DNA of 64,000 nucleotides from Paraflavitalea soli (GTDB lineage: Bacteria > Bacteroidota > Bacteroidia > Chitinophagales > Chitinophagaceae). This document shows, in pieces, positions 1 to 64,000 of the stretch (position 1 is its first letter; every line of letters begins with the position of its first letter). The notes beneath the pieces are model-generated. The model saw nothing but the letters and a program-made list of their open reading frames with translations, did no database searches and was not told where the DNA came from. A program made the position numbers and the translations under genes. The stretch is taken from assembly GCF_003555545.1 (NCBI RefSeq), contig NZ_CP032157.1:8126546-8190545 (forward strand), read 5' to 3'.

Positions 1-315
1 GTCTATCTGTTCCCAGCTCAATCGGGTATACCGTTTCCGGTAGGGGCGCCAGCGATAGAAAATACCATCCTCCGTTACTACCGTTTCCAGCTTCGTAATA
101 TAGAAGGCAGTCATATTAATACACGAAATACCTGCTATCAGTGCAATGGTAAGGAATGCTTCCTGCCAGGAAATGTTCTTGTCCTGCGGTAACAGTACCG
201 ATACCAATGCCAGCGGTATCACCGATCCGCTGATCATGATGGCCCACAACCAGACCTGTCTGAATTGCTGGGCTTCCCTGAACAATATCTTGCCTGTTGG
301 CTTCCACACTTTCAT
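1..315 (-). CDS. Membrane protein, DUF6141-like (3' end outside window)
   Basis: An open frame of 105 codons runs from an ATG at 315 to the window edge without a stop. It begins [20 protein letters not shown], a pattern seen in small two-helix membrane proteins that accompany SPFH proteins (DUF6141-like; name from memory of the family). Two hydrophobic segments are visible at about residues 22-38 and 48-63, followed by a region rich in Arg, Tyr and Trp ([18 protein letters not shown]) that would lie in the cytoplasm. The start lies 9 bases after the stop of the SPFH gene on the same strand, so the two are probably co-transcribed. Function unknown. The protein is incomplete here and its length cannot be judged. 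Confidence 0.75.
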
Positions 316-324
316 CCCTGCTGA

Positions 325-1188
325 TTATTGGTACAGCGTGCCTGTGTTCAGAATCGGTTGCGCACCTCTTTCACCACACAATACCACCATCAGGTTGCTC
401 ACCATCGCGGCTTTTTTCTCTTCATCCAGCGTTACTATGCCTTTGCGCGAAAGCTGCTCCAATGCCATTTCCACCATACCTACCGCTCCTTCCACGATCT
501 TGGTACGGGCAGCTACAATGGCCGTTGCCTGTTGGCGTTGCAGCATGGCGCCTGCTATTTCTGCCGCATAGGCAAGGTGACTGATGCGTGCTTCCTTTAC
601 CAATATGCCGGCTGGCGCCAGGCGCTCATTCAATTCATTCTCCAGCATTTCATTCACCTTCTCACCACCATCACGCAGCGTGATCGCGGCCGTTTCATCT
701 TCCATATGATCATAAGCATATGTGGTGGCCAGGTGACGTACCGCTGCCTCGCTTTGCACCTTTACATAATGATCATAATTCTCTACTTCAAAAGCTGCTT
801 TATACGTATCACTCACCTGCCATACGATCACCGCCGCAATTTCAATGGGATTGCCCATCTTATCGTTGACCTTCAGTTTGGCGCTCTCCAGGTTTTCAGA
901 GCGTAAGGATATCTTTTGTTTTTTGTACAGCGGATTCACAAACAGCAATCCGTTTTCTTTCACCGTGCCTACATACTTTCCGAAGAATGTCAATACCCGG
1001 GAGTGATTAGGGCTGATAACAATAATGCCCATCGACAGGTATAGGCTGGCCAGGAAAGCCAGTACGCCATATAGCGCAAAGCTGGTATGCTCCCTGCTCG
1101 AAGCAAAGAGGAATATGGTGCCAATAAATAGTATGAGGGAAAGTAGCAATGCCAGGAAGCCTGACATGGGTTTAATGATCTTTTGCAT
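325..1188 (-). CDS. SPFH/band 7 (stomatin-like) membrane protein
   Basis: 287 residues. Two N-terminal hydrophobic helices (about residues 8-29 and 38-58) are followed by an SPFH domain starting near [20 protein letters not shown], then a helical, Ala/Glu-rich stretch ([20 protein letters not shown]) typical of the end of SPFH domains. Family members form oligomeric membrane scaffolds; the client of this one is not evident. The second half (residues about 225-287) resembles the tail that self-assembles in stomatin relatives. It leads a minus-strand operon with the membrane protein at 315..1, and a near-perfect palindrome sits 19 bases upstream of its ATG, so regulation by a small repressor is likely. 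Confidence 0.88.
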
Positions 1189-1206
1189 ACAACGTAGTGT
1201 TTTGGG

Positions 1207-1227
1207 TTGATATCAATATGATATCAA
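1207..1227. promoter_or_regulatory. Palindromic operator upstream of the SPFH operon
   Basis: Inverted 8-base arms TTGATATC and GATATCAA separated by AATAT, immediately upstream of the SPFH start at 1188. Position and symmetry are those of a dimeric repressor site overlapping the promoter. The regulator is not in the window and may lie beyond the left edge. Confidence 0.55.
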
Positions 1228-1362
1228 ATCTACATCATTTCCCCTTTTCTCCAACCCCAATGGGTACAAACGGGAAACTTTCCACTACAAGCGGAAACCA
1301 CCAGGTCACCCGGTGGGAAGATAGTATGCTCACAAGGTCATTGAAAAACAGGGTAATAGACC

Positions 1363-2010
1363 TTAATTCCCTGTGCTGCCGTCGCGGAATCTTACTTTCT
1401 TTTTGCCGGCATTCTTTTTCTCGAAGTCCAGCACTTCCTTGGGCTTGGTCACTTCTTTTTTAGCCGTGGGTGTTGCAGTCGTGGCCTTTTTATCCAGCTC
1501 ACCGAGCGTGTAGCTTTCCGTGCGGGCAAGTTCGCCCGTTTCCGGATCATAGTATTTCCAGGTGCCGTGGCGCAGGGAGGCGCCCTCATTTTTAACGATC
1601 ACCGTACGGTAAGTATCCAGCTTATCAGGATCTTCAATAAGTAACGTGTCGAACTGTTTATCCGGATTGAGGGCCTTCCACTTTTGCTCCAGCCGCAGCT
1701 CTCCATGTTTGCTGTAATAACGGCATACACTGTCCTTCAATCCCCATTTGTAAAATTCCACTCCTACCAGGTCGCCCTGCAGGCTAAACAGGCGCCATTC
1801 CCCATCCTTGCGGTTGTGCACATACCAGCCTTCCTCTTCAAAGCCAGGCTCACCCCTTACCGTTTCAAAACGGTTCACCCAGGGCCCCTGCTTACGCCCG
1901 ATCACATCAATGCGGTTCAGCGTGTCACCATTTGCATTCAGCTTATAATCCTTCCACTGCGAAAAAGCATTCACAGAAAAAAACAACAGTATAAAGGTTA
2001 TCCAACGCAT
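1363..2010 (-). CDS. Secreted MORN-like repeat protein
   Basis: An N-terminal signal peptide (MRWITFILLFFSVNAFSQ) is visible if the ATG at 2010 is used; the frame also offers an upstream start at 2028, but that places six extra residues before a standard signal sequence. The body contains MORN-antitoxin-like repeats built around G-x-W and W-x-x-Y (QGPWVNRFE, KDGEWRLFS, HGTWKYYDPETGE), where a structural Gly-Trp recurs about every 23-45 residues. The last 45 residues are Lys/Thr/Glu-rich and probably disordered. Periplasmic or surface location is inferred from the signal. Function unknown; such repeats generally serve as scaffolds. Confidence 0.7.
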   Translation of the reverse strand: MRWITFILLFFSVNAFSQWKDYKLNANGDTLNRIDVIGRKQGPWVNRFETVRGEPGFEEEGWYVHNRKDGEWRLFSLQGDLVGVEFYKWGLKDSVCRYYSKHGELRLEQKWKALNPDKQFDTLLIEDPDKLDTYRTVIVKNEGASLRHGTWKYYDPETGELARTESYTLGELDKKATTATPTAKKEVTKPKEVLDFEKKNAGKKKVRFRDGSTGN

Positions 2011-2412
2011 ACCTTGAAAATTTATCAATACGAAGCAGGAAAAAGACCGACAATAATAACGCCAAAGTTCCCCCTTTCATTGCAAATAAAAGCATAAAGA
2101 ACAGTCCGGAAGTCAGGTAGTCCGAAAGTCCGAAAGCAATACAAATCGCAGGACTTTCCATCCTCCGGACTTTCCCGTCTTCGCGACTTATCGTCTTGCT
2201 GACTTTCTGACTTCCCGACTCTCTTAATCCATTGAATCACTGGACAATGTGCCTCTTTCAGTCATTCAATAATTGACCTTACTTATTGAAGATTGTCTAT
2301 CTATTTCGGGCAATTATTAAGATATTATTAGTCAAATCCTCATTTCCATGAGGAATCATCAATCCAATTTTGGGGATACTTTCAATGAGAATATTTCGGA
2401 AATTTGCGCCCC
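2011..2412. other. Gene-free stretch with intergenic repeats and desulfurase promoter region
   Basis: About 400 bases between divergent genes. No convincing ORF. 2103..2222 is a degenerate inverted repeat (separate entry). At 2337..2354 there is a dyad, TCCTCAT-ttcc-ATGAGGA, that could be an operator of the downstream gene. AATTTG at 2401..2406 ends six bases before the ATG at 2413, the same spacing as other near-leaderless starts in this window. Confidence 0.5.
2103..2222. repeat. Intergenic repeat family A, copy 1
   Basis: Left side is built of AGTCCGAAAG/AGTCCGGAAG words and the right side of GACTTTCC/CCGGACTTT words, so the whole can fold on itself. Related stretches lie at 14926..15029 and 50672..50815. 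Degenerate and non-coding. Confidence 0.7.
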
Positions 2413-3549
2413 ATGAGCCACACATCACGTATTTATTTCGACAATGCGGCCACCACCTCCCTCGATCCGCAGGTATTGGAAGCCATGATGCCCTACCTAA
2501 CCGAAAAGTTTGGCAATCCCTCTTCCATCTATTCTTATGGTCGCGAGACCAGGCTGGCGATTGAAACAGCCCGTAAATCCGTGGCTAAAATATTGAATGC
2601 TCATCCGGCAGAGATCTTCTTTACATCCGGCGGAACAGAAAGCTCCAATACAGCCATCAATGCCGCCGTACATGATCTAGGCTGCCGTCACATCATTACT
2701 TCCCCCATCGAGCACCACGCCACCCTGCATACTGTAGAAAACCTCTATCACCGTGGGGAAGTGGCCCTCAGCTATGTAAAGCTCCTGCCCAATGGTCACG
2801 TTGACCTGGAAGACCTGGAGCAACTACTGGCGGGTTGTGACGACAAATGCCTCGTCACCCTCATGCATGCCAACAACGAAATTGGTAATATACTCGATAT
2901 ACATGCCGTAGGCGAAATCTGCAAAAAGTACGGCGCCGTATTTCATTCCGACACCGTTCAGACCGTAGGCCATTTTCCCTTCGACCTGCGCAATACACCG
3001 GTACATTTCATCACCGCCGCCGGACACAAATTCCATGGACCCAAAGGCGTGGGCATCTTATATGTGAATGAGAATGTAAAGATCAAACCCCATATCCATG
3101 GCGGCTCACAGGAGCGCAACATGCGCGCCGGCACCGAAAACCTGTATGGTATTGTAGGTTTTGCCAAAGCTTTGGAGTTGGCTACTGAACAATATGAAGC
3201 CGACAGCGCCTATATCAAAGGCCTTAAGCTGTACATGATGGAACAGGTGAAAAAGCAGATCAAGGGCGCCGCCTTCAATGGCGATACCCTGGGCAAAAGC
3301 CTGTATACCGTATTGAGCATATCCTTTCCCAAGACCGAGAAATCCGAAATGATCCTGTTCAACCTCGATATCAACAATATCTGCGCCAGCGGCGGCAGCG
3401 CCTGTACCAGCGGCGCCGACCAGGGTTCACATGTCATCCGGGCTGTCAACAACAACCCTAACCAGATCACCGTTCGCTTCTCTTTCAGTAAGCACAACAC
3501 CAAAGAGGAAATTGACCTCGTGATCGGTAAGCTGAAAGAGATCATTTAA
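2413..3549 (+). CDS. Cysteine desulfurase (NifS/IscS class)
   Basis: PLP-dependent enzyme of aminotransferase class V that takes sulfur from L-cysteine for Fe-S cluster or thio-modification work. The sequence opens with the hallmark YFDNAATT and continues with FTSGGTESSN, ITSPIEHHA, AANNEIGN-type MHANNEIGN, HSDTVQTVG, the PLP-lysine motif AAGHKFHGPKGVG, and the RAGTEN signature. The active-site cysteine lies in CASGGSACTSG near the C-terminus. Length (378 residues) is normal. The ATG at 2413 is preferred over a TTG at 2404 because the family starts a few residues before the YFDNAATT strand. A rho-independent terminator follows. It stands alone, with no IscU or SufE neighbour, so its acceptor cannot be named. 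Confidence 0.93.
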   Translation: MSHTSRIYFDNAATTSLDPQVLEAMMPYLTEKFGNPSSIYSYGRETRLAIETARKSVAKILNAHPAEIFFTSGGTESSNTAINAAVHDLGCRHIITSPIEHHATLHTVENLYHRGEVALSYVKLLPNGHVDLEDLEQLLAGCDDKCLVTLMHANNEIGNILDIHAVGEICKKYGAVFHSDTVQTVGHFPFDLRNTPVHFITAAGHKFHGPKGVGILYVNENVKIKPHIHGGSQERNMRAGTENLYGIVGFAKALELATEQYEADSAYIKGLKLYMMEQVKKQIKGAAFNGDTLGKSLYTVLSISFPKTEKSEMILFNLDINNICASGGSACTSGADQGSHVIRAVNNNPNQITVRFSFSKHNTKEEIDLVIGKLKEII

Positions 3550-3586
3550 CAATTTAGACTTTAATACTGCTCATATTAAGTACAAG

Positions 3587-3617
3587 AGGGGCCCATTTTA
3601 TCAATGGCGCCCCTTTT
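3587..3617 (+). terminator. Rho-independent terminator after cysteine desulfurase
   Basis: AGGGGCCCATT pairs with AATGGCGCCCCT (one bulged base), followed by TTTTGCTTT. Confidence 0.75.
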
Positions 3618-3674
3618 GCTTTGCATGATCAGCTTTCTCCAAAATCACTTAACTTCCTCCCCAAATTAGTATAC

Positions 3675-5057
3675 ATGACGCCTGTGTTCTGCCGGATGCT
3701 TGTTGTAACCTGCCTCATGGCTTCCTTTCTCTCTTCCTGCAAACTGATGCCCAAAGAAGAAGAAAAAAAGCCCGCAGCCCCAAAGGATACCACTGTTATT
3801 GCAGGTCCGGATTGGGTCAAACAATCTAATGTATATGAGGTCAATGTAAGGCAGTATACACCTGAAGGCACTTTCAAGGCTTTTGCCACCTCCCTGCCAA
3901 GGCTCAAAAAAATGGGGGTCGACATACTCTGGTTCATGCCCGTTACACCCATCAGCAAAACAGATCGCAAGGGTACCCTCGGCAGCTATTATGCCGTAGC
4001 TGATTACAAAGCTATCAACCCTGAGTTTGGCACCATGGCCGATTTCAAACAACTGGTGCAACAGGCCCACGACAGTGGCTTTAAGGTGGTGGTAGATTGG
4101 GTGGCCAACCATACCGGCGCCGACCATCCCTGGCTTACCCAACATCCTGATTTCTACAACCGCGATAGTACTGGGAAAGCCAAATATGTGTTCGACTGGA
4201 CTGATACCCGCGACCTCAACTTCGACAACAAAGAGATGCGCGATAGCATGATCGCTGCCATGAAGTATTGGCTGCAGGAAACCAATATCGATGGTTTCCG
4301 TTGCGATGTGGCCGGTGAAGTGCCCACCGATTTCTGGAAAGCCTGCATTCAGCAGCTGCGCAAGGTGAAGAAGGTGTTTATGCTGGCAGAGGGTGATAAA
4401 GGCGAATTGCACACCGCCGGTTTCGATGCCAGCTATCCCTGGGACATGTTCCAGACCATGAAGAAAGTAGCAGCCGGTGAGCGCAATGCCTTATCCCTTG
4501 ATTCGGTGCTCATGCGCCAGGACAGTACCTTCCCGGCAGGCGCCATCCGTCTATACTTCACCAGCAACCACGATGAGAACAGCTGGAACAAAAGTGACTT
4601 CGGCACCTTTCCCGGAGCAAAACATGCGCCCTTTGCCGTACTCACCCAAACCATGCGCGCCAGCCTGCCCCTCATCTATGGTGGACAGGAAGAGCCCGTT
4701 ATACGTGCCATCTCTTTCTTTGAAAAAGACAATATCGGTTTTAAGAATTATGCCCGTGCGCCTTTTTATACCACCTTACTCAACCTGCGCAAGCGCAATA
4801 CAGCCCTCGCCACCGATGCGGCCTTCCGCAAAGTATCTGTAGGCGATGACAAAGCCCTCTATGCCTATGTACGTGAAAAAGGAAAGGACAAAGTACTTGT
4901 GATCCTCAACCTCAGCAATAAAGAACAAACTATTACCATTAAAGACAGTACCCTCACAGGTACACCCATGAACCTGTTCTTGGGAGCCAAAGAGCCCTTT
5001 ACGTTAAATCATTCTTTCAATATTGAACCCTGGGGATACATTGTTTGTGAGTACTAA
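3675..5057 (+). CDS. GH13 alpha-amylase-family lipoprotein
   Basis: Start chosen at ATG 3675, giving a lipoprotein signal (MTPVFCRMLVVTCLMASFLS-S-C22) followed by a charged KLMPKEEEKK stretch. The body is a (beta/alpha)8 GH13 domain with all four conserved regions: DWVANH (141-146), GFRCDVAGE (nucleophile Asp211), the acid/base Glu239 in FMLAEG, and SNHDE (297-301). A short beta-sandwich C domain ends the 460-residue protein, which is on the short side for the family. It probably cleaves alpha-1,4-glucan or malto-oligosaccharides at the cell surface or in the periplasm. The following kinase gene overlaps its end, suggesting coupled expression. No susC/susD neighbours are present. Confidence 0.92.
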   Translation: MTPVFCRMLVVTCLMASFLSSCKLMPKEEEKKPAAPKDTTVIAGPDWVKQSNVYEVNVRQYTPEGTFKAFATSLPRLKKMGVDILWFMPVTPISKTDRKGTLGSYYAVADYKAINPEFGTMADFKQLVQQAHDSGFKVVVDWVANHTGADHPWLTQHPDFYNRDSTGKAKYVFDWTDTRDLNFDNKEMRDSMIAAMKYWLQETNIDGFRCDVAGEVPTDFWKACIQQLRKVKKVFMLAEGDKGELHTAGFDASYPWDMFQTMKKVAAGERNALSLDSVLMRQDSTFPAGAIRLYFTSNHDENSWNKSDFGTFPGAKHAPFAVLTQTMRASLPLIYGGQEEPVIRAISFFEKDNIGFKNYARAPFYTTLLNLRKRNTALATDAAFRKVSVGDDKALYAYVREKGKDKVLVILNLSNKEQTITIKDSTLTGTPMNLFLGAKEPFTLNHSFNIEPWGYIVCEY

Positions 5058-6546
5058 ACCTGCACAACATATCATTGGAGTAGATATCGGAACTACCAAT
5101 ACCAAGGCCATCGCCTTTACGGTGGAAGGTACCGTAATAGCGCAGGCCAGTATTACCTATATGCCGCTTGTAACCGCTGCTGAAGAACATGAACTCGATG
5201 TAGAGATATTGTTCAATGCCGTGGTACAAACCATCCAACAGGTAACCGCTCAAACCGGCAGTTCCTTCCTGTTGGGTATCGCTTTCAGCAGCGCCATGCA
5301 CAGCCTGCTGGCAGTAGACCAGGCAGGAAAACCTTTGACCAACCTGATCACCTGGGCCGACCTGCGCAGTAGCGATCAGGCTGCCCGGTTAAAAGAGAGT
5401 GATGCCGGCAAACTCATCTACCAACGCACCGGCACACCCATACATCCTATGTCGCCCCTGTGCAAGCTGCTTTGGATGAAAGAGCAGCGGCCGGATATAT
5501 TTGCGGCAGCCCATAAATTCATAGGCATTAAAGAACTGGTCTTTTTCCGCTTCTTTGGTCAATACCTCATCGATCATTCCATCGCCTCTGCCACCGGTTT
5601 ATTTGATATCTATGATGTCGATTGGAACAAAGAAGCATTGTTGGTAACAGGTCTTAGTGCTGACCGGTTGTCAACCCCTGTTAGCCCTACCCATATTGTT
5701 ACCGGCATCAGCGCAGCTTATGCAACCATGTTGGGCATCGGCCAGGATACTCCTTTTATACCGGGCGCCAGCGATGGCTGCCTGGCCAACGTAGGCAGTG
5801 GGGCCATGCAGCCGGGCGATGTATCGCTCACCATTGGTACCAGCGGCGCCGTGCGCATGATGGCCCATCAGCCACAGCATGATGTAAAAGAAAGGATCTT
5901 CAATTATATACTTACAGAGCAGTGGTATGTTTCCGGCGGTCCTATCAACAATGGAGCCGTATTGCTGAAATGGTATGCGGAGCATTTCCTGCACCGGACT
6001 TTCCACCATACAGAAGATTTTGAATGGTTTCTGCAGCAGGCTTCCGAGGTCCCTGCCGGAGCCGAAGGGCTTGTCTTTCTGCCCTATGTACAAGGGGAGC
6101 GCGCCCCGGTATGGGATGCCGCCGCCAAAGGCGTATTCTTTGGCATTCACGCCCGCCATACACAGGCACATTTTATGCGCGCCATTGTAGAAGGGATTAA
6201 CTTTGCTTTGTACCAGGTAACCCAATCCCTGGAAGAGACCATTGGCCCTGTTACCAATATCTATGCCAGCGGAGGCTTTACAAAGTCCCCGCATTGGCTG
6301 CAATGGATGGCCGATCTCTTTGGTAAGAAGATCATTGTTTCGTCTGCAGCCGATGCATCCGCTACCGGTGCTGCTATCCTGGGGTTAAAGGCAATAGGAA
6401 AGATCGACGACCTGCACTTTCGGGCAAAGACCACTCAACCTGGTGAACATTTCCTGCCCCATGAACAACAGCGCGAAGCTTATTTGCACAACTACCGCAT
6501 CTATGCCATGTTGTACGATAGATTGAAAGACGTATTTCATAGTTGA
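5047..6546 (+). CDS. gntK: FGGY-family carbohydrate kinase, gluconokinase-like
   Basis: The N-terminal phosphate-binding motif GVDIGTTNTKAIAF and the C-terminal ASGGFTKSPHWLQWMADLFG segment are FGGY-kinase features. The stretch MHSLLAVDQAGKPLTNLITW and RTGTPIHPMSPLCKLLW closely follows the pattern of FGGY gluconate kinases, so gluconate is the preferred guess; other sugar acids or polyols remain possible. About 499 residues, normal length. GTG at 5047 is taken as start because the conserved strand begins ten residues later; TTG codons at 5023 and 5041 are alternatives. The gene overlaps the end of the GH13 gene by 11 bases in another frame, implying translational coupling. Confidence 0.85.
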   Translation: MSTKPAQHIIGVDIGTTNTKAIAFTVEGTVIAQASITYMPLVTAAEEHELDVEILFNAVVQTIQQVTAQTGSSFLLGIAFSSAMHSLLAVDQAGKPLTNLITWADLRSSDQAARLKESDAGKLIYQRTGTPIHPMSPLCKLLWMKEQRPDIFAAAHKFIGIKELVFFRFFGQYLIDHSIASATGLFDIYDVDWNKEALLVTGLSADRLSTPVSPTHIVTGISAAYATMLGIGQDTPFIPGASDGCLANVGSGAMQPGDVSLTIGTSGAVRMMAHQPQHDVKERIFNYILTEQWYVSGGPINNGAVLLKWYAEHFLHRTFHHTEDFEWFLQQASEVPAGAEGLVFLPYVQGERAPVWDAAAKGVFFGIHARHTQAHFMRAIVEGINFALYQVTQSLEETIGPVTNIYASGGFTKSPHWLQWMADLFGKKIIVSSAADASATGAAILGLKAIGKIDDLHFRAKTTQPGEHFLPHEQQREAYLHNYRIYAMLYDRLKDVFHS

Positions 6547-6729
6547 TCCCTGACCTTTCCTATCTCGCGTTCGTGTTTCGTTCCCTGGTGTTCACGTCAG
6601 ACGTTTCACCTTTCACGTCCGACACCTCACGTCCCCATCACCTCATTTGGTGGTTTCCTGGTAACCTTATTTGTTAGAACTTGCGCGTAGCTACTGTGTG
6701 CTGAATAACAACCTTTAAATCAAATCAAC
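6547..6729. other. Intergenic, low-complexity TTCACGTC-rich stretch
   Basis: Around 6585..6645 the words TTCACGTC, TTCACC, TTCACGTCC and CTCACGTCC recur in a degenerate array. No ORF or clear terminator seen. Confidence 0.4.
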
Positions 6730-7929
6730 ATGAGCCAGCTCGTAATGACGAAGAACCGTGTACAATCAATTGACATCCTGCGGGGTATTGTGATGATCAT
6801 TATGGCGCTCGATCATGTGCGCGACTTCTTCCACGTCCAGGCCTTTCAAAGCGATCCCATAGATCCGGCTACTACAACCCCTATTTTATATCTTACCCGC
6901 TGGATCACCCACCTTTGTGCGCCTGCCTTTGTTTTCCTGGCAGGCACCTCCTCTTACCTGGTGGGCCTGCGCAGATCAAAGGCTGCCTTGAGTGCTTTCC
7001 TGATCAAAAGGGGCTTATGGCTCATCCTGGCCGAAGTGTTGATCGTAACCCTGGGCTGGACCTTTAACCCCCTGTACAACCTGTTGATCATCCAGGTCAT
7101 CTGGGCCATTGGTATCAGCATGGTCATACTTGGACTCCTGGTACGCCTTCCGCTAACAGCTATATTTATTATTGGATTGGTGATCGTACTGGGCCACAAT
7201 TTAATGGACTATCCCGAAGCAGCCCACGCGGCAAAGCACCAGCCACTGGGCTTCTGGTGGGACCTGGTGCATGGGGCCCGCTTTTCCTATTATCCTTATG
7301 CATCCAGTCGCGGTGTCTTAATTGTATATCCATTTTTACCCTGGACAGGTCTCATGCTGTTGGGCTATTGTGCAGGTAAATTCTTTGCACCTGATTATCC
7401 CGTTGCCCAAAGGAAGAAGGTATTGCTGTATACCGGTCTTGGTTTGATTGCAGGTTTCTTTGTACTCCGGTTCATCAATGCATATGGCGATCCTGTTCCC
7501 TGGACCACCCAGACTACTGCTGTCAGAACCGTTTTTTCCTTCTTCAATGTAAATAAATATCCGCCTTCGATCATGTACATGGCGATCACCATTGGCATAG
7601 CCATGATCGCATTGGTGGCATTGGAGCAGATTAAAAATCCCGTAACGGAGTTTGCGAAAGTATTCGGGCAGGTGCCCTTCTTTTACTATGTCTTGCATTT
7701 CTTCCTCATACACACATTAACCGTCATCACTTTCTACTTACAGGGATATGGTACAAAAGACATTGTATCACTCCAGGTGCCTTTCCTGTTCAGGCCAGTG
7801 GACTTTGGATTTCCCTTATGGGGAGTATACTTAGTATGGGTTGCGGTCATCTTCTTATTGTACCCTGTGTGTAAACGATATAACGCTTACAAGAGCACCC
7901 ATCGTCAGTGGTGGCTTAGTTATGTGTAA
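6730..7929 (+). CDS. DUF1624 / heparan-alpha-glucosaminide N-acetyltransferase-like membrane protein
   Basis: 399 residues with roughly ten hydrophobic helices. The first helix region reads RVQSIDILRGIVMIIMALDH, the signature of the DUF1624/YeiB/HGSNAT acyltransferase group, followed by a conserved WITHLCAPAFVFLAGTSSYL helix. Relatives transfer acyl groups across the membrane, in lysosomal HGSNAT from acetyl-CoA to terminal glucosamine. The motif DH after the first helix is compatible with the catalytic His of that family. The substrate here is unknown. The gene appears monocistronic; its ATG is preceded by an A-rich leader (ACCTTTAAATCAAATCAAC). Confidence 0.82.
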   Translation: MSQLVMTKNRVQSIDILRGIVMIIMALDHVRDFFHVQAFQSDPIDPATTTPILYLTRWITHLCAPAFVFLAGTSSYLVGLRRSKAALSAFLIKRGLWLILAEVLIVTLGWTFNPLYNLLIIQVIWAIGISMVILGLLVRLPLTAIFIIGLVIVLGHNLMDYPEAAHAAKHQPLGFWWDLVHGARFSYYPYASSRGVLIVYPFLPWTGLMLLGYCAGKFFAPDYPVAQRKKVLLYTGLGLIAGFFVLRFINAYGDPVPWTTQTTAVRTVFSFFNVNKYPPSIMYMAITIGIAMIALVALEQIKNPVTEFAKVFGQVPFFYYVLHFFLIHTLTVITFYLQGYGTKDIVSLQVPFLFRPVDFGFPLWGVYLVWVAVIFLLYPVCKRYNAYKSTHRQWWLSYV

Positions 7930-7953
7930 AATAGAACCCCGGGGTCTTCCAGT

Positions 7954-8262
7954 TCACCCAACACTGATCTTCTTTTTATACACCATTTCACTGCCGGAAA
8001 ACAGTTGTAGAAGATAAGTGCCGGGCGTGAGTTTATCTGATTCCAGCGGAAAACTCACCATTTGCCCGGGCTGCAACAGACCTGTTTTTTGTTCATACAA
8101 CTTGCGGCCTGCAAGGCTTTGCAAAGTGATACTGGTATTGTCCAGCTGCTTGTTGGTTTGTACAAATAACCAGTTGATCTTGTCAATGATGGTTGGGTAG
8201 ATCCTGATAGGCAAAGTAACGCTTTTAAAAAATTCACAATCGGTATAAAAAGCAATAGTCAT
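7954..8262 (-). CDS. Short protein resembling a T9SS C-terminal sorting domain, without a passenger
   Basis: 102 residues. The second half (SITLQSLAGRKLYEQKTGLL ... LTPGTYLLQLFSGSEMVYKKKISVG) has the layout of a type A T9SS sorting tail: beta strands, a G-x-Y-x-L turn and a final basic K-K-x-x-V. There is no signal peptide and no cargo domain; the N-terminus is MTIAFYTDCEFFKSVTLPIR. It may be a truncated remnant of a longer secreted protein, or a small free-standing protein. No pseudogene remnant could be recognised upstream. Confidence that it is expressed is low to moderate. Confidence 0.45.
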   Translation of the reverse strand: MTIAFYTDCEFFKSVTLPIRIYPTIIDKINWLFVQTNKQLDNTSITLQSLAGRKLYEQKTGLLQPGQMVSFPLESDKLTPGTYLLQLFSGSEMVYKKKISVG

Positions 8263-8453
8263 TCGTGCTGATAAAGATCAGCAGGATACTTTTTTAAATG
8301 GTTTGGTAAGGAAAGGCTGGGGTACGTTACGGATGCTTAGAACAAGGTGTAAGTCTTATAGGACTATTCAAACGGGCACATATTATTCTTTATTGCGTTA
8401 TTGTGCGTGCCCACCTTGTTTTTGATAATTGTTAATAGAGGAGTGATGGGCGG
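8263..8453. other. Intergenic, nothing recognised
   Basis: About 190 bases between two minus-strand genes; no repeat family or clear hairpin found. Confidence 0.4.
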
Positions 8454-11075
8454 TTATTTGACCTTGTTTTTGATCTCCTGCAATTTCAGCAGTGCTTCTA
8501 CAGGCGTCAGCCGGTTGATGTCGATCCCATCCAGCACTTTGCGGATATCATCAAAGGTTTCGCTGTGCGCATCAAAGATCGATAGCTGGAACTTGGGTGC
8601 TGAGATATTCTTGACTGCTTGCCCAATGTTGGAACTCTGAGGAGTATTGTCATCCACATGCTTTTCTTCCAGCTGGTGTAGTATTTCATTGGCCCGCTGA
8701 AGCAGGGCAGGGGGCATCCCGGCCATTTTGGCCACATGGATACCAAAGCTATGTGTGCTGCCGCCAGGCGCCAGCTTACGCAGGAAAACGATCTTATTGC
8801 CTACTTCTTTATTCGTAACATGGAAATTCCGCACGCGCGGCAGTTTATTCTCCAGTTCATTCAACTCATGGTAGTGCGTAGCAAACAAGGTCTTGGGGGC
8901 ATAACCCGCATTGTGCAGGTATTCCGCAATACTCCAGGCAATCGAGATACCATCATAGGTAGAAGTACCCCGGCCTATTTCATCCAGCAGGATCAGGCTG
9001 CGTGCCGTGAAATTATTGATGATGCTGGCCGTTTCATTCATTTCCACCATGAAGGTCGATTCGCCGCCGCTCAGGTTGTCCGAAGCGCCCACCCGGGTAA
9101 ATATCTTATCCGTTAAAGGAACTTTAGCTGCATCAGCCGGCACGAAACTGCCCATATGCGCCATCAATGTAATGAGCGCCGTTTGCCGCAGGATGGCGCT
9201 CTTACCACTCATATTGGGACCCGTAAGGATAATGATCTGCTGCGAAGCCTGGTCCAGGAAAATATCATTGGCGATATAGGGGTCGCCCGGCAGCAGGTTG
9301 CGCTCGATCACCGGGTGACGGCTTTCTTTGAATTCCAGTTCATGCCCTTCATGCAGCAGGGGTTTTTTATAGTTGTACCGCAGTGCATTGTCCGCAAAGC
9401 ATACCAGGCAGTCCATCACCGCCAGTATATGCCCGTTTGTTTGCATGGGTGCTATATATTCTTGCAGTTGCAGCAGCAGCTTATCATACAATTCAGCCTC
9501 AATGGCCATGATCTTCTCTTCTGCGCCTGTGATCTTCTCCTCGTATTCTTTCAGTTCCGGTGTAATATACCTTTCCGCATTGGCCAGCGTTTGCTTCCGA
9601 ATCCAGGAAGTCGGTACTTTATTCTTATGAGAATTGGTAACCTCCAGGTAATAGCCAAATACATTGTTGAAGCCGATCTTCAGGGAGGAGATACCTGTGG
9701 CCTCAGCTTCTTTCTGTTGCAATTCTACCAGGTATTCCTTTCCGCCAGTCGCTATTTTGCGGAGTGTATCCAGTTCCCCATGTACCCCTTCCTTAATAGC
9801 GCCACCTTTGGCCACTGCTACCGGCGGGTTTTCCATGATCGTTTGAAGAATGGCATCATGGATCTCCCGGCAGGGGTTTAGTAAACCCGTCAGCTGCTGC
9901 AGGTATTGATCGCTCACCCCTGCGCACAGTTCTTTTACCTCCAGCACATGTTGCAATCCCCGCGCTATCTGCATTACTTCCCTTGGGTTGATCTTCTTCA
10001 CCGGTATCTTGCTCACCAGCCTTTCCACATCACCACATTGTTTGATGTGATGACTGACCTTGTTTCTCAACTCCACTTCTTTGATGAAGAACTCCACCAG
10101 GTCCAGCCGTTCATTGATACGGGCAGCATCTTTCAATGGCAGCAGTATCCATCTTTTCAATAGGCGGGCTCCCATAGGGGAGACCGTATTGTCCAGCACC
10201 TTGTGCAGCGTATTGCCCGCCTCACCACTGCCTGTGCCCGTAAGCTCCAGGTTGCGGATCGTAAAACGGTCCATCCACAGGTAATCTTCCCGGTCAATGC
10301 GTTGTATCGAAGTAATATGTTGCAGGTTCGGATGTTCCGTATCCTTCAGGTAGTGCAGCACAGCACCGGCAGCTATAATTGCTGCGGGCATATCCTCCAC
10401 GCCATAACCTTTCAGTGAGCGTGCGTCGAAATGTTTTACCAGGCTTTCTGTGGCGTAAGCTGCATCAAAGATCCAGCTCTCCATCGTGTAAGTATAGAAC
10501 CGACTGCCGAAAGTCTCTTTGAAATGTTTCTGGTAACTACGCTGGAAAATAACCTCGGCAGGTTTCAGCGTTTGCAGGAGCTTGTCGATGTATTCCTGGT
10601 TGCCCTGGGCTACATAGAATTCACCCGTGGAGATATCAAGAAAAGCGATACCCGATTGGTCATCTGTAAAGTGGATACCCGCCAGGAAGTTATTGCTGTT
10701 GTGCTCCAGCAGCTTGTCGTTGGTAGCCACACCGGGTGTTACCATTTCCGTTACACCCCGTTTTACAATACCCTTGGCTTGTTTGGGATCTTCCAACTGA
10801 TCGCAGATAGCTACCCGGTAGCCTGCCTTCACCAGCTTATGCAGGTAGGTATCCATGGCATGATGAGGAAAACCGGCCAGTTCCGAAGCGCCGGAGGCCG
10901 CCCCATTATTCCGTTTGGTCAGCGTGATACCCAGCACCTGGGCTGCAATAATTGCATCCCCGCCGAAGGTTTCATAGAAATCACCTACACGGAACAACAA
11001 AATAGCATCAGGATATCTTTGTTTGATGGCCTTATGCTGCTGCATTAAGGGAGTGTCTTCGCCTGCTTTTGCCAT
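8454..11075 (-). CDS. mutS: DNA mismatch repair protein MutS
   Basis: 873 residues from the ATG at 11075. The mismatch-reading wedge motif FYE lies at residues 33-35 (GDFYETF). Connector, lever and clamp regions follow, then the ATPase domain with Walker A GPNMSGKS, the Q-rich segment, Walker B LILLDEIGRGTSTYDG and the conserved FATHYHEL. It recognises mismatches and recruits MutL; no mutL in this window. An upstream GTG at 11102 would add nine residues (including YLPP) that read through a promoter-like TATATTTG; the later ATG gives the usual MutS N-terminus, so it is preferred. Clean, full-length gene. Confidence 0.97.
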   Translation of the reverse strand: MAKAGEDTPLMQQHKAIKQRYPDAILLFRVGDFYETFGGDAIIAAQVLGITLTKRNNGAASGASELAGFPHHAMDTYLHKLVKAGYRVAICDQLEDPKQAKGIVKRGVTEMVTPGVATNDKLLEHNSNNFLAGIHFTDDQSGIAFLDISTGEFYVAQGNQEYIDKLLQTLKPAEVIFQRSYQKHFKETFGSRFYTYTMESWIFDAAYATESLVKHFDARSLKGYGVEDMPAAIIAAGAVLHYLKDTEHPNLQHITSIQRIDREDYLWMDRFTIRNLELTGTGSGEAGNTLHKVLDNTVSPMGARLLKRWILLPLKDAARINERLDLVEFFIKEVELRNKVSHHIKQCGDVERLVSKIPVKKINPREVMQIARGLQHVLEVKELCAGVSDQYLQQLTGLLNPCREIHDAILQTIMENPPVAVAKGGAIKEGVHGELDTLRKIATGGKEYLVELQQKEAEATGISSLKIGFNNVFGYYLEVTNSHKNKVPTSWIRKQTLANAERYITPELKEYEEKITGAEEKIMAIEAELYDKLLLQLQEYIAPMQTNGHILAVMDCLVCFADNALRYNYKKPLLHEGHELEFKESRHPVIERNLLPGDPYIANDIFLDQASQQIIILTGPNMSGKSAILRQTALITLMAHMGSFVPADAAKVPLTDKIFTRVGASDNLSGGESTFMVEMNETASIINNFTARSLILLDEIGRGTSTYDGISIAWSIAEYLHNAGYAPKTLFATHYHELNELENKLPRVRNFHVTNKEVGNKIVFLRKLAPGGSTHSFGIHVAKMAGMPPALLQRANEILHQLEEKHVDDNTPQSSNIGQAVKNISAPKFQLSIFDAHSETFDDIRKVLDGIDINRLTPVEALLKLQEIKNKVK

Positions 11076-11081
11076 GGGGGG

Positions 11082-11089
11082 CAAATATA
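11082..11089 (-). promoter_or_regulatory. TATATTTG -7 element of mutS, near-leaderless
   Basis: On the minus strand TATATTTG is followed by CCCCCC and then the mutS ATG. This matches the Bacteroidota -7 consensus TAnnTTTG and would place the transcript start at, or within a base or two of, the start codon. No good -33 TTG was found. Confidence 0.5.
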
Positions 11090-11200
11090 AAGGCTTTGCC
11101 ACCCTTAATGAAAACCACCCCTGCCAATGTGGAGAACTCGTTAATTAATTGGGAGTTAAGCCGTCCTCTACCCGAATGCCAGGCGTAGAATGCTAGCCAA

Positions 11201-11246
11201 AATCACAAAAAATGGGTAATTGCTAACCTGTCAGCAACTACCCATT
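11201..11246 (-). terminator. Terminator downstream of the SIMPL-domain gene
   Basis: On the minus strand a 14-bp stem (AATGGGTAGTTGCT with AGCAATTACCCATT, one G-U pair) with an 8-base loop is followed by TTTTGTGATTTT. Confidence 0.8.
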
Positions 11247-11266
11247 CAGCGTTTATTATTATCGAA

Positions 11267-11278
11267 GCAAACGTTTGC
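11267..11278. promoter_or_regulatory. Perfect palindrome GCAAACGTTTGC
   Basis: Twelve-base palindrome of the kind bound by LacI/PurR-type repressors, lying between the SIMPL stop codon and its terminator, not in front of a gene. Likely incidental unless a small RNA or distal promoter exists here. Confidence 0.25.
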
Positions 11279-11298
11279 ACGATTGCCGATTCACGACG

Positions 11299-12015
11299 CT
11301 ACTTCAGCGCAAACACCACCTGCATTTCATACCGCAGCTTCATCTTCTTGAAGTCAACACCTGCTTCACCGCCGGCTGCACTATCCATCGCCATATTCGA
11401 AACCGCTTGCCTGTATTGATACACCGGCTCAAAAGGCATGGCATCGCCTGGTTCTGTGATCGTTACTGCCGCGCCTACCTGCTCATCAATCGCAGCTGCC
11501 AGGTAATTGGCTTTCTCTTTGGCCGCTTTAATGGCCTGGATCTTCAGTTGTTTACGGAACTCCTGTATCTTACTGTGCGAGGTTCTGGCAATCCTGAAGT
11601 TCTGTGTCGCTTCATCATCCAGTTTCTCTACCAGCTCATCCATCTTTTTACTGTTCGTAAACTTTACCTGGTAGGTAATAGAAGCCTGCAGGTCTTCTTT
11701 CTTTTTCCTCTTTTTGATCCAGGGATTGCCATTGTCGCCATCATAAGCAGCAATCGTTATTACTGAATCAGCCAGGCCAATGCTCCGGCAATTATTCAGG
11801 AAGTCGGTCTTGATCTTCTCCAGGTTGATCTTACCGCTACCTTTCTTGTCATACTCTTTCAGGTCCACCAATACATAGATCTCATCAGGCACAATCTCCA
11901 TCTCAGCCGCACCATTTACAGTAATTGTTTTCGGGAACGGATTAACGGCTGTTGATTGCGAAAACCCGGTGAGGGATGTCAATGCAATTAAACAGACTGG
12001 GATAAACTTTTTCAT
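11299..12015 (-). CDS. SIMPL-domain (DUF541) periplasmic protein
   Basis: 238 residues with a signal peptide (MKKFIPVCLIALTSLTGFSQ). The body starts with ITVNGAAEMEIVPDEIYVLV, the usual opening of SIMPL/DUF541 proteins (family typically G-x-G-x-x-x-x-x-P-D). The middle KAAKEKANYLAAAIDEQVGA helix is also typical, where conserved Ala-Lys residues mark sugar-binding-fold-like repeats. Function is unknown in most bacteria; related proteins such as BP26/OMP28 are oligomeric periplasmic proteins. Stands alone with a strong terminator. The start is unambiguous. Confidence 0.88.
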   Translation of the reverse strand: MKKFIPVCLIALTSLTGFSQSTAVNPFPKTITVNGAAEMEIVPDEIYVLVDLKEYDKKGSGKINLEKIKTDFLNNCRSIGLADSVITIAAYDGDNGNPWIKKRKKKEDLQASITYQVKFTNSKKMDELVEKLDDEATQNFRIARTSHSKIQEFRKQLKIQAIKAAKEKANYLAAAIDEQVGAAVTITEPGDAMPFEPVYQYRQAVSNMAMDSAAGGEAGVDFKKMKLRYEMQVVFALK

Positions 12016-12138
12016 ACACTTATTTTTTATATAGATGTAGGATCAAAAGCAATTACATAACGTTGCAGCCGTTATCAATAAACATACGTTTTTATTAACA
12101 TTTCCTTAATTTCGATCCATCTTTAAAATGCAAGGTCC

Positions 12139-12909
12139 ATGAGCTCGTTTCGGGAAAGACTCAAACATATCCATATCGTGCGTAAGATCATTTACGCCAT
12201 TGTAGGAGTGTTCTCCTATCCTGGTTTAGTGATCTTTAATAAGCTGAAGATCACCGGCACAGAACACATCAAAAACCTTCCCCGGAAAAATGTATTGTTT
12301 ATAAGCAATCACCAAACCTACTTTGCCGATGTGATCACCTTCCTCCATATCTTTTGTGCAGTAAAATGGAGAAAGCAAAACAGGCTCGGTGTTCCTTATT
12401 ATCTGCTCAATCCATTTACCAATGTATATTATGTAGCAGCAGAAGAAACCATGCAGGCTACCTGGATCAGCCGCCTGTTTACCATGGCCGGTGCTATTAC
12501 TGTAAAAAGGACCTGGCGGCCCGAAGGTACAGAGACCCGTAAAGGATTGGACCCTTCTGATACCCGCAAGATCGCCCGTGCACTGGAGAACAATTGGATC
12601 ATAACCTTCCCCCAGGGCACTACCAAGCCATTTGCACCTGGCCGTAAAGGCACTGCCCTCATCATTAAGATGACAAAACCCATTGTGGTACCTGTGGTGA
12701 TCAATGGTTTCTGGCGCGCTTTCGATAAAAAGGGATTGCGTTTTAAGAAGAAAGGCACTTTACTCACCGTGCGTATTAAAGAACCCCTGCAAGTAGATTA
12801 TGAAGCACCCTCCGAAGTGATCCTCGACCAACTTATGGAAGCTATCGAACAAAGTAAATCCTGGATGTTGAAAGGAGCACACCATAGGACCAAACTCAAA
12901 GCAGAATAG
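12139..12909 (+). CDS. Lysophospholipid acyltransferase (PlsC/LPLAT family)
   Basis: 256 residues. The catalytic H-x4-D motif is present as NHQTYFAD (His about residue 57) and the substrate-binding block as FPQGTTKPFAPGRKGTALI, where PlsC proteins have FPEGTR. The Glu-to-Gln and Arg-to-Thr changes in that second block are unusual for a 1-acylglycerol-3-phosphate acyltransferase and may mean a different acceptor. An N-terminal hydrophobic segment (HIVRKIIYAIVGVFSYPGLVIF) would anchor it in the membrane. The gene is divergent from the SIMPL gene. No phospholipid operon is adjacent. The IS element lies just after it. Confidence 0.85.
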   Translation: MSSFRERLKHIHIVRKIIYAIVGVFSYPGLVIFNKLKITGTEHIKNLPRKNVLFISNHQTYFADVITFLHIFCAVKWRKQNRLGVPYYLLNPFTNVYYVAAEETMQATWISRLFTMAGAITVKRTWRPEGTETRKGLDPSDTRKIARALENNWIITFPQGTTKPFAPGRKGTALIIKMTKPIVVPVVINGFWRAFDKKGLRFKKKGTLLTVRIKEPLQVDYEAPSEVILDQLMEAIEQSKSWMLKGAHHRTKLKAE

Positions 12910-12930
12910 GAGTTTTCTAACCTCTTTTTC

Positions 12931-12955
12931 TTGCTCGTAGCTCACAGCTCGTAGC
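12931..12955. repeat. Intergenic repeat family B (left half, split by the IS)
   Basis: TTGCTCGTAGCTCACAGCTC followed by GTAGC. Family B words (GCTCGTAGCTCACAGCTCGCAGC) recur at 61064..61093 and 61813..61843. The continuation is at 14363..14382 on the far side of the insertion. Confidence 0.7.
12947..12955. repeat. Target-site duplication, left copy (GCTCGTAGC)
   Basis: The 9-base GCTCGTAGC flanks the IS on both sides (12947..12955 and 14363..14371). Nine bases is a usual duplication length for IS4-family elements. Because the word itself belongs to repeat family B the assignment is likely but not certain. Confidence 0.65.
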
Positions 12956-13042
12956 CATTGCTGTCCGGTAAAAAATCAGACTGGTAAATATTTCCCTGAT
13001 ATTTGGGGCTTACAGGGCAAAAATGAACGTTTTAGTATTTGC

Positions 13043-13080
13043 AGGCCCCCTATGTGTCAAACAACAGGGGGCCTTTGTTT
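13043..13080 (+). terminator. Hairpin at the left side of the IS, plus-strand terminator
   Basis: AGGCCCCC and GGGGGCCT with a 16-base loop, followed on the plus strand by TTGTTTTC. It overlaps the 3' end of the transposase. It would stop transcription entering from the acyltransferase side and running antisense to the transposase. Confidence 0.6.
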
Positions 13081-14267
13081 TCTATGCTTAGGTGCTTTAG
13101 CCTTCGTAAAAGTGACTTCTCCGGTGATCGAAGAAAGGATTTAAGGTCCATGTAGGTCATCAGGTGTATCCGTACAAGGGCAACCATATTTGAGAATGAC
13201 ATAGCAGATCTGCAGCCCTGTCTGATCACCTTTAAAAGCAGGTCCGCTATCAAGACGCACCATATTTGTATCTTAATGGCATTAGCATTATCGCCCAGAA
13301 AATACTGTAAAGGATAATTTTGCTTGATCCGCTTGAAGAACGTTTCGATTTGCCAGCGCTGGCGGTAATAGTTGGCAATGGTCAATGGATCCAGCTCTGT
13401 ATTGTTAGTGAGGAACTGATATTGTTTTTGGGTGCCGGGATCTATATAAGTGATCAATCGGGCGGGGACCTGCACAGCCTTTTTTAAGTAGGTGTATCCC
13501 AGCATGATCAAATGATCATCCTGAACACCCAACTGTTGCTGATCGACACTTACCAGCCGTTGCTCAAGCACCTGGTAAACTGAACGACTGTATAGACGGG
13601 TGACGAAGGTCACTTCATCGCCGATAAAGCGGTTGTAGGTCCGATAATCACAATATCCCTTATCAAAAACTATTACTGATCCTTTGGCAAGCTGTACCTC
13701 TTTAAGGAAGGTAACATCGCTTTGGGCAGCAGGACTATAACGGATCATTACAGGGGTGTCCCGCTCACTATGCAACAGTGTATGAACTTTGATACCTCCT
13801 TTACGTCTGCCATCCTTGCAGGACAGACCGGATGCCTTTAATATCTCCTGAAACAGCGCAATGCTGGTTGAATCAAAAATATAAAGGTTACCCTGCTTGT
13901 TTTGCTGCCGGCTGTCCGGTAAAATACGCTCATAGCGAGCCAGCAGATCGAAGTAGATCTTTTCAAATACCTTCTCACTACGTCGTTTATTGGCGTCAGA
14001 AAGCGTGCTTCTGCGGGGATGGGCCTTCAGACCCAGATGACAAATGCGTTGTTCCCAGGCTAACAGGCCGGTAGTCACCTCGCGTAATGAATCACAGCGA
14101 TTTAAAATCGCGTACAGCATGGTCACCAGGTGCTCATAGGTCCCGAATGATTTACAATAACGATCGGCATTACAGGAGCGGCCAAGTGCCTTCACTCGTC
14201 CACGGGATATGTGAGAAAGAATCTGATTAAAGATCGGCTGTCCGGTAAAAAAATTACCTTTACTCAT
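13050..14267 (-). CDS. IS4-family transposase with DUF4372-type N-terminus
   Basis: 405 residues. The N-terminus (GQPIFNQILSHISRGRV ... CNADRYCKSFGTYEHLVTML) is the DUF4372 domain common in IS4-family transposases of Bacteroidota. The RNase H-like catalytic core has Asp132 (YIFDSTSIALF), Asp202 (VIVFDKGYCDYRTYNRF) and Glu308, the last within the family YREK signature Y301-x2-R304-x3-E308-x6-K315. All catalytic residues are present and the frame is intact, so the element is probably still active. Its coding sequence contains two internal copies of the terminal repeat sequence (see findings). Confidence 0.95.
   Translation of the reverse strand: MSKGNFFTGQPIFNQILSHISRGRVKALGRSCNADRYCKSFGTYEHLVTMLYAILNRCDSLREVTTGLLAWEQRICHLGLKAHPRRSTLSDANKRRSEKVFEKIYFDLLARYERILPDSRQQNKQGNLYIFDSTSIALFQEILKASGLSCKDGRRKGGIKVHTLLHSERDTPVMIRYSPAAQSDVTFLKEVQLAKGSVIVFDKGYCDYRTYNRFIGDEVTFVTRLYSRSVYQVLEQRLVSVDQQQLGVQDDHLIMLGYTYLKKAVQVPARLITYIDPGTQKQYQFLTNNTELDPLTIANYYRQRWQIETFFKRIKQNYPLQYFLGDNANAIKIQIWCVLIADLLLKVIRQGCRSAMSFSNMVALVRIHLMTYMDLKSFLRSPEKSLLRRLKHLSIENKGPLLFDT
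13909..13924. repeat. Internal copy of the IS terminal-repeat core
   Basis: CGGCTGTCCGGTAAAA, identical over 16 bases to 14235..14250 and sharing GCTGTCCGGTAAAA with the left IS end. It lies in the middle of the transposase gene, read there in a different frame from the copy near the start. Confidence 0.85.
14235..14250. repeat. Internal copy of the IS terminal-repeat core near the transposase start
   Basis: CGGCTGTCCGGTAAAA, within the first codons of the transposase gene (encoding the Phe-Thr-Gly-Gln region). Same 12-base core as both IS ends. Confidence 0.85.
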
Positions 14268-14306
14268 CGGTTATTTTTTGGTGTGGTAACTTAAAAATAC
14301 CGACGG

Positions 14307-14328
14307 GAGGCTGAAAAGCCTCTTTTTT
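14307..14328 (+). terminator. Hairpin with T tract upstream of the transposase gene
   Basis: GAGGCT-GAAA-AGCCTC followed by six T on the plus strand. In the transposase direction it would be a leader hairpin, as in IS10 and IS50 where such hairpins block translation from read-through transcripts; that role is an inference. Confidence 0.55.
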
Positions 14329-14362
14329 ATGTCTAACTCGTACCTTTTACCGGACACTAATG

Positions 14363-14382
14363 GCTCGTAGCTCGCAGCTTGT
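14363..14382. repeat. Intergenic repeat family B (right half) with right target-site duplication
   Basis: GCTCGTAGCTCGCAGCTTGT. The first nine bases repeat those at 12947..12955. Confidence 0.65.
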
Positions 14383-14384
14383 AT

Positions 14385-14903
14385 TTACAATTGAAAAAGC
14401 GCCTTCAGCTCCGTAGCATCCGAAGGCTTCATCTTACCGCCCAGGATCAGCCGCAGCTGCCTTCTGCGCAAAGCACTTTCAAAGAGGTCTTTCTCTTCTT
14501 CTGTTTCAGGAACCAGTTGGGGAACAGGGCGGGAGCGTCCATTGGGGTCCAGCGCCACAAATGTATAGTAGGCTTCATTGCTTTTGTAGCGGTATTGTTG
14601 AATGGCGTCTTCTCCCCATACTTTCATATGTACTTCCATCGAGGAGTTGAACGCGCGGGATACCTTGGCTTCTATATGCACCACATTGCCCAGCTTAATA
14701 GGATTCTCAAAGGAGATATTGTCCACTGATGCCGTCACTACAGGAGCCGCACAATGCTTCATCGCAGCCAGCGCCGCCGCTATATCCATCCAGTACATCA
14801 GGCGGCCACCCATCAGGTTGCCAAACGTGTTCGTGTCGTTGGGCAATACCAGTTCCGTCATCACTACGTACGATTCCTTGGCTGTCTTTGCTTTTTGGCT
14901 CAT
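14385..14903 (-). CDS. Acyl-CoA thioesterase, hotdog fold (YciA/BFIT-type)
   Basis: 172 residues. The single hotdog domain has the family pattern TELVLPNDTNTFGNLMGGRL, including the catalytic-region Asn, Asp and the GG-x-L helix start, then MDIAAALAAMKHC and ASVDNISFENPIKLGNVVHI. It hydrolyses acyl-CoA to free acid and CoA; chain-length preference cannot be read from sequence. The final 40 residues (ETEEEKDLFESALRRRQLRL) are a charged helix often seen in this subgroup. A TATATTTG element lies 14 bases upstream of the ATG. Confidence 0.9.
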   Translation of the reverse strand: MSQKAKTAKESYVVMTELVLPNDTNTFGNLMGGRLMYWMDIAAALAAMKHCAAPVVTASVDNISFENPIKLGNVVHIEAKVSRAFNSSMEVHMKVWGEDAIQQYRYKSNEAYYTFVALDPNGRSRPVPQLVPETEEEKDLFESALRRRQLRLILGGKMKPSDATELKALFQL

Positions 14904-14906
14904 GCT

Positions 14907-14925
14907 GCAAATTTGCGCAAATATA
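14907..14925 (-). promoter_or_regulatory. -7 element TATATTTG and palindrome GCAAATTTGC before the thioesterase
   Basis: On the minus strand TATATTTG (14925 to 14918) lies 14 bases before the ATG at 14903. The leader itself contains the perfect palindrome GCAAATTTGC (14907..14916), which could be an operator. Confidence 0.45.
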
Positions 14926-15029
14926 AGTCCGAAAGTCAGTAAAGTCGGAAAAGTCCGTAAGACTGAGCACTACAAGCGTTTTCAGATAAGTGTATTGCTT
15001 CCGGACTTTCGGTCTTTCCGTCTTCCGGA
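14926..15029. repeat. Intergenic repeat family A, copy 2
   Basis: Left words AGTCCGAAAGTCAGT, AAAGTCGGAAAAGTCCG; right words CCGGACTTTCGG, TCTTTCCGTCTTCCGGACT. The two sides can pair across a loop of about 50 bases. It fills the gap between two minus-strand genes and may act in termination. Confidence 0.7.
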
Positions 15030-16127
15030 CTATACCGTAGCTTTTTCACAGCCTTCCAGGAACCCATTGTCTGCATCAGCGCCAATACCCGCTGCCTGCG
15101 GCACTTCAAGGAAGAAGCCATGATAGCGTATACCCCCTGTTACCGGGTCCGTTTTATGTCCCAGCATACAGGTATCCATATCGTAGAAAACAACATTGTC
15201 GTGTGCCAGCGCAAAATGCCCAAAGGCTGTAAGCGCTACCCGGCTTTCCAGCATACCACCCATCATACAAGGGATATTATTATCTGCACACACTTGATTG
15301 ATCCGGATCGCTTCCGCAATACCGCCCGATTTGGCAAATTTGATGTTCACATAATCACAGGCATCCGCAGCGATCAATCGTGCCGCATCATGATGATCAA
15401 ATACGCTTTCATCCGCCATGATCTTAATGGGCGACTGCTTCCTTAAAGCCGGTAAATGATGGTCATTCCAATGCCGCATCGGCTGTTCGCAGAATTGTAT
15501 ATTGTATTGTCCCAACGCAGTGAGTGCATATTGCGCATCTTCGTAGCTCCAGCCCTGGTTGGCATCTATGCGCAGCAAGGTGCTGTCGCCCGCTGCCTGC
15601 CGTATCTGCCTTATCCGTTCCACATCTTCTTTGGCATTTTTACCCAGCTTTACTTTGATGATCCGTACCCCCCGTTGAACAAAATCAGCCGCAGAAGCTG
15701 CCATGTTTTCCGGTGTATCAATACCGATCGTAAGATCCGTTTCCAGTTCTTTTGCTGCGCCGCCCAGGTATTGGTACAAGGGAATACCGGCCTGCTTGGC
15801 CGCCAGGTCATACAGGGCCATATCAAAAGCACTCTTGATCGTGCTGTTGAAGGCCGTAAATGCATCCAGTTCCTGCAACCTGTCTTCCATCGCACCCGCA
15901 TCCTTACCCTTCCAGAGCGCCGCAAAGTCTTTGGCCATTTCAAAGCAGGTAGCCTGCGTTTCCCCCGCGATCATGGGAAACGCCGAACATTCGCCCACCC
16001 CATACATACCCGCATCCGTATGCACGCGGATAAAGGTATTTTGGGCAAAATGCATGGTGCCCGTGGCGATCGTAAACGGATGCATGGGGATGCTGAACTT
16101 CCAGATATCGGTATGTGTAATTGTCAT
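15030..16127 (-). CDS. Enolase-superfamily dipeptide epimerase-like enzyme (MR/MLE family)
   Basis: 365 residues from the ATG at 16127; an upstream start at 16247 would add 40 residues that are not family-like. The N-terminal capping domain is followed by a barrel with the first catalytic Lys of the K-x-K motif (IIKVKLGKN), metal ligands in LRIDANQGW (Asp), FCEQPM (Glu) and IMADESVF (Asp), and a second Lys in YVNIKFAKSGG. This is the order seen in L-Ala-D/L-Glu epimerases, which recycle murein peptides. Substrate specificity of this family is broad, so only dipeptide epimerisation is proposed. A TACTTTGG element six bases before the ATG supports the start. Confidence 0.87.
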   Translation of the reverse strand: MTITHTDIWKFSIPMHPFTIATGTMHFAQNTFIRVHTDAGMYGVGECSAFPMIAGETQATCFEMAKDFAALWKGKDAGAMEDRLQELDAFTAFNSTIKSAFDMALYDLAAKQAGIPLYQYLGGAAKELETDLTIGIDTPENMAASAADFVQRGVRIIKVKLGKNAKEDVERIRQIRQAAGDSTLLRIDANQGWSYEDAQYALTALGQYNIQFCEQPMRHWNDHHLPALRKQSPIKIMADESVFDHHDAARLIAADACDYVNIKFAKSGGIAEAIRINQVCADNNIPCMMGGMLESRVALTAFGHFALAHDNVVFYDMDTCMLGHKTDPVTGGIRYHGFFLEVPQAAGIGADADNGFLEGCEKATV

Positions 16128-16133
16128 AGCGGG

Positions 16134-16141
16134 CCAAAGTA
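16134..16141 (-). promoter_or_regulatory. -7-like element of the epimerase gene
   Basis: TACTTTGG on the minus strand, six bases from the ATG at 16127; one change from the TAnnTTTG consensus. Same spacing as at mutS. Confidence 0.45.
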
Positions 16142-16323
16142 AAGACATTTCCCTGATCCTGAATTCCCCGTGGCCCGATTCTTTCCGTGCAACCGGTTGA
16201 ATATTACCAAACCTGCGTTTTACTACGGGTATCAACGACTTATGCATACTTGTTTTCTAAAAAAATGGCTGATTGGTGCAGCATTCTTACAGCCTGAAAT
16301 TTAATTATCCTGAAATCTTCCCT

Positions 16324-16331
16324 TACTTTTG
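16324..16331 (+). promoter_or_regulatory. -7 element TACTTTTG of the proline dehydrogenase gene
   Basis: Exact match to TAnnTTTG, 22 bases before the ATG at 16354, implying a leader of roughly 15 bases. No good -33 TTG at the usual distance. Confidence 0.5.
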
Positions 16332-16353
16332 CGCCTAACATTCGTTAGCAAAT

Positions 16354-17577
16354 ATGGATAATCCTCACCCCGTTATTTCATTTGACAATACAGAATACGC
16401 CTTTGCTTATAAAACAGACCAGGAACTGAAGAAAGCCAATTTCCTCTTTTCCAGTATGGGATATGGTTCCCTGGTCAAACTGGGCACCCGGTTTACCCCC
16501 TGGGCCATCCGCGTGGGCCTGCCCATTAAAGGACTTATCCGCAATACCATTTTCAAACAGTTTGTAGGTGGTGAAACCCTCGAAGAGACAGCCCGCGTAG
16601 CCAACAGATTGGAGCAGTTTGGCGTGCAGGTCATCCTGGATTATGGGGTGGAAGGCAAGGAAGGCGAGGAGAACTTTGACCATGCCTGCGAAGAGTTTAT
16701 CCGTGTCATCAACTATGCAGCAACCCAGCACAATATGCCTTTCATGAGCATTAAGGTAACCGGTTTTGCCCGTTTTGCCCTGCTTGAAAAGCTCGATGCA
16801 GCGGCCACCGGTAAAAGTGGATACGAAGGGACCGTGCATACTGAAGTGCTCAACGAAGAAGAAAAAGCCGAATGGCAAAGAGTGGTGGCCCGTATGCACA
16901 AGATCATCAGTGCCGCTGCCTCCAAAAATATAGGCGTGCTGGTAGATGCAGAAGAAACCTGGATACAGGACCCTGTAGATGCATTGACCATGCAGATGAT
17001 GGAATTGTACAACCTCGAAAAAGTAACCGTTTTCAATACCATTCAATTGTATCGGCACGACAGGCTGGCTTTTCTCCACGATAGTTTCCGGCAAGCCGAA
17101 GCTAAAAGGTTTATCCTGGGCGCCAAGCTGGTGCGGGGCGCTTATATGGAGAAAGAAAGAAAGCGCGCCGAAGAAAAAGGATATCCTTCACCTATTCAAC
17201 CCGGCAAGGAAGCCAGTGACCGCGATTACAACAGTGCTGTGGAGTTCTGTATTGAGCATCTTGATAAGATATCCCTCATAGTAGCTTCCCACAATGAATA
17301 CAGCAGCCTGCGTGCTGCCGGATTGCTCGACAAAAAAGGATTGCCCCACAACCATCCCCATATACATTTTTCCCAGTTGTATGGCATGAGCGATAACATC
17401 ACTTTCAACCTCGCGAAAGCAGGATTGTCTGTGAGCAAATACCTGCCTTTCGGTCCTATAGATGATGTAATTCCTTACCTCATGCGTCGTGCACAGGAAA
17501 ACTCCTCCGTGTCCGGGCAAACCGGCCGTGAGCTTGGGCTGATCAAAAAAGAACTGAAAAGACGGAAGGTTTCATAA
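16354..17577 (+). CDS. Proline dehydrogenase
   Basis: 407 residues. FAD-dependent oxidation of L-proline to pyrroline-5-carboxylate. The barrel shows MSIKVTGFARFALL, VLVDAEETWIQDPVD, YNLEKVTVFNTIQLYRHDR, GAKLVRGAYMEKER with the conserved RGAY-x-E/K, and LPFGPIDDVIPYLMRRAQEN, where the YLxRRxxEN motif contains the proline-binding arginines. It is a single-function protein, unlike the large PutA; the partner P5C dehydrogenase is not in the window. Normal length for Bacteroidota, which carry an N-terminal helical lid. Monocistronic, ends in a strong bidirectional terminator. Confidence 0.94.
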   Translation: MDNPHPVISFDNTEYAFAYKTDQELKKANFLFSSMGYGSLVKLGTRFTPWAIRVGLPIKGLIRNTIFKQFVGGETLEETARVANRLEQFGVQVILDYGVEGKEGEENFDHACEEFIRVINYAATQHNMPFMSIKVTGFARFALLEKLDAAATGKSGYEGTVHTEVLNEEEKAEWQRVVARMHKIISAAASKNIGVLVDAEETWIQDPVDALTMQMMELYNLEKVTVFNTIQLYRHDRLAFLHDSFRQAEAKRFILGAKLVRGAYMEKERKRAEEKGYPSPIQPGKEASDRDYNSAVEFCIEHLDKISLIVASHNEYSSLRAAGLLDKKGLPHNHPHIHFSQLYGMSDNITFNLAKAGLSVSKYLPFGPIDDVIPYLMRRAQENSSVSGQTGRELGLIKKELKRRKVS

Positions 17578-17600
17578 ACCGGCTGTAATACCCATAAAAG

Positions 17601-17637
17601 AAAAAGCTGTAGCACCGTCGGGTACTACAGCTTTTTT
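17601..17637. terminator. Bidirectional terminator between convergent genes
   Basis: AAAAAGCTGTAG and CTACAGCTTTTTT form a stem of at least 11 bp with a 12-base loop; T tracts on both strands. Confidence 0.85.
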
Positions 17638-17653
17638 AATGTTTTGAAGGAGA

Positions 17654-18667
17654 TCAGAAGCCCCGGGCCTTGGTCGTGTCGACTTCCGGCTTTGCGGTAG
17701 TGGTAGTGTTGGAGCCTTCCAGTGTTTCCTTATATTTTTTAAGGGCCGTAATGATACTTTCTACAATCTCCGATTGTCCTTCTTCACTATTAAGGTATTT
17801 CTCTTCTTCTTCATTGGTGATAAAGCCCGTTTCTACCAGTATGCTGGGCATTCCCGTGGCCTGTAATACCCAGATCTGTTCCCAGTTCCGTTGCTTTACC
17901 CCGCCACTTGCCCGGCCTCCTTTGGCAAACTCTTCCTCCACCATGTTGGCCAGCATGAGGCTTTTGCCAAAATATTTCTTTTCATATAACTGCGCCCTGA
18001 TCTTGGCTTCCGGTGAATTCATATCGGGAGGTGGGGTAGCAGGACTTGTACTGTCTTCAGCAAACTCGCCGCTTTCCTCCAGGTTGATATAGGTACTCTT
18101 TACGCCGCTGCGGTCGGCCGCCCAGATATAGGTTTCTGTACCATGCCGTTCATTCTTTACCCAGTAGTTTTCGTAGACCGGCACCCGCATTGTTTTCTTC
18201 CGTTTCTTGGCGCCCTTGCCTACCGTAACCGTCTTGGTAGTGTGTCCCACTACCCGTTTGGCATACCAGCCTCCTGCTTTTTGCGGCGTAGCATTGCAGT
18301 GGATACTCAAAAACAGGTCTCCTTTTACTTCATTGGCCAGTTCGGCCCGCATCCGGTTGGCTGTCCTGGCATCTACATGAACGCCAAAAACCGTATCTGA
18401 AGTGCGGGTATATACTACCCGGATCTCAGGAAAGGCTTCCTGCGCCCGTTGTCCAAGCTTTAAGGAAATAGCAAGCGCTACATCTGCTTCATACGAAAAA
18501 AGCCCTTTGGCGCCCCGGGCCGGGCCGCCATGTCCTGCATCTATCACAATAGTGCCCAATACCGCTTTCTGACGGCCTCCAGGGAATCCCGGCTTTTTGC
18601 CGGTAAAGGATAAGATTGCTGCCAGCGAGGCAAAAAACAGCAATAGAGTTACGGGTCTTCTCATCAT
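17654..18667 (-). CDS. N-acetylmuramoyl-L-alanine amidase (Amidase_3)
   Basis: 337 residues from the ATG at 18667 (a GTG at 18670 is the alternative). A signal or anchor sequence (RRPVTLLLFFASLAAILSF) leads to a zinc amidase domain: first His in TIVIDAGHGG, Glu in the SYEADVALAISL strand, second His in LFLSIHCNA, and catalytic Glu in ILVETGFITNEEE. The enzyme cuts the bond between MurNAc and the stem peptide in the periplasm. A long insertion between the second His and the C-terminal block (about residues 125-235) is typical of AmiC-like regulation, but no specific regulatory helix was identified. The Thr/Lys-rich tail is short and disordered. Confidence 0.92.
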   Translation of the reverse strand: MMRRPVTLLLFFASLAAILSFTGKKPGFPGGRQKAVLGTIVIDAGHGGPARGAKGLFSYEADVALAISLKLGQRAQEAFPEIRVVYTRTSDTVFGVHVDARTANRMRAELANEVKGDLFLSIHCNATPQKAGGWYAKRVVGHTTKTVTVGKGAKKRKKTMRVPVYENYWVKNERHGTETYIWAADRSGVKSTYINLEESGEFAEDSTSPATPPPDMNSPEAKIRAQLYEKKYFGKSLMLANMVEEEFAKGGRASGGVKQRNWEQIWVLQATGMPSILVETGFITNEEEEKYLNSEEGQSEIVESIITALKKYKETLEGSNTTTTAKPEVDTTKARGF

Positions 18668-18880
18668 CACCTGTATCAGTTTAATAGGTTGTACAATCCT
18701 GACACCATCTCACCACAGGCCATCCTGCAGCTGTGGTCAATATGCTTTAACGATAAAAAACAATCTACAATATGTAATGTTTCAATTTTTTTAGCAAGGC
18801 TAAGTAAAAATCATGAGCCACTATCAGCATTTTCATTCACGTATGCTTTCATTTCTATGCGCATGGACCCTTCTGGCTGC

Positions 18881-19738
18881 TTATTTCAGCTTTTCTCCAA
18901 AGAGCTTCAGCGTCCTTTCCCAGGCCAGTTTGGCCGCCGCCTCATTGTACCGCGTAGGGGCTGTATCATTGTTAAAAGCATGGTTGGCCCCTTCGTAGAT
19001 GAAAATCTCGTAATGAACACCCGCTTTCTTTAAGGCTTCCTCGTAGGCGGGTATACCTGCATTCACACGTTCATCCAGTCCGCCATAATGCAGCTGCACC
19101 GCCGCCTTGATCTTAGGTACATCGGCAGCATCCGGCTGACGGCCATAGAAGGCAACTGCTGCTTTGAGGTCTGGTACATTGACAGCCAGCTGGTTGGCCA
19201 GGGCGCCCCCCCAGCAAAAACCTACACAGCCCGTCTTTCCATTGCAATCCTTCCTTTCTTTCAGGTAGTCAAAGGCCTTTATGAAATTGTTCAGGTTCTT
19301 TTTGGCATCCAGTTGGGCAAACAGGCCACGGGCCTGCTCCTCGTCCTTGGGTGTGCCGCCCAGCGGCGATAAGGCATCCACACCCAGCGCCAGGTACCCG
19401 GCCAGGGCCACCCGGCGGGTCACATCTTCAATATGCGGATTAAGACCCCGGTTTTCATGGATCACCACCACAGCTCCATATTTGCCTTCCTTTTTGGGTT
19501 TAGCAAAATAGCCCTTCATGGTGCTATCATCGCCGGGATAAGTAATGTATTCCGTAGTGATGCGGTCATCCTGCGGTGCAACCGTTACTGCATGATCATA
19601 TTTCACTTCCAGTTGCGAGAGCGCTGTCATGGCTGCTGCCATGCTCCCCGTAAGCAGTGCCAGCTTTTTGATAAAATCTTCCCGTTTAAGCGGTTTATGC
19701 GTGTATTCATCAAAGAGGTTGATGATCTGCTGGTTCAT
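18881..19738 (-). CDS. Dienelactone hydrolase family protein
   Basis: The alpha/beta hydrolase fold shows the family nucleophile elbow GCVGFCWGG (Cys), the Glu in VVVIHENRGLNPHIEDVTRR, the Asp in LHYGGLDERV and the His in YEGANHAFNND, which form the Cys-Asp-His triad of dienelactone hydrolases. An N-terminal extension with a hydrophobic stretch (FIKKLALLTGSMAAAMTALS) suggests membrane anchoring or export; many relatives in this clade carry it. Start taken at ATG 19738; an in-frame ATG lies three codons earlier. Natural substrate unknown. No aromatic-degradation neighbours. Confidence 0.88.
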   Translation of the reverse strand: MNQQIINLFDEYTHKPLKREDFIKKLALLTGSMAAAMTALSQLEVKYDHAVTVAPQDDRITTEYITYPGDDSTMKGYFAKPKKEGKYGAVVVIHENRGLNPHIEDVTRRVALAGYLALGVDALSPLGGTPKDEEQARGLFAQLDAKKNLNNFIKAFDYLKERKDCNGKTGCVGFCWGGALANQLAVNVPDLKAAVAFYGRQPDAADVPKIKAAVQLHYGGLDERVNAGIPAYEEALKKAGVHYEIFIYEGANHAFNNDTAPTRYNEAAAKLAWERTLKLFGEKLK

Positions 19739-19869
19739 ACAATGCATTTAAGTGATAAAAGGATAATTTTTAAAGTTAACGAATCTCATCGTAGATCGGT
19801 TGCCGCCTTTTCAATTTTTTATGTCCTTCCTGTATCTAATTGGAAACGAAACTGTAAATTGCACCCCCC

Positions 19870-19944
19870 GGATCGTTAGCTCAGTTGGTTTAGAGCGCTG
19901 CTTTGACAGAGCAGAGGTCACTGGTTCGAGCCCAGTACGATCCA
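19870..19944 (+). tRNA. tRNA-Val(GAC)
   Basis: 75 bases. Acceptor arms GGATCGT and ACGATCC pair perfectly, the anticodon stem CTGCT/AGCAG encloses TTGACAG with anticodon GAC, and the T arm CTGGTTCGAGCCCAG is standard. The 3' CCA is not encoded (A then CAAAAA follows). Confidence 0.96.
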
Positions 19945-19946
19945 CA

Positions 19947-19974
19947 AAAAGGACACGCATTTGCGTGTCCTTTT
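19947..19974 (+). terminator. Terminator after tRNA-Val
   Basis: GGACACGC and GCGTGTCC stem flanked by AAAA and TTTT, three bases after the tRNA. Confidence 0.85.
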
Positions 19975-20033
19975 GCATTAAAAGCCAGTAGGGTGCTCGT
20001 TTTGGGCAGATTTTACCGCCTGTGCGAACGGCA

Positions 20034-20063
20034 AAAGGTTGTAAGCATTCACTTACAACCTTT
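20034..20063. terminator. Terminator at the end of the PUL operon
   Basis: AAAGGTTGTAAG and CTTACAACCTTT make a 12-bp stem with a 6-base loop, T-rich on both strands. It lies after the last minus-strand PUL gene (stop at 20113). Confidence 0.78.
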
Positions 20064-20112
20064 CCCTTTTTCTTATTTTTCAAAGCGTACCGGACGATGA
20101 TTTGTTAGATCG

Positions 20113-21222
20113 CTATTTACCAGCTGTAGTCAATCGACGGATGAGATCTGTTTCTTCTTTTTTATATGGTGTTCCATCTTTCCTGAATATATCGTGAAAC
20201 CAAACTGGTGGCTCACTGCCATCGGCCATGGGAGTATCCCAGGCATAGATGGTATTTGTTTTTCCGGCAACCAGGCCCCAGTTGATGGCGCCAACATTGT
20301 TTTCTTTCAGCATTGGCAGGATATTGCTGAAATTGCTGTTACGGGTACGAGCCATATATTCCGTACAGATAAGTGGCTTGCCATGCGTTTGCAACAATTC
20401 GACCACTCTTTTATGCCAGGGGGCATCTTCATAATCGTGGTAAGTGATCACATCTGAATTTTCTATTTGTACCTGGTTGAGTTTTTCAAAATCCCAGGCC
20501 CAGAGACCGGCAGTGAGGGGTTGTTCAGGGTTTGCAGCCCGCGCCCATGTAAATACATTCACCAGCAATGGAAGTGAGCTGTCCAACTTACCTGAATTAC
20601 CTGGTTCATTGTAAACATCCCAGAGCAGGATACGCTGGTCTTTTCCAAAATGCGTGATGATATCTTTTACATAGGATTCCAGTTCCGGAAAGAGCGTGCT
20701 GTCTTTGTAATACGGATCTCCCGGATCCTGCATCCATCCTGAATTGTGTATACCTGTTTTCGGAGCGGGTTGTGTGCCTGCCTTTGGATCTTTGTTCCAG
20801 CAATCATCGAAAATTACAAAGATGGTTTTGATTCCTTTTGAATCAGCAATAGCGAGATACCTGGCCATCCTGTCTTTGAATCCCTGCTTGTCCTGGTTCC
20901 AGGCCAGGTGATGCAGATAAACACGCATAGTATTGAATCCAATGGAGGCTGCCCATCCAAGTTCCTTCGAGATGGTAGCAGTATCAAAACTTTCTTTCTG
21001 CCACATCTCCAGCTGGTTGATGGCGGTGCTGGGAATAAAATTGGCGCCCACCATCCATGGTCGTTTTGCGTACCATTCATTGGCCTGCGCGGCAGTCCAG
21101 ACTTTCCTGGCCGGCGATTCACTGGTAGTTGCTGTTGTCTTTTCTGCATTGTCCCGGCAGCCTGTGCTCAACAGGATGCCGGCTGTAATGGCGGCAATCG
21201 TGATGCTGCATAAGATCTTCAT
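20113..21222 (-). CDS. GH5-like glycoside hydrolase lipoprotein
   Basis: 369 residues. Lipoprotein signal with MKILCSITIAAITAGILLST then GC22. The (beta/alpha)8 barrel carries the acid/base Glu in LLWDVYNEPGN and the nucleophile Glu in KPLICTEYMAR, with a conserved MRVYLHHLAW strand upstream; this is the clan A / GH5 pattern. The family includes endoglucanases, mannanases, xylanases and glucosidases; which activity applies cannot be read from sequence. Last gene of the PUL, 42 bases after the GH43 gene, so co-transcription is likely. It ends near a strong terminator. Confidence 0.82.
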   Translation of the reverse strand: MKILCSITIAAITAGILLSTGCRDNAEKTTATTSESPARKVWTAAQANEWYAKRPWMVGANFIPSTAINQLEMWQKESFDTATISKELGWAASIGFNTMRVYLHHLAWNQDKQGFKDRMARYLAIADSKGIKTIFVIFDDCWNKDPKAGTQPAPKTGIHNSGWMQDPGDPYYKDSTLFPELESYVKDIITHFGKDQRILLWDVYNEPGNSGKLDSSLPLLVNVFTWARAANPEQPLTAGLWAWDFEKLNQVQIENSDVITYHDYEDAPWHKRVVELLQTHGKPLICTEYMARTRNSNFSNILPMLKENNVGAINWGLVAGKTNTIYAWDTPMADGSEPPVWFHDIFRKDGTPYKKEETDLIRRLTTAGK

Positions 21223-21264
21223 TTCAGTGCGATTTTTCGATGTTGTACTATTGGCGATGATGGA

Positions 21265-23001
21265 TTATTGATCAATGACGATAATTTGTTTTTCCACCTG
21301 TTCACTTCCCTTGTTAACGCGTAGGAAATAATTTCCTTTCGGCAGTTTCCTGATATCCACTTTTGCCGATGTACTTTCCCCGGGGCTTGCACCTTTTGCA
21401 ACAAGCACGCCATTGGTGTTGTACAACGCAAAAGTAAATTCCTTATTACCTGTTGCGTTACCGGCAGACTTGCCTGCGTTTCCTACCGGTTCCATCACAA
21501 TATTAAGCTCATTTTTTGCAGGATTGGGATAAGTTTTTATGGTGTAAGTTGAAGCGCCTGCAACAGTTGCAGCAGTAGCGCTGATAGGCTCAAATTTCCA
21601 CAATTGACAATCCAATCCTTTCCATCGCCAATGTGTTACGTCCGCACCAGGAACATTGCTGCAGGCGCCTATATCCAACACATAACTACTCACGCGGTTC
21701 ATGATCCGGTAATAACCGCCTCCCACCGGTTCCAGTCTGTATTGCTGGCAGGGATTCCCATTATTGTCCCACAAACCGAGCGGTGCGCCTTCATTGATAT
21801 TGCATCCTGTAAGGTCCAATGCATAGTGCGTTGGTTGCTGCGAAACGATCGTATAAAAGCCATCCAGGTAGGTCAGTTGCCAGCGCTGACCGAGGCAGCT
21901 GGTGGGCGTCCAGGTGCCGATATCTGCCGAGCGGCTGGTACTGCAATTAAAGATATCGAGTACCAGCGGTTGGCCCGTTGATGTGGTCATTTTGGATACG
22001 ATCCTGTACGTTCCATTAGGGATCGTATTGGGAACAATGCAGCCCATTCCTTCCGGATCATTAGGCCGGGCGGGCATTCCAGCCCAGGTAGGATATACAG
22101 GCATGATGAGGGCGTTAGTGAAATACAATCTGTCTATGCACACCCTCCGCGTTGTATAATCGCCATTTTGATAACGGTGATACACGATGAAATATTCATC
22201 CTGGTAATCATCTCCGCAACCAGGCCGGTGCATGATAGATGCATGACCATTTCCGGTAAATGGACCCCAGTTCTGCAATATCACGCCGCGGTAGGTCCAG
22301 GGGCCCATGGGAGAAGTTGAGGTGGAATACCTGACATTATACGTTGAGTTGTTCCAGGAACCATTGGAGTAGGAAAGATAATAAGTGCTTCCACGTTTCA
22401 GCATATGCGGAGCTTCCGTATAATATTGTGGAGTAGCAAGCGTTGGACCGCCAATGAAAGAAGTCATATTGGGAGCCAGTTTGCGGATCACCATCTGGCT
22501 TTGTGCAGATCCGCCATAATAGATATATGCCTGTCCGTCGTTATCAACGAATACGGCAGGATCGATGATATCTGAAATGAAAGGATCTGAACCGATCAAC
22601 GGATATCCCAGATCGGTGAAAGGGCCGGTAGGAGAGGGACCCACCGCCACGCCGATCTTGGCTTCAGCCGTGTAATAAAAATAATATTGATTGTTGCGAA
22701 ACACCACATGCGGCGCCCAGCCATTAACATTGGCCCAGCTACATTGAGGGCCCAGATCAAAGATCACACCTTCATTTACCCAATTGGTAAGATCGGTTGA
22801 AGAAAATGCTTTGAAGAAAAGACCTCCGGTTGGATAGATATAATATTTCCCATTGAAATAATGAATATCAGGGTCTGCTTCATATCCCTGCAGAATGGGA
22901 TTTCCACTTGCCTGCGCGTTCAGTTTTTCATGGCCTGAAAAAAAGATACACAATAAACAAAACAGCTGAAGCAGCCGGGAAAAGAAGGGAATCTTTTTCA
23001 T
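21265..23001 (-). CDS. GH43 glycosidase with ricin-type lectin domain and T9SS tail
   Basis: 578 residues. Signal peptide (MKKIPFFSRLLQLFCLLCIF), then a five-bladed GH43 domain (about 30-325) with the general base Asp in YEADPDIHYFNGKYY, the pKa-modulating Asp in DIIDPAVFVDNDG and the acid Glu in TEAPHMLKRGSTYYLSY. A ricin B-like/CBM13 trefoil follows (about 340-475) with repeated Q-W and Q-x-W (CLGQRWQLTYLDG, PCQQYRLEPVGG, DCQLWKFEP). The last 80 residues are a type A T9SS sorting domain ending KQIIVIDQ. It would be secreted to or past the surface. GH43 acts mainly on arabinose- or xylose-containing glycans. Confidence 0.93.
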   Translation of the reverse strand: MKKIPFFSRLLQLFCLLCIFFSGHEKLNAQASGNPILQGYEADPDIHYFNGKYYIYPTGGLFFKAFSSTDLTNWVNEGVIFDLGPQCSWANVNGWAPHVVFRNNQYYFYYTAEAKIGVAVGPSPTGPFTDLGYPLIGSDPFISDIIDPAVFVDNDGQAYIYYGGSAQSQMVIRKLAPNMTSFIGGPTLATPQYYTEAPHMLKRGSTYYLSYSNGSWNNSTYNVRYSTSTSPMGPWTYRGVILQNWGPFTGNGHASIMHRPGCGDDYQDEYFIVYHRYQNGDYTTRRVCIDRLYFTNALIMPVYPTWAGMPARPNDPEGMGCIVPNTIPNGTYRIVSKMTTSTGQPLVLDIFNCSTSRSADIGTWTPTSCLGQRWQLTYLDGFYTIVSQQPTHYALDLTGCNINEGAPLGLWDNNGNPCQQYRLEPVGGGYYRIMNRVSSYVLDIGACSNVPGADVTHWRWKGLDCQLWKFEPISATAATVAGASTYTIKTYPNPAKNELNIVMEPVGNAGKSAGNATGNKEFTFALYNTNGVLVAKGASPGESTSAKVDIRKLPKGNYFLRVNKGSEQVEKQIIVIDQ

Positions 23002-23043
23002 GGTGATTAGTTTAAAGATTATAGCAGTTGGTTAACTTCAGTT

Positions 23044-23874
23044 TTACTGCGAATGAAAGGCTACCAGCCCTTCAATCGGACCTGTCAATACTTTGTTCGT
23101 TCTCATGCCAAACTCCGCGGCCACTTCTTCCAATAGCTCTCTGAAAACAAAACCAACGGTTCCACTGCAGTTGAAAGAGTAACTGGCGTAATGGGGGTAC
23201 AGGGAAACGAGGTTTTGGAAGAATTGTCTGAACCCATCAAGGATGCACTTCCTGGAATAGTCGCAATCCAATTGAAGGAATTTACAAAATCCGGCGCAGT
23301 AGCGGTTTGCCAGCGGTTGGGTATAAACATTGAAAAAGATCTCTTCCCGGCTGATACCATATTTGTTGTCAAATCGAGCCATTACTGCCGCAGGCATAGT
23401 TCCTCTTAAATAATCCTGGAGCAGTTTTTTGCCCAGATAGGAGGCACTGCCTTCGTCGCCTAATATAAATCCCAGGGAATCGATATGATGCACGATCTTT
23501 TCTCCATCGTAGATACAGGTATTGGAGCCTGTGCCCAGTATCGAAACAAACCCGGGTTGATTACCCAGCAAGCCCCTGGCTGCTGCCAACAGATCCATAA
23601 AAACAAAAACCTCAGCATTGTAAAAAACGCTTGCCAGGGAACGGTTCATTATTTCAATCCTGTCTTCCTCACATCCGGCACCATAGAAAAACAATTGCCT
23701 GATACTGGCAGGGGCGATCCCCTGGGGCAAGGATCTGTGCAATGATTCAATGATATATTCTCCCGTTACATAATAAGGGTTGTAGCCCTCTGTCTGGAAC
23801 GTCATAATTTCATCCTGACCTGATAATAAGCTCCAGGTGGTTTTGGTAGAGCCGCTGTCTGCTATTAGTATCAT
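23044..23874 (-). CDS. BadF/BadG-type amino-sugar kinase (GlcNAc/MurNAc kinase-like)
   Basis: 276 residues with the actin-like ATPase fold: phosphate 1 motif LIADSGSTKTTWSL, then ILGTGSNTCIYDG (phosphate 2) and GDEGSASYLGKKLLQDYLRG. It fits the N-acetylglucosamine kinase group of the BadF/BadG/BcrA/BcrD family. Within that family the clostridial MurK phosphorylates both N-acetylmuramic acid and N-acetylglucosamine. Because murQ lies in the same operon, a 6-kinase supplying MurNAc-6-P or GlcNAc-6-P is the natural role. It directly follows the transporter gene by 16 bases. Confidence 0.88.
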   Translation of the reverse strand: MILIADSGSTKTTWSLLSGQDEIMTFQTEGYNPYYVTGEYIIESLHRSLPQGIAPASIRQLFFYGAGCEEDRIEIMNRSLASVFYNAEVFVFMDLLAAARGLLGNQPGFVSILGTGSNTCIYDGEKIVHHIDSLGFILGDEGSASYLGKKLLQDYLRGTMPAAVMARFDNKYGISREEIFFNVYTQPLANRYCAGFCKFLQLDCDYSRKCILDGFRQFFQNLVSLYPHYASYSFNCSGTVGFVFRELLEEVAAEFGMRTNKVLTGPIEGLVAFHSQ

Positions 23875-23890
23875 GCTGAATTTTTAAATG

Positions 23891-25174
23891 CTACCGCCTT
23901 ATTTTATGCCCGTAAACAGCATAATATCCAATTGCCAGGTAACAGGGTATTACAATAATATAAGCGAGTTTGGGATTGAAGAGATCCGTTGCATAGCCGT
24001 ACAACAGGGGTAATACGGCGGCCCCGGAGATGGCCATCACCAAAAGTGAAGACCCTGTTTTGGTGAATTTTCCCAGGCCGGCAATTGCCAGCGGCCAGAT
24101 GGATGGCCAGATAAGCGAATTGGCCAGTCCTAGCAATGCAACAAAAACAACAGAGGTCAGCCCATTGGTAAGGATGGCGATCGTTGCACACGCAATACCC
24201 AGGAGGGCAGAGCTTTTCAGGGCAGCTTCCTGTGAAAGATACCGTGGAATGCAGATGATGCCGATGATATATCCGATCAGCATTCCCGCCAGGGTAAATG
24301 CCGTAAAGAATTTTGAAGTGGAAAGTGGAATTCCATAATACGCGCCGTAGCCTATGATGCTGTTGCCGGCAATCACTTCCACGCCAGTATACAAGAACAA
24401 CACCAGCACGCCGATGAGAAGATGAGGAAATTGAAAGATCGAAGTCTTCTCCGCATGTGCGCCGCTAACGGAATCAGTTGTGTCCGCTTCTTCATCCACT
24501 TCCGGAAGACTGGAAAAGTAGATCAATATCGAAAGCACTATCAACACCAGCGTGATAATGATATAAGGAAGTATCACTTTGCCAGCCAGTTGATCAAGTG
24601 CAAGAATTTTCTCTGAAGGTGCGAGTGTGCTTAATTTACGTTGCAGCGCATCGGCATCATTCAATATCACGGCGCCAAGGATCAGCGGCGCTATTACGCC
24701 GGCAATTCCATTGCAGATGCCCATAAAGCTGATCCTCCTTGCCGCACTTTCTTTGGGGCCGAGTATGGCAACATAAGGATTTGAGGCTGTTTGCAGGATC
24801 GTCAACCCTGCCCCCTGAACAAACAGTCCCAATAAAAAAACAGGATAGAGTCTATAGGTCGCGGCAGGAATGAACAACAAAGAGCCCAGCGCCACCAGCA
24901 ATAAGCCAATGGACAACCCTTTCTTGAATCCTGTTTTCTTCAAAAGCCATCCTGAGGGAATACCTGCAATGAAATAGGAAATATAAAATGCAAAAGCCAC
25001 CAGGTAGGATTGAAAATTATTCAATTCACAGGCTATCTGAAGGTAGGGTATCAGCACAGCACTAAGCCATGTTACAAATCCGAAAATAAAGAACAAAGAC
25101 CCCACGATAATCAATGGATGCAGGATTGTCCGGCTCTTCGCGGCAGAAGGCATGCTATTGGTAATGCTGGTCAT
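23891..25174 (-). CDS. MFS sugar transporter (FucP/NagP-like)
   Basis: 427 residues with twelve predicted transmembrane helices. It shows the FHS-family pattern FLFGFVTWLSAVLIPYLQ near the N-terminus (here FFIFGFVTWLSAVL) and the family loop QTASNPYVAILGPKESAARR. Members import L-fucose, glucose/galactose or GlcNAc by proton symport; the operon context with GlcNAc-kinase-type and GH20/GH89 genes makes an amino sugar likely. One base separates its start from the stop of the upstream ceramidase-like gene, so translation is coupled. No signal peptide. Confidence 0.9.
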   Translation of the reverse strand: MTSITNSMPSAAKSRTILHPLIIVGSLFFIFGFVTWLSAVLIPYLQIACELNNFQSYLVAFAFYISYFIAGIPSGWLLKKTGFKKGLSIGLLLVALGSLLFIPAATYRLYPVFLLGLFVQGAGLTILQTASNPYVAILGPKESAARRISFMGICNGIAGVIAPLILGAVILNDADALQRKLSTLAPSEKILALDQLAGKVILPYIIITLVLIVLSILIYFSSLPEVDEEADTTDSVSGAHAEKTSIFQFPHLLIGVLVLFLYTGVEVIAGNSIIGYGAYYGIPLSTSKFFTAFTLAGMLIGYIIGIICIPRYLSQEAALKSSALLGIACATIAILTNGLTSVVFVALLGLANSLIWPSIWPLAIAGLGKFTKTGSSLLVMAISGAAVLPLLYGYATDLFNPKLAYIIVIPCYLAIGYYAVYGHKIRR

Positions 25175-25175
25175 G

Positions 25176-27104
25176 TTAGCGGCGCAGTTGTTTTATTTTT
25201 TCCAATATATCATCATAAACAGATTCCGGGAAGATCGATGGTTGCCCATACCAGAAAAAGGAATCCATACCTTCGTACACCCCTTCCTGTATATGTCTTT
25301 GAGTGGGCAGGTAGCTCGATACATCATTACAATACCCGGCAACACTCACCCGCTCTCCCTGCCATATTTTTTTTATTCCGATACTATAATCTGTAACGGC
25401 TTCGCGGGATAATCCCACCAGTTTCCAGGAGCCGATATTGATAGTTTGAATATAGACCGGCATAGAAGTTGGGATGGCTTGCGCACGGTTCAACTGCAGC
25501 ATCAGATTTGCCCATCGTACATTCTTTTCGGCATACACATCGCCTTCTTTCCCTTCATTCCTGTTCCGGAATGCTATCAGGGAATCTTCTGTCCATTTTT
25601 TTACGGGGAAATTTATTGAGTCGAGATAGAAAGAAATATTGCCACTCAATTCTTCCTGGGGAAGATCCAGTACATGGGTGATGTCTTCGGCAAGTTTAGT
25701 ACCTGTTGCGGTGTGACTGGCATCAATAGGATTGATATCACCTCCACAACCCTGTATGAATATGGATTTGCGGATGCCAACTTTTTCAGCCAGCCATTTC
25801 CTGGTAACCCCAGGGTAGTTGGCGCTGATGGTGATCCCTTCTGCGCCCTCGTTCTTAAATACAGGGTGGCAGCCAGCCAGGAACAATACTGTTCTTTCTT
25901 TGTCTTTTTTTCTTACGATATTTATTACATCCAGGTCATCATCATAGGGCAAAGGCGCTTTGGTGAAAGTCCGGTTGCCTCCGATGGCTGTTTTGCCTCT
26001 TCCAAAATAAATTGTTGAAGGCTCCATATTTCGGAGCGCGGCCTGAATGGCCGCTACGATGGCGGGCCTTACCACACCATACAAATAAACACTGTCGGGC
26101 TTTTGATTGTGTTCACCCCAGGTCAGCCAGTTTTGTGTTACCGGTGCAAAATGTGTATGAGAAGCATTCACCAGGATCGCGGCTGCGGGGATATTATGCT
26201 TGCGGAGGATTTCCTGTTTTATGGAAGAGATGAAGCTTCCGTCAAATCCACATACATCGGCTCCTGCCAACACTACAATTTGTTTACCCGATGCGATGGC
26301 AAGCGCGGAAACAGTAAGATCTCCATCCGTTCGATGGCGACCGGTATAAATGGTATTGGCTGAGTCCATGCCATATACAGTATTACCGGCAATGGCAATG
26401 GCTTTCAGCCTCACATCGTAGGAGAGGCCATTATATCTTGCGATCCTGATCCCGTTTTTATTTTCTTGTCCCGGGTCAAATTTTATCAGGTCATTTGCTG
26501 TAGTCAGTACATACAGCGATCCTTTTCCGGTGGCCAGGCTTTGGAGATGAGGAATGGCCGTGAGCGTGTTCCAGTGCAGCGCTTTATTTTTCAAAGCAGC
26601 ATAACTGATCCTTCCATCCTTGTCTGCCAGGTAAATATGGTTATCCGAAACAGTTATTGCAATAGCACTAGAAACCCTGCTAATTTTCTTCCACTTCAAT
26701 ACCGGTGCAGCAGCGGAATACAGTAAATTATCGCTGTCATCCACAGCATACCATCCTGCTTTATTGCCGGCCAATAACCTGATGCTACCAGTATTGCCCA
26801 TGCTTTTCCATACCAGTTCACCGGCAGTACCTGAAATCATGAGTTTTCCCTGTCTCCATGCAAACAGGTTGTTGGCAGTATTTCCAAAGGCTGTGCAATC
26901 ACCGGCCTCACCCTTCCTGATCCATTCCAGCGTAAACCTGCCATCCCTGGGCGCACCATAGCCGGCAAGACTTAATGAAAAGGGGTAGGAGGGCGGTTCA
27001 AGGCTTGTTTGGGCAAAACCGGCCCGGTAATTTACCTGGGCGCCGGCAAAGACCATACTGCCAAGCATCAAACCAATTAAAATTAATCTCGCTACAATCT
27101 GCAT
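25176..27104 (-). CDS. Neutral ceramidase-like protein with an inserted beta-propeller-like region
   Basis: 642 residues, signal peptide (MQIVARLILIGLMLGSMVFAG). The ceramidase N-terminal fold begins with YRAGFAQTSLEPPS ... LAGYG and resumes at about residue 265 (VSALAIASGKQIVVLAG). Between residues about 70 and 258 is a block of tectonin/tachylectin-like repeats (AWRQGKLMISG, WYAVDDSDNLLYSA, IYLADKDGRISYA, LYVLTTANDLIKFD, VYGMDSANTIYTG) absent from ordinary ceramidases. Zinc-ligand motif ASHTHFAP (His316, His318) is present. The nucleophile position reads GGDINP (Asn458) where proven neutral ceramidases have a Ser in GDVSPN, so ceramidase activity is doubtful. Role in the PUL unknown. Confidence 0.85.
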   Translation of the reverse strand: MQIVARLILIGLMLGSMVFAGAQVNYRAGFAQTSLEPPSYPFSLSLAGYGAPRDGRFTLEWIRKGEAGDCTAFGNTANNLFAWRQGKLMISGTAGELVWKSMGNTGSIRLLAGNKAGWYAVDDSDNLLYSAAAPVLKWKKISRVSSAIAITVSDNHIYLADKDGRISYAALKNKALHWNTLTAIPHLQSLATGKGSLYVLTTANDLIKFDPGQENKNGIRIARYNGLSYDVRLKAIAIAGNTVYGMDSANTIYTGRHRTDGDLTVSALAIASGKQIVVLAGADVCGFDGSFISSIKQEILRKHNIPAAAILVNASHTHFAPVTQNWLTWGEHNQKPDSVYLYGVVRPAIVAAIQAALRNMEPSTIYFGRGKTAIGGNRTFTKAPLPYDDDLDVINIVRKKDKERTVLFLAGCHPVFKNEGAEGITISANYPGVTRKWLAEKVGIRKSIFIQGCGGDINPIDASHTATGTKLAEDITHVLDLPQEELSGNISFYLDSINFPVKKWTEDSLIAFRNRNEGKEGDVYAEKNVRWANLMLQLNRAQAIPTSMPVYIQTINIGSWKLVGLSREAVTDYSIGIKKIWQGERVSVAGYCNDVSSYLPTQRHIQEGVYEGMDSFFWYGQPSIFPESVYDDILEKIKQLRR

Positions 27105-27116
27105 ACCAACAAGTGA

Positions 27117-28967
27117 TTAGAGGTTGATGAAATACATGGTTGTATTAATGCTTCGCTTTCCTGACGGCGTTATTACCACTGCTTTCAATTGCCTTCTTTC
27201 TCCTTTATGAAGGACTATATACACTGGCTTATCATACAGGAAGTCGGTTTCCCTGGCGTCCTGTCCTTCAAAATTGTAATAGATCTTTGCGCCTGTTACC
27301 GGTGCTTTCATTTCAATCCTGAATTCAACTCCATAAAGCGTTGTGTCTTTGATCCCAATCGGGCCCGGTACGCGATATAGTTTATCGGTTGTATCCAGCT
27401 CTGCCAAATGCAGGGGTAATCGCTGCTCGAAGAAATTGACAGAGTCGATTCTCTCCCGCCGTGTCCATGCAATTTCAGCAAGCGCCATCAAGCGGGGATA
27501 GAGCATATACTCCACCTTTCGGTGGGTGTCCATGTGTTCTGTCCAGATAGCTGCTTCAACGCCTATGATATGTTTCTTTTCTTCTTTGCTCAGACCTGCA
27601 GGGGTAGGATCGAAGGCAAGCACTTTTTCGATAGGATTGTATCCCCAGCCGATAGCCAATGGTTCGAGTTCCCTTTTACCTTGTATGAAATCGAAGTAAA
27701 CATGCGTTTGTGGTGCCATTACCACATCGTGTTGCTGTTTGGCAGCTTTGATCCCTTCTTCAATATTGCGCCAGCTCATCACTGCTGCATTCGGCGCCAA
27801 TCCACCTTCCAGTATTTCATCCCATCCGATGATCTTTCTTCCTTTGGAGTTGACGAATTTTTCAATCCGTTTCACGAAATAGCTTTGCAATTCGAATTCA
27901 TCTTTGAGCTGCTGGTCTTTGATCCGCTTCTGGCAATATTTGCAGACTTTCCACCTGTCCTTGGGACATTCGTCTCCTCCGATATGGATGTATTCAGAAG
28001 GAAATAGTTCCATTACTTCCGTCAATACATCTTCGAGGAATTTAAAGGTGTTCTCTTTGCCTGCACAATACACATCATCATAGATCCCCCAATGTTCCGC
28101 TACTTTAAATGGTCCGGGCTTATCGCCGCAAGCCAACTGCGGATACGCTGCCAATGCTGCCATGGAATGCCCCGGCAATTCTATTTCAGGAATAATGGTC
28201 ACATGTCTTTCTTTGGCAAAAGCAACTATATCCCTGATCTCATCCTGGGTATAGAAGCCGCCGTAAGGAATATGATCGATGCCGCTCAGAGAATCTATAT
28301 AATGGCTTACCTGGCTTCCTGCCCTGTATGCGCCTACCGATGTGAGCCTGGGATATTTCTTGATTTCAATGCGCCATCCATGATCTTCAGTCAGGTGCCA
28401 GTGGTATACATTCATCTTGTATTTAGCCAGCATTTCTATCTGACTTTTGATGAAGGAGACCGGGTAAATATGGTAACCCACATCCTGCATGATGCCGCGA
28501 TAGGCAAAGCGGGGTTGATCTTTAATGTCAGCACATTTCAACCGGATATTTCCGTTGTTGCGCTCAACCAGTTGCATCATGGTTTGAACACCATAGAACA
28601 ATCCTGTTTCATTGCCGGAAACCACAATGTTCGCAGGATCGATCAACAGGGTATAGGATTCATCCTTATCACTTCTCCTGGGCTCATGGGAAAAATAAAT
28701 ACTATTCTTTCCATTATTCTTTGAGCCTTTTTCCTGCGCCAATGCCACGCCATGGTTCTTTAGAATAAAGCTGGCAAACAAGGCCGCTTTCTTTTTAGAT
28801 GGCTCATCGGTGTACAGAAGTACGGTATGGGGAGCAATTGTGAAATAACCATCCTTTACCACCATGGTTGCGGGCATTGGAATTACTCCCGGCTCAGGCG
28901 ACTGAGCCAGGGAGTAAGCGGATACGATCAGCAACAAAAGACTGGTTAAAATATATCTGCAGTTCAT
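27117..28967 (-). CDS. GH20 beta-N-acetylhexosaminidase
   Basis: About 616 residues with a signal peptide (CRYILTSLLLLIVSAYSLAQ). The GH20b domain (RGIMQDVGYHIYPVSFIK is the start of the barrel) contains the catalytic Asp-Glu pair in YIHIGGDECPKDRW and substrate Trp/Asp residues in YHWHLTEDHGWRIEI and AAIWTEHMDT. A C-terminal domain (about 535-617) of the chitobiase type follows. It removes terminal beta-GlcNAc or beta-GalNAc. ATG at 28967 is preferred; a GTG three bases earlier is also open. Part of the PUL operon with gaps of 8 and 12 bases to its neighbours. Confidence 0.95.
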   Translation of the reverse strand: MNCRYILTSLLLLIVSAYSLAQSPEPGVIPMPATMVVKDGYFTIAPHTVLLYTDEPSKKKAALFASFILKNHGVALAQEKGSKNNGKNSIYFSHEPRRSDKDESYTLLIDPANIVVSGNETGLFYGVQTMMQLVERNNGNIRLKCADIKDQPRFAYRGIMQDVGYHIYPVSFIKSQIEMLAKYKMNVYHWHLTEDHGWRIEIKKYPRLTSVGAYRAGSQVSHYIDSLSGIDHIPYGGFYTQDEIRDIVAFAKERHVTIIPEIELPGHSMAALAAYPQLACGDKPGPFKVAEHWGIYDDVYCAGKENTFKFLEDVLTEVMELFPSEYIHIGGDECPKDRWKVCKYCQKRIKDQQLKDEFELQSYFVKRIEKFVNSKGRKIIGWDEILEGGLAPNAAVMSWRNIEEGIKAAKQQHDVVMAPQTHVYFDFIQGKRELEPLAIGWGYNPIEKVLAFDPTPAGLSKEEKKHIIGVEAAIWTEHMDTHRKVEYMLYPRLMALAEIAWTRRERIDSVNFFEQRLPLHLAELDTTDKLYRVPGPIGIKDTTLYGVEFRIEMKAPVTGAKIYYNFEGQDARETDFLYDKPVYIVLHKGERRQLKAVVITPSGKRSINTTMYFINL

Positions 28968-28978
28968 CACTCAATAAT

Positions 28979-29797
28979 TTAGTGTTTGGCACTTACCAGA
29001 TTTTCGAGTGCTTTCTTAACACTGCCATGTTTCATCAATATTGATTTTGCTGCTTCATAATCCGAGATATCCGCTTTCTGCATCAGCATTTTCACTCCAC
29101 GATCGATGATCTTATCGTTGATGAGCTTTACATTCACCATATTATTGCCTTCCACTCTGCCCAACTGTATCATAACAGTGGTTGAAATGATATCGAAGAT
29201 CATTTTTTGTGCAGTACCACATTTCATGCGTGTGCTACCCGTGATGAATTCAGGACCAGTGATCACCTCTACAGGGAAATCGGAAAACTCCGCGATCGGT
29301 GACTGGCGGTTGCTGACAATACATCCGGTTGTGATATGTTGCTCACGGCATTTCTTCAAAGATGCCAAAACAAAAGGCGTGGTTCCGCTGGCTGAAATGC
29401 CCACCACGATATCCTTTGCAGAAATATCCAGTTTTTGCAGCTCTCTCCATCCTTCTTCCGTATCATCTTCTTTTTCCTCCAGCGCATCTACCAGCTTTCT
29501 GGCGCCTCCGGCGAGCACAACATTGAATACGCCTGGTTCCACACCATAAGTGGTCGGCAATTCAATTACGTCCAGCACAGAAAGCCTGCCGCCACTGCCG
29601 GCGCCCAGGTAAAACATCCTGCCGCCATTCTTCAGCTTTCCAACGATAGCGGCGATAAGCCGGTTCAATTGGGGCATGGATCCTTCAATGGCGAGCGCCA
29701 CTTTCTTATCTTCTGTATTGATACAGGCCGTAATTTCTTCAATAGACTTTTGCTCCAGGTTGTTGTATAAAGACGGCTGTTCAGTGATCCTTGTCAT
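28979..29797 (-). CDS. murQ: N-acetylmuramic acid 6-phosphate etherase (MurQ)
   Basis: 272 residues of the SIS fold. It has GAGSGGRLSVLDVIELPTTY (the family pattern GAGTSGRLG-x-LDA-x-E-x-PPTYG, with the proposed catalytic Glu kept), a second acidic block LEEKEDDTEEGW, DIVVGISASGTTPFVLASLK, and GPEFITGSTRMKCGTAQKMI. The enzyme cleaves the D-lactyl ether of MurNAc-6-P to give GlcNAc-6-P and lactate. Slightly shorter than E. coli MurQ (about 298). It sits inside a PUL between GH89 and GH20 genes, and with the BadF-type kinase and transporter could form a MurNAc salvage branch. Confidence 0.9.
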   Translation of the reverse strand: MTRITEQPSLYNNLEQKSIEEITACINTEDKKVALAIEGSMPQLNRLIAAIVGKLKNGGRMFYLGAGSGGRLSVLDVIELPTTYGVEPGVFNVVLAGGARKLVDALEEKEDDTEEGWRELQKLDISAKDIVVGISASGTTPFVLASLKKCREQHITTGCIVSNRQSPIAEFSDFPVEVITGPEFITGSTRMKCGTAQKMIFDIISTTVMIQLGRVEGNNMVNVKLINDKIIDRGVKMLMQKADISDYEAAKSILMKHGSVKKALENLVSAKH

Positions 29798-29826
29798 GAT
29801 ATTTGAATTTTTACTTTTCGATTATT

Positions 29827-32088
29827 TTAATGTTCGTTATTGTTGATCAGTTCGGGATTGTCCTTGTATTCTTTCGCAATCTTAGCGGCATATTTTTTAT
29901 ACATCTCTATTGAAACTGCAATGGGGTCGCCCTGTGCTGTAGCGGGATAGGTTTCATTGCCATTCACCCATTTCCATTCCCATTCTTTTATTCTTTCGTC
30001 GAATACTTTCTGGTTGAATTCTGTTCCTGTTTTCAGGATTCGTCCGGCATCATCTATGAATTGTTCCCAGCGTTTTTTGTAGAACCCGCTGAAGAGGCCG
30101 GACCAATACCGGTAGGCGTACTCGTGCAGTACTGCATCCTTGCCTCCCCATAATGTGATGAGATTTCTTGCATTCTTTTCGTAGAGTTTCTTTTCCTGTT
30201 CATTAGTACCCCATTTCTTTGCATCGTTGAGCCAGGCGCCCAGCAAAAGGTCTTTGCGGGTAGCCATCAGCTTGTCCATATCATCGATGAGCTCCAGGAA
30301 AGCAGCTGTATTCTTTTTGAAGGAAATGCTGTTGCGGCTTTTGAAGCTTTTTGCAAAACGTTGTTGCAGAACCGTTGCGTAATTTGCCATCACCTGGCGG
30401 CCTACTGCTACCAGGTCATACTGATAACAATCATTCGATCCGAATTTTTTGGACGCATTCATCAGGGATGTCCATGCTTTTAAAAAGTCAGCAGGATTGT
30501 AAGGAATGTCAGTAGCAGCCCAATCATTGTCTTTATTGAAAGTAGGACGGGCAATGATGATGGATTCATAATTACCTTCATGAGCGTAAGCTGTATTTTT
30601 CAGGATCCTCCAGGCCTCTTCCGTGTCTTTGTCCCTTTTTCCATAACGGCGTTCCGCGTATTTCACCAGCCATTTGTCGAGATCGATCGGTTGATTGTCC
30701 CACACATGGTCCAGCATCAGTGAATACACAACCGGGTTTTGTTCAATCCCTTCCGGCACCAGCCCGATGCCCAGCAGATTGCCTGCGTTGGGATCGTGCA
30801 CCATTTCTGCCGGTTCCTTTGCCAGGTAGGCCAGGTTGCCATACAAAGAATTCCTTCCTCCGAAATTGTGCAGCATAGACCAGATCCAGGGCTTGCCATA
30901 AAAAGCATCTGTTCTGTTCCATACGGGGTTTTCTTCTGCCCAGAGATCGAGCAGGATCAGTTTATTGTCGGGCACTGCATTGAGGTAAGCCTTAATCTGG
31001 TCTGGTTGCCAGAAATCTTTTTTGTCCACGAACAGCCAGCCCTGCATTATCCAAACAGCTTTGGGATCAACAGTGGCCATGGATCTGTAAACAGCGCTGC
31101 TGATATTGTTCAGGTACATGGAGTCGTTGCTGGGTGGATACATTTCATTGAATGTATCGGCGCCATACAAATGGTCGGTACCAAAAGTCTTGATCTGTTC
31201 TTCCATGAACCTGTTGCCGATCTCGTTGAACAATGGATCACTCGGGTCCAGGATATAGGTATCATCAAACCTGCCTTCCCAGTTTATTTTTTTCAGGTTT
31301 GCTTTGGGATACTTGTCTTTAAATGTTGGCGGAACATGGCCGGTAAAAGCTGGAAGAATGGGCGTCATTCCAAGCTCCCGTTCCCGGGCCAGTATCTTTT
31401 TCTGTAATTCCTCGTGGCTGGTCTTCCAAGTCTTAGGCAGGGGACCACCCCAGGCATCAATATTACCAGCCCAGAACCACATGAAGTAAGCCGGACCGGT
31501 AAAGAATGCATCCATGTCGGCATCGCCAAATCCCATATCCCGGTAAACCCTGTCCCATACTGCATTCTGGCCCGTCATGGCTAAGGGCATATTGATGCCG
31601 TTCAATGCCATATAATCGATCTCCCATTGCCATCTGTCCCAATCCCACCAGGAAGCAGTATAGTTGAAAGTGCAATAATTGAAGTAGTGCCTGTATTGAT
31701 GCGGCGTTACTTTACGGATCTTTTTCTCCACCATCGGAAAGGGGGCAGGTATCTTCAGGTTGGTGCTGTTCCAGCTGATATCACAGTGTGCATAATTCTT
31801 AAGCCAATAATTGAATGCACTGGCTACCGATATGCCATTGTTCCCTTTCAGGACTATTTTTCCACTGCGGCTTTCCAGTTCAAAAACATCTTTTCCATTT
31901 TCCGTTGGAATATAGGCCACTTCAAATTTGTTTGCATAGGCAGGAAGGATCCTTTTGATAATGCCTGCTGCAGCCTGCTTGTTAAAGCCCGAAGAGTCAT
32001 TTCCCGGTTTACCTGTTGCCTGAATAACCAGTATTACGGAAAATACTACAAGTGCAATTGCTCTTTTTTTTCCTGTCATCACTTTCAT
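29827..32088 (-). CDS. GH89 alpha-N-acetylglucosaminidase
   Basis: 753 residues. Signal peptide (KKRAIALVVFSVILVIQATG), then the three NAGLU domains: an N-terminal alpha/beta domain (FEVAYIPTENGKDVFELES ...), the central barrel with YCTFNYTASWWDWDRWQWE and MALNGINMPLAMTGQ, TFNEMYPPS (with the conserved Glu) and GLVPEGIEQNP (second conserved Glu), and an alpha-helical C-terminal domain. It removes terminal alpha-GlcNAc, as on gastric mucin O-glycans or heparan. In the operon it follows the surface lipoprotein gene by one base. Full length, no missing catalytic residue seen. Confidence 0.95.
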   Translation of the reverse strand: MKVMTGKKRAIALVVFSVILVIQATGKPGNDSSGFNKQAAAGIIKRILPAYANKFEVAYIPTENGKDVFELESRSGKIVLKGNNGISVASAFNYWLKNYAHCDISWNSTNLKIPAPFPMVEKKIRKVTPHQYRHYFNYCTFNYTASWWDWDRWQWEIDYMALNGINMPLAMTGQNAVWDRVYRDMGFGDADMDAFFTGPAYFMWFWAGNIDAWGGPLPKTWKTSHEELQKKILARERELGMTPILPAFTGHVPPTFKDKYPKANLKKINWEGRFDDTYILDPSDPLFNEIGNRFMEEQIKTFGTDHLYGADTFNEMYPPSNDSMYLNNISSAVYRSMATVDPKAVWIMQGWLFVDKKDFWQPDQIKAYLNAVPDNKLILLDLWAEENPVWNRTDAFYGKPWIWSMLHNFGGRNSLYGNLAYLAKEPAEMVHDPNAGNLLGIGLVPEGIEQNPVVYSLMLDHVWDNQPIDLDKWLVKYAERRYGKRDKDTEEAWRILKNTAYAHEGNYESIIIARPTFNKDNDWAATDIPYNPADFLKAWTSLMNASKKFGSNDCYQYDLVAVGRQVMANYATVLQQRFAKSFKSRNSISFKKNTAAFLELIDDMDKLMATRKDLLLGAWLNDAKKWGTNEQEKKLYEKNARNLITLWGGKDAVLHEYAYRYWSGLFSGFYKKRWEQFIDDAGRILKTGTEFNQKVFDERIKEWEWKWVNGNETYPATAQGDPIAVSIEMYKKYAAKIAKEYKDNPELINNNEH

Positions 32089-32089
32089 C

Positions 32090-33283
32090 TTATTTTTTTA
32101 ATGGCCAGAATCCGGCCGGATTGAATTTATATCTCCACAGATCGCCGGCACTGTCCAGTGCAAGCAGATCGGTGCCGGAAGCAAATACCAATGGGTACAT
32201 ATCCCAACCACTGCCTACATGCTTTCTTGCGCCGAAATTTCCATCCTCTGAAAGTGGATACTGATACAGGTTCCCATTCGCATCGATGGTGAGTAAACTG
32301 TTCTGATAGGGAACGATCTGTGTAAAAACGCTCCAGCCTATACCGATCTGCCTGATCTTTCCATAATTGAAATCCTCTGCTTCCAGCGGATACATGGTCA
32401 TGGAGCCGCCGCCATCGATGCCGAGTAAGGCGCCCTTGTACGGAATGATTTTGCTGAAGATCCCCCAGCCAAAGCCGATCTTTTTGCTGGCTCCAAAATT
32501 GCCATTCGCATCGATCACATATTGGGTAATATCCCCGCCGCCGCTGGCATCCCTGCCGATCAGGCGGTTGCCTCCGTAGTAAAACACCATATTGAAAATA
32601 TTCCAGCCGGAGCCGATCTGCGAAGGCGCTTCGAATGTCCCATTATTGGCAACAGGATAAAGCAGCAACCGGCCATCCGGTGCTTTGTGGATGAGCTTAC
32701 CGTTGAAATCAAACAGGGTAGTGCCTGCATCGGCTCCAAAGGAGTATACTTTTTCACGTGGTACTTCGCCGGGCGAATAAGAGCCTGTAATGATGAAATA
32801 AGTAGTGCTTATCGCATTGTTGATCTTTATGCCGGCTTCCGTAATGCTGACGGGCAGCAGGTAGGTTTCAAAGGGCAGGATATAACCCAGGGTCTTTACA
32901 CTGATATGCAAAGCGCTGGTGGATTGATTGCCGGATGAGATGATGGCTTCAGGATTGTTCAGCACATAGCTTCCTGCAGGCAGTATCTTGTATGAAGTGG
33001 CGTTCTTAAGATTGAAGCTATCCACCATGGCTGGCAGTACATCGAATTTTACTTTTACATCAGCACCGTTCTTCAGGCTGCCACCAATAAAAGCGCTGTA
33101 GGTGAATTGATACGGGGAATCTGTAATACGTACAGCTTTTTCCAGGGGAGCGTTTGCCTGGGGCATGTACACCATGGTAAACTCACCGGCGCCGGGAATA
33201 GCTTCATTCACATATACTTCCTTACCGCAAGCCGCCAGCAGTATAGCGGCAAGGAGCGTGAACAACTGTATGATCTTTTTCAT
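32090..33283 (-). CDS. Surface lipoprotein: DUF1735 domain plus tachylectin-2-like propeller
   Basis: Lipoprotein signal (MKKIIQLFTLLAAILLAACG) if the ATG at 33283 is used. An Ig-like DUF1735 domain of the BT_3987 type (FTMVYMPQANAPLEKAVRIT ... YLLPVSITEA) is followed by about 215 residues of repeats ending IG-x-GW-x-x-(F/Y) (QIGSGWNIF, KIGFGWGIF, QIGIGWSVF, HVGSGWDMY), four or five blades as in tachylectin-2, a lectin that binds GlcNAc and GalNAc. The gene follows susD as the SusE/SusF position, so it is probably the outer-membrane glycan-binding protein of this PUL. One base before the GH89 start, so translationally coupled. Confidence 0.85.
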   Translation of the reverse strand: MKKIIQLFTLLAAILLAACGKEVYVNEAIPGAGEFTMVYMPQANAPLEKAVRITDSPYQFTYSAFIGGSLKNGADVKVKFDVLPAMVDSFNLKNATSYKILPAGSYVLNNPEAIISSGNQSTSALHISVKTLGYILPFETYLLPVSITEAGIKINNAISTTYFIITGSYSPGEVPREKVYSFGADAGTTLFDFNGKLIHKAPDGRLLLYPVANNGTFEAPSQIGSGWNIFNMVFYYGGNRLIGRDASGGGDITQYVIDANGNFGASKKIGFGWGIFSKIIPYKGALLGIDGGGSMTMYPLEAEDFNYGKIRQIGIGWSVFTQIVPYQNSLLTIDANGNLYQYPLSEDGNFGARKHVGSGWDMYPLVFASGTDLLALDSAGDLWRYKFNPAGFWPLKK

Positions 33284-33311
33284 AATTTCCAACGTTATGC
33301 TTGTTTGTAAA

Positions 33312-35123
33312 TTACCATCCGGGGTTCTGAACCATATTGGGGTTCTTGTCTATTTCACTTTGCGGGATGGGGAACAGGTAGTGTTTTGGGGATTCAAAAA
33401 CCCTTTGTTCGATGATTGTGCGTTTATAGTAATTGACGTCCTGCAGACTTGTGCCGGCCGAGATATTCATTCCATACACGGGGGCCTTATCTGTTTGTGC
33501 GGCAATTTTCCAACGATGTGCATCGAAGTAACGATGTGTTTCAAAGGCAAGCTCCACGCGTCTTTCATTCCTGATAGCATCCCGCATCTGAGACACATTC
33601 AATCCGGCGGGAAGGTCCGGCATTCCGGCCCTGCTCCTGATCGCATTGACGGCATTATACACTTCGGCAACAGGTGTATTCCTGGCTTCATTCAGCGCTT
33701 CCGCATAGTTCAGGTACATTTCTCCCAGGCGGAAGAAGATCCATGTTTTTAAAGTGAAGCGTTGCTGGGGGATGCTAACAGCCGGATCGGAAAACTTTTT
33801 CAGCAAATAGCCGGTGGTATTATAATCCCTTCCGGAATTCCCTCTTCCATCTGCCCCTGTTTGCCAGAACTGCAATCGCCTGTCTATGAAAAATGCACCG
33901 TTGTAGTTGATAGTGGCATAGAAGCGCGGGTCACGGTGAACATACATATTGCTGATGCCTGCGAGCCATCTGCCTGAAGGGGCATCTGCTGTTGCAAATC
34001 CCGTTTCTGTATATCCCGAAGCTGGGTTGATCACGGGCGAGCCATCCGCATTATAACCCTGGATGGGTGCTTTGCCGTTGTCCATTTCATACGCGTCTAC
34101 CTGGGCCTGTGTGGGATTCCATCCATTCCATCCACCCAGACTTCCGGGGAAGGAACATTTTTCCATCCAACCGTCCAATCCGGAATTCCTGGCAAATAAC
34201 ACTTCGGTATTATTGTTTTCGAGGAATAGTTGCTGGTAATTCTGAACAGGGTTAGGGTATTTTCTGAACAATCCATATCCGGCAGCTTCACATTTATCGA
34301 TACAGTCCTTGGCTGCGTTGGCAGCCAACTCCCATTTTTCTGCTTTATACTCCTGGGGAAATAATCTGTTACCCTGTTTGTCCGCAAAATTCTTGTAATC
34401 GGGATTCCCATTCCACAGCGGGCTTGCACTGTACAACAACACTCTTGCCTTTAGGGCCAGCGCAGCAGCTTCCGTGGGTCTTCCCAGATCTCTGTTGGTG
34501 GCAACATGCATATCCAGGAGGCTAATGGCTTTATCACATTCACTCACTACAAAATCCACACATTCGTCCAGCGTTTTTCTTTTAATGGCAGTAAAATCAT
34601 CTGAAACTTTTACAGGATAATCCATCACAGGTACCGGTCCGTAGATCCGCATCAATTGAAAATGATAGAAGGCCCTCAGGAAAATGGCTTCACCTTTCCA
34701 TCGCTGCTTGTTCTCCGCTGTCAGTTCTGGTGAAACAGGGGTGAGATCGAAATATTTCAGGAAGATATTTGCCTTCCTGATACCTTCGTACATATTCTTA
34801 TAGATCTGCCCGGTTACATTGTAGGAGTTCCAGGAGCCCTTGTTCATGAGCTTGGGAAATTTCTCGGGCCATGGAATATTCATTTCATCCGAAGCGATGA
34901 TAAATGGATTGATATCGGCAAAGTCGGTGAAGTAGATCTCATTGGGGAGCCCGGCATAGATATCAGTGAGGAATGCCTCTGCATAGCGTCTTTGTTTGAA
35001 GGCATCCTCGATGGCAATATCCTCTTCAGGGCCTTTATCGAGAAAATCTTTTTTGCAGGACATATTGAATACGAGATTCAAGGCCAGCAGTCCGGTCAGT
35101 ATATTTCTGGTACTTTTTTTCAT
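33312..35123 (-). CDS. susD: SusD/RagB outer-membrane glycan-binding lipoprotein
   Basis: 603 residues. Signal with MKKSTRNILTGLLALNLVFNMSC then KKDFLDKGPE, the classic SusD N-terminal (Cys, Asp/Leu). The TPR-like helical body contains typical blocks (AKARVLLYSASPLWNGN-type LALKARVLLYSASP, and AEVYNAVNAIRSRAGMPDLP near the C-terminus, with NERRVELAFETHRYFDAHRW). It acts with SusC as the lid of a glycan importer. Located 12 bases after susC. Substrate is to be inferred from the enzymes. Confidence 0.95.
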   Translation of the reverse strand: MKKSTRNILTGLLALNLVFNMSCKKDFLDKGPEEDIAIEDAFKQRRYAEAFLTDIYAGLPNEIYFTDFADINPFIIASDEMNIPWPEKFPKLMNKGSWNSYNVTGQIYKNMYEGIRKANIFLKYFDLTPVSPELTAENKQRWKGEAIFLRAFYHFQLMRIYGPVPVMDYPVKVSDDFTAIKRKTLDECVDFVVSECDKAISLLDMHVATNRDLGRPTEAAALALKARVLLYSASPLWNGNPDYKNFADKQGNRLFPQEYKAEKWELAANAAKDCIDKCEAAGYGLFRKYPNPVQNYQQLFLENNNTEVLFARNSGLDGWMEKCSFPGSLGGWNGWNPTQAQVDAYEMDNGKAPIQGYNADGSPVINPASGYTETGFATADAPSGRWLAGISNMYVHRDPRFYATINYNGAFFIDRRLQFWQTGADGRGNSGRDYNTTGYLLKKFSDPAVSIPQQRFTLKTWIFFRLGEMYLNYAEALNEARNTPVAEVYNAVNAIRSRAGMPDLPAGLNVSQMRDAIRNERRVELAFETHRYFDAHRWKIAAQTDKAPVYGMNISAGTSLQDVNYYKRTIIEQRVFESPKHYLFPIPQSEIDKNPNMVQNPGW

Positions 35124-35135
35124 GATTGTTCCGTT

Positions 35136-38100
35136 TTATTTAAAGTCAACCTGAAAACCCACGTTCACAGATCGTTGCAATGGATATCCGCCTGTTCCAT
35201 CATTCGACTCCGGGTCCATCACTTTGATATGGTCCCAGGTAACAAGGTTCACTGCATTCACGAATACACGAAACCTGTTGATGCCGATCCTGTTCATGGC
35301 TTTCTGTGGCATCGTATAGCCGATCTCGGCATTCCTGAGCCGCAGGTAATCTCCCTTGCGCATCCAGAGTGTGGAGTTGAGGAAATTGTTGGGGTTGTTG
35401 CCTACATCAATGGCCGGATAAAGTGCTTGAGCATTGGTGGGCGTCCAGCGGTTATCGTAATATTCCCGCATGACATTGTTCACACCAAGGCCATCGTAGA
35501 AAGGCCACATGGATACGCCGCTCATGAAGATGCTTGTTTTGGCCGCACCGGTAAAATAGATGCTGGCATCGAAATCTTTGTAAGCAACAGTAGTTCCAAA
35601 ACCGAATGTGATCTGGGGCAACCTGGGGTGCCCAACCGGGATCTGATCAAATGCATCGATGATGCCATCGGCATTGATATCCCTGTATTTGACATCGCCC
35701 ACACGTACATTTGAAAAGGTTTGGCGCGGACTGATATCAATATCCTCCTGGCTTTGAAAAAGACCTTCCGAAATAAAAGCAAATGATTGACCCAGTGGCA
35801 GCCCCTTTCCGGAGAGATAGGGATAACGCTTCGCAGCTTCATCATTTTCTATTATTTCATTTTTCGCGTAAGTGAAGTTGCCTCTGAAGGAGTAAAAAAG
35901 TCCACTGGAAGTGGTATTACGAACTTCTATCAAACCATCGAAACCTTTGTTCTTGATCCTGCCGAGATTGCCGTAAGGGATCGACCAGGGAAAGAAACCG
36001 GCAACTGCGGGAACGGTTTGTCTTTGGATCAGGATATCCTTTCGGTCTTCGTTGAAGGCATCCACCTGGATGGTAAGTTTGTCGTTGAACAGGCCAAGGT
36101 CAATACCGATATTATTCTTCACTGCAGTTTCCCAGGTAACATTGGGATTGCCGATGGCGTCTTCTTCCATACCTGCCAGCAGCTCCTGGTTGGGCCCGAA
36201 ATAATAGGATTGCCCCTGTGTTCTCACCGTGCTTTGAAATAAGAAACGCTGGCCGATCTGATCATTTCCCACAAGGCCATGAGAAGCTCTCAGTTTCAAA
36301 TTATTCACGAACGAAACATTCCAGAACATTTCATTGGAAACAACCCAGCCGATGGACGCAGAAGGGAAGAACCCGAACCTCCTGCCTTTGGGAAAGTTCT
36401 CGGAGCCGTTATAACCAAAATTTAATTCCGCCAGGTACCTGCTGTCATAATTGTAAGTGGCCCTTCCTGCAATCCCCTGGCGCCGGAAAGGAATATTCGA
36501 TCTTGAATCCGGAGCAGTAAGATTTACATAATCCCGCTGATTATATAGTAGCATGGCGGTTACTGCATGACTATTGAATACACGATCGTAATTAAGTTGT
36601 AGTTCCGTATAGATGGCCCTGTTGCTGGCATTCTCGGTATAATAACCTAATGGTTTTTCCTCTCTGAAGGAAGTGCTGTACAGGTCTTCGTTGGTCACCG
36701 GATCTTTACCCAGGTATCGCTTCACTTCAAATTCCTTCAATCGCACATTGTTGGTTTGTGCATAGTGATCGTAGGAAAAAAGTCCGCGTAGCGACAAGCC
36801 CTTTGTAGTAAAGGAAGACATGTCCCAGCGCGCTGCAAAAGTTCCCTGCAAGGTGCTCCTGTTTTGTGCGGAGTAACCGGATTGTGTAACGCGTGCCCAG
36901 GGATTCCAGCCAATAAATGTTTGTGCGCCACCAGGGGTTCCATCCGGATTCCTGATGGGATAGGCGATAGGGGAGATCACTTTCAGCGCTTCAAAGATCT
37001 GTGGAGCGGAGAAACCGGGATAATTACCATTCTGGATGATGCCACCCAGCCCCAGTTGCATCGTCAGTTTTTTAGACAGGTTGATATCGATATTGCTACG
37101 GAAATTGTAGCGCTTGATGTTCGCATTGGTCTTGAATTTATTGGCAGCATCCTGTTTATAAATTCCATCCTGAACTGTGAAGCCGATATTCGTATAATAT
37201 TTTATGATGTCCGTGCCACCGGTAATGCTTAAATTATTAATGGTTTGCCAGGCATCTGTCTTTAGAGAGGCATTCGTCCAGTCGGAGTTAGGGTAAAGAT
37301 AAGGATCAGAGCCATCGGCAAATTTCTGCAGCTCTTCTTCGCTCCAGCGTGGTGTTTGATTGGAATTGACGAGCGCTTCATTCATCAATGAAGCATACTC
37401 AGCGCCATTGATATATTTCGGCAAGCGCATGGCAGTGAGGCCTGCAAATTCAGAACGGAAAGTGACCTGCGGTTTTCCCGTGGCGCCTCTTTTCGTATTG
37501 ATCAGGATAACGCCATTAGCACCACGAACCCCATAAACAGCCGTTGCGGATGCATCTTTCAGGATAGTGAAGTTGTCGATCTCCTGCGCATTGATCTGGT
37601 TCATATCGCGCTCCACTCCATCTATCAATACAAGCGGACCATTATTGGCAAAGGTAGACAAGCCTCTGATATAGACCTGCGCGGCATCGTACCCCGGTTC
37701 ACCGCTGGACTGCCTTGTAATGATGCCCGGGAGTTTGCCGGCGATGGCGTTGGAGAGGGAAGGTGTGGAAACCCGTTGCACTTCCCTTACGGAAATAGTG
37801 GACAAAGATCCTGTTACTGACACTTTCTTTTGGGTGCCGTATCCTATCACTTTTACTTCATCGAGACTGTTATCATCAACACGTAAAAGCTTTACAGCAA
37901 TAAAACTTTTTTTGCCTACCGCGATGGTCTGCGTTTTGTAACCCACAAAAGAAAACTGGAGAGAATCGGTTTCGCTTACATCACCAATGGAAAAGCTGCC
38001 ATCAGTGGAAGATACCACTCCCTTTTCTGTTCCTTTGATCCTTACGGAAACACCGGCGAAGGGATGATCCTTTTCATCCGTGATCTTTCCGGTAATGACA

Positions 38101-38198
38101 GCATCAGGCGATGAATCCGGATCCCCGTGGAGAGGGTTGGCGTTTCCTGCTTTAATGCTTCCCAGCAATAGCAGGATAAATAGAAATCGTTGTAGCAT
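35136..38198 (-). CDS. susC: SusC/RagA TonB-dependent outer-membrane transporter
   Basis: 1020 residues. Signal peptide (MLQRFLFILLLLGSIKAGNA), carboxypeptidase-regulatory-like domain (ITGKITDEKDHPFAGVSVRI ... DGSFSIGDV), plug domain (VSTPSLSNAIAGKLPGIITR, with the RGLSTFANNGPLVLIDGV block), then the 22-strand barrel ending in ... SVNVGFQVDFK with a C-terminal aromatic-type strand. Short N-terminus without an STN sigma-interaction domain, so regulation is by the DeoR protein rather than an ECF sigma factor. First gene of the operon, transcribed away from the regulator. Confidence 0.96.
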   Translation of the reverse strand: MLQRFLFILLLLGSIKAGNANPLHGDPDSSPDAVITGKITDEKDHPFAGVSVRIKGTEKGVVSSTDGSFSIGDVSETDSLQFSFVGYKTQTIAVGKKSFIAVKLLRVDDNSLDEVKVIGYGTQKKVSVTGSLSTISVREVQRVSTPSLSNAIAGKLPGIITRQSSGEPGYDAAQVYIRGLSTFANNGPLVLIDGVERDMNQINAQEIDNFTILKDASATAVYGVRGANGVILINTKRGATGKPQVTFRSEFAGLTAMRLPKYINGAEYASLMNEALVNSNQTPRWSEEELQKFADGSDPYLYPNSDWTNASLKTDAWQTINNLSITGGTDIIKYYTNIGFTVQDGIYKQDAANKFKTNANIKRYNFRSNIDINLSKKLTMQLGLGGIIQNGNYPGFSAPQIFEALKVISPIAYPIRNPDGTPGGAQTFIGWNPWARVTQSGYSAQNRSTLQGTFAARWDMSSFTTKGLSLRGLFSYDHYAQTNNVRLKEFEVKRYLGKDPVTNEDLYSTSFREEKPLGYYTENASNRAIYTELQLNYDRVFNSHAVTAMLLYNQRDYVNLTAPDSRSNIPFRRQGIAGRATYNYDSRYLAELNFGYNGSENFPKGRRFGFFPSASIGWVVSNEMFWNVSFVNNLKLRASHGLVGNDQIGQRFLFQSTVRTQGQSYYFGPNQELLAGMEEDAIGNPNVTWETAVKNNIGIDLGLFNDKLTIQVDAFNEDRKDILIQRQTVPAVAGFFPWSIPYGNLGRIKNKGFDGLIEVRNTTSSGLFYSFRGNFTYAKNEIIENDEAAKRYPYLSGKGLPLGQSFAFISEGLFQSQEDIDISPRQTFSNVRVGDVKYRDINADGIIDAFDQIPVGHPRLPQITFGFGTTVAYKDFDASIYFTGAAKTSIFMSGVSMWPFYDGLGVNNVMREYYDNRWTPTNAQALYPAIDVGNNPNNFLNSTLWMRKGDYLRLRNAEIGYTMPQKAMNRIGINRFRVFVNAVNLVTWDHIKVMDPESNDGTGGYPLQRSVNVGFQVDFK

Positions 38199-38228
38199 GG
38201 GCGTCGCAGTTAGTGTTTAATCTTTAAA

Positions 38229-38313
38229 AAAAACGCATAAATCAGGCAATCTGAACGGAGAATTAGCATTTTGAAGAAAATAGTTGACTTAAAATGCGTT
38301 TTTCTTGCGTTTA
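38229..38313. promoter_or_regulatory. Candidate operator: inverted AAAAACGCAT / ATGCGTTTTT between susC and the DeoR gene
   Basis: AAAAACGCAT at 38229..38238 is the exact reverse complement of ATGCGTTTTT at 38294..38303, and a third half-site TTGCGTTT lies at 38306..38313. The 190-base AT-rich region is shared by divergent susC and deoR-type genes. This is the arrangement expected for a DeoR-family repressor, inferred. Confidence 0.45.
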
Positions 38314-38386
38314 TCGATACAATAATAACCGCAATTATGATATAATCCAAATATTTCTTAATATTGGCGGCTTCTAAAAGCTTTAT

Positions 38387-39136
38387 ATGAGAAAAGCGGA
38401 ACGACATAAACTTATCCTGAGGGAAATCAACCTCCATAACAAAGTGCTTTCAACGGATTTAAGCTCCCTGCTGAAGATTTCTGATGATACAGTCAGGCGG
38501 GATCTGAAGGAGCTGGCAGAATCTGGAAAAGTGTTGAAAGTGCATGGCGGAGCTGCCAGTAAATCTTTTGTTGCACCTTTCAATGCACAAAATGAAGTTT
38601 ATGCGTTAATGGAGAAGAAGAAAATTGCAGAAAAAACGCTAAAACTGATCCGCAACAATATGGTTATTCTCACAGAAGGAGGGACTACCATACTGGAGTT
38701 TGCGAAAATGATCCCGGATACACTGAAGGTTACCTTCTTCACTATCAGTCCGCAAGTAGCGATCACCTTATCGGAACACAGCAATTTAGATGTGATTACC
38801 ATTGGCGGGAAACTCAATAAAAATGCAAACCTGCATATTGGAGCCAGCGTTATCAATGAGCTGGCAGACCTCAAGGTTGATCTCTGTTTACTGGGTGCAA
38901 ATGCTTTTTCTTCAGAAGAAGGGTTAACAGATATGGACTGGGAAATTGTGCAGGTAAAGAAAGCCATCATCAGGGTTTCGAAAAAAAGTGCAGTACTGAG
39001 TATTTCCGAAAAATTGAATACTGTACAACGGATCAGGATCTGTGATCCCAATCAGATCACCTATCTTATTACTGAATTGAATCCCGACGATCCTTTGCTG
39101 ACTACTTACAAAAAGAACGATCTGCAGGTGCTGTAA
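38387..39136 (+). CDS. DeoR/GlpR-family transcriptional regulator of the PUL
   Basis: 249 residues. Winged helix at the N-terminus (HKLILREINLHNKVLSTDLS, SDDTVRRDLKELAESGKVLKVHGGA; the DDTVRRDL helix is the family recognition helix). The DeoRC sensor domain follows with ILTEGGTTILEFAKMI, GGKLNKNANLHIG and LGANAFSSEEGLTD, where phosphorylated sugars bind. Divergent from susC across 188 bases, so it most likely represses the PUL and is released by a phosphorylated amino sugar such as GlcNAc-6-P, the product of murQ and the kinase (inference). Confidence 0.9.
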   Translation: MRKAERHKLILREINLHNKVLSTDLSSLLKISDDTVRRDLKELAESGKVLKVHGGAASKSFVAPFNAQNEVYALMEKKKIAEKTLKLIRNNMVILTEGGTTILEFAKMIPDTLKVTFFTISPQVAITLSEHSNLDVITIGGKLNKNANLHIGASVINELADLKVDLCLLGANAFSSEEGLTDMDWEIVQVKKAIIRVSKKSAVLSISEKLNTVQRIRICDPNQITYLITELNPDDPLLTTYKKNDLQVL

Positions 39137-39233
39137 CTTCCGTATTCACTGCGCGCCCGGAATAAATCCGCATAGCTAACCTTTTGGCCATTGATTACGA
39201 GGACTAAACCAAAAAAAGGACAAGCGCCTGGGT

Positions 39234-39446
39234 CTAGTCTTTCTCCTCCTCCTGTTTCATTTGCTGTATAATATTGCTCACTTCCTGTTCCGTGCTTTTG
39301 AGTTTGCTTTTGCAAAACTCCAGCAGGAAGGAGGCCCGCTTTAATTTTTCTGCCAATACATCCACCGATACTGTCTCCGCTTCGATATCGGCAGCGATCT
39401 CTTTTAACTCTTCGTACGCGGCTTCATAAGTCAGTGTTGCTGTCAT
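39234..39446 (-). CDS. xseB: Exodeoxyribonuclease VII small subunit
   Basis: 70 residues: TYEAAYEELKEIAADIEAET, then KLKRASFLLEFCKSKLKSTE, the usual two-helix XseB pattern. Its start overlaps the end of xseA by 23 bases on the same strand, so the two subunits are made together. It binds XseA to form the processive single-strand exonuclease. Confidence 0.93.
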   Translation of the reverse strand: MTATLTYEAAYEELKEIAADIEAETVSVDVLAEKLKRASFLLEFCKSKLKSTEQEVSNIIQQMKQEEEKD

Positions 39447-40797
39447 CGGCTGGCGCTTTAGCTTTAATGGTGCTTGTTATATTCGTATTGTCGAGTAATA
39501 CACTGATGTCTGCTCCTACAGGCAGCAGGCTGGCTTTGGTGGCGATCCGGCCCTGGTACGATACCAACGCAAACCCTCTTTTCAAAATGCTGGCAGGGTC
39601 CAATACCTGCAACAGTTTTTCCAGTCCCTGGATATCATCCCTTTCGTGCGACAATAGCCTGATGCTGGTAAACTGAAGCTGGTGGTTGATATTCAACAGA
39701 TCTTTTCGTTTACTGTTGAACAAGATAGCCGGTTTAATGATCAGTTCGTTGCCCATGGCGTCTAACCTGCGCCTATACAGGTGCAGGCTCGTCTGTGCTG
39801 TATGCAGCAACTGCCGTTCTACAGTTACCAGGTCCGATTTATTGTTAGCCACCCATTGTTGGGCTTTCACCAGCAACTTGTTTTGTAGCTGGTTGATCCT
39901 GTCTTCAAAAGCCCGGTTATGCGCGATGAGGAACTCCGCTACCTTGGTAGGCGTTTTAAGCGGTGTATGCGCCATCAGGTCTACAATCGTTTCATTGTGC
40001 TGATGCCCGATACCTGTAATGATGGGGATCGGGAATTTGGCCGTCACCTGGCCCAGCGCAAAGGTATCAAAGACCAGGAAGTCCGTGGGCGAACCGCCGC
40101 CCCGTATAATCACTACAGCGTCATAAGGTTTACCCGAGGTAAAAACCTGCAGCAGCCTTTCCTTGATCTGTGCTGCGTTGGCTTCCCCTTGTACGGTGGT
40201 AAAATAGGTATCTACAAAAAATTGATAGCCATATTGGTTATTCAGTAGCGTATGGTGGAAATCCTGGTAACCGGCCGATGTTTGCGCCGTAACTACCGCA
40301 ATGCGCTGCAATACAACCGGCAGTTTAAGCAGCTTATTGGCTGTAATATAGCTATCCCCGGCTTTTTGGATATATCCACTGCATTCGGTGAGCAGGCGTT
40401 GCAGCGTAGCCTGCTTTTGTTGTTCCAGCTGTCCGATCGTATAGCCCGCATCAACATCCAGTAGCGTAAGTTTTAGGCCATACACAGCACTATAATCAAC
40501 CGATACCTTTATCAACACCTGTAAACCATCCGTAAACCGCTGCCCCGTTGCTTTTTCAAAAGCCGCTATTTGCCGGGCGCCGGCTGTCCAGGCTGCCGCA
40601 CTGATCTTGGCTTTCAGGCCCGCCGATCCCGCTTGTTTTTCTACCAGGTCAAAATAATGAAATCCCCGGGCCGGTTGCCATTTGTGCCCCGTGATCTCTG
40701 CTATCACCCAATAGAATTGCCCCTCAAACCGGTCCTTGAGGGCCGCCTCAATCTGGTAAGTGAGTTCAGATAATTGAAGGGCTGGTATCGATAACAT
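39424..40797 (-). CDS. xseA: Exodeoxyribonuclease VII large subunit
   Basis: 457 residues. N-terminal OB domain (LSELTYQIEAALKDRFEGQFYWVIAEI), then the catalytic region with ALIRGGGSPTDF (here VVIIRGGGSPTDFLVFD), PIITGIGHQHNETIVDLMAHTPLKTPTKVAEF, followed by a long coiled-coil (about 290-390) and a C-terminal strand ILKRGFALVS. The arrangement xseA-xseB is usual. It degrades single-stranded DNA in repair and recombination. Standalone of other DNA repair genes here. Confidence 0.95.
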   Translation of the reverse strand: MLSIPALQLSELTYQIEAALKDRFEGQFYWVIAEITGHKWQPARGFHYFDLVEKQAGSAGLKAKISAAAWTAGARQIAAFEKATGQRFTDGLQVLIKVSVDYSAVYGLKLTLLDVDAGYTIGQLEQQKQATLQRLLTECSGYIQKAGDSYITANKLLKLPVVLQRIAVVTAQTSAGYQDFHHTLLNNQYGYQFFVDTYFTTVQGEANAAQIKERLLQVFTSGKPYDAVVIIRGGGSPTDFLVFDTFALGQVTAKFPIPIITGIGHQHNETIVDLMAHTPLKTPTKVAEFLIAHNRAFEDRINQLQNKLLVKAQQWVANNKSDLVTVERQLLHTAQTSLHLYRRRLDAMGNELIIKPAILFNSKRKDLLNINHQLQFTSIRLLSHERDDIQGLEKLLQVLDPASILKRGFALVSYQGRIATKASLLPVGADISVLLDNTNITSTIKAKAPADDSNTDL

Positions 40798-40882
40798 GCG
40801 TTCAATCTGGTTTGACCAGCCCCGAAATTATTGAAAAAGGCCCGTACTGCATTTGCTGCCCGGCCAATAGTCGGCCATCAAC

Positions 40883-42061
40883 TTAAAATCGCCAGTTGAT
40901 GAATGGCAAACTACGTTTGCTATTTACATTCCATAATCCAATCTGCACCCCTTTCAGGTCTTTGCATACATTCAACAGCCCGATCTGAAGACCCCTGCCT
41001 TTGAGCGCCCGGTTGGTAATACCGGTGATTACTACCCCTTTGAATTCATCCGTCCTGTTCTGCGTTCCTGTGATGTGCAGGCCTGTCATTTCATTAACCA
41101 TACTGATGGCTCCGTTGATGCTTATGCCCCGTACCCGCATATCATCGCCTATCAGCCCGCCCGCACTTATGCTCAAGCCGTTGAGAGATGAATGGACGTT
41201 TGATTTGTCGAGCGTGTCCGTCATTTTAGCCAGATCTGTATTGGCAAACATATACGCGATACCAAACATGCCCAAAAACGCAGAGATACCATCGACACTG
41301 AGGTTCATACCATTTATCACCAGTGGATTTCCATCATCCATATTGGTTTGCAGCCCCACAGTGAGGCCGTTTATTTCCGTAGCTTTCGAAGGCGTGAACC
41401 AGGCTATATTCTTTACAAGCCTGGGTCTTTTCTTTGGAGCCGGACGCGCGTAGTAGTTCTTTTGAGCAGTGTCTTTATGCTCCCCCGGCATGGCACTTTC
41501 GGAGTAATAGGTAATACCCCGTTGTTCATATACCTTGTCCAGCCCCTGGGCAGTAAGGTAAGATACCAGTTCGTAAACGACCGAATAACTGCTGTCTGCT
41601 GCATAGGAAATGATCTTTTCCGTAGGAAAGAACCTGGGCGTATTACTCTTTTCAAACACATACCGGCACTTGCTCAATGAGTAAGTCCCATAAAGTCCAA
41701 GCAGGCGGTCGCCGATCAGCCTGATCTTTTTAAGCTGCATGGGATGCAGCGCAAGCGTATCCGTCTGCCAATCTTTCCACAGCACGATGGTATGGTTGAA
41801 TGCACTCGTATAATAGATCGAATCATTCCTGATATCAGTTACCCTGATCGATAATACCTGCTTGTTTTTTAAAACGAGGTCATAAATACAATTGCGGTAG
41901 ATGTAAAAAGCATTTTTGCCAGGCCGGTAATCATTTTTTTCAAAATGGGCCTCCCCGTTCCCGGGCACAAAATAAAGGTTCTGGCTGCTGTCTGCCTGCG
42001 CCAGGCAAACCGTGTTTAAACAAGTTAAACATAACAGGATCATTGCAAGAATACGTATCAT
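40883..42061 (-). CDS. Secreted protein with LA_2272-like surface repeats
   Basis: From the ATG at 42061 a signal peptide is visible (MIRILAMILLCLTCLNTVCLAQ); the frame extends to 42088 with extra residues that precede the signal. The N-terminal half is charged and unplaced; the second half (about 230-390) repeats G-(L/I)-x-(I/V)-x-G-x-x-N (GLSISAGGLIGDDMRVRGIS, GLHITGTQNRTDEFKGVVIT, GITNRALKGRGLQIGLLNVC, LKGVQIGLWNVN), as in LA_2272-type surface repeat proteins. Function unknown. Divergent from the HTH regulator next door. Confidence 0.62.
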   Translation of the reverse strand: MIRILAMILLCLTCLNTVCLAQADSSQNLYFVPGNGEAHFEKNDYRPGKNAFYIYRNCIYDLVLKNKQVLSIRVTDIRNDSIYYTSAFNHTIVLWKDWQTDTLALHPMQLKKIRLIGDRLLGLYGTYSLSKCRYVFEKSNTPRFFPTEKIISYAADSSYSVVYELVSYLTAQGLDKVYEQRGITYYSESAMPGEHKDTAQKNYYARPAPKKRPRLVKNIAWFTPSKATEINGLTVGLQTNMDDGNPLVINGMNLSVDGISAFLGMFGIAYMFANTDLAKMTDTLDKSNVHSSLNGLSISAGGLIGDDMRVRGISINGAISMVNEMTGLHITGTQNRTDEFKGVVITGITNRALKGRGLQIGLLNVCKDLKGVQIGLWNVNSKRSLPFINWRF

Positions 42062-42088
42062 GAGCAGGGTTTGAGGTGATACCCACAA

Positions 42089-42287
42089 ACCTATCTTAGC
42101 CTGCCCGTAACGCCTAATGGGTATCTGCTGCCCTTAGGCCTGCTTTTGCAGCTGGCCATAATTCCCGAAGGTCCGGGAAGCAGGATTACGGATTATCCAT
42201 ATTCATATTGGCTATTCGTCCGTTGAATGGCAGAAATCCGTAAAGAACACTTGGGTATTACGGATTTTCAGTAATTTCCTTTCGTAA
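42089..42287. promoter_or_regulatory. Intergenic region with three TTACGGATT-type repeats
   Basis: ATTACGGATT at 42185..42194 and again at 42257..42266; the reverse complement AATCCGTAA at 42235..42243. The last two form an inverted pair of 9-base arms with a 14-base spacer just before the HTH gene. A likely autoregulatory operator of that gene. Confidence 0.5.
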
Positions 42288-43283
42288 ATGGAAACAAAAC
42301 AATTGCAACAGCAGCTTTTCCGGCATTTAAAGGAAAGCCTGCCATCCCACCTGTCCCTCGTAGATGAATTGTGCCAGCTGCTCGACCTGAGCGCCGATAG
42401 CGTATACCGCCGTATCCGGGGCGAAAAGCCCGTTACCCTTATCGAGCTAAAACATATCTGTGAGCATTACCACCTGTCCCTGGATCAGCTATTGCAGTTA
42501 AAGAACGATTCAGTACTTTTCCGGGCGCCCGGTATCACCAACCCTTCCATTCCTTTTATCGAGCACATGAAAGGAATGCTCGAACAGTTCAGGTACTTCA
42601 ACTCCTTCAAACAGGGTGAGATCAGCTACCTCTGCAAAGACGCCCCCTTCTGGTATTTTTTCCTTTTCCCCGAAATGGCAGCCTTTAAGACCTTTTTCTG
42701 GTGCAAAACCATCAACAATGAGCCTGCTCTTGCCAATCAATCATTCTCACTCGAAGAGCATCGGTTCGAAGAGTGCTTCGCCATTGGCAAGCAGATACTG
42801 GAAGAGCATAGCCGGATGAATACCGTGGAATTGTGGAACCTCGAAAGTATTCACAGCAGCATCAATCAGATTGCCTACTACAGGGATGCAGGTATTTTCA
42901 GGGATAAGAAAGACCTGCTGGCTGTTGTTGAATCCTTTATTCAAATGATCGATCATTTGCAGGCCCAGGCAGCCAAAGGCGTGAAGTTTATGCCAGGTGC
43001 TACAGATATTGGGCATAGGGGTCCTATTCAGTTTTATGTAAATGAACTCATCCTGGGCAACAATACCATTCTTCTTAATCTCGATAATAAAAAGATATCC
43101 ATGATCACCTATAGTGTATTCAGTTACCTGATTACGCAAGACAATCGGTTTGCCGCCAAAGCATTTGATACATTTAATACCTTACTAAGCCGGTCAACAT
43201 TGGTGAGCAGATCGGGTGAAAAGGACAGGAACAGGTTTTTTAATACGTTGCGCGATAAGGTCGATCAGCTAAGAACCCAATGA
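42288..43283 (+). CDS. HTH transcriptional regulator (XRE-like) with a large C-terminal domain
   Basis: 331 residues. An N-terminal helix-turn-helix (about 20-65: LVDELCQLLDLSADSVYRRI, then ELKHICEHYHLSLDQLLQL) and a 260-residue helical effector domain (HMKGMLEQFRYFNSFKQGEI ... FAAKAFDTFNTLLSRSTLV) without recognised sensory domain. Similar regulators are common and poorly studied in Chitinophagaceae. Three TTACGGATT-type repeats upstream suggest autoregulation. The neighbour at 42061 is divergent, so it may be the regulated partner. Confidence 0.75.
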   Translation: METKQLQQQLFRHLKESLPSHLSLVDELCQLLDLSADSVYRRIRGEKPVTLIELKHICEHYHLSLDQLLQLKNDSVLFRAPGITNPSIPFIEHMKGMLEQFRYFNSFKQGEISYLCKDAPFWYFFLFPEMAAFKTFFWCKTINNEPALANQSFSLEEHRFEECFAIGKQILEEHSRMNTVELWNLESIHSSINQIAYYRDAGIFRDKKDLLAVVESFIQMIDHLQAQAAKGVKFMPGATDIGHRGPIQFYVNELILGNNTILLNLDNKKISMITYSVFSYLITQDNRFAAKAFDTFNTLLSRSTLVSRSGEKDRNRFFNTLRDKVDQLRTQ

Positions 43284-43317
43284 TTTTCTTCTAAATGCCA
43301 TTTGACAGAAACGAGGC

Positions 43318-43348
43318 TTGTTTTTATTCTGCTTTAGGCGTTCTTTTG
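43318..43348 (+). promoter_or_regulatory. Bacteroidota-type promoter before the 43359 gene
   Basis: TTG at 43318..43320, spacer of 20, then TTCTTTTG (43341..43348), one base from TAnnTTTG, 10 bases before the ATG. Confidence 0.4.
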
Positions 43349-43358
43349 CGTCCGGATT

Positions 43359-43838
43359 ATGCATAAAAAGAAATTAATATTATTTATTATCAGTTTGGTG
43401 TTCATCATCGGATTCTTTCAGCTTCCACAAAATCGGACATGGTTGAAGACTGTCCTCTCATATGGCCGTGATTTTCAAAACCAACAAAATCATCTTGACC
43501 GGGAAACCCGGATGCGCAGGCGGTTCGGGAATGACTATACTTTTTCAAAAGATATAGCTACCTCATTCGACAGGAAAGGTATTAAGGACAAAGTTCTGGT
43601 ATTAATGCCGCCCACCACCTATTTCACGAAGATGGGTATTAAGTATCATGTACCGGAGCCTGCTGTGTTTTATTATTACACAGGACTAAAAACGATCTGG
43701 GCCAATAGCAGGGAGGCGATCAATGCCGGATGGTATGTAAGGGTAAGTGCGGGCAAAATTATAATAGACAGTGTGGCTGATAAAAAAGACCTGCAGGATA
43801 CAATTGTTGCATTCCAAAAAATGGGTATATCCCTATGA
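43359..43838 (+). CDS. Small membrane-anchored protein paired with a membrane glycosyltransferase
   Basis: 159 residues. One N-terminal membrane helix (LILFIISLVFIIGFFQL) precedes a soluble domain of about 130 residues (FGNDYTFSKDIATSFDRKGI, VLVLMPPTTYFTKMGIKYHV, EPAVFYYYTGLKTIWAN). No known domain recognised. Its stop overlaps the following gene by four bases (ATGA), which implies the two act together. The shape resembles a periplasmic companion of a polyprenyl-phosphate-sugar glycosyltransferase, but this is only context. Confidence 0.7.
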   Translation: MHKKKLILFIISLVFIIGFFQLPQNRTWLKTVLSYGRDFQNQQNHLDRETRMRRRFGNDYTFSKDIATSFDRKGIKDKVLVLMPPTTYFTKMGIKYHVPEPAVFYYYTGLKTIWANSREAINAGWYVRVSAGKIIIDSVADKKDLQDTIVAFQKMGISL

Positions 43839-45217
43839 TCAATTGGCTAATGATTTTGTTACTCACTTTGCTCCAGCTACTAACAGGAATGGGTTTTGTT
43901 AGGCTGTTCAGAATTTGGTTGAGACCGGGTATACTACTGCCTTTATGGATATTGTGTGGGGTGATGGTATTTTCGTTCATGCCATTTTTGCTACAACTGC
44001 TGTACATCCCCCTCACCTGCATCAATATCTTTATAGCCCTGGTAGCTGCCTGCTTATTACTAAATATAAAATACAAAACGGGTCTGGCACAACTGGTAAG
44101 ACTGGTCAGGGAAAGCCGTTTTCAGATCAGGTTGTATGAGATCCCTTTTCTGCTGGTCATCGTCCTGGTAGCGGCTGTGAGCGTTTGGCGTTGTTTTTAT
44201 TATCCTCCCACACCCAGGGATCTTACTTCCGGTGCAGAAGTTATTGCTGAATACGCGGTGAAAGAGAAAACAATGATCAATTCAGTTTTCACGGTAAACC
44301 TGGAATCCACTAATAACCAATTTAAGCCTCCTTTTATTGCTAGTTTACAGATCATTTATAAGTATGCTGGTTTTGCTTTTGGACAGGTATGGCTTAGCAC
44401 CATATTTATTTGCTTCCTGGTATTTTTGTATCATGTACTCTGTCTGCGTATCCACAGGGTATTAGTCGGTTTGTTGATGGTCATTTTGCTTGCCATACCG
44501 GAAATGTACGCATACACCTTTATGGCATTATTTGATTACAGCAACGCTGTCTTTTTCTTCCTGGGTACTTTTTTCCTTTTTGAATATTTTAAGCATAGAA
44601 CAAGGAATTATGTTGCTATGGCTGGTATGCTCATGGGTTTTGCCACCTATATCCGTTCTGAAACGGTGATCCTGATTGGCTTTATGACGCTTTCACTGGC
44701 ATGGTATTATTTAAAAAATAAGAAAAGCTTTACCAGGTTCCTTATTGACGGCACATGGTTTTTACTACCTGCCGTACTTTTTTACCTGTTGTCAATTACC
44801 CTTTATTGCAATTATTACCTGCCAGCAAAATACGATATAGGAGAATTGGTAAATAGAAACCTGTTTGATCTTGCTCCTTTATGGGAAAGGATAACTACCA
44901 TGAATAAAGAATTGATCTTTAGTGCGCAGGGGATCACGCTGTACGGGTACAGCTTTTTTATTTTCTTGCTTGTACTTTTGGGTGATCTTATTTACTCTTT
45001 CAGGCTGAATCCTGAATCCCGGAACTGGTTATTTGCTGTTTTTGTAATTTACCTCGGTATGCCAATGCTTGGTTACCTGTTGCCATTGCTGGATATTAGT
45101 AATTCCACTAAAAGAGGATTGTTTAAAATATTTCCCTTGTTGATACTTTATATGGGGACAAGTACTTTACTGATCCGTCTTTCCGAAAAAATAAAACGAT
45201 GGGAAGAAGCCCGGTGA
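43835..45217 (+). CDS. Polytopic membrane protein, GT-C/GT39-like
   Basis: 460 residues with about eleven hydrophobic helices. Large aromatic-rich loops such as YYPPTPRDLTSGAEVIAEYA and ESTNNQFKPPFIASLQIIYK follow the first helices; GT-C glycosyltransferases (GT39/ArnT) carry their catalytic acidic residues in comparable loops. A strict DD or ED pair was not verified, so the call is by overall shape. It overlaps the previous gene by four bases. It ends one base from a convergent gene for a GT2 of the dolichol-phosphate-mannose synthase kind, a usual source of donor lipids. Confidence 0.6.
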   Translation: MINWLMILLLTLLQLLTGMGFVRLFRIWLRPGILLPLWILCGVMVFSFMPFLLQLLYIPLTCINIFIALVAACLLLNIKYKTGLAQLVRLVRESRFQIRLYEIPFLLVIVLVAAVSVWRCFYYPPTPRDLTSGAEVIAEYAVKEKTMINSVFTVNLESTNNQFKPPFIASLQIIYKYAGFAFGQVWLSTIFICFLVFLYHVLCLRIHRVLVGLLMVILLAIPEMYAYTFMALFDYSNAVFFFLGTFFLFEYFKHRTRNYVAMAGMLMGFATYIRSETVILIGFMTLSLAWYYLKNKKSFTRFLIDGTWFLLPAVLFYLLSITLYCNYYLPAKYDIGELVNRNLFDLAPLWERITTMNKELIFSAQGITLYGYSFFIFLLVLLGDLIYSFRLNPESRNWLFAVFVIYLGMPMLGYLLPLLDISNSTKRGLFKIFPLLILYMGTSTLLIRLSEKIKRWEEAR

Positions 45218-45967
45218 TCATTGCAGGCCTTTGAATATCCTCGATTTAACAATGCCGGTTTTCTGAAGAAAATACTGAAAACTTACACGCAGTACCCCTG
45301 CTCCATATTGGAGACTCCTGCTGAAATTAATGGAAGAGGCCTCATCAAAATATTTGGTGGGACAGGTTATTTCTGCGATCTCAAATCCTTTATAAAATAT
45401 CTGGGCCAATAGCTCATTGTCGAAAATGAAGTCATCTGAATTTTGCTCAAAAGGAATGGCCAGTAATACCTCCTTATGATAGGCCCTGTATCCGGTATGG
45501 TATTCAGACAATTTCTGCCACATCAATAGATTTTGAGCAGCTGTGAGGAAGCGGTTGAAAAAATACTTGTACAAAGGCATACCACCTTTTAGGGCGCCTT
45601 TTCCCAATATCCGGGAACCCAGTACTACCGGGTACACCTTATTAGCAATTAAATAGGCCATAGGCCCTATGAGGGCCGGGGTATATTGATAATCGGGGTG
45701 AAGCATTACAATGATATCTCCACCAACTTCCAGCGCTTTTCTATAACATGATTTCTGGTTGCCGCCATATCCTTTATTCTTTTCATGGCTTATGATATGC
45801 GCAATGCCGATCGCCCTGGCCACTTTAATCGTATCATCTTTACTGGCGTCATCCACCAGGATTACCTCATCTACGATAGTGCGGTCAATTTCTTTATAAG
45901 TTTTTTCCAATGTCAGAGCTGCATTATAAGCAGGGAGAACAACGACTACTTTTTGACCATTGACCAT
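45218..45967 (-). CDS. GT2-family glycosyltransferase (polyprenyl-phosphate sugar synthase-like)
   Basis: 249 residues from the ATG at 45967; the frame continues to a TTG at 45991 but the family starts with VVVVLPAYNAALTLEKTYKE. GT-A motifs are VILVDDASKDDT, NKGYGGNQKSCYRKALE, MLHPDYQYTPALIGPM (D-x-D-like HPD) and a C-terminal SSINFSRSLQYGAGVL region. No membrane tail is present. It begins 26 bases after the stop of the MNIO gene on the same strand, so it may be co-transcribed with the RiPP-like genes; whether that is functional or read-through is unclear. Confidence 0.86.
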   Translation of the reverse strand: MVNGQKVVVVLPAYNAALTLEKTYKEIDRTIVDEVILVDDASKDDTIKVARAIGIAHIISHEKNKGYGGNQKSCYRKALEVGGDIIVMLHPDYQYTPALIGPMAYLIANKVYPVVLGSRILGKGALKGGMPLYKYFFNRFLTAAQNLLMWQKLSEYHTGYRAYHKEVLLAIPFEQNSDDFIFDNELLAQIFYKGFEIAEITCPTKYFDEASSINFSRSLQYGAGVLRVSFQYFLQKTGIVKSRIFKGLQ

Positions 45968-45993
45968 GAAATACCTGTGATTGAGCCGCAATA

Positions 45994-47157
45994 TTAACTA
46001 ATAAATCCAACAAACCCCGCTTTCCATTTCTGAGCTATTTTCATAGCCGTTTCGATCATGGCCGGATCCCAGTTTTCCACCTGCCATTCAGAACAGGCCA
46101 GCGATGACTGGCCCAGCAGCGTCCTGGCTTCCTCATAAGAATGAGATGTTTCCAGGATAGTGGAAAGTGCTGCTTGTTGCTCGTAAAGTCCTTCATCCTC
46201 AACTGGCGGGCCCATTACGATGGGCGATAAAGGTAAAAAAGAGGCGAGGTTGGTTAAATAAGCAGGTTGACTTTGGCGGCGGATGATACTTTCCATCTCC
46301 AGAAAATCTGCATAGAATTGTTGTTTACTTTCTATGCTCTCCAATCCATTGCCCAATTGTTCCAGCACCACATATTTGAGATGAGGACATGCCGGTATCA
46401 CCGTTTCCAGTAATTGAAATACTGCTGCAGGTACCGCATCATCATGCGTATCCCTCCTGATCGTACGGCCTTTCTCAATCTGCGAATGATCCCAGCTGCC
46501 GCCGGAAATATGTATTTCCCGCACCCTGTCCAAGGGATAAAGCCCGATAAGCTCTTCGAGAGCGATAGAAAAGTTGTGCAGCTGGCACCAGAGATTGTGG
46601 AGGTCTAATATGATAAAGCCATTCACAGGTTCAAGCAATTTGTCCAGGAACCTGCCATGACGTTTCACTTCATCCAGTGAGTAAGAAAATGCCAGGTTTT
46701 CAAGTCCTACCGGACATTGGCAGGCGGCGTATATCCGCTTCAGTCTGTCTTGTCCAATAGCTAGTGTGGTTGGCGTATAAGGAATATTCAACGGCGCGCC
46801 CTGGTGAAAGTTCTTGCCTGTCATGAACCCAAAATGCTCAGTAATATGATCAAACTGAAATTCACTACAGGTCTGTTGTAACGCTTTTAACCAGGCTTCC
46901 TGTTCAGGAAGCCATTTGCCGGAGAAAAGTGAAAAGAAAACCCCATGACCTATGAGCCTTTTCTCCTTACTGAATGCAGTCAGTAATTCCTGGAACCAGG
47001 TTGGGATTTCCTGTACTTTGTATAGTGTATCAAAAGACCATTCCAACGCTTCTATTCTTGATTCCTCCATCAGGGGAAGGCAGGCGCCAAGAATATCATT
47101 ATCCAGGTTGCAGGCTACGGTAGATAGTATTTTGGACACTTGGCTTGAATTGAGCAA
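45994..47157 (-). CDS. DUF692/MNIO-family multinuclear non-heme iron enzyme, probable RiPP maturase
   Basis: 387 residues. Barrel motifs of the DUF692 family are all present: GHGVFFS (His71), ITEHFGF (Glu107, His108), GLENLAF (Glu153, Asn154), DLHNLW (Asp185, His187, Asn188), EIHISGG (His216), RDTHDDAVP (Asp236, His238, Asp240) and VLEQ (Glu266). Enzymes of this family use two or three irons to modify cysteine-containing peptides. About 90 extra C-terminal residues (from 295) follow the usual barrel. Start is a TTG at 47157, because TAA lies immediately upstream in frame; a GTG at 47139 is possible. Preceded by a likely precursor gene 21 bases away. Confidence 0.92.
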   Translation of the reverse strand: MLNSSQVSKILSTVACNLDNDILGACLPLMEESRIEALEWSFDTLYKVQEIPTWFQELLTAFSKEKRLIGHGVFFSLFSGKWLPEQEAWLKALQQTCSEFQFDHITEHFGFMTGKNFHQGAPLNIPYTPTTLAIGQDRLKRIYAACQCPVGLENLAFSYSLDEVKRHGRFLDKLLEPVNGFIILDLHNLWCQLHNFSIALEELIGLYPLDRVREIHISGGSWDHSQIEKGRTIRRDTHDDAVPAAVFQLLETVIPACPHLKYVVLEQLGNGLESIESKQQFYADFLEMESIIRRQSQPAYLTNLASFLPLSPIVMGPPVEDEGLYEQQAALSTILETSHSYEEARTLLGQSSLACSEWQVENWDPAMIETAMKIAQKWKAGFVGFIS

Positions 47158-47178
47158 TTATAATGTTCACTGAAGCGA

Positions 47179-47349
47179 TCATCCCATACCGCAGGCAGGA
47201 CAGGGATAAGGAGGTTTGTTTTTCTCTTCTTCTTTCGACTCCTTTTTCGCCTTCGAATCTGGCTGGTCCTTTTCTTTTTTGCAGGAAGTGGTTGTTTGTA
47301 CGGCAATGCCGATTAAGATAGCGCTGAGTAGCGTTTTTGGCAATTTCAT
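47179..47349 (-). CDS. Probable RiPP precursor: 56-residue lipoprotein-like peptide with CPACGMG tail
   Basis: ATG at 47349 to TGA at 47181..47179. Residues 1-22 (MKLPKTLLSAILIGIAVQTT-TS) look like an export signal with Cys23 as a lipobox-type cysteine (TTSC). Residues 24-46 are almost only Lys, Glu, Asp and Ser. The end is PPYPC50PAC53GMG with two cysteines three apart. The size, the charged linker, the Cys-rich C-terminus and the next gene, a DUF692/MNIO enzyme 21 bases downstream, fit a substrate of that enzyme. Export would place the modified tail outside the cytoplasm. Not tested; close homologues could not be searched. Confidence 0.75.
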   Translation of the reverse strand: MKLPKTLLSAILIGIAVQTTTSCKKEKDQPDSKAKKESKEEEKNKPPYPCPACGMG

Positions 47350-47479
47350 TTTTGCATCTTTAAAAAATGAGTAATTAAGCTGATTGACAGGCTTTCTTTC
47401 AAAAACGTGGCATGCGAAGAGAACTTCATAGGAGAAAAGACTAATTGCTATGCGCAGAGTACCTTACAAAAGACACTTA

Positions 47480-47755
47480 TTATTTTCTTTTGAAATGCTT
47501 GCTTTTTTTATATTGGTTGTTGACCAGTACATTAATGGAATCATAAGAAACGTCAATAAGCTGGCTGATCCTATCCAGCTCTTCCAGCGTAAATTCATGC
47601 ACATTATTGATCAACCGCGTCATTCGGTTGTTATTCGTGCCCAGGTCCCCTGCTAAAACTGTCTTGGGCAAATAGGTGAATATTTGCTTGAATTCGGTAA
47701 TATACCCCGATTCAATCAATTGTTTTACCCCCGTATAGCGTTCATCCTTTGTCAT
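47480..47755 (-). CDS. Small HTH-like protein upstream of the RiPP-like genes
   Basis: 91 residues: GVKQLIESGYITEFKQIFTY, LPKTVLAGDLGTNNNRMTRL, then TLEELDRISQLIDVSYDSIN and a basic tail (KKSKHFKRK). The middle segment (AGDLGTNNNRMTRLINNV) has the length and spacing of a Cro/XRE-type recognition helix. Similar small proteins occur in Bacteroidota without assigned function. It is on the same strand as the precursor and lies 130 bases upstream, so it may regulate or simply neighbour it. Confidence 0.6.
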   Translation of the reverse strand: MTKDERYTGVKQLIESGYITEFKQIFTYLPKTVLAGDLGTNNNRMTRLINNVHEFTLEELDRISQLIDVSYDSINVLVNNQYKKSKHFKRK

Positions 47756-48370
47756 GCTCCAAAGAAAAAAACAAATGATAAATAAATTAGCATAAAGTAC
47801 AGATCATTCTTTTTTAGTTACAATGCGACTTGTTAAGGTGATACTTCGTATTATGTTAATGACAGGTCGTATTGATTACTGTTATAGCCGATGTAACGTA
47901 GTGCCAGAGAGCATAACATAGATTCTATACTTAGTCACTTTGTAAGGTGAAAAAGATGCTATGGTAGCAACAAGGGGAGGTTTTGAACAAACAAAAATAC
48001 TAAATATATTAGTATTCGGGGTGAAGGAGACAATAAAAATAACAGTCTTTGACACGGATCAAAACGCTCCGATCGTTTTTTTGACTACCAGTTCCTTATA
48101 CATAGCGAAATTGCCCGGATCTGTTTCATGCAGTTCCATAATGTGGATCGGGTGTGGATAATCGTTGTGATTTTTGTTGCTTTCCTACCGATCGGATTAC
48201 TTTTCCCCCTGTACAGTACAGGATATATGGCTTTTTTTGGTACTATTATTGTAACTAAAATTCAGCTAAACGAATCCCTTTTCTCCTTCACCGTATAGAA
48301 ATTCTGCCGTCCTATTCTTTCATGTGCCCAAGTCTTTGTATGAAAAAAACTGTACTTAAAATTTTTCATA
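47756..48370. other. 615-base AT-rich gene-free stretch between divergent genes
   Basis: No convincing ORF. A hairpin AATACTAA-atata-TTAGTATT lies at 47996..48016, too AT-rich to be a good terminator and placed as a possible operator. Both flanking genes start at its edges, so promoters for the HTH-like and coiled-coil genes should be here; no clear TAnnTTTG at the expected distance was seen. Confidence 0.5.
47996..48016. promoter_or_regulatory. AATACTAA inverted repeat in the divergent gap
   Basis: Perfect 8-base arms with a 5-base AT loop, in an otherwise unremarkable region. Confidence 0.3.
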
Positions 48371-49768
48371 ATGTCATTATTGTTGTTGGTCTCCCTGTAT
48401 GAGTTCAGGCAGTTTCTCCAGATCGTTTTGTGGATAGCTGTACCTGCTACGCTGATTGCTGTTGCCCTTACCATTTTCTTACATTACCGCCGCAAGAAAA
48501 GACAGGGAGGACTGGAGCTGGCCCTTCATGACGAAAATGGCTGGTCCGAAACTATACTGAGAAATCCCGCTTCATCCGCCTTACTGCAAACCGCGGGAGG
48601 TGATCATCCCGAAGCCTTGCCAGACTGGTTGGCCAGCGCTAATCCCGACAATACCCCCCTCCTAAAGAAATATGAACACGAAGTGAGGCGCTACAGGGAA
48701 AACTATGCCATCCTGGAACAGGATTTCCGGGAGCTGGAAGAAAGGTATACAGACTTGCGCAACAAAGCCTATCACACAGATAAAGAAGGAGATATATCTC
48801 TTGTAGCCCAATTGCAGAAAGAGATCCTAACCTACAAAGAAAAGATCAGCCGGTTGCAACACGCAGCTGTGGTGCATGATGGAGCCGGTGATGACGAGGC
48901 TGCCAAAATGCAGCAATACCATGCACAACAGATAGAAGATCAGGCCATTCAGTACAAGCAGGAAAATGAACACCTGGCTGATCAACTACAACAGGTGCAA
49001 CAACTTTTACAGCAATTACAGGAAGAGAACAACCGCTTACAGCTCTTGGTAATTGCCGGCAATACCGCAGCAGTGGCCGTTGAACATGGAAACGATGAGC
49101 GTATCCAGGCTTTACAACAGCTCCTGGCGCAAACCGAATCAGAACGGAAAGCATTGAAAGAGCAACTGGCTGAGCAGGAATACCTACCCGATGTACTCGA
49201 AGAAAAAAGAGTCCATATTGATTTTCTGCAGCGCCAGCTTGAACAACGCATAAAAAATTACCATGTGTTGGAGCAGCAGGCCGGCGATTCGGCTGCTCAG
49301 TTACAACACATGCAGATATCTATGAATGAGTTTGACCAGCAAATTCAGCGCCTTACCGGAGAATTGAAGGCTCAGCAACAACAAGCTGCCGAATCCCAGG
49401 CTGCCCTCCGACACAGCCGGGAAGAAGGTTTGCAACAGCAGCAGATCATCCTCACCAAAACTGGCCATATTGAACAATTAGAAGAGAACATAAAAGAATT
49501 GAAGGAACAACAGGGCCTGTTTCAAACCGAAATCGCTGAACAGCAGCAGTCTGTACAATCCCTCCAGCAACACCTGGCCAATGAACATCAAAAAGCAGCA
49601 GCTTTGGAAACAAAACTGGAATTGAGCAGTCAGCTCTTGCTCAGGATCTATGCCGAACTGGCCAAATCACTGGGCAACCACGCATTGGTGAATACCAGTG
49701 CGCAAGCTGAAATAGCCGCAGCAAACGGAGAGATAAATGAACCATTCCAATTACAGGCTTCACTGTAA
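48371..49768 (+). CDS. Membrane-anchored coiled-coil protein
   Basis: 465 residues. One N-terminal membrane helix (FLQIVLWIAVPATLIAVALTIFL) followed by a basic stop-transfer HYRRKKRQ. From about residue 100 to 440 nearly every heptad carries Leu/Ile/Gln with abundant Gln and Glu (LQQVQQLLQQLQEENNRLQL, LEENIKELKEQQGLFQTEIA), a long parallel coiled coil in the cytoplasm. No enzymatic domain recognised. Comparable proteins act as spacers or polarity/division scaffolds; this is a guess from shape. Reasonable GC and no sign of frameshift. Gln-rich composition makes low-complexity matches unreliable. Confidence 0.75.
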   Translation: MSLLLLVSLYEFRQFLQIVLWIAVPATLIAVALTIFLHYRRKKRQGGLELALHDENGWSETILRNPASSALLQTAGGDHPEALPDWLASANPDNTPLLKKYEHEVRRYRENYAILEQDFRELEERYTDLRNKAYHTDKEGDISLVAQLQKEILTYKEKISRLQHAAVVHDGAGDDEAAKMQQYHAQQIEDQAIQYKQENEHLADQLQQVQQLLQQLQEENNRLQLLVIAGNTAAVAVEHGNDERIQALQQLLAQTESERKALKEQLAEQEYLPDVLEEKRVHIDFLQRQLEQRIKNYHVLEQQAGDSAAQLQHMQISMNEFDQQIQRLTGELKAQQQQAAESQAALRHSREEGLQQQQIILTKTGHIEQLEENIKELKEQQGLFQTEIAEQQQSVQSLQQHLANEHQKAAALETKLELSSQLLLRIYAELAKSLGNHALVNTSAQAEIAAANGEINEPFQLQASL

Positions 49769-49797
49769 CATATAGTCATAATCATATAGTACTAAGG

Positions 49798-49857
49798 GTA
49801 TACCCATACTGGGCGGCATCCCATGGGCTGCAGGAAGCAGGCCACGCGTGGGTATTA
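49798..49857. other. Possible structured intergenic RNA
   Basis: ATACCCA (49800 onward) can pair with TGGGTAT about 45 bases later, and inside them GCGGC pairs with GCTGC around CCCATGGG. Lies between two plus-strand genes. Could be a terminator-like structure or leader; no family recognised. Confidence 0.3.
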
Positions 49858-49939
49858 TGACAATTTTAACATTTTGCCCTGGCTGCCGCTGCACGGCGAT
49901 TCGTTATAGTTTCGTTAACTTACAACAAATTGCCCCCGT

Positions 49940-50671
49940 ATGAGAAAGTATGCCCCCGCAAACAACTTCATCATTACGCTACTGGTACTAATCGTTGTCG
50001 CCGCATTTCATCCTCCCATCAGCAATATTTCCCTCACCGGCGCCTGGCAATACCAGGAAAATGGTCGGGAAGAAACAATGACCTTTGTAGATGGGTACTT
50101 CGTGCATGCCGTTTATGACAAAGCTGGCAAACAATTTCTCTATACCTGGGGAGGTCCTTATAAGGTGAAAGATGATCAAATAGAAGTCACCACCGAATTT
50201 AATACACAGCAAAAAGATAAAGTAGGGGAGACAGTGGGCATTACCTGGTCCGAAAATAATGATCAATTGGTTGTTACCGTAGAAGGCAAAGAAAAGACCT
50301 GGAAGCAACTGGACAAGGGATTGGGTGATCTGGCAGGTGTTTGGCGCATTGCCGGCCGCAAGCAGGGAAACCAGCCTGTTACCATGCCCCTGGGCCCCAG
50401 GCGCACACTCAAAATATTATCAGGTACCCGTTTCCAATGGGTCGCCATCAATATCGACACCAAAGAATTTTCCGGAACTGGTGGCGGTACCTACACCTTT
50501 AAAAATGGTAAATACACCGAAAATATTGAGTTCTTCAGTCGCGATAACAGCCGGGTAGGGGCCTCCCTCACCTTCAACGGAAAGGTTCGTGGCACCGAAT
50601 GGGACCATACAGGCCTGAGCTCCAAAGGCGATCCCATTGATGAAATGTGGAAAAAACTCAATGCAGAATAA
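49940..50671 (+). CDS. Exported protein with two lipocalin-like repeats
   Basis: 243 residues. A signal/anchor helix (FIITLLVLIVVAAFH) is followed by two similar halves, each starting with G-x-W (SLTGAWQYQENGREETMTF and DLAGVWRIAGRKQGNQPV) and rich in beta strands with T-Y-(K/T)-x-x-(D/N) elements, as in lipocalin-like or DUF-type secreted proteins of Bacteroidota. The second half ends EWDHTGLSSKGDPIDEMWKK. Function unknown. A TTG-CCCCC element before the ATG resembles other short-leader starts in this window. Confidence 0.72.
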   Translation: MRKYAPANNFIITLLVLIVVAAFHPPISNISLTGAWQYQENGREETMTFVDGYFVHAVYDKAGKQFLYTWGGPYKVKDDQIEVTTEFNTQQKDKVGETVGITWSENNDQLVVTVEGKEKTWKQLDKGLGDLAGVWRIAGRKQGNQPVTMPLGPRRTLKILSGTRFQWVAINIDTKEFSGTGGGTYTFKNGKYTENIEFFSRDNSRVGASLTFNGKVRGTEWDHTGLSSKGDPIDEMWKKLNAE

Positions 50672-50815
50672 AGTCCGAAAACTCAGTAAAGTCGGAAAGA
50701 CCGAAACCAATACCTTTCTCCGACTTTCCGACTTCCAGACTAATTATGCACAATATGGGGATTCTTACGGTCTTTCCTCCCGATAGCTATCGGGACGACT
50801 TCCCGACTTTCTTCT
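50672..50815. repeat. Intergenic repeat family A, copy 3, with an 18-base palindrome
   Basis: Words AAAGTCCGAAAACTCAG, AAAGTCGGAAAGACCG on the left; CTCCGACTTTCCGACTT and TCCCGACTTTCTTC on the right. At 50778..50795 is the perfect palindrome TCCCGATAGCTATCGGGA. It runs up to the thyA promoter region. Confidence 0.7.
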
Positions 50816-50827
50816 TAACTTGCGCTC

Positions 50828-51640
50828 ATGCAACAATACCTTGATCTGCTGCAGCATATTATTGATAAAGGGGTTACCAAAACCGATCGTACCGGCACCG
50901 GTACTACCAGTTGTTTTGGCTACCAGATGCGCTTCGACCTGCAGCAGGGATTTCCCGTGGTTACTACCAAAAAACTTCACCTCAAAAGTATTATTTACGA
51001 ACTACTCTGGTTCCTGCAGGGCGATACCAATACCCGCTACCTGAAAGAACATGGCGTAAGTATTTGGGATGAATGGGCCGATGAACAAGGCAACCTGGGA
51101 CCCGTATATGGCAAGCAATGGCGTAGCTGGGCAGGCGCCGATGGTAAGACCATCGACCAGATCAGCGACGCCCTCAAACAGATAAAGAACAATCCCGACA
51201 GCCGTCGGATCATTGTGAGCGCCTGGAATGTAGCCGAATTGCCTGAAATGGCTTTAATGCCCTGCCATGCCCTCTTCCAGTTCTACGTAGCGCCGGGTGT
51301 CAATGGCGGAAAAGGCAAACTTTCCTGCCAGCTGTACCAGCGTTCGGCAGATGTATTCCTGGGCGTGCCATTCAATATCGCTTCTTATGCACTCCTCACC
51401 ATGATGATGGCGCAGGTATGCGACCTGGAACCAGGTGACTTCATCCACACCTTCGGTGATGTGCACCTGTACAGCAACCACGTAGAACAAGCTACCTTGC
51501 AATTAACCCGCACCCCTTATGCTTTGCCGGTAATGAAACTCAACCCTGCTGTTAAAGACCTTTTCCAATTTACCTTCGAAGATTTTACATTGGAAAATTA
51601 CCAATCCCATCCGGCCATCAAAGCGCCGGTAGCAGTTTAA
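50828..51640 (+). CDS. thyA: Thymidylate synthase
   Basis: 270 residues. Typical order: [20 protein letters not shown] (dUMP phosphate Arg region), [54 protein letters not shown], the active-site Cys in [33 protein letters not shown] and HLYSNHVEQ. Reductive methylation of dUMP with methylene-tetrahydrofolate. It is followed by folA, which regenerates tetrahydrofolate, after 8 bases: a standard co-transcribed pair. TTAACTTG a few bases before the ATG suggests a short leader. Confidence 0.98.
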
Positions 51641-51648
51641 AATCATCT

Positions 51649-52149
51649 ATGAATATAGCCTTAGTTGTAGCCGCTGCAGAAAACAACGTCATTGGTAAAA
51701 ACAACCAATTACTATGGCGCTTGCCCAATGATACCAAGTTCTTTAAGAACACTACCTGGGGCATGCCGGTGATCATGGGCCGGAAAACCTTTGATTCATT
51801 GGGAAAGCCCCTGGCCGGCAGAACCAATATCGTGATCACCCGCCAGAAAAACTGGACGGCGCCAGGTGCTCAGGTCGTGGCAACCCTGGAAGAGGCAATG
51901 GCTGCCGCCGCTGATACCGATGCCAAAGAAGCCTTTGTAATTGGGGGAGGAGAAATTTACGCCCTGGCATTACCACTGGCCCAAAGGATCTACCTCACCA
52001 GGGTGCATACTACCCTCGAAGGGGATGCTTATTTTCCCGAATTTGATGAACAACAATGGCACCTCTTGTCCAACCTTGATTTCCCCGCCGATGAAAAGCA
52101 CGCCTATGCATATAGCTTTCAGGTGTGGGGACGGAAGACTGAGGGCTGA
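51649..52149 (+). CDS. folA: Dihydrofolate reductase
   Basis: 166 residues. Family features: NIALVVAAAENNVIGKNNQLLWRLPNDTKFFKNTT with the substrate-binding Asp (LPND), MGRKTFDSLGKPLAGRTNIV, the NADPH loop VIGGGEIYALALPLAQRIYL and a C-terminal strand. Reduces dihydrofolate with NADPH. Eight bases after thyA in the same frame strand, so expressed together. Confidence 0.97.
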   Translation: MNIALVVAAAENNVIGKNNQLLWRLPNDTKFFKNTTWGMPVIMGRKTFDSLGKPLAGRTNIVITRQKNWTAPGAQVVATLEEAMAAAADTDAKEAFVIGGGEIYALALPLAQRIYLTRVHTTLEGDAYFPEFDEQQWHLLSNLDFPADEKHAYAYSFQVWGRKTEG

Positions 52150-52191
52150 TGTTAGGGCATGACCTCCGGAGCATGAAATAGATATCTTCGG

Positions 52192-52231
52192 TGTATTCTT
52201 CTGTATTCTAAATTCTGTATTCTATATTCTC
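52192..52231. repeat. Low-complexity TATTCT repeat before the methyltransferase
   Basis: TGTATTCT, TGTATTCTAAATTCTGTATT, then CTATATTCTC: four degenerate TATTCT/AATTCT words a few bases before the ATG at 52236. A similar word block lies at about 59646..59672 before the DUF58 gene. Confidence 0.6.
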
Positions 52232-52235
52232 TTCC

Positions 52236-53033
52236 ATGTTCTCACCCTGGCAGTTAGCTAAAAAATACATACACTATTACTTTACAGCTTCCAATGGAAA
52301 GGGACATGGCGTTCATTCCCCTTTTGTTTTTGAATTCATCAAAAAAGTACTGAACGATAAACGCCACTTTGCTGCCTACGACCAGGTAGAAGCCTTACGC
52401 AAACAATTATTAGCCGATAATACCTGTTTACAGGTAGAAGATTTGGGCGCAGGGTCTGCCATCAGCAATACCAGTAAGCGCCCCATAGCACGCATTGCTA
52501 AATATGCAGCCAAATCAACGAAGTTCAGCCAGCTCCTATTTCGCATCGTCCAATATTACAAACCCGCCACCATACTGGAATTGGGCACTTCGCTGGGTAT
52601 ATCGGCTTCCTATATGGCATTGGCCAATCCTGCTGCCAGCGTCATCACAGGCGAGGGGAGTATCGCTATAGCAGAAAAGGCTGCTGCCAATTTCCGGCAG
52701 CTGGCAATACCTAACATAGAACTCGTACCCGGTAATTTTGATAATACCCTGCCGCAGATCCTGGCCCGCCATACCCCCGTTGAACTGGCATTCCTCGATG
52801 GCAATCACCGCCTCGAACCCACCCTCCGTTATTTTGAGGCCCTGCTGCTCCACACTACAGAGCATTCCATCCTTATCCTGGACGATATCCATTGGAGCGA
52901 AGAGATGGAACAGGCCTGGCAGCAGGTGCAGGACCACCCCGCTGTAACGCTTACCATTGACCTGTTTTTTATAGGCCTCGTGTTCTTTCGCAAAGACTTT
53001 AAGGTAAAGCAGCACTTCTCCATCCGCTTTTAA
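52236..53033 (+). CDS. SAM-dependent methyltransferase, class I (O-methyltransferase-like)
   Basis: 265 residues. N-terminal helical region (YIHYYFTASNGKGHGVHSPF, VFEFIKKVLND) then the Rossmann fold with the SAM motif TILELGTSLGISASYMALA, GEGSIAIAEKAAANF, LAFLDGNHRLEPTLRYFEAL and a strand with DDIHWSEEMEQAW. This arrangement recurs in Bacteroidota as an uncharacterised methyltransferase. The first 60 residues resemble a substrate-binding cap. Substrate unknown. No obvious partner gene; folA upstream is unrelated in function. Confidence 0.85.
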   Translation: MFSPWQLAKKYIHYYFTASNGKGHGVHSPFVFEFIKKVLNDKRHFAAYDQVEALRKQLLADNTCLQVEDLGAGSAISNTSKRPIARIAKYAAKSTKFSQLLFRIVQYYKPATILELGTSLGISASYMALANPAASVITGEGSIAIAEKAAANFRQLAIPNIELVPGNFDNTLPQILARHTPVELAFLDGNHRLEPTLRYFEALLLHTTEHSILILDDIHWSEEMEQAWQQVQDHPAVTLTIDLFFIGLVFFRKDFKVKQHFSIRF

Positions 53034-53131
53034 AGCCATAGCCGGACAGGTTGGACTATTAAACGCTTCCCAGCCAACTTGAAAAAAACATTTATATTAG
53101 TGTCCTCAACATTTATCAATTAAACCAACTC

Positions 53132-53569
53132 ATGATGGAACCGCAATTCTCCGACGAACCACTATTTGAACTACAGGTCGATTACGACGCTGGCAATAAA
53201 TTCAATGAAGCTACCCGGTGGGCAAAATTTATGTCCATTATTTGCTTCATCTGCATCGGCTTTGGTGTGATAGCAATTGCCTTCGGCAGTGCCGCGCTCA
53301 CAATGGTGTTTAGCACTTATTGGCCAGGGGTTGAAACCATTGGTGGAATGATAATAGCCGTTATTGTTATTGTACTGATCATTTTTACCTACATCACCAT
53401 CCTCCTGTATCGTTTTGCTACACTGGTAAAGCAAGGTATTGAAACCCAGAATCAGGGCGTTTTTAATGAAGGGCTTAAGAATCTTAAGAACTATTTCCTG
53501 ATCAATGGCATATTTGCTTTGTTGGGTATCGTATTTAACGCAATCGGTTTACTGGGCAAAATCTTTTAA
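53132..53569 (+). CDS. DUF5362-like membrane protein, paralogue 1
   Basis: 145 residues: a short acidic cytoplasmic start (EPQFSDEPLFELQVDYDAGN), then about four hydrophobic helices (MSIICFICIGFGVIAIAFGS, VETIGGMIIAVIVIVLIIFT, FLINGIFALLGIVFNAIGLL). A conserved FNEGLKNLKNYF motif near the end recurs in its two neighbours. First of three tandem homologues on the same strand. Function unknown; DUF5362 named from memory. Confidence 0.75.
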   Translation: MMEPQFSDEPLFELQVDYDAGNKFNEATRWAKFMSIICFICIGFGVIAIAFGSAALTMVFSTYWPGVETIGGMIIAVIVIVLIIFTYITILLYRFATLVKQGIETQNQGVFNEGLKNLKNYFLINGIFALLGIVFNAIGLLGKIF

Positions 53570-53593
53570 CCCCCCTTAATTAAATGTATCAAT

Positions 53594-54016
53594 ATGGAAA
53601 ATAATAGTAACCAGGGAGATAATTTATTTAACCTGAGTATTGAAGGTGCTGCAAGAGAACTTTTGCAAACTGCGGCTACCTGGGCGCGTATTATAGCCAT
53701 TGTGGGATTTATAAGCGGCGGCCTGTCTTTGATCGGCCTCATCTTTGGTTCTCCCCAGGCTAATGCAGCAGTTGCAGCAAGCAGTACACTGATCTCGTTG
53801 CCCTTTATTGCACTGGGCGTTATTATCAATGTTTTCCTTTTTAAGTTTGCGACCAACATTCTTGGTAGTCTCGCCAATATGAGTCAGGTCCAGTTCAATG
53901 AGGGCATCAATAATTTAAGGACCTACTTTAAGATCATTGGCATACTGATCATTATCGGCTTGTCATTAGTGGTGTTGATCGTCATGTTTTATGGGCTAGG
54001 CAGGGGACTGAGATAG
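53594..54016 (+). CDS. DUF5362-like membrane protein, paralogue 2
   Basis: 140 residues, same plan as its neighbours: AARELLQTAATWARIIAIVG at the start, a small N-terminal cytoplasmic segment, four helices, the internal FNEGINNLRTYFKIIGILII block. Starts 24 bases after the previous stop, so probably one operon. Confidence 0.75.
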   Translation: MENNSNQGDNLFNLSIEGAARELLQTAATWARIIAIVGFISGGLSLIGLIFGSPQANAAVAASSTLISLPFIALGVIINVFLFKFATNILGSLANMSQVQFNEGINNLRTYFKIIGILIIIGLSLVVLIVMFYGLGRGLR

Positions 54017-54078
54017 ACAATAAATGATATCCATAAACGTTCTGCTAAACATTACCTCATTAAAACAACCCTCTTTTC

Positions 54079-54528
54079 ATGGAACAATCTAATGAAAGCC
54101 TCTTTGCCCTGGAATTTGATCACCAGGCAGCAAGCTATATCACCGAATCCGCCAAATGGAGCAGGTTCCTGGCCATCGTTTGGTTTATCATATGTGGACT
54201 ATTTGTCCTGTTTGCCCTTTTTGCCGGTAGCCTTATTGCAAGCCTCTACAGCAACACATTATACGGTGGCGCAGGAGCTGGTATAGGCGGTATGATGATT
54301 GTTATTTACCTGATATTGGCGGCTATCCAGGTTGTTCCCAATATATTCCGTTACCAATTTGCTACAAAAGCATTGCGGGCTATCCGGACCAATGACCAGG
54401 CTTTGCTCAATGAATCTTTGGGCAAATTAAAGACCTATAATAAATACTGGGGTGTAGTAACGATTATTATCCTTAGCATCTATGTATTGATATTTCTCTT
54501 TGCTATTCTCGCAGGTACAATGAGATAG
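54079..54528 (+). CDS. DUF5362-like membrane protein, paralogue 3
   Basis: 149 residues. N-terminal acidic region (ALEFDHQAASYITESAKWSRF), helices FLAIVWFIICGLFVLFALFA and GGMMIVIYLILAAIQVVPNI, and LLNESLGKLKTYNKYWGVVT, which aligns with the FNEG block of the other two. The second and third helices carry Gly-rich faces. Lies 62 bases after paralogue 2. Followed by a strong terminator. Confidence 0.75.
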   Translation: MEQSNESLFALEFDHQAASYITESAKWSRFLAIVWFIICGLFVLFALFAGSLIASLYSNTLYGGAGAGIGGMMIVIYLILAAIQVVPNIFRYQFATKALRAIRTNDQALLNESLGKLKTYNKYWGVVTIIILSIYVLIFLFAILAGTMR

Positions 54529-54551
54529 AAACTAATTCAATGCACGTAATG

Positions 54552-54590
54552 AAAGTACCTGTAGCTGTCTGCTGCAGGTACTTTTTTATT
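54552..54590. terminator. Bidirectional terminator
   Basis: AAAGTACCTG and CAGGTACTTT arms (10 bp) with a 13-base loop, T tracts on both strands. Separates the DUF5362 operon from the RDD gene. Confidence 0.82.
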
Positions 54591-54592
54591 TT

Positions 54593-55345
54593 TTAATTCG
54601 TAGAGTAATAATTGTAATCCTTCAGCAGCGTTTGCAGGAACTCAATGGAGTCCTGGTCACTGTCCATCTTCAGCTTCGACTTGATCCGGTCGCCGATCTT
54701 CATGGCCAGCTGGTAGTCGTTCTTTTTACGCACACTTTCAATGATGCTTTTGAGCGTATTGATATCCCGGTCACTCAATTGCATAACCTGCGGGTACCGG
54801 GGCTTGTAAGTCGATTCTACTTCCGTAAAGACCGTATCCTGCCAGGAGGTGCGGTTCTTTAGGTCAATTAAAATAGTGCCCGCCAGCAGGTCACCTATCC
54901 GTTGCGATTTGGGGGTGAAGATCACACAGGCCAGTCCGATGAAGATGAGCGGTAATATCCACCAGGGCAATACCTCGTTCAATACTGCGCCCAGCAGCCA
55001 CCAGGGAAAATCGATCATCCTGAACAGCCAGCGGATCAGGTATTGGCCAATACTGGGCTGCCCCCCTTCCTCCGTGATCACCTTAATACGCAAGGCCATT
55101 TTTCCCAGCGTCTGCCCATTCATGGTGATTTCGCACAAAGGGAAATACAGCAATACCGGTATCCCGATCATGATCTGTTTCCAGCTCACGCCAAACATCG
55201 GCACATCGATAATAGCCGTCATCAGTTCCAGGTAGATCCAGCACAAAAACATATCGATCAGCCACGCAAACAAACGTTTGTGGAATGGGGAAATGGGGAA
55301 CTCCACTTCTATGTTAAAACCCGTATCTAACTTAACCAACAACAT
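54593..55345 (-). CDS. RDD-family membrane protein
   Basis: 250 residues. Three membrane helices in the order R-(10-20)-D-D: FHKRLFAWLIDMFLCWIYLE (the R and D of the RDD signature), a second around LLYFPLCEITMNGQTLGKMALRIKV, and a third at LIFIGLACVIFTPKSQRIGDLLAGT. The extra C-terminal tail of about 75 residues (YPQVMQLSDRDINTLKSIIE) is cytoplasmic. Divergent from the SpoIIM-DUF58 block, which it accompanies in many Bacteroidota. Function unknown; some RDD proteins act in ion transport. Confidence 0.9.
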   Translation of the reverse strand: MLLVKLDTGFNIEVEFPISPFHKRLFAWLIDMFLCWIYLELMTAIIDVPMFGVSWKQIMIGIPVLLYFPLCEITMNGQTLGKMALRIKVITEEGGQPSIGQYLIRWLFRMIDFPWWLLGAVLNEVLPWWILPLIFIGLACVIFTPKSQRIGDLLAGTILIDLKNRTSWQDTVFTEVESTYKPRYPQVMQLSDRDINTLKSIIESVRKKNDYQLAMKIGDRIKSKLKMDSDQDSIEFLQTLLKDYNYYSTN

Positions 55346-55545
55346 ATTGCAACAATAGAGGAATAAATTCGTTTAGCATCCTGTAAACGCTCTTAAAATT
55401 AATTAATTATACCAAAATCACGAATTATACGAATTATGCAATGTACACCGGTACGGAGAGCGGGAAAAACAGCAATAACGCTGATTATCAGTCTTTGTTC
55501 AATGAACTTTTTCGTGTAGGTTTGAAAACATAAAACATACGTCCG

Positions 55546-56508
55546 GTGAGAGAAGGCCTTTTTCTGAAAAAAAACATCGATAAATGGAAGCAGTACCAAT
55601 ACGAGGCAGCTTCCAATCCCGACGAAATGGCCCAGCAGTTTACCGAGCTGGTCAACGACCTGGGATATGCCAAAACCTTTTACCCCCACAGCAAGGTTAC
55701 CCAATATCTCAACGGGCTCGCTTCTAAGATCTACCTGGGCATCTACAAAAATAAAAGGGAAGAGACCTCCCGTTTTGTACGTTTCTGGAAAACAGAACTG
55801 CCCCTTACCGTACGCAAATACCACCGGGAGTTATTATATTCTTTCCTCATCTTTACCGCCCTGGCCGTAATGGCTGCCTTTTCGGCCGCCCATGATGAAA
55901 CCTTTGTACGGGGCGTACTGGGTGACCGTTATGTGGAAATGACCGAAGACAATATTGCCAAAGGCGACCCCTTTGGTGTCTATAAGGATGAGAACAAGAT
56001 CGCCATGTTCCTGCGCATTGCCCTCAACAATATCCAGGTATCCCTCCTGGTATTTGTAGCCGGCATCTTTGTATCCATTGGCTCTGCCTGGTTCCTTTTT
56101 AAGAACGGCATCATGTTGGGTGCCTTCCAATACATGTTTTTTGCCAAAGGACTCGGATGGCCCTCCGTATTGGTCATTTGGGTACACGGCACCCTCGAAA
56201 TATCTGCTATCATTATTGCCGGCGGGGCAGGGTTCATCCTGGGCAACAGCATACTCTTTCCCGGAACACGCAAAAGAATAGACTCTCTCAAGAGAGGTGC
56301 CAAAGATGGACTGAAGCTAATGATCGGGCTGGTACCCGTATTCATTGTAGCTGCCTTCCTCGAAGGATATGTAACCCGGTATTCCGCCATGCCGCAGTGG
56401 CTCAGCATTAGCATCCTGGCCCTGTCGTTTAATTTTATATTGTGGTACTTTGTGCTCTATCCGATCCGGCTGGAAAAAAAGAACCGTCATATTAAATCAT
56501 TGTCGTAA
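55546..56508 (+). CDS. SpoIIM-family (stage II sporulation protein M-like) membrane protein
   Basis: 320 residues, start GTG at 55546. A cytoplasmic N-terminus of about 90 residues, then five helices including ELLYSFLIFTALAVMAAFSA, MFLRIALNNIQVSLLVFVAGI (the conserved NNI segment) and TLEISAIIIAGGAGFILGNS, where H-G-x-x-E (VHGTLEI) is the SpoIIM signature. In spore formers SpoIIM helps peptidoglycan hydrolysis at engulfment; non-sporulating Bacteroidota carry it in this cluster with unknown role. Followed after 6 bases by the DUF4129 gene. Confidence 0.92.
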   Translation: MREGLFLKKNIDKWKQYQYEAASNPDEMAQQFTELVNDLGYAKTFYPHSKVTQYLNGLASKIYLGIYKNKREETSRFVRFWKTELPLTVRKYHRELLYSFLIFTALAVMAAFSAAHDETFVRGVLGDRYVEMTEDNIAKGDPFGVYKDENKIAMFLRIALNNIQVSLLVFVAGIFVSIGSAWFLFKNGIMLGAFQYMFFAKGLGWPSVLVIWVHGTLEISAIIIAGGAGFILGNSILFPGTRKRIDSLKRGAKDGLKLMIGLVPVFIVAAFLEGYVTRYSAMPQWLSISILALSFNFILWYFVLYPIRLEKKNRHIKSLS

Positions 56509-56514
56509 CCTCCC

Positions 56515-57324
56515 ATGTTCCCTGTTTTACTAAATACAAGGTTAAGAAGTACAGGCAGGCTCTTTTTATACATCGCCTTCCTCTGGATGCCCTGTATGGC
56601 CGTAGCCCAGGAAGAGGAGCCCGTCGTAGATACCACAATAGTGACGATAGAGGATTCCGTTGTTGCTCCTGTGGAAAGTGAAGATTATAAGCAGGAAGAC
56701 TTTACCCCCGTGCAACCCGAATTACGGATCGTGCCCGACTCATCAGTCAATAAGCTGAAGCGCGATGAAGCTTTTGCTTATGCCAATGACTCAGCCTATT
56801 GGACCAAAAAAGCCAAAGAGCCTGTGAAGAGAGAGAAGGGGTTTTGGGATTATTTCTATGAATTTTTCTCCGGATCAGGCGTGCGTACCGTTACCTATAT
56901 TATACTGGGCGTGATCTTTGTCCTCATCATTTACCGCATCATTGTCGTCAACAACCTGTTCATGACCGCTGCCTCCCGCCGGAGAAAGGAGGGCGTACAG
57001 GAACTGGAGAATGAAATTGATGACAACGACTTCGATGGCAAGATCCAGGCCGCTATACAGGAGCGCGATTTCCGTGCAGCTATCCGGTTTATGTACCTCA
57101 AATCGTTGCGCTCCCTCAATGATAAAGGATGGATCCGCTACCATGCCCAGGGCACCAACTACGAATACATTAGTCAGGTACATCCCTATGGTGTTGGCAA
57201 CGAGTTCCGCTTCCTTACCCACGTATATGAATACGTCTGGTATGGTGAATTTGCCTTGTCCGAGGAACAGTTCAACCGCGTGCATCAGAATTTTCAACAC
57301 TTTTTTAATGCTGTAAGACCGTGA
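56515..57324 (+). CDS. DUF4129 domain protein
   Basis: 269 residues. Probable signal or anchor near the start (SRLFLYIAFLWMPCMAVAQE-like), a long acidic region (about 25-85), one membrane helix (VRTVTYIILGVIFVLIIYRI) and the C-terminal DUF4129 helices (FRAAIRFMYLKSLRSLNDKG, YEYVWYGEFALSEEQFNRVH). Usually encoded next to MoxR/DUF58 genes. It ends four bases into the next gene. Function unknown. Confidence 0.85.
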   Translation: MFPVLLNTRLRSTGRLFLYIAFLWMPCMAVAQEEEPVVDTTIVTIEDSVVAPVESEDYKQEDFTPVQPELRIVPDSSVNKLKRDEAFAYANDSAYWTKKAKEPVKREKGFWDYFYEFFSGSGVRTVTYIILGVIFVLIIYRIIVVNNLFMTAASRRRKEGVQELENEIDDNDFDGKIQAAIQERDFRAAIRFMYLKSLRSLNDKGWIRYHAQGTNYEYISQVHPYGVGNEFRFLTHVYEYVWYGEFALSEEQFNRVHQNFQHFFNAVRP

Positions 57325-58565
57325 GGCGTTCACTCCCATACATATCTTATTGCCTGCTCCTCATGGTTATTGTGGGTTGTAGTTGCAACCAGTCCAAGCG
57401 ACTCAATGAGCGCGTAACCCTGTGGCGCAATGATAAAATACCCTATGGTACTTATTATGCCCATGAAAACCTCCAGCGCATCTTCCCGGAAGCATCCATT
57501 ATCAACCATAAAACATCCCCCGATCCCTACCAGAAAGCCAGCATCCGTGATGCTTTCGGTCAATATGATGACAATGTAGGTAAAACCTGCTACCTCATCA
57601 TCGCCAACGAAGTAATGCCCGATGACAAGGAAATAGAAGGATTGATTGGACTCGTCAGCAGAGGCGCCAAAATATTTATCTCTTCTTCTTCCATCGACGA
57701 AACCCTGCTCGACAGCCTGCAATTAAAAACCTCCCTGTATACCGGGTTTTACAATAGCCATGATTCACTCTCTGTACAGATAAGCGATCCCGTATCCTGG
57801 AAAGAAAGCACGTACACCTATCCCGGTAAGGCTTTCGACAATTATTTCAGCTATCTGGATTCTTCCATCACTACCGTGTTGGGAAAGAATGAGGATGGCA
57901 AGGCCAATTTCGTAAAGATATCCTACGAGAGTGGGGGCGCTTTTTACATTCACCTCGCGCCCATGGCCCTCACCAATTTCTTCCTCCTGCACAAAGAGAA
58001 TAAAGCCTATTACGACCAGGTTTTATCCTGGCTTCCACGGAATATCGAAGTGGTGCGCTGGGACGATTATTTCCGCAACAGCACCAGGGGAGAAGGTAAG
58101 GACGGCAGCGGCGCCAACAATGCCTATAAAGCACTCGGCTGGCTGCTCAATCAAAAATCCTTTGCCTGGGCCGCAGGATTACTCTTGTTGTTATTACTCC
58201 TGATCTACCTCGTTGAATCCAAACGTAAACAACGCATCATACCCGTTATCCAGCCATTGAGGAATGCTTCCCTCGATTTTGTGAAGACCATTGGCCGGAT
58301 GTATTTTCAGCGAAAGGACAACAAGGATCTGTCGCACAAAATGACCGTACATTTCCTGAGCTATGTGCGCAATCGCTATAATATCCGCTCATCAGTAATG
58401 GATGAAGATTTTGTGAAAAGATTGACCTACAAAAGCGGGTACGACCAGCAGGCTGTACAGGCACTCGTGTATGACCTGCAATTTGCCCAGGATGCACCCC
58501 AGGTGTCAGATCATGCCCTGCTGGAGCTGAATCATAAACTCGAAACCTTTTATAAATACGCCTGA
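57321..58565 (+). CDS. DUF4350 domain lipoprotein-like membrane protein
   Basis: 414 residues. Start GTG at 57321 (GTGA overlap with the upstream stop). A lipoprotein-like signal (ISYCLLLMVIVGCSC) precedes a DUF4350 segment (FGQYDDNVGKTCYLIIANEV, IEGLIGLVSRGAKIFISSSS) and a C-terminal membrane helix (AWAAGLLLLLLLLIYLVESK) followed by 110 basic residues with AQDAPQVSDHALLELNHKLE. DUF4350 proteins are found with MoxR-DUF58 pairs, possibly as partners of the ATPase. No catalytic motif seen. Confidence 0.85.
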   Translation: MRRSLPYISYCLLLMVIVGCSCNQSKRLNERVTLWRNDKIPYGTYYAHENLQRIFPEASIINHKTSPDPYQKASIRDAFGQYDDNVGKTCYLIIANEVMPDDKEIEGLIGLVSRGAKIFISSSSIDETLLDSLQLKTSLYTGFYNSHDSLSVQISDPVSWKESTYTYPGKAFDNYFSYLDSSITTVLGKNEDGKANFVKISYESGGAFYIHLAPMALTNFFLLHKENKAYYDQVLSWLPRNIEVVRWDDYFRNSTRGEGKDGSGANNAYKALGWLLNQKSFAWAAGLLLLLLLLIYLVESKRKQRIIPVIQPLRNASLDFVKTIGRMYFQRKDNKDLSHKMTVHFLSYVRNRYNIRSSVMDEDFVKRLTYKSGYDQQAVQALVYDLQFAQDAPQVSDHALLELNHKLETFYKYA

Positions 58566-58601
58566 TGGCGTGTATAATTCTAAATAAATAACGCCTGATA
58601 C

Positions 58602-59579
58602 ATGGAAGAGACTTTTTTTGAACTCCGCACCGATCTTAGTTCCCTCCAACAATCGGTAGAAACACTGAAAGCCGAAATAGGTAAAGTGGTCGTAGGGCAG
58701 GAGCAAATGGTGGAATTGTTGCTGACAGCAGTGCTGGCAGATGGGCACGTTATTATCGAAGGGGTGCCCGGTGTAGCCAAAACACTCACCGCTAAATTGC
58801 TCAGCAAAAGCATTTCAATAGGCTTTTCCCGCATTCAGTTTACTCCCGATCTCATGCCAAGTGATGTGATCGGTACTTCTATATTTAACCCGAAGGAAAC
58901 ATCCTTCCAGTTTAAACAAGGGCCCATCTTCAGCAATATCGTGCTCATCGATGAGATCAACCGGGCGCCCGCCAAAACCCAGGCTGCCTTGTTTGAAGTG
59001 ATGGAGGAAAGGCAGGTCACCGTTGACGGGCATACCTATGCCCTCGCGGCTCCTTTTATGGTGGTGGCCACACAAAACCCCATAGAGCAGGAGGGTACCT
59101 ACCACCTGCCCGAAGCCCAGTTGGACCGTTTCCTGTTTAAGATCAATGTTACCTATCCTACATTGGAACAGGAGTTTCGCATCCTGTCCAATCATCACCA
59201 TACCACCCTCAACAGCATGCTGGGCGAAGTAACAGCCGTTATATCGGCAGCGCAGATCGAAACTTTGCGCCACCAGGTGCGTACCATCCGCATTGAAGAG
59301 AAACTCATCAGCTTTATAACTTCCATCGTTGCCAATACCCGCAACCATAAGTCTATTTACCTGGGTGCTTCTCCCCGCGCATCAATTGGCATCCTCAATG
59401 GGGCCAAAGCACTGGCCGCCATGCGTGGACGCGATTTCGTAACGCCCGAGGATATCATTTTTATCATTCCCCCTGTTTTACGTCACCGCATTGTACTCAC
59501 CCCCGAAAAGGAAATGGAAGGCGCATCTACCGATGATGTGATCGCCCAGGTGATACAAAGCATTGAAGTACCACGATAG
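58602..59579 (+). CDS. MoxR-family AAA ATPase
   Basis: 325 residues. Walker A GVPGVAKTLTAKLL, Walker B LIDEINRAPAKTQAALFEVM, sensor 1 ATQNPIEQEGTYHLPEAQLDR and sensor 2 GASPRASIGILNGAKALAAM. MoxR ATPases act as chaperones for maturation or assembly of membrane or metallo-complexes, together with DUF58 and VWA proteins. The downstream gene is the DUF58 partner. Full length. Confidence 0.95.
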   Translation: MEETFFELRTDLSSLQQSVETLKAEIGKVVVGQEQMVELLLTAVLADGHVIIEGVPGVAKTLTAKLLSKSISIGFSRIQFTPDLMPSDVIGTSIFNPKETSFQFKQGPIFSNIVLIDEINRAPAKTQAALFEVMEERQVTVDGHTYALAAPFMVVATQNPIEQEGTYHLPEAQLDRFLFKINVTYPTLEQEFRILSNHHHTTLNSMLGEVTAVISAAQIETLRHQVRTIRIEEKLISFITSIVANTRNHKSIYLGASPRASIGILNGAKALAAMRGRDFVTPEDIIFIIPPVLRHRIVLTPEKEMEGASTDDVIAQVIQSIEVPR

Positions 59580-59639
59580 GGGGAAGATGCAGAAGTATAA
59601 TGTTCAGCAATTCAAAAAAGCAATCAAAGACCGGGTAAC

Positions 59640-59678
59640 AGAATCCTACATTCTAAATCCTAAATTCGAAATTTCACA
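59640..59678. repeat. Degenerate ATTCTAAATCCT words before the DUF58 gene
   Basis: CCTACATTCTAAATCCTAAA then TTCGAAATTT; resembles the block before the methyltransferase at 52192..52231. Confidence 0.45.
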
Positions 59679-61025
59679 TTGCGCTTCTACAACAACTATA
59701 TCAAGCCCCTCTACTTCAGCCGCCGGTTCTACTGGTCCCTGGCCGTGGTAATTGCTTTATTCCTGGTATCTTATGCCTGGCCATTCCTGTTCCGGATAGG
59801 GCAACTCGCTTTCCTGTTTGTGGCAGTTGTCATGTTATTGGATTATGTCAACCTGTTCTTCAATAGAAAAGGCGTGACAGCAGTACGGGAACTCACCGAG
59901 CGCTTTAGCAATGGCGATGAAAATAAGGTACAGTTGGTATTGAAGAACCATTACCATTTTCGCGTTCACCTCAAGGTCATCGATGAAATCCCCATTCAGT
60001 TCCAACGCAGGGATTTTGAATTGTCTACTTCCCTGGCAGGCGAAGAACAACAGCGCCTCGTCTATCAATTACGTCCCGTAGAACGGGGCGAATACATCTT
60101 TCATGATACCAACCTCTTTATAAAGAGTCCGCTGAACGTAGTGGTGCGCCGCATCAAAATAGAGCAGGAGCAAATGATCAAGGTATTTCCTTCCTACCTC
60201 GCCCTGCGTCAGTTTGAGCTGATGGCCCATTCCAATAACCTCGCGGAAGCAGGCAGCAGGAAACTCCGTAAGATCGGCCATAGCCTCGAGTTTGAACAGA
60301 TCAAGGAATACGTTACCGGCGATGATATACGCAGTATTAACTGGAAAGCTACCGCCCGCAAAGGTGGCCAGCTCATGGTCAATAACTTCATGGACGAGCG
60401 CAGCCAGCAGGTGTATTGCGTCATTGATAAGGGCCGCGTCATGAAAATGCCTTTCGAAGGAATGACCCTCCTCGATTATGCCATCAATGCTACCCTCATC
60501 CTTTCGCGCGTAGCCCTCATCAGACAGGACAAAGCAGGCCTCCTCACTTTTGCTGAGCAGATAGGCCATTTCCTGCCGGCCGACCGTAAGGCTGCACAGA
60601 TGGGTAATATCCTGGAAGCCCTCTACAACCAGCAAACCAAATTCCTGGAGACAGACTTTGAGAAACTGTACGCACTCATTCGCTCACGTGTTACACAACG
60701 CAGCCTCATTGTACTATTTACCAATTTTGAATCCCTGGCAGGTTTGCAACGGCAGTTACCCTATATCAGAAGCATTGCCCGTAGCCACCTCGTGTTGGTC
60801 GTATTTTTTGAGAACACAGAATTACGCCAGCTCACAGAGGCAAGGGCCAATGATATCGAATCCGTGTATGTGAAGACCATTGCCGAAAAATTTATCCATG
60901 AAAAGAAACTCATGGTAAAAGAACTCCAGCAGCATGGTATCCTCACCATCCTTACTGCGCCGGAAAACCTCACCGTGAATACCATTAATAAGTACCTCGA
61001 ATTGAAAGCTAAGCAGGCAATCTAA
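59679..61025 (+). CDS. DUF58 domain protein, partner of MoxR
   Basis: 448 residues from TTG at 59679; a stop at 59661 and no ATG leave only this rare start (or an ATT). Two N-terminal helices (FYWSLAVVIALFLVSYAWPF, FRIGQLAFLFVAVVMLLDYV), then a beta-rich region and the DUF58 motif (YVTGDDIRSINWKATARKGG, LMVNNFMDERSQQVYCVIDK) that ends in a VWA-like fold (LSRVALIRQDKAGLLTFAEQI). Function unknown; forms a module with MoxR. 99 bases downstream of it. Confidence 0.9.
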   Translation: MRFYNNYIKPLYFSRRFYWSLAVVIALFLVSYAWPFLFRIGQLAFLFVAVVMLLDYVNLFFNRKGVTAVRELTERFSNGDENKVQLVLKNHYHFRVHLKVIDEIPIQFQRRDFELSTSLAGEEQQRLVYQLRPVERGEYIFHDTNLFIKSPLNVVVRRIKIEQEQMIKVFPSYLALRQFELMAHSNNLAEAGSRKLRKIGHSLEFEQIKEYVTGDDIRSINWKATARKGGQLMVNNFMDERSQQVYCVIDKGRVMKMPFEGMTLLDYAINATLILSRVALIRQDKAGLLTFAEQIGHFLPADRKAAQMGNILEALYNQQTKFLETDFEKLYALIRSRVTQRSLIVLFTNFESLAGLQRQLPYIRSIARSHLVLVVFFENTELRQLTEARANDIESVYVKTIAEKFIHEKKLMVKELQQHGILTILTAPENLTVNTINKYLELKAKQAI

Positions 61026-61063
61026 AATTCAAGCTAGCCCTCTTTCCTGGCTTCACTGTATTT

Positions 61064-61093
61064 GCTCGCAGCTCGTAGCTCACAGCTCGCAGC
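61064..61093. repeat. Intergenic repeat family B before truB
   Basis: GCTCGCAGCTCGTAGCTCAC, AGCTCGCAGC. Near-identical to 61813..61843 on the far side of truB (one base different in the core) and to the split copy around the IS. Confidence 0.7.
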
Positions 61094-61113
61094 TTTTCCT
61101 TTATCTTCGCCGC

Positions 61114-61803
61114 ATGGAGCAGGCCATCAATATATTCTCCGACGGACAGGTATTGCTGATCAACAAGCCACTGGAGTGGACTTCTTTCGACGTGGTACGC
61201 AAACTGAGGGCACAGATGAAGATTAAAAAGGTAGGTCATGCAGGGACACTCGATCCCCTGGCTACCGGCATGTTGATACTCTGTACCGGCAAGTTTACCA
61301 AGCGTATCAATGAGTACATGGCCCAGGAAAAGGAATATACCGGCACCATTACCCTGGGGGCTACCACGCCAACCTACGATCTCGAGAGCGAACCTGAAAA
61401 TTTCAAAGCCTACGATTCCGTCACACCAGCACAATTGGAGGCCGTTACAAAACAGTTTACAGGCGAGATCATGCAGGTGCCTCCCATTCATTCTGCTATA
61501 AAAAAAGATGGTAAGCGCGTCTATGAGCTGGCCCGCAGGGGAGAGCATGTCGAACTGGAAGCAAGAAAGATCACCATCAGGGAATTTGAGTTCACCAATA
61601 TTGCTTTACCTATTCTTCATTTTAGGGTAGTATGTTCCACCGGCACCTATATCCGTAGCCTGGCCAATGATGTAGGCATAGCCCTGGGCTGTGGTGCACA
61701 CCTCAGCAGTTTATGCCGCACCCGTATTGGCGCATTCACTATTGATAAAGCAATGACGATGGAACAGGCCCAGGCAATGATCAAAGAAGCATTGGCGCAG
61801 TAA
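61114..61803 (+). CDS. truB: tRNA pseudouridine-55 synthase
   Basis: 229 residues. Catalytic Asp in KVGHAGTLDPLATGMLILC, KEYTGTITLGATTPTYDLES, VPPIHSAIKKDGKRVYELAR, a strand VVCSTGTYIRSLANDVGIAL, and CGAHLSSLCRTRIGAF. Makes Psi55 in the T loop of tRNAs. Short by comparison with E. coli TruB because the C-terminal PUA domain is missing, as in most Bacteroidota. TATCTTCG four bases before the ATG is similar to other short-leader starts. Confidence 0.96.
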   Translation: MEQAINIFSDGQVLLINKPLEWTSFDVVRKLRAQMKIKKVGHAGTLDPLATGMLILCTGKFTKRINEYMAQEKEYTGTITLGATTPTYDLESEPENFKAYDSVTPAQLEAVTKQFTGEIMQVPPIHSAIKKDGKRVYELARRGEHVELEARKITIREFEFTNIALPILHFRVVCSTGTYIRSLANDVGIALGCGAHLSSLCRTRIGAFTIDKAMTMEQAQAMIKEALAQ

Positions 61804-61812
61804 AATTGTATT

Positions 61813-61843
61813 AGCTCGCAGCTCGTAGCTCACTGCTCGCAGC
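61813..61843. repeat. Intergenic repeat family B after truB
   Basis: AGCTCGCAGCTCGTAGCTCA followed by CTGCTCGCAGC, lying between convergent truB and the BamA/TamA-like gene; it differs from 61064..61093 at one core position. Confidence 0.7.
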
Positions 61844-61845
61844 TT

Positions 61846-64000
61846 TTAGAAAGGATACCCGATGCCCAACTGTAGTTGGCCGCTGGCGATATCTATCTTC
61901 TGGAACCATCCATAGTTCATATTCGCATAGCGTGGGTTCTTGAGCCGGTAAGCCCAGTCAAGACGGATCATGAAGAATTCAAAATCGAGGCGTAGGCTCG
62001 TACCAGCACCGAGCGCAATATCCTTGTATAGCCGGCTTAATTTAAAAGAAGCCTCCGGCACTTCCTGTCCATTTTGGTACTCTTTACTCCAGATATTACC
62101 AATATCAACAAATAAAGCACTGTTCACTTTCACGCCGGCAATCGTAGTAATGTTAAAACGATATTCAGCATTGAACTCCAACTGCATATTGCCAAACCGG
62201 TCTACCCGCGTGGTATCAGATGTGTCGTAGATCGTGGAAGAGCCCGGACCCAGCCTTCGCACCTGCCAGGCCCGCATGCTATAAGGGCCTCCTGCAAAAA
62301 AGGCCTTGAAAAAGGGTAGGTTATGTTCTTTGACGATCACTCCGTTCGTATCCGTTTTACCATAAATGAAGGCTACGCCCCCAAAAGCACGGAATGCCCA
62401 GGACGACCGCTTGCGGTTGATATAGTGCTTCACCTCCGCATCTACTTTCACAAAGCGCCGCAGATCACCCAGTTCCAGGCTTTTGATAAGTCCAAACAAG
62501 GCGCCGCTTTCCTCAATACGTCCCCGGATGATCACCAGGCGCTTGTCATTGTCAAACTGCCGGGCTGCTGTGGCACTGAAAACAGTGCTGATGATCATGC
62601 CATCATTAAAGGCAAACCGGTAGGCAGGGATAGCTTCCTCCAGTTTCCGCAAACTGTCTGTTTTATGCAGGTCCGTATATTCAAAATTAAAAGGCGTCAA
62701 CACATAACTCTTCGTCCAGCGCTGCGTTGCATTATCCGGGTCCGAAGCCCGGGTCTTTCTCCGCGTCCATTCATAACCCCAGGAAGTATTGAAGGAGGGG
62801 GCTCTGAAAAAGTCGCGCCGGTCTGTGTAAGCGCCTGTCAGGTTCAGCACCGTACGCCGGGCCAGCGTGCGTTCATTACCCTCTGTCTTGCGTGGAAACC
62901 AGTCCAGCAGGAATTTGGGCAGGATGATCTTGGGGAAGTAAATATTATGCGAAAGACTCGCCTGCAGCGTTTGCACCAGGTGCGTACCGATCTCAATACC
63001 AAACCTGGCATTCGTACTGGTCTGGATCGCTTCCCGGTAGGCATTGCGGTTCAGCAGCCGGAAGTTAAGTCCCAATCCAAAATAAGTGCCCTGCGAAAGG
63101 AAGTCACTTACGTTACGACTCGTTTCGAAATCCACATTGAGACTGTGTTTCATGGCCGGATAGAGCCGTAGCACCGCATCCAGCAAGGGCACACTGTCAT
63201 ACCTTTCCTGCAGCGTAAGGTCCACATTTTGCCAGGCGCCCAGTTGGTTAAATGTATTGATCACCCGGTAATAGCGGCGCTGCGAATAAGCCGTACCAGG
63301 CCGCAGGCGGATATTGGTGGCAATGAACGGCAGCTTGAACCGCCTGGAATTAAAGAAGAATTGATATCCCTGGATAGTCGCGCTGTCTTTCGTAACCGGC
63401 ACAGAATCTTCCAGGATCGATAGATCGGGGTATACCCGCACATTACCCATATAGAATTTACGGATATGCGCACTGTCCTTCAGCGGCCGTTGTCTGATCG
63501 TTATATTGATCGTAGGCTTTTCCCGCTTTTTGCTCAGCGAGTCCAGCAACCGCAGCTGCTCAAAAGGGTCGAGCGTAGGGTCGATCAGGGCCGCTACCAC
63601 CGTATCCCGCTCTGCATAAATATTCTCCTTCGAAAACTTATAATAGCCACTGTCCCGGTAAATAGCCAGTAACCGGTCAAGCTCCCCATTCACCTTTTGA
63701 TCAGAGTAAGGTTCCCCTTTTTTCAGCAGCGACCCATTCATTGATTTGAGCGCCAGTGCCTGCAGTTCCGGCGTTTCCAGCGCATACCCGATCGAGTCCA
63801 GACGCATGGCTATTCCCGGCGTTACCGTGAAAGTAGTGTAGACCCTTTTTTGTTCCCCATGTTGTTTATTGGCAACCGTATCAATGTAAAAGGTATCCTG
63901 AACCACCGGGTTGAAATAGCCCAGCGAATGGAGCAGGTTTGTAATGAATATTTTCGACCGCCCAATGTTTAAGGAGTCAAAAACAGGCGGATTTTTGAGC
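61846..64000 (-). CDS. BamA/TamA-family outer-membrane protein (5' end outside window)
   Basis: The frame is open to the right edge of the window. It starts there with LKNPPVFDSLNIGRSKIFI and continues ... LLHSLGYFNPVVQDTFYID, so the real start lies beyond 64000. POTRA-type segments are visible (VTPGIAMRLDSIGYALETPE, LDRLLAIYRDSGYYKFSKEN). The last 400 residues form an outer-membrane beta barrel with aromatic strand ends, and the protein stops in QLQLGIGYPF, as BamA/Omp85 proteins do. It probably inserts or exports outer-membrane or surface proteins; TamA-like rather than the essential BamA cannot be decided here. Confidence 0.88.
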   Translation of the reverse strand, partial: LKNPPVFDSLNIGRSKIFITNLLHSLGYFNPVVQDTFYIDTVANKQHGEQKRVYTTFTVTPGIAMRLDSIGYALETPELQALALKSMNGSLLKKGEPYSDQKVNGELDRLLAIYRDSGYYKFSKENIYAERDTVVAALIDPTLDPFEQLRLLDSLSKKREKPTINITIRQRPLKDSAHIRKFYMGNVRVYPDLSILEDSVPVTKDSATIQGYQFFFNSRRFKLPFIATNIRLRPGTAYSQRRYYRVINTFNQLGAWQNVDLTLQERYDSVPLLDAVLRLYPAMKHSLNVDFETSRNVSDFLSQGTYFGLGLNFRLLNRNAYREAIQTSTNARFGIEIGTHLVQTLQASLSHNIYFPKIILPKFLLDWFPRKTEGNERTLARRTVLNLTGAYTDRRDFFRAPSFNTSWGYEWTRRKTRASDPDNATQRWTKSYVLTPFNFEYTDLHKTDSLRKLEEAIPAYRFAFNDGMIISTVFSATAARQFDNDKRLVIIRGRIEESGALFGLIKSLELGDLRRFVKVDAEVKHYINRKRSSWAFRAFGGVAFIYGKTDTNGVIVKEHNLPFFKAFFAGGPYSMRAWQVRRLGPGSSTIYDTSDTTRVDRFGNMQLEFNAEYRFNITTIAGVKVNSALFVDIGNIWSKEYQNGQEVPEASFKLSRLYKDIALGAGTSLRLDFEFFMIRLDWAYRLKNPRYANMNYGWFQKIDIASGQLQLGIGYPF

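Follow-up and report, generated by a model that had tools for sequence, protein, structure and literature searches.

Published relatives of the locus studied here are the precursor/MNIO pairs ChsA/ChsH of Chitinophaga sancti, DybA/DybH of Dyadobacter crusticola and HymA/HymH of Hymenobacter, each of which gave a -4 Da product (Chen et al., PMC12636315). According to that report, a 2025 preprint that made this kind of system public, NMR of the DybA product showed a macrocycle and a hydantoin at the C-terminal CPACGMG with one thiol left free, the last seven residues are enough for recognition, and DybA is lipidated via the lipoprotein pathway in E. coli, hence the name 'DAG-RiPPs' (PMC12636315). 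One Cys thiol of the published relative is used in the macrocycle, and absorbance of the oxazolone/thiooxazole-type chromophore known from methanobactin and bufferin was not seen; the myxobacterial pair ArlA/ArlH gave a mixture of free-thiol and S-methylated forms (PMC12636315). In a survey of MNIO systems the chryseobasin precursors make up one cluster (PMC12452194). The precursor/MNIO system is therefore already described, and the pair examined in the current study adds one member to a recently published family; a literature search found no paper on the Paraflavitalea pair itself.

The precursor gene

The pair lies within a 64,000-nucleotide stretch of the genome of Paraflavitalea soli (Chitinophagaceae), referred to here as the window, and its features are collected in Table 1. 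An earlier note, made from the raw sequence, had pointed to a 56-codon ORF upstream of a DUF692/MNIO gene on the same strand, with a signal-like N-terminus, a Lys/Glu linker and a C-terminal CPACGMG, and all of these are present as claimed. The ORF starts with ATG and its product is MKLPKTLLSAILIGIAVQTTTSCKKEKDQPDSKAKKESKEEEKNKPPYPCPACGMG. It matches the NCBIfam model NF050125 ('chryseobasin-related MNIO class RiPP peptide', curated cut-off 40 bits) with 88.2 bits (E 4.2e-25) over positions 1-56 of 56, and the C-terminal CPxCGxG typical of ChrH-subfamily precursors is found directly before the stop codon. Differences by codon position in the precursor coding sequences of three congeners (L035-L037) number 9, 7 and 32, 5, 3 and 25, and 10, 10 and 32, so that third positions dominate. 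Because of the NF050125 match and this third-position bias, the ORF is considered a real, selected gene.

A DNA pattern search for C-P-x-C-G-x-G-stop across the 8.44-Mb genome returned three matches. Two of them finish with TGG instead of a stop codon, which leaves the precursor as the sole true CPxCGxG-stop ORF by exact pattern; the reversed control pattern gave 0 matches in the same genome. No further orphan substrates were found in the genome by this exact pattern, which is blind to other cores. To call the ORF overlooked, as the earlier note did, was partly fair, but a curated NCBIfam model exists for exactly such peptides.

Table 1. Positions of the features discussed in the text. Plain positions refer to the window; those preceded by a locus label refer to loci of relatives.
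Feature	Position	Strand	Basis
Precursor peptide gene (ChrA-related, DybA/ChsA type), 56 aa	47179..47349	-	ORF list, NF050125, third-position bias in congeners
Predicted signal peptide (residues 1-22) with lipobox-like end ...TTS ahead of Cys23	47284..47349	-	Sequence; Cys also in other MNIO-proximal precursors
Cys23, predicted lipidated +1 residue of mature peptide	47281..47283	-	Sequence and analogy with DybA
Lys25 (+3, with Cys as +1), possible lipoprotein export signal	47275..47277	-	20/20 precursors and LES optimum
Core motif CPACGMG, residues 50-56, predicted macrocycle/hydantoin site	47182..47202	-	Same motif modified in DybA, ChrA
ChrH-like MNIO (DUF692), 381 aa from GTG (probable start)	45994..47139	-	PF05114, NF050165, model, solved folds; start from congeners
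Family-2 glycosyltransferase, directly downstream, judged outside the system	45218..45991	-	PF00535
91-aa HTH-like gene, upstream, context only	47480..47755	-	HTH_26 18.8 bits, under 22-bit cut-off
Extra upstream precursors (CITCGRG, CPPCGRG or CPACGMG)	L051 9118-9599; L052 9200-9713; L045 9529-9753; L038 8315-8837; L040 8685-8912; L041 9248-9472

The adjacent MNIO enzyme

The enzyme matches Pfam PF05114 with 100.2 bits and NF050165 (ChrH) with 404.5 bits, which is under the 600-bit equivalog cut-off of the latter model, a value passed by 0 of 294 genomes of the same family. Other NCBIfam enzyme models scored lower (BufB 80.4 bits, cut-off 310; HvfB 63.2; ApyH 32.9; MbnB 12.6, cut-off 325), and the enzyme is thus an equivalog of neither BufB nor MbnB, the types that belong to copper-chelating MNIO peptides. 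Since 404.5 bits lies below 600, the enzyme is described as ChrH-like (DybH/ChsH type) rather than as a ChrH equivalog, and DybH/ChsH rather than the curated ChrH model serve as the guide to its exact chemistry.

The start listed first for the enzyme is TTG 47157, and the 21-base gap to the precursor given in the earlier note depends on it. The enzymes of two congeners are first listed from a GTG (MPRILSS, MPKILSS) that lies 38 and 35 bases past the precursor, and GTGTCCAAAATACT occupies the corresponding place of the window (one of the two was also aligned as protein). Because the congener enzymes start at the aligned GTG, translation probably begins at GTG 47139, which would lengthen the gap to 39 bases and give an enzyme of 381 aa.

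A structure model of the enzyme, built from nine sequences, has a mean pLDDT of 88.7. Among solved structures the eight best matches comprise TglH, MbnB and the DUF692 protein 3bww, and after these come sugar epimerases and other TIM barrels. The sequence alignment to TglH (8hci) spans the EN, LDLHN, HxxGGSW and DxHD stretches. Columns that are invariant across 12 relatives include H71, H108, E153, N154, D185, H187, N188, E214, H216, D236, H238 and E266, which resemble the iron ligands of MNIO enzymes. After the barrel the model has helices at 322-337, 341-350 and 365-379 (perhaps also at 275-295), that is, the C-terminal helical domain of the ChrH subfamily, all members of which are reported to carry an extra C-terminal domain (PMC12636315).

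Occurrence in related genomes

Precursors over the NF050125 cut-off were found in 20 of the 294 same-family genomes, and six more have weaker matches only (E up to 0.001). A full-length ChrH-like gene (at least 365 bits) is present in 19 of the 294, all of them among the 20 precursor genomes, and no ChrH-like match in the remaining genomes exceeds 102.7 bits. In the 20th precursor genome (G271), which is 67% complete, the precursor lies about 80 bases from a contig end. The earlier note had suggested a search of RiPP models and related genomes for such an ORF beside DUF692 genes; besides the NF050125 match, this revealed a precursor directly upstream of the ChrH-like gene, on the same strand, in 19 of 19 genomes. 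Family membership, this co-occurrence and the published biochemistry on relatives together lend strong support to its proposal that the ORF encodes the substrate of the neighboring MNIO.

Further afield, a phylum-wide sample of 395 genomes yielded three precursors that pass the cut-off, only one of which was new. Among 21 named loci that were found via the enzyme, 17 have a CxxCGxG-ending ORF not more than 100 bases upstream of the match, L090 has two such ORFs about 440 and 690 bases upstream, and none was found upstream of the enzyme in L096, L102 and the remnant L105.

Several observations lie outside this pattern. The precursor model gave weak matches to parts of longer frames (141-434 aa) in L022-L027, which probably reflect similar lipoprotein signals. 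MNIO genes distant from ChrH (L075-L084 and others, 43-82 bits) occur in 25 of the 38 genomes with matches. Five MAG loci from Acidimicrobiales (Actinomycetota; L091, L092, L093, L099, L104) each carry a ChrH-like gene with an upstream ORF ending in CPACGMG or CPPCGLG (5/5), and all five are among the 17 loci that have this ORF not more than 100 bases from the match; binning errors are possible for these contigs, and the enzyme match of L092 holds a stop codon. The main text of PMC12636315 makes no mention of Acidimicrobiales or Actinobacteria. In Hymenobacter volaticus a pair is carried by a 330-kb plasmid (NZ_CP095062.1; L111 5788-7116), near replication and ParA genes. Its precursor scores 89.5 bits to NF050125 and is missing from the distributed gene table of the plasmid, a table known to be incomplete.

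Co-loss of the pair and retention of its neighbors

Five genomes of the same genus were compared (G000, G162, G214, G085, G259). Three have the pair, one has a remnant and one has neither gene. The remnant is found in G085 (L074, about 1402-1821; also L105), evidently Paraflavitalea sp. CAU 1676, where a broken MNIO gene without a recognizable precursor is flanked by intact HTH-like and glycosyltransferase genes. The position of this remnant between retained neighbors indicates that precursor and enzyme were lost together, and that the neighbors are independent of the pair.

Precursor and MNIO aside, no ORF cluster occurs in more than five of the 20 loci. Ten selected neighbors that were scanned in relatives include ATP synthase subunits, an acyl-CoA dehydrogenase, a sigma factor and a TMEM260-like protein, and eight further neighbors scanned in the window include thymidylate synthase, dihydrofolate reductase, a methyltransferase and a BetR-type HTH protein. 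No partner-protein-type family was detected among the neighbors scanned from 40883 to 53033, in keeping with the ChrH-subfamily DAG-RiPPs, whose MNIO has no obvious partner-protein gene, and the window neighbors scanned likewise gave no match to ChrI-, ChrE- or ChrP-type families or to SusC/SusD. The last two are reported to be frequent near such pairs (PMC12636315).

In a PADLOC defense scan precursor, enzyme and glycosyltransferase remained without a match, and the 91-aa gene gave two weak HTH hits. As this HTH-like gene is kept in G085 without the pair, a role as dedicated regulator is unsupported. Promoter and terminator scans stayed within the range of shuffled sequence (10 vs 7.4 +/- 2.7 and 2 vs 2.6 +/- 1.6, respectively), and Rfam found nothing at gathering score over 44000-51000.

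Predicted lipoprotein signal and the +3 lysine

Cys23 comes after a hydrophobic stretch and the lipobox reads TTSC, with Thr at -3, where the classical residue is Leu. A lipoprotein-type signal, as proposed in the earlier note, is the probable reading in view of family membership, co-occurrence and the published biochemistry on relatives, and the peptide is probably membrane-anchored.

All 20 MNIO-proximal precursors, which represent 19 distinct sequences and include L048, whose enzyme is off the contig end, have Lys at position +3, while +2 and +4 vary. The corresponding figure is 7 of 20 for other lipoprotein-like ORFs of the same loci, a background set that was drawn with a rough regular expression and contains at least one orthologous pair. 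As the background rule is rough, the set contains orthologues and the compared precursors are homologous, the excess of Lys is an indication and not a test. Outside the family, +3 Lys is absent in L086 (Rufibacter, Hymenobacteraceae) and in L088 and L089 (Saprospiraceae), and present in the Hymenobacter plasmid copy, L111. The surface-export optimum described for Capnocytophaga canimorsus is C-X-K-(D/E)2-X, with Lys alone replaceable there (PMC5080379), and the C-K-K-E-K-D of the precursor fits this optimum in part only. The conserved Lys, a single residue, weakly suggests display on the outer face of the outer membrane.

Tandem precursors

Two or three precursors are present in six of the 20 loci (Table 1). 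Across the 29 motif-bearing ORF ends, CPACGMG is the commonest core (19), followed by CPGCGMG (3), CITCGRG (3), CPPCGRG (2), CPACGQG (1) and CLACGMG (1). The Arg-bearing cores (n=5) are all in upstream copies, never in the copy adjacent to the enzyme. Three of the nine upstream copies are without a lipobox-like Cys, and only one has +3 Lys. The five Arg-core copies and the middle copy of L051 score under the NF050125 cut-off and so escape the curated model.

Three loci of one genus (L046 8543-8953; L047 8296-8706, oriented; and the counterpart in L045) have an ORF of 134-136 aa directly upstream of the precursor. It has a lipoprotein-like N-terminus (C-S-K-D-M-F) in two of the three, and the copy that was scanned, from L046, has no Pfam match.

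It is conceivable, if rather doubtful, that in this family of bacteria the macrocycle is tethered by lipid and displayed on the surface, with +3 Lys as its address, and that in the expanded operons of some relatives the single enzyme forms different rings on two or three peptides (CPACGMG, CITCGRG, CPPCGRG), which would be sent out as surface lipoprotein, as another lipoprotein, or secreted. If true, these peptides would represent a small combinatorial set of surface ligands.

Proposed maturation and alternative explanations

We are highly confident that the two genes form a minimal RiPP-lipoprotein ('DAG-RiPP') cassette within the ChrH/DybH subfamily, for which the following steps are proposed. 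By analogy with relatives, modification by the MNIO would take place in the cytoplasm, at the CPACGMG that ends the 56-aa precursor, and these last seven residues are very likely cyclized by the adjacent iron enzyme. If the reaction is that of DybA/DybH and ChsA/ChsH, the motif would undergo a four-electron oxidation (-4 Da), in which Cys50 and the former Cys53 become joined in a small sulfur-bridged ring, with a hydantoin and one free thiol. Export, lipidation of Cys23 and removal of the signal would then follow, as predicted from relatives. What remains would be a lipopeptide of 34 residues that carries the modified ring beyond a charged spacer, at the distal end, and that +3 Lys perhaps directs to the outer face of the outer membrane. 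With low confidence, a role as a cell-surface ligand or binding head appears likelier than one as a metallophore.

The earlier note had read the tail in terms of metal binding or redox use, a reading that drew no support from the present analysis. CxxC motifs often bind metals. In its specific form, that the modified peptide binds copper or another metal in the manner of methanobactin, bufferin or oxazolin, this reading can appeal to other MNIO peptides that chelate copper (PMC12452194), but in the published relative one thiol is consumed, the other is free, and oxazolone/thiooxazole absorbance is reported to be absent (PMC12636315). As no metal-related gene was found among the window neighbors scanned with Pfam either, it is considered unlikely. 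The product could also be S-methylated like chryseobasin (ChrA/ChrH, +10 Da) instead of retaining a free thiol, since the best named model for the enzyme is ChrH and ArlA/ArlH gave both forms (PMC12636315). Against this, the precursor is of the shorter type with an extra Cys, no ChrI-, ChrE- or ChrP-type family accompanies it among the window neighbors scanned, and the three Bacteroidota pairs reported from outside Chryseobacterium (DybAH, ChsAH, HymAH) all gave -4 Da (PMC12636315), which makes S-methylation very unlikely.

Whether the downstream glycosyltransferase is a third biosynthetic gene, glycosylating the peptide, can be judged from its distribution. Its first listed start is 2 bases after the MNIO stop, and it follows the pair in all three same-genus loci having the pair. 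However, 17 of the 20 loci lack a clustered homologue (one of these, L048, ends too early), and the best NCBIfam matches, all far under their cut-offs, are polyprenyl/dolichyl-phosphate sugar transferases. The gene is moreover intact in G085, where the precursor is gone and little of the MNIO is left, and it is argued from this retention that it is not part of the system. A gene found beside the pair in only 3 of 20 loci and kept where the pair is lost was rejected as a pathway gene, the chance of such a role being slight in the extreme. Finally, the precursor is short, charged and partly of low complexity, as might be expected of a chance ORF or of an unmodified small lipoprotein merely situated beside the enzyme. 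Both are contradicted by the curated family match, the third-position bias, the co-occurrence with the enzyme and the co-loss, and their probability is negligible. The two-gene lipopeptide cassette remains the preferred explanation.

One outcome of this analysis is that a genuine RiPP precursor can be recognized from raw sequence. The main interest lies in the role of the lipidated ring, a family-wide question that can be approached concretely through the +3 Lys, the tandem precursors with several cores, the loss of both genes in a congener and the plasmid copy.

Comparison with known systems

The enzyme shares the MNIO fold with methanobactin (MbnABC), pearlin (TglAHI) and bufferin (BufABC) biosynthesis, its model best matching 8hci/8hi7 (TglHI) and 7fc0/7tcw/7tcr (MbnB). 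These systems, as described, differ in core motifs and products, and each has a partner protein. Chryseobasin (ChrA/ChrH/ChrI, PMC10214503) is closer, with the same CPACGMG core and a homologous enzyme (NF050165, 404.5 bits). Unlike the Paraflavitalea precursor, ChrA is reported to be longer, to have a signal peptidase I signal and to become S-methylated (PMC10214503, PMC12636315), and ChrI-, ChrE- and ChrP-type families were not seen among the window neighbors scanned. The ChsA/ChsH and DybA/DybH pairs, of which ChsA was compared through its published description, belong to other genera, and in the present Paraflavitalea pair a glycosyltransferase gene follows. With these pairs the present one shares a short precursor in which a signal-like stretch is followed by an additional middle Cys, a terminal CPxCGxG (CPACGMG in DybA), and a ChrH-like MNIO that stands without an obvious partner-protein gene.
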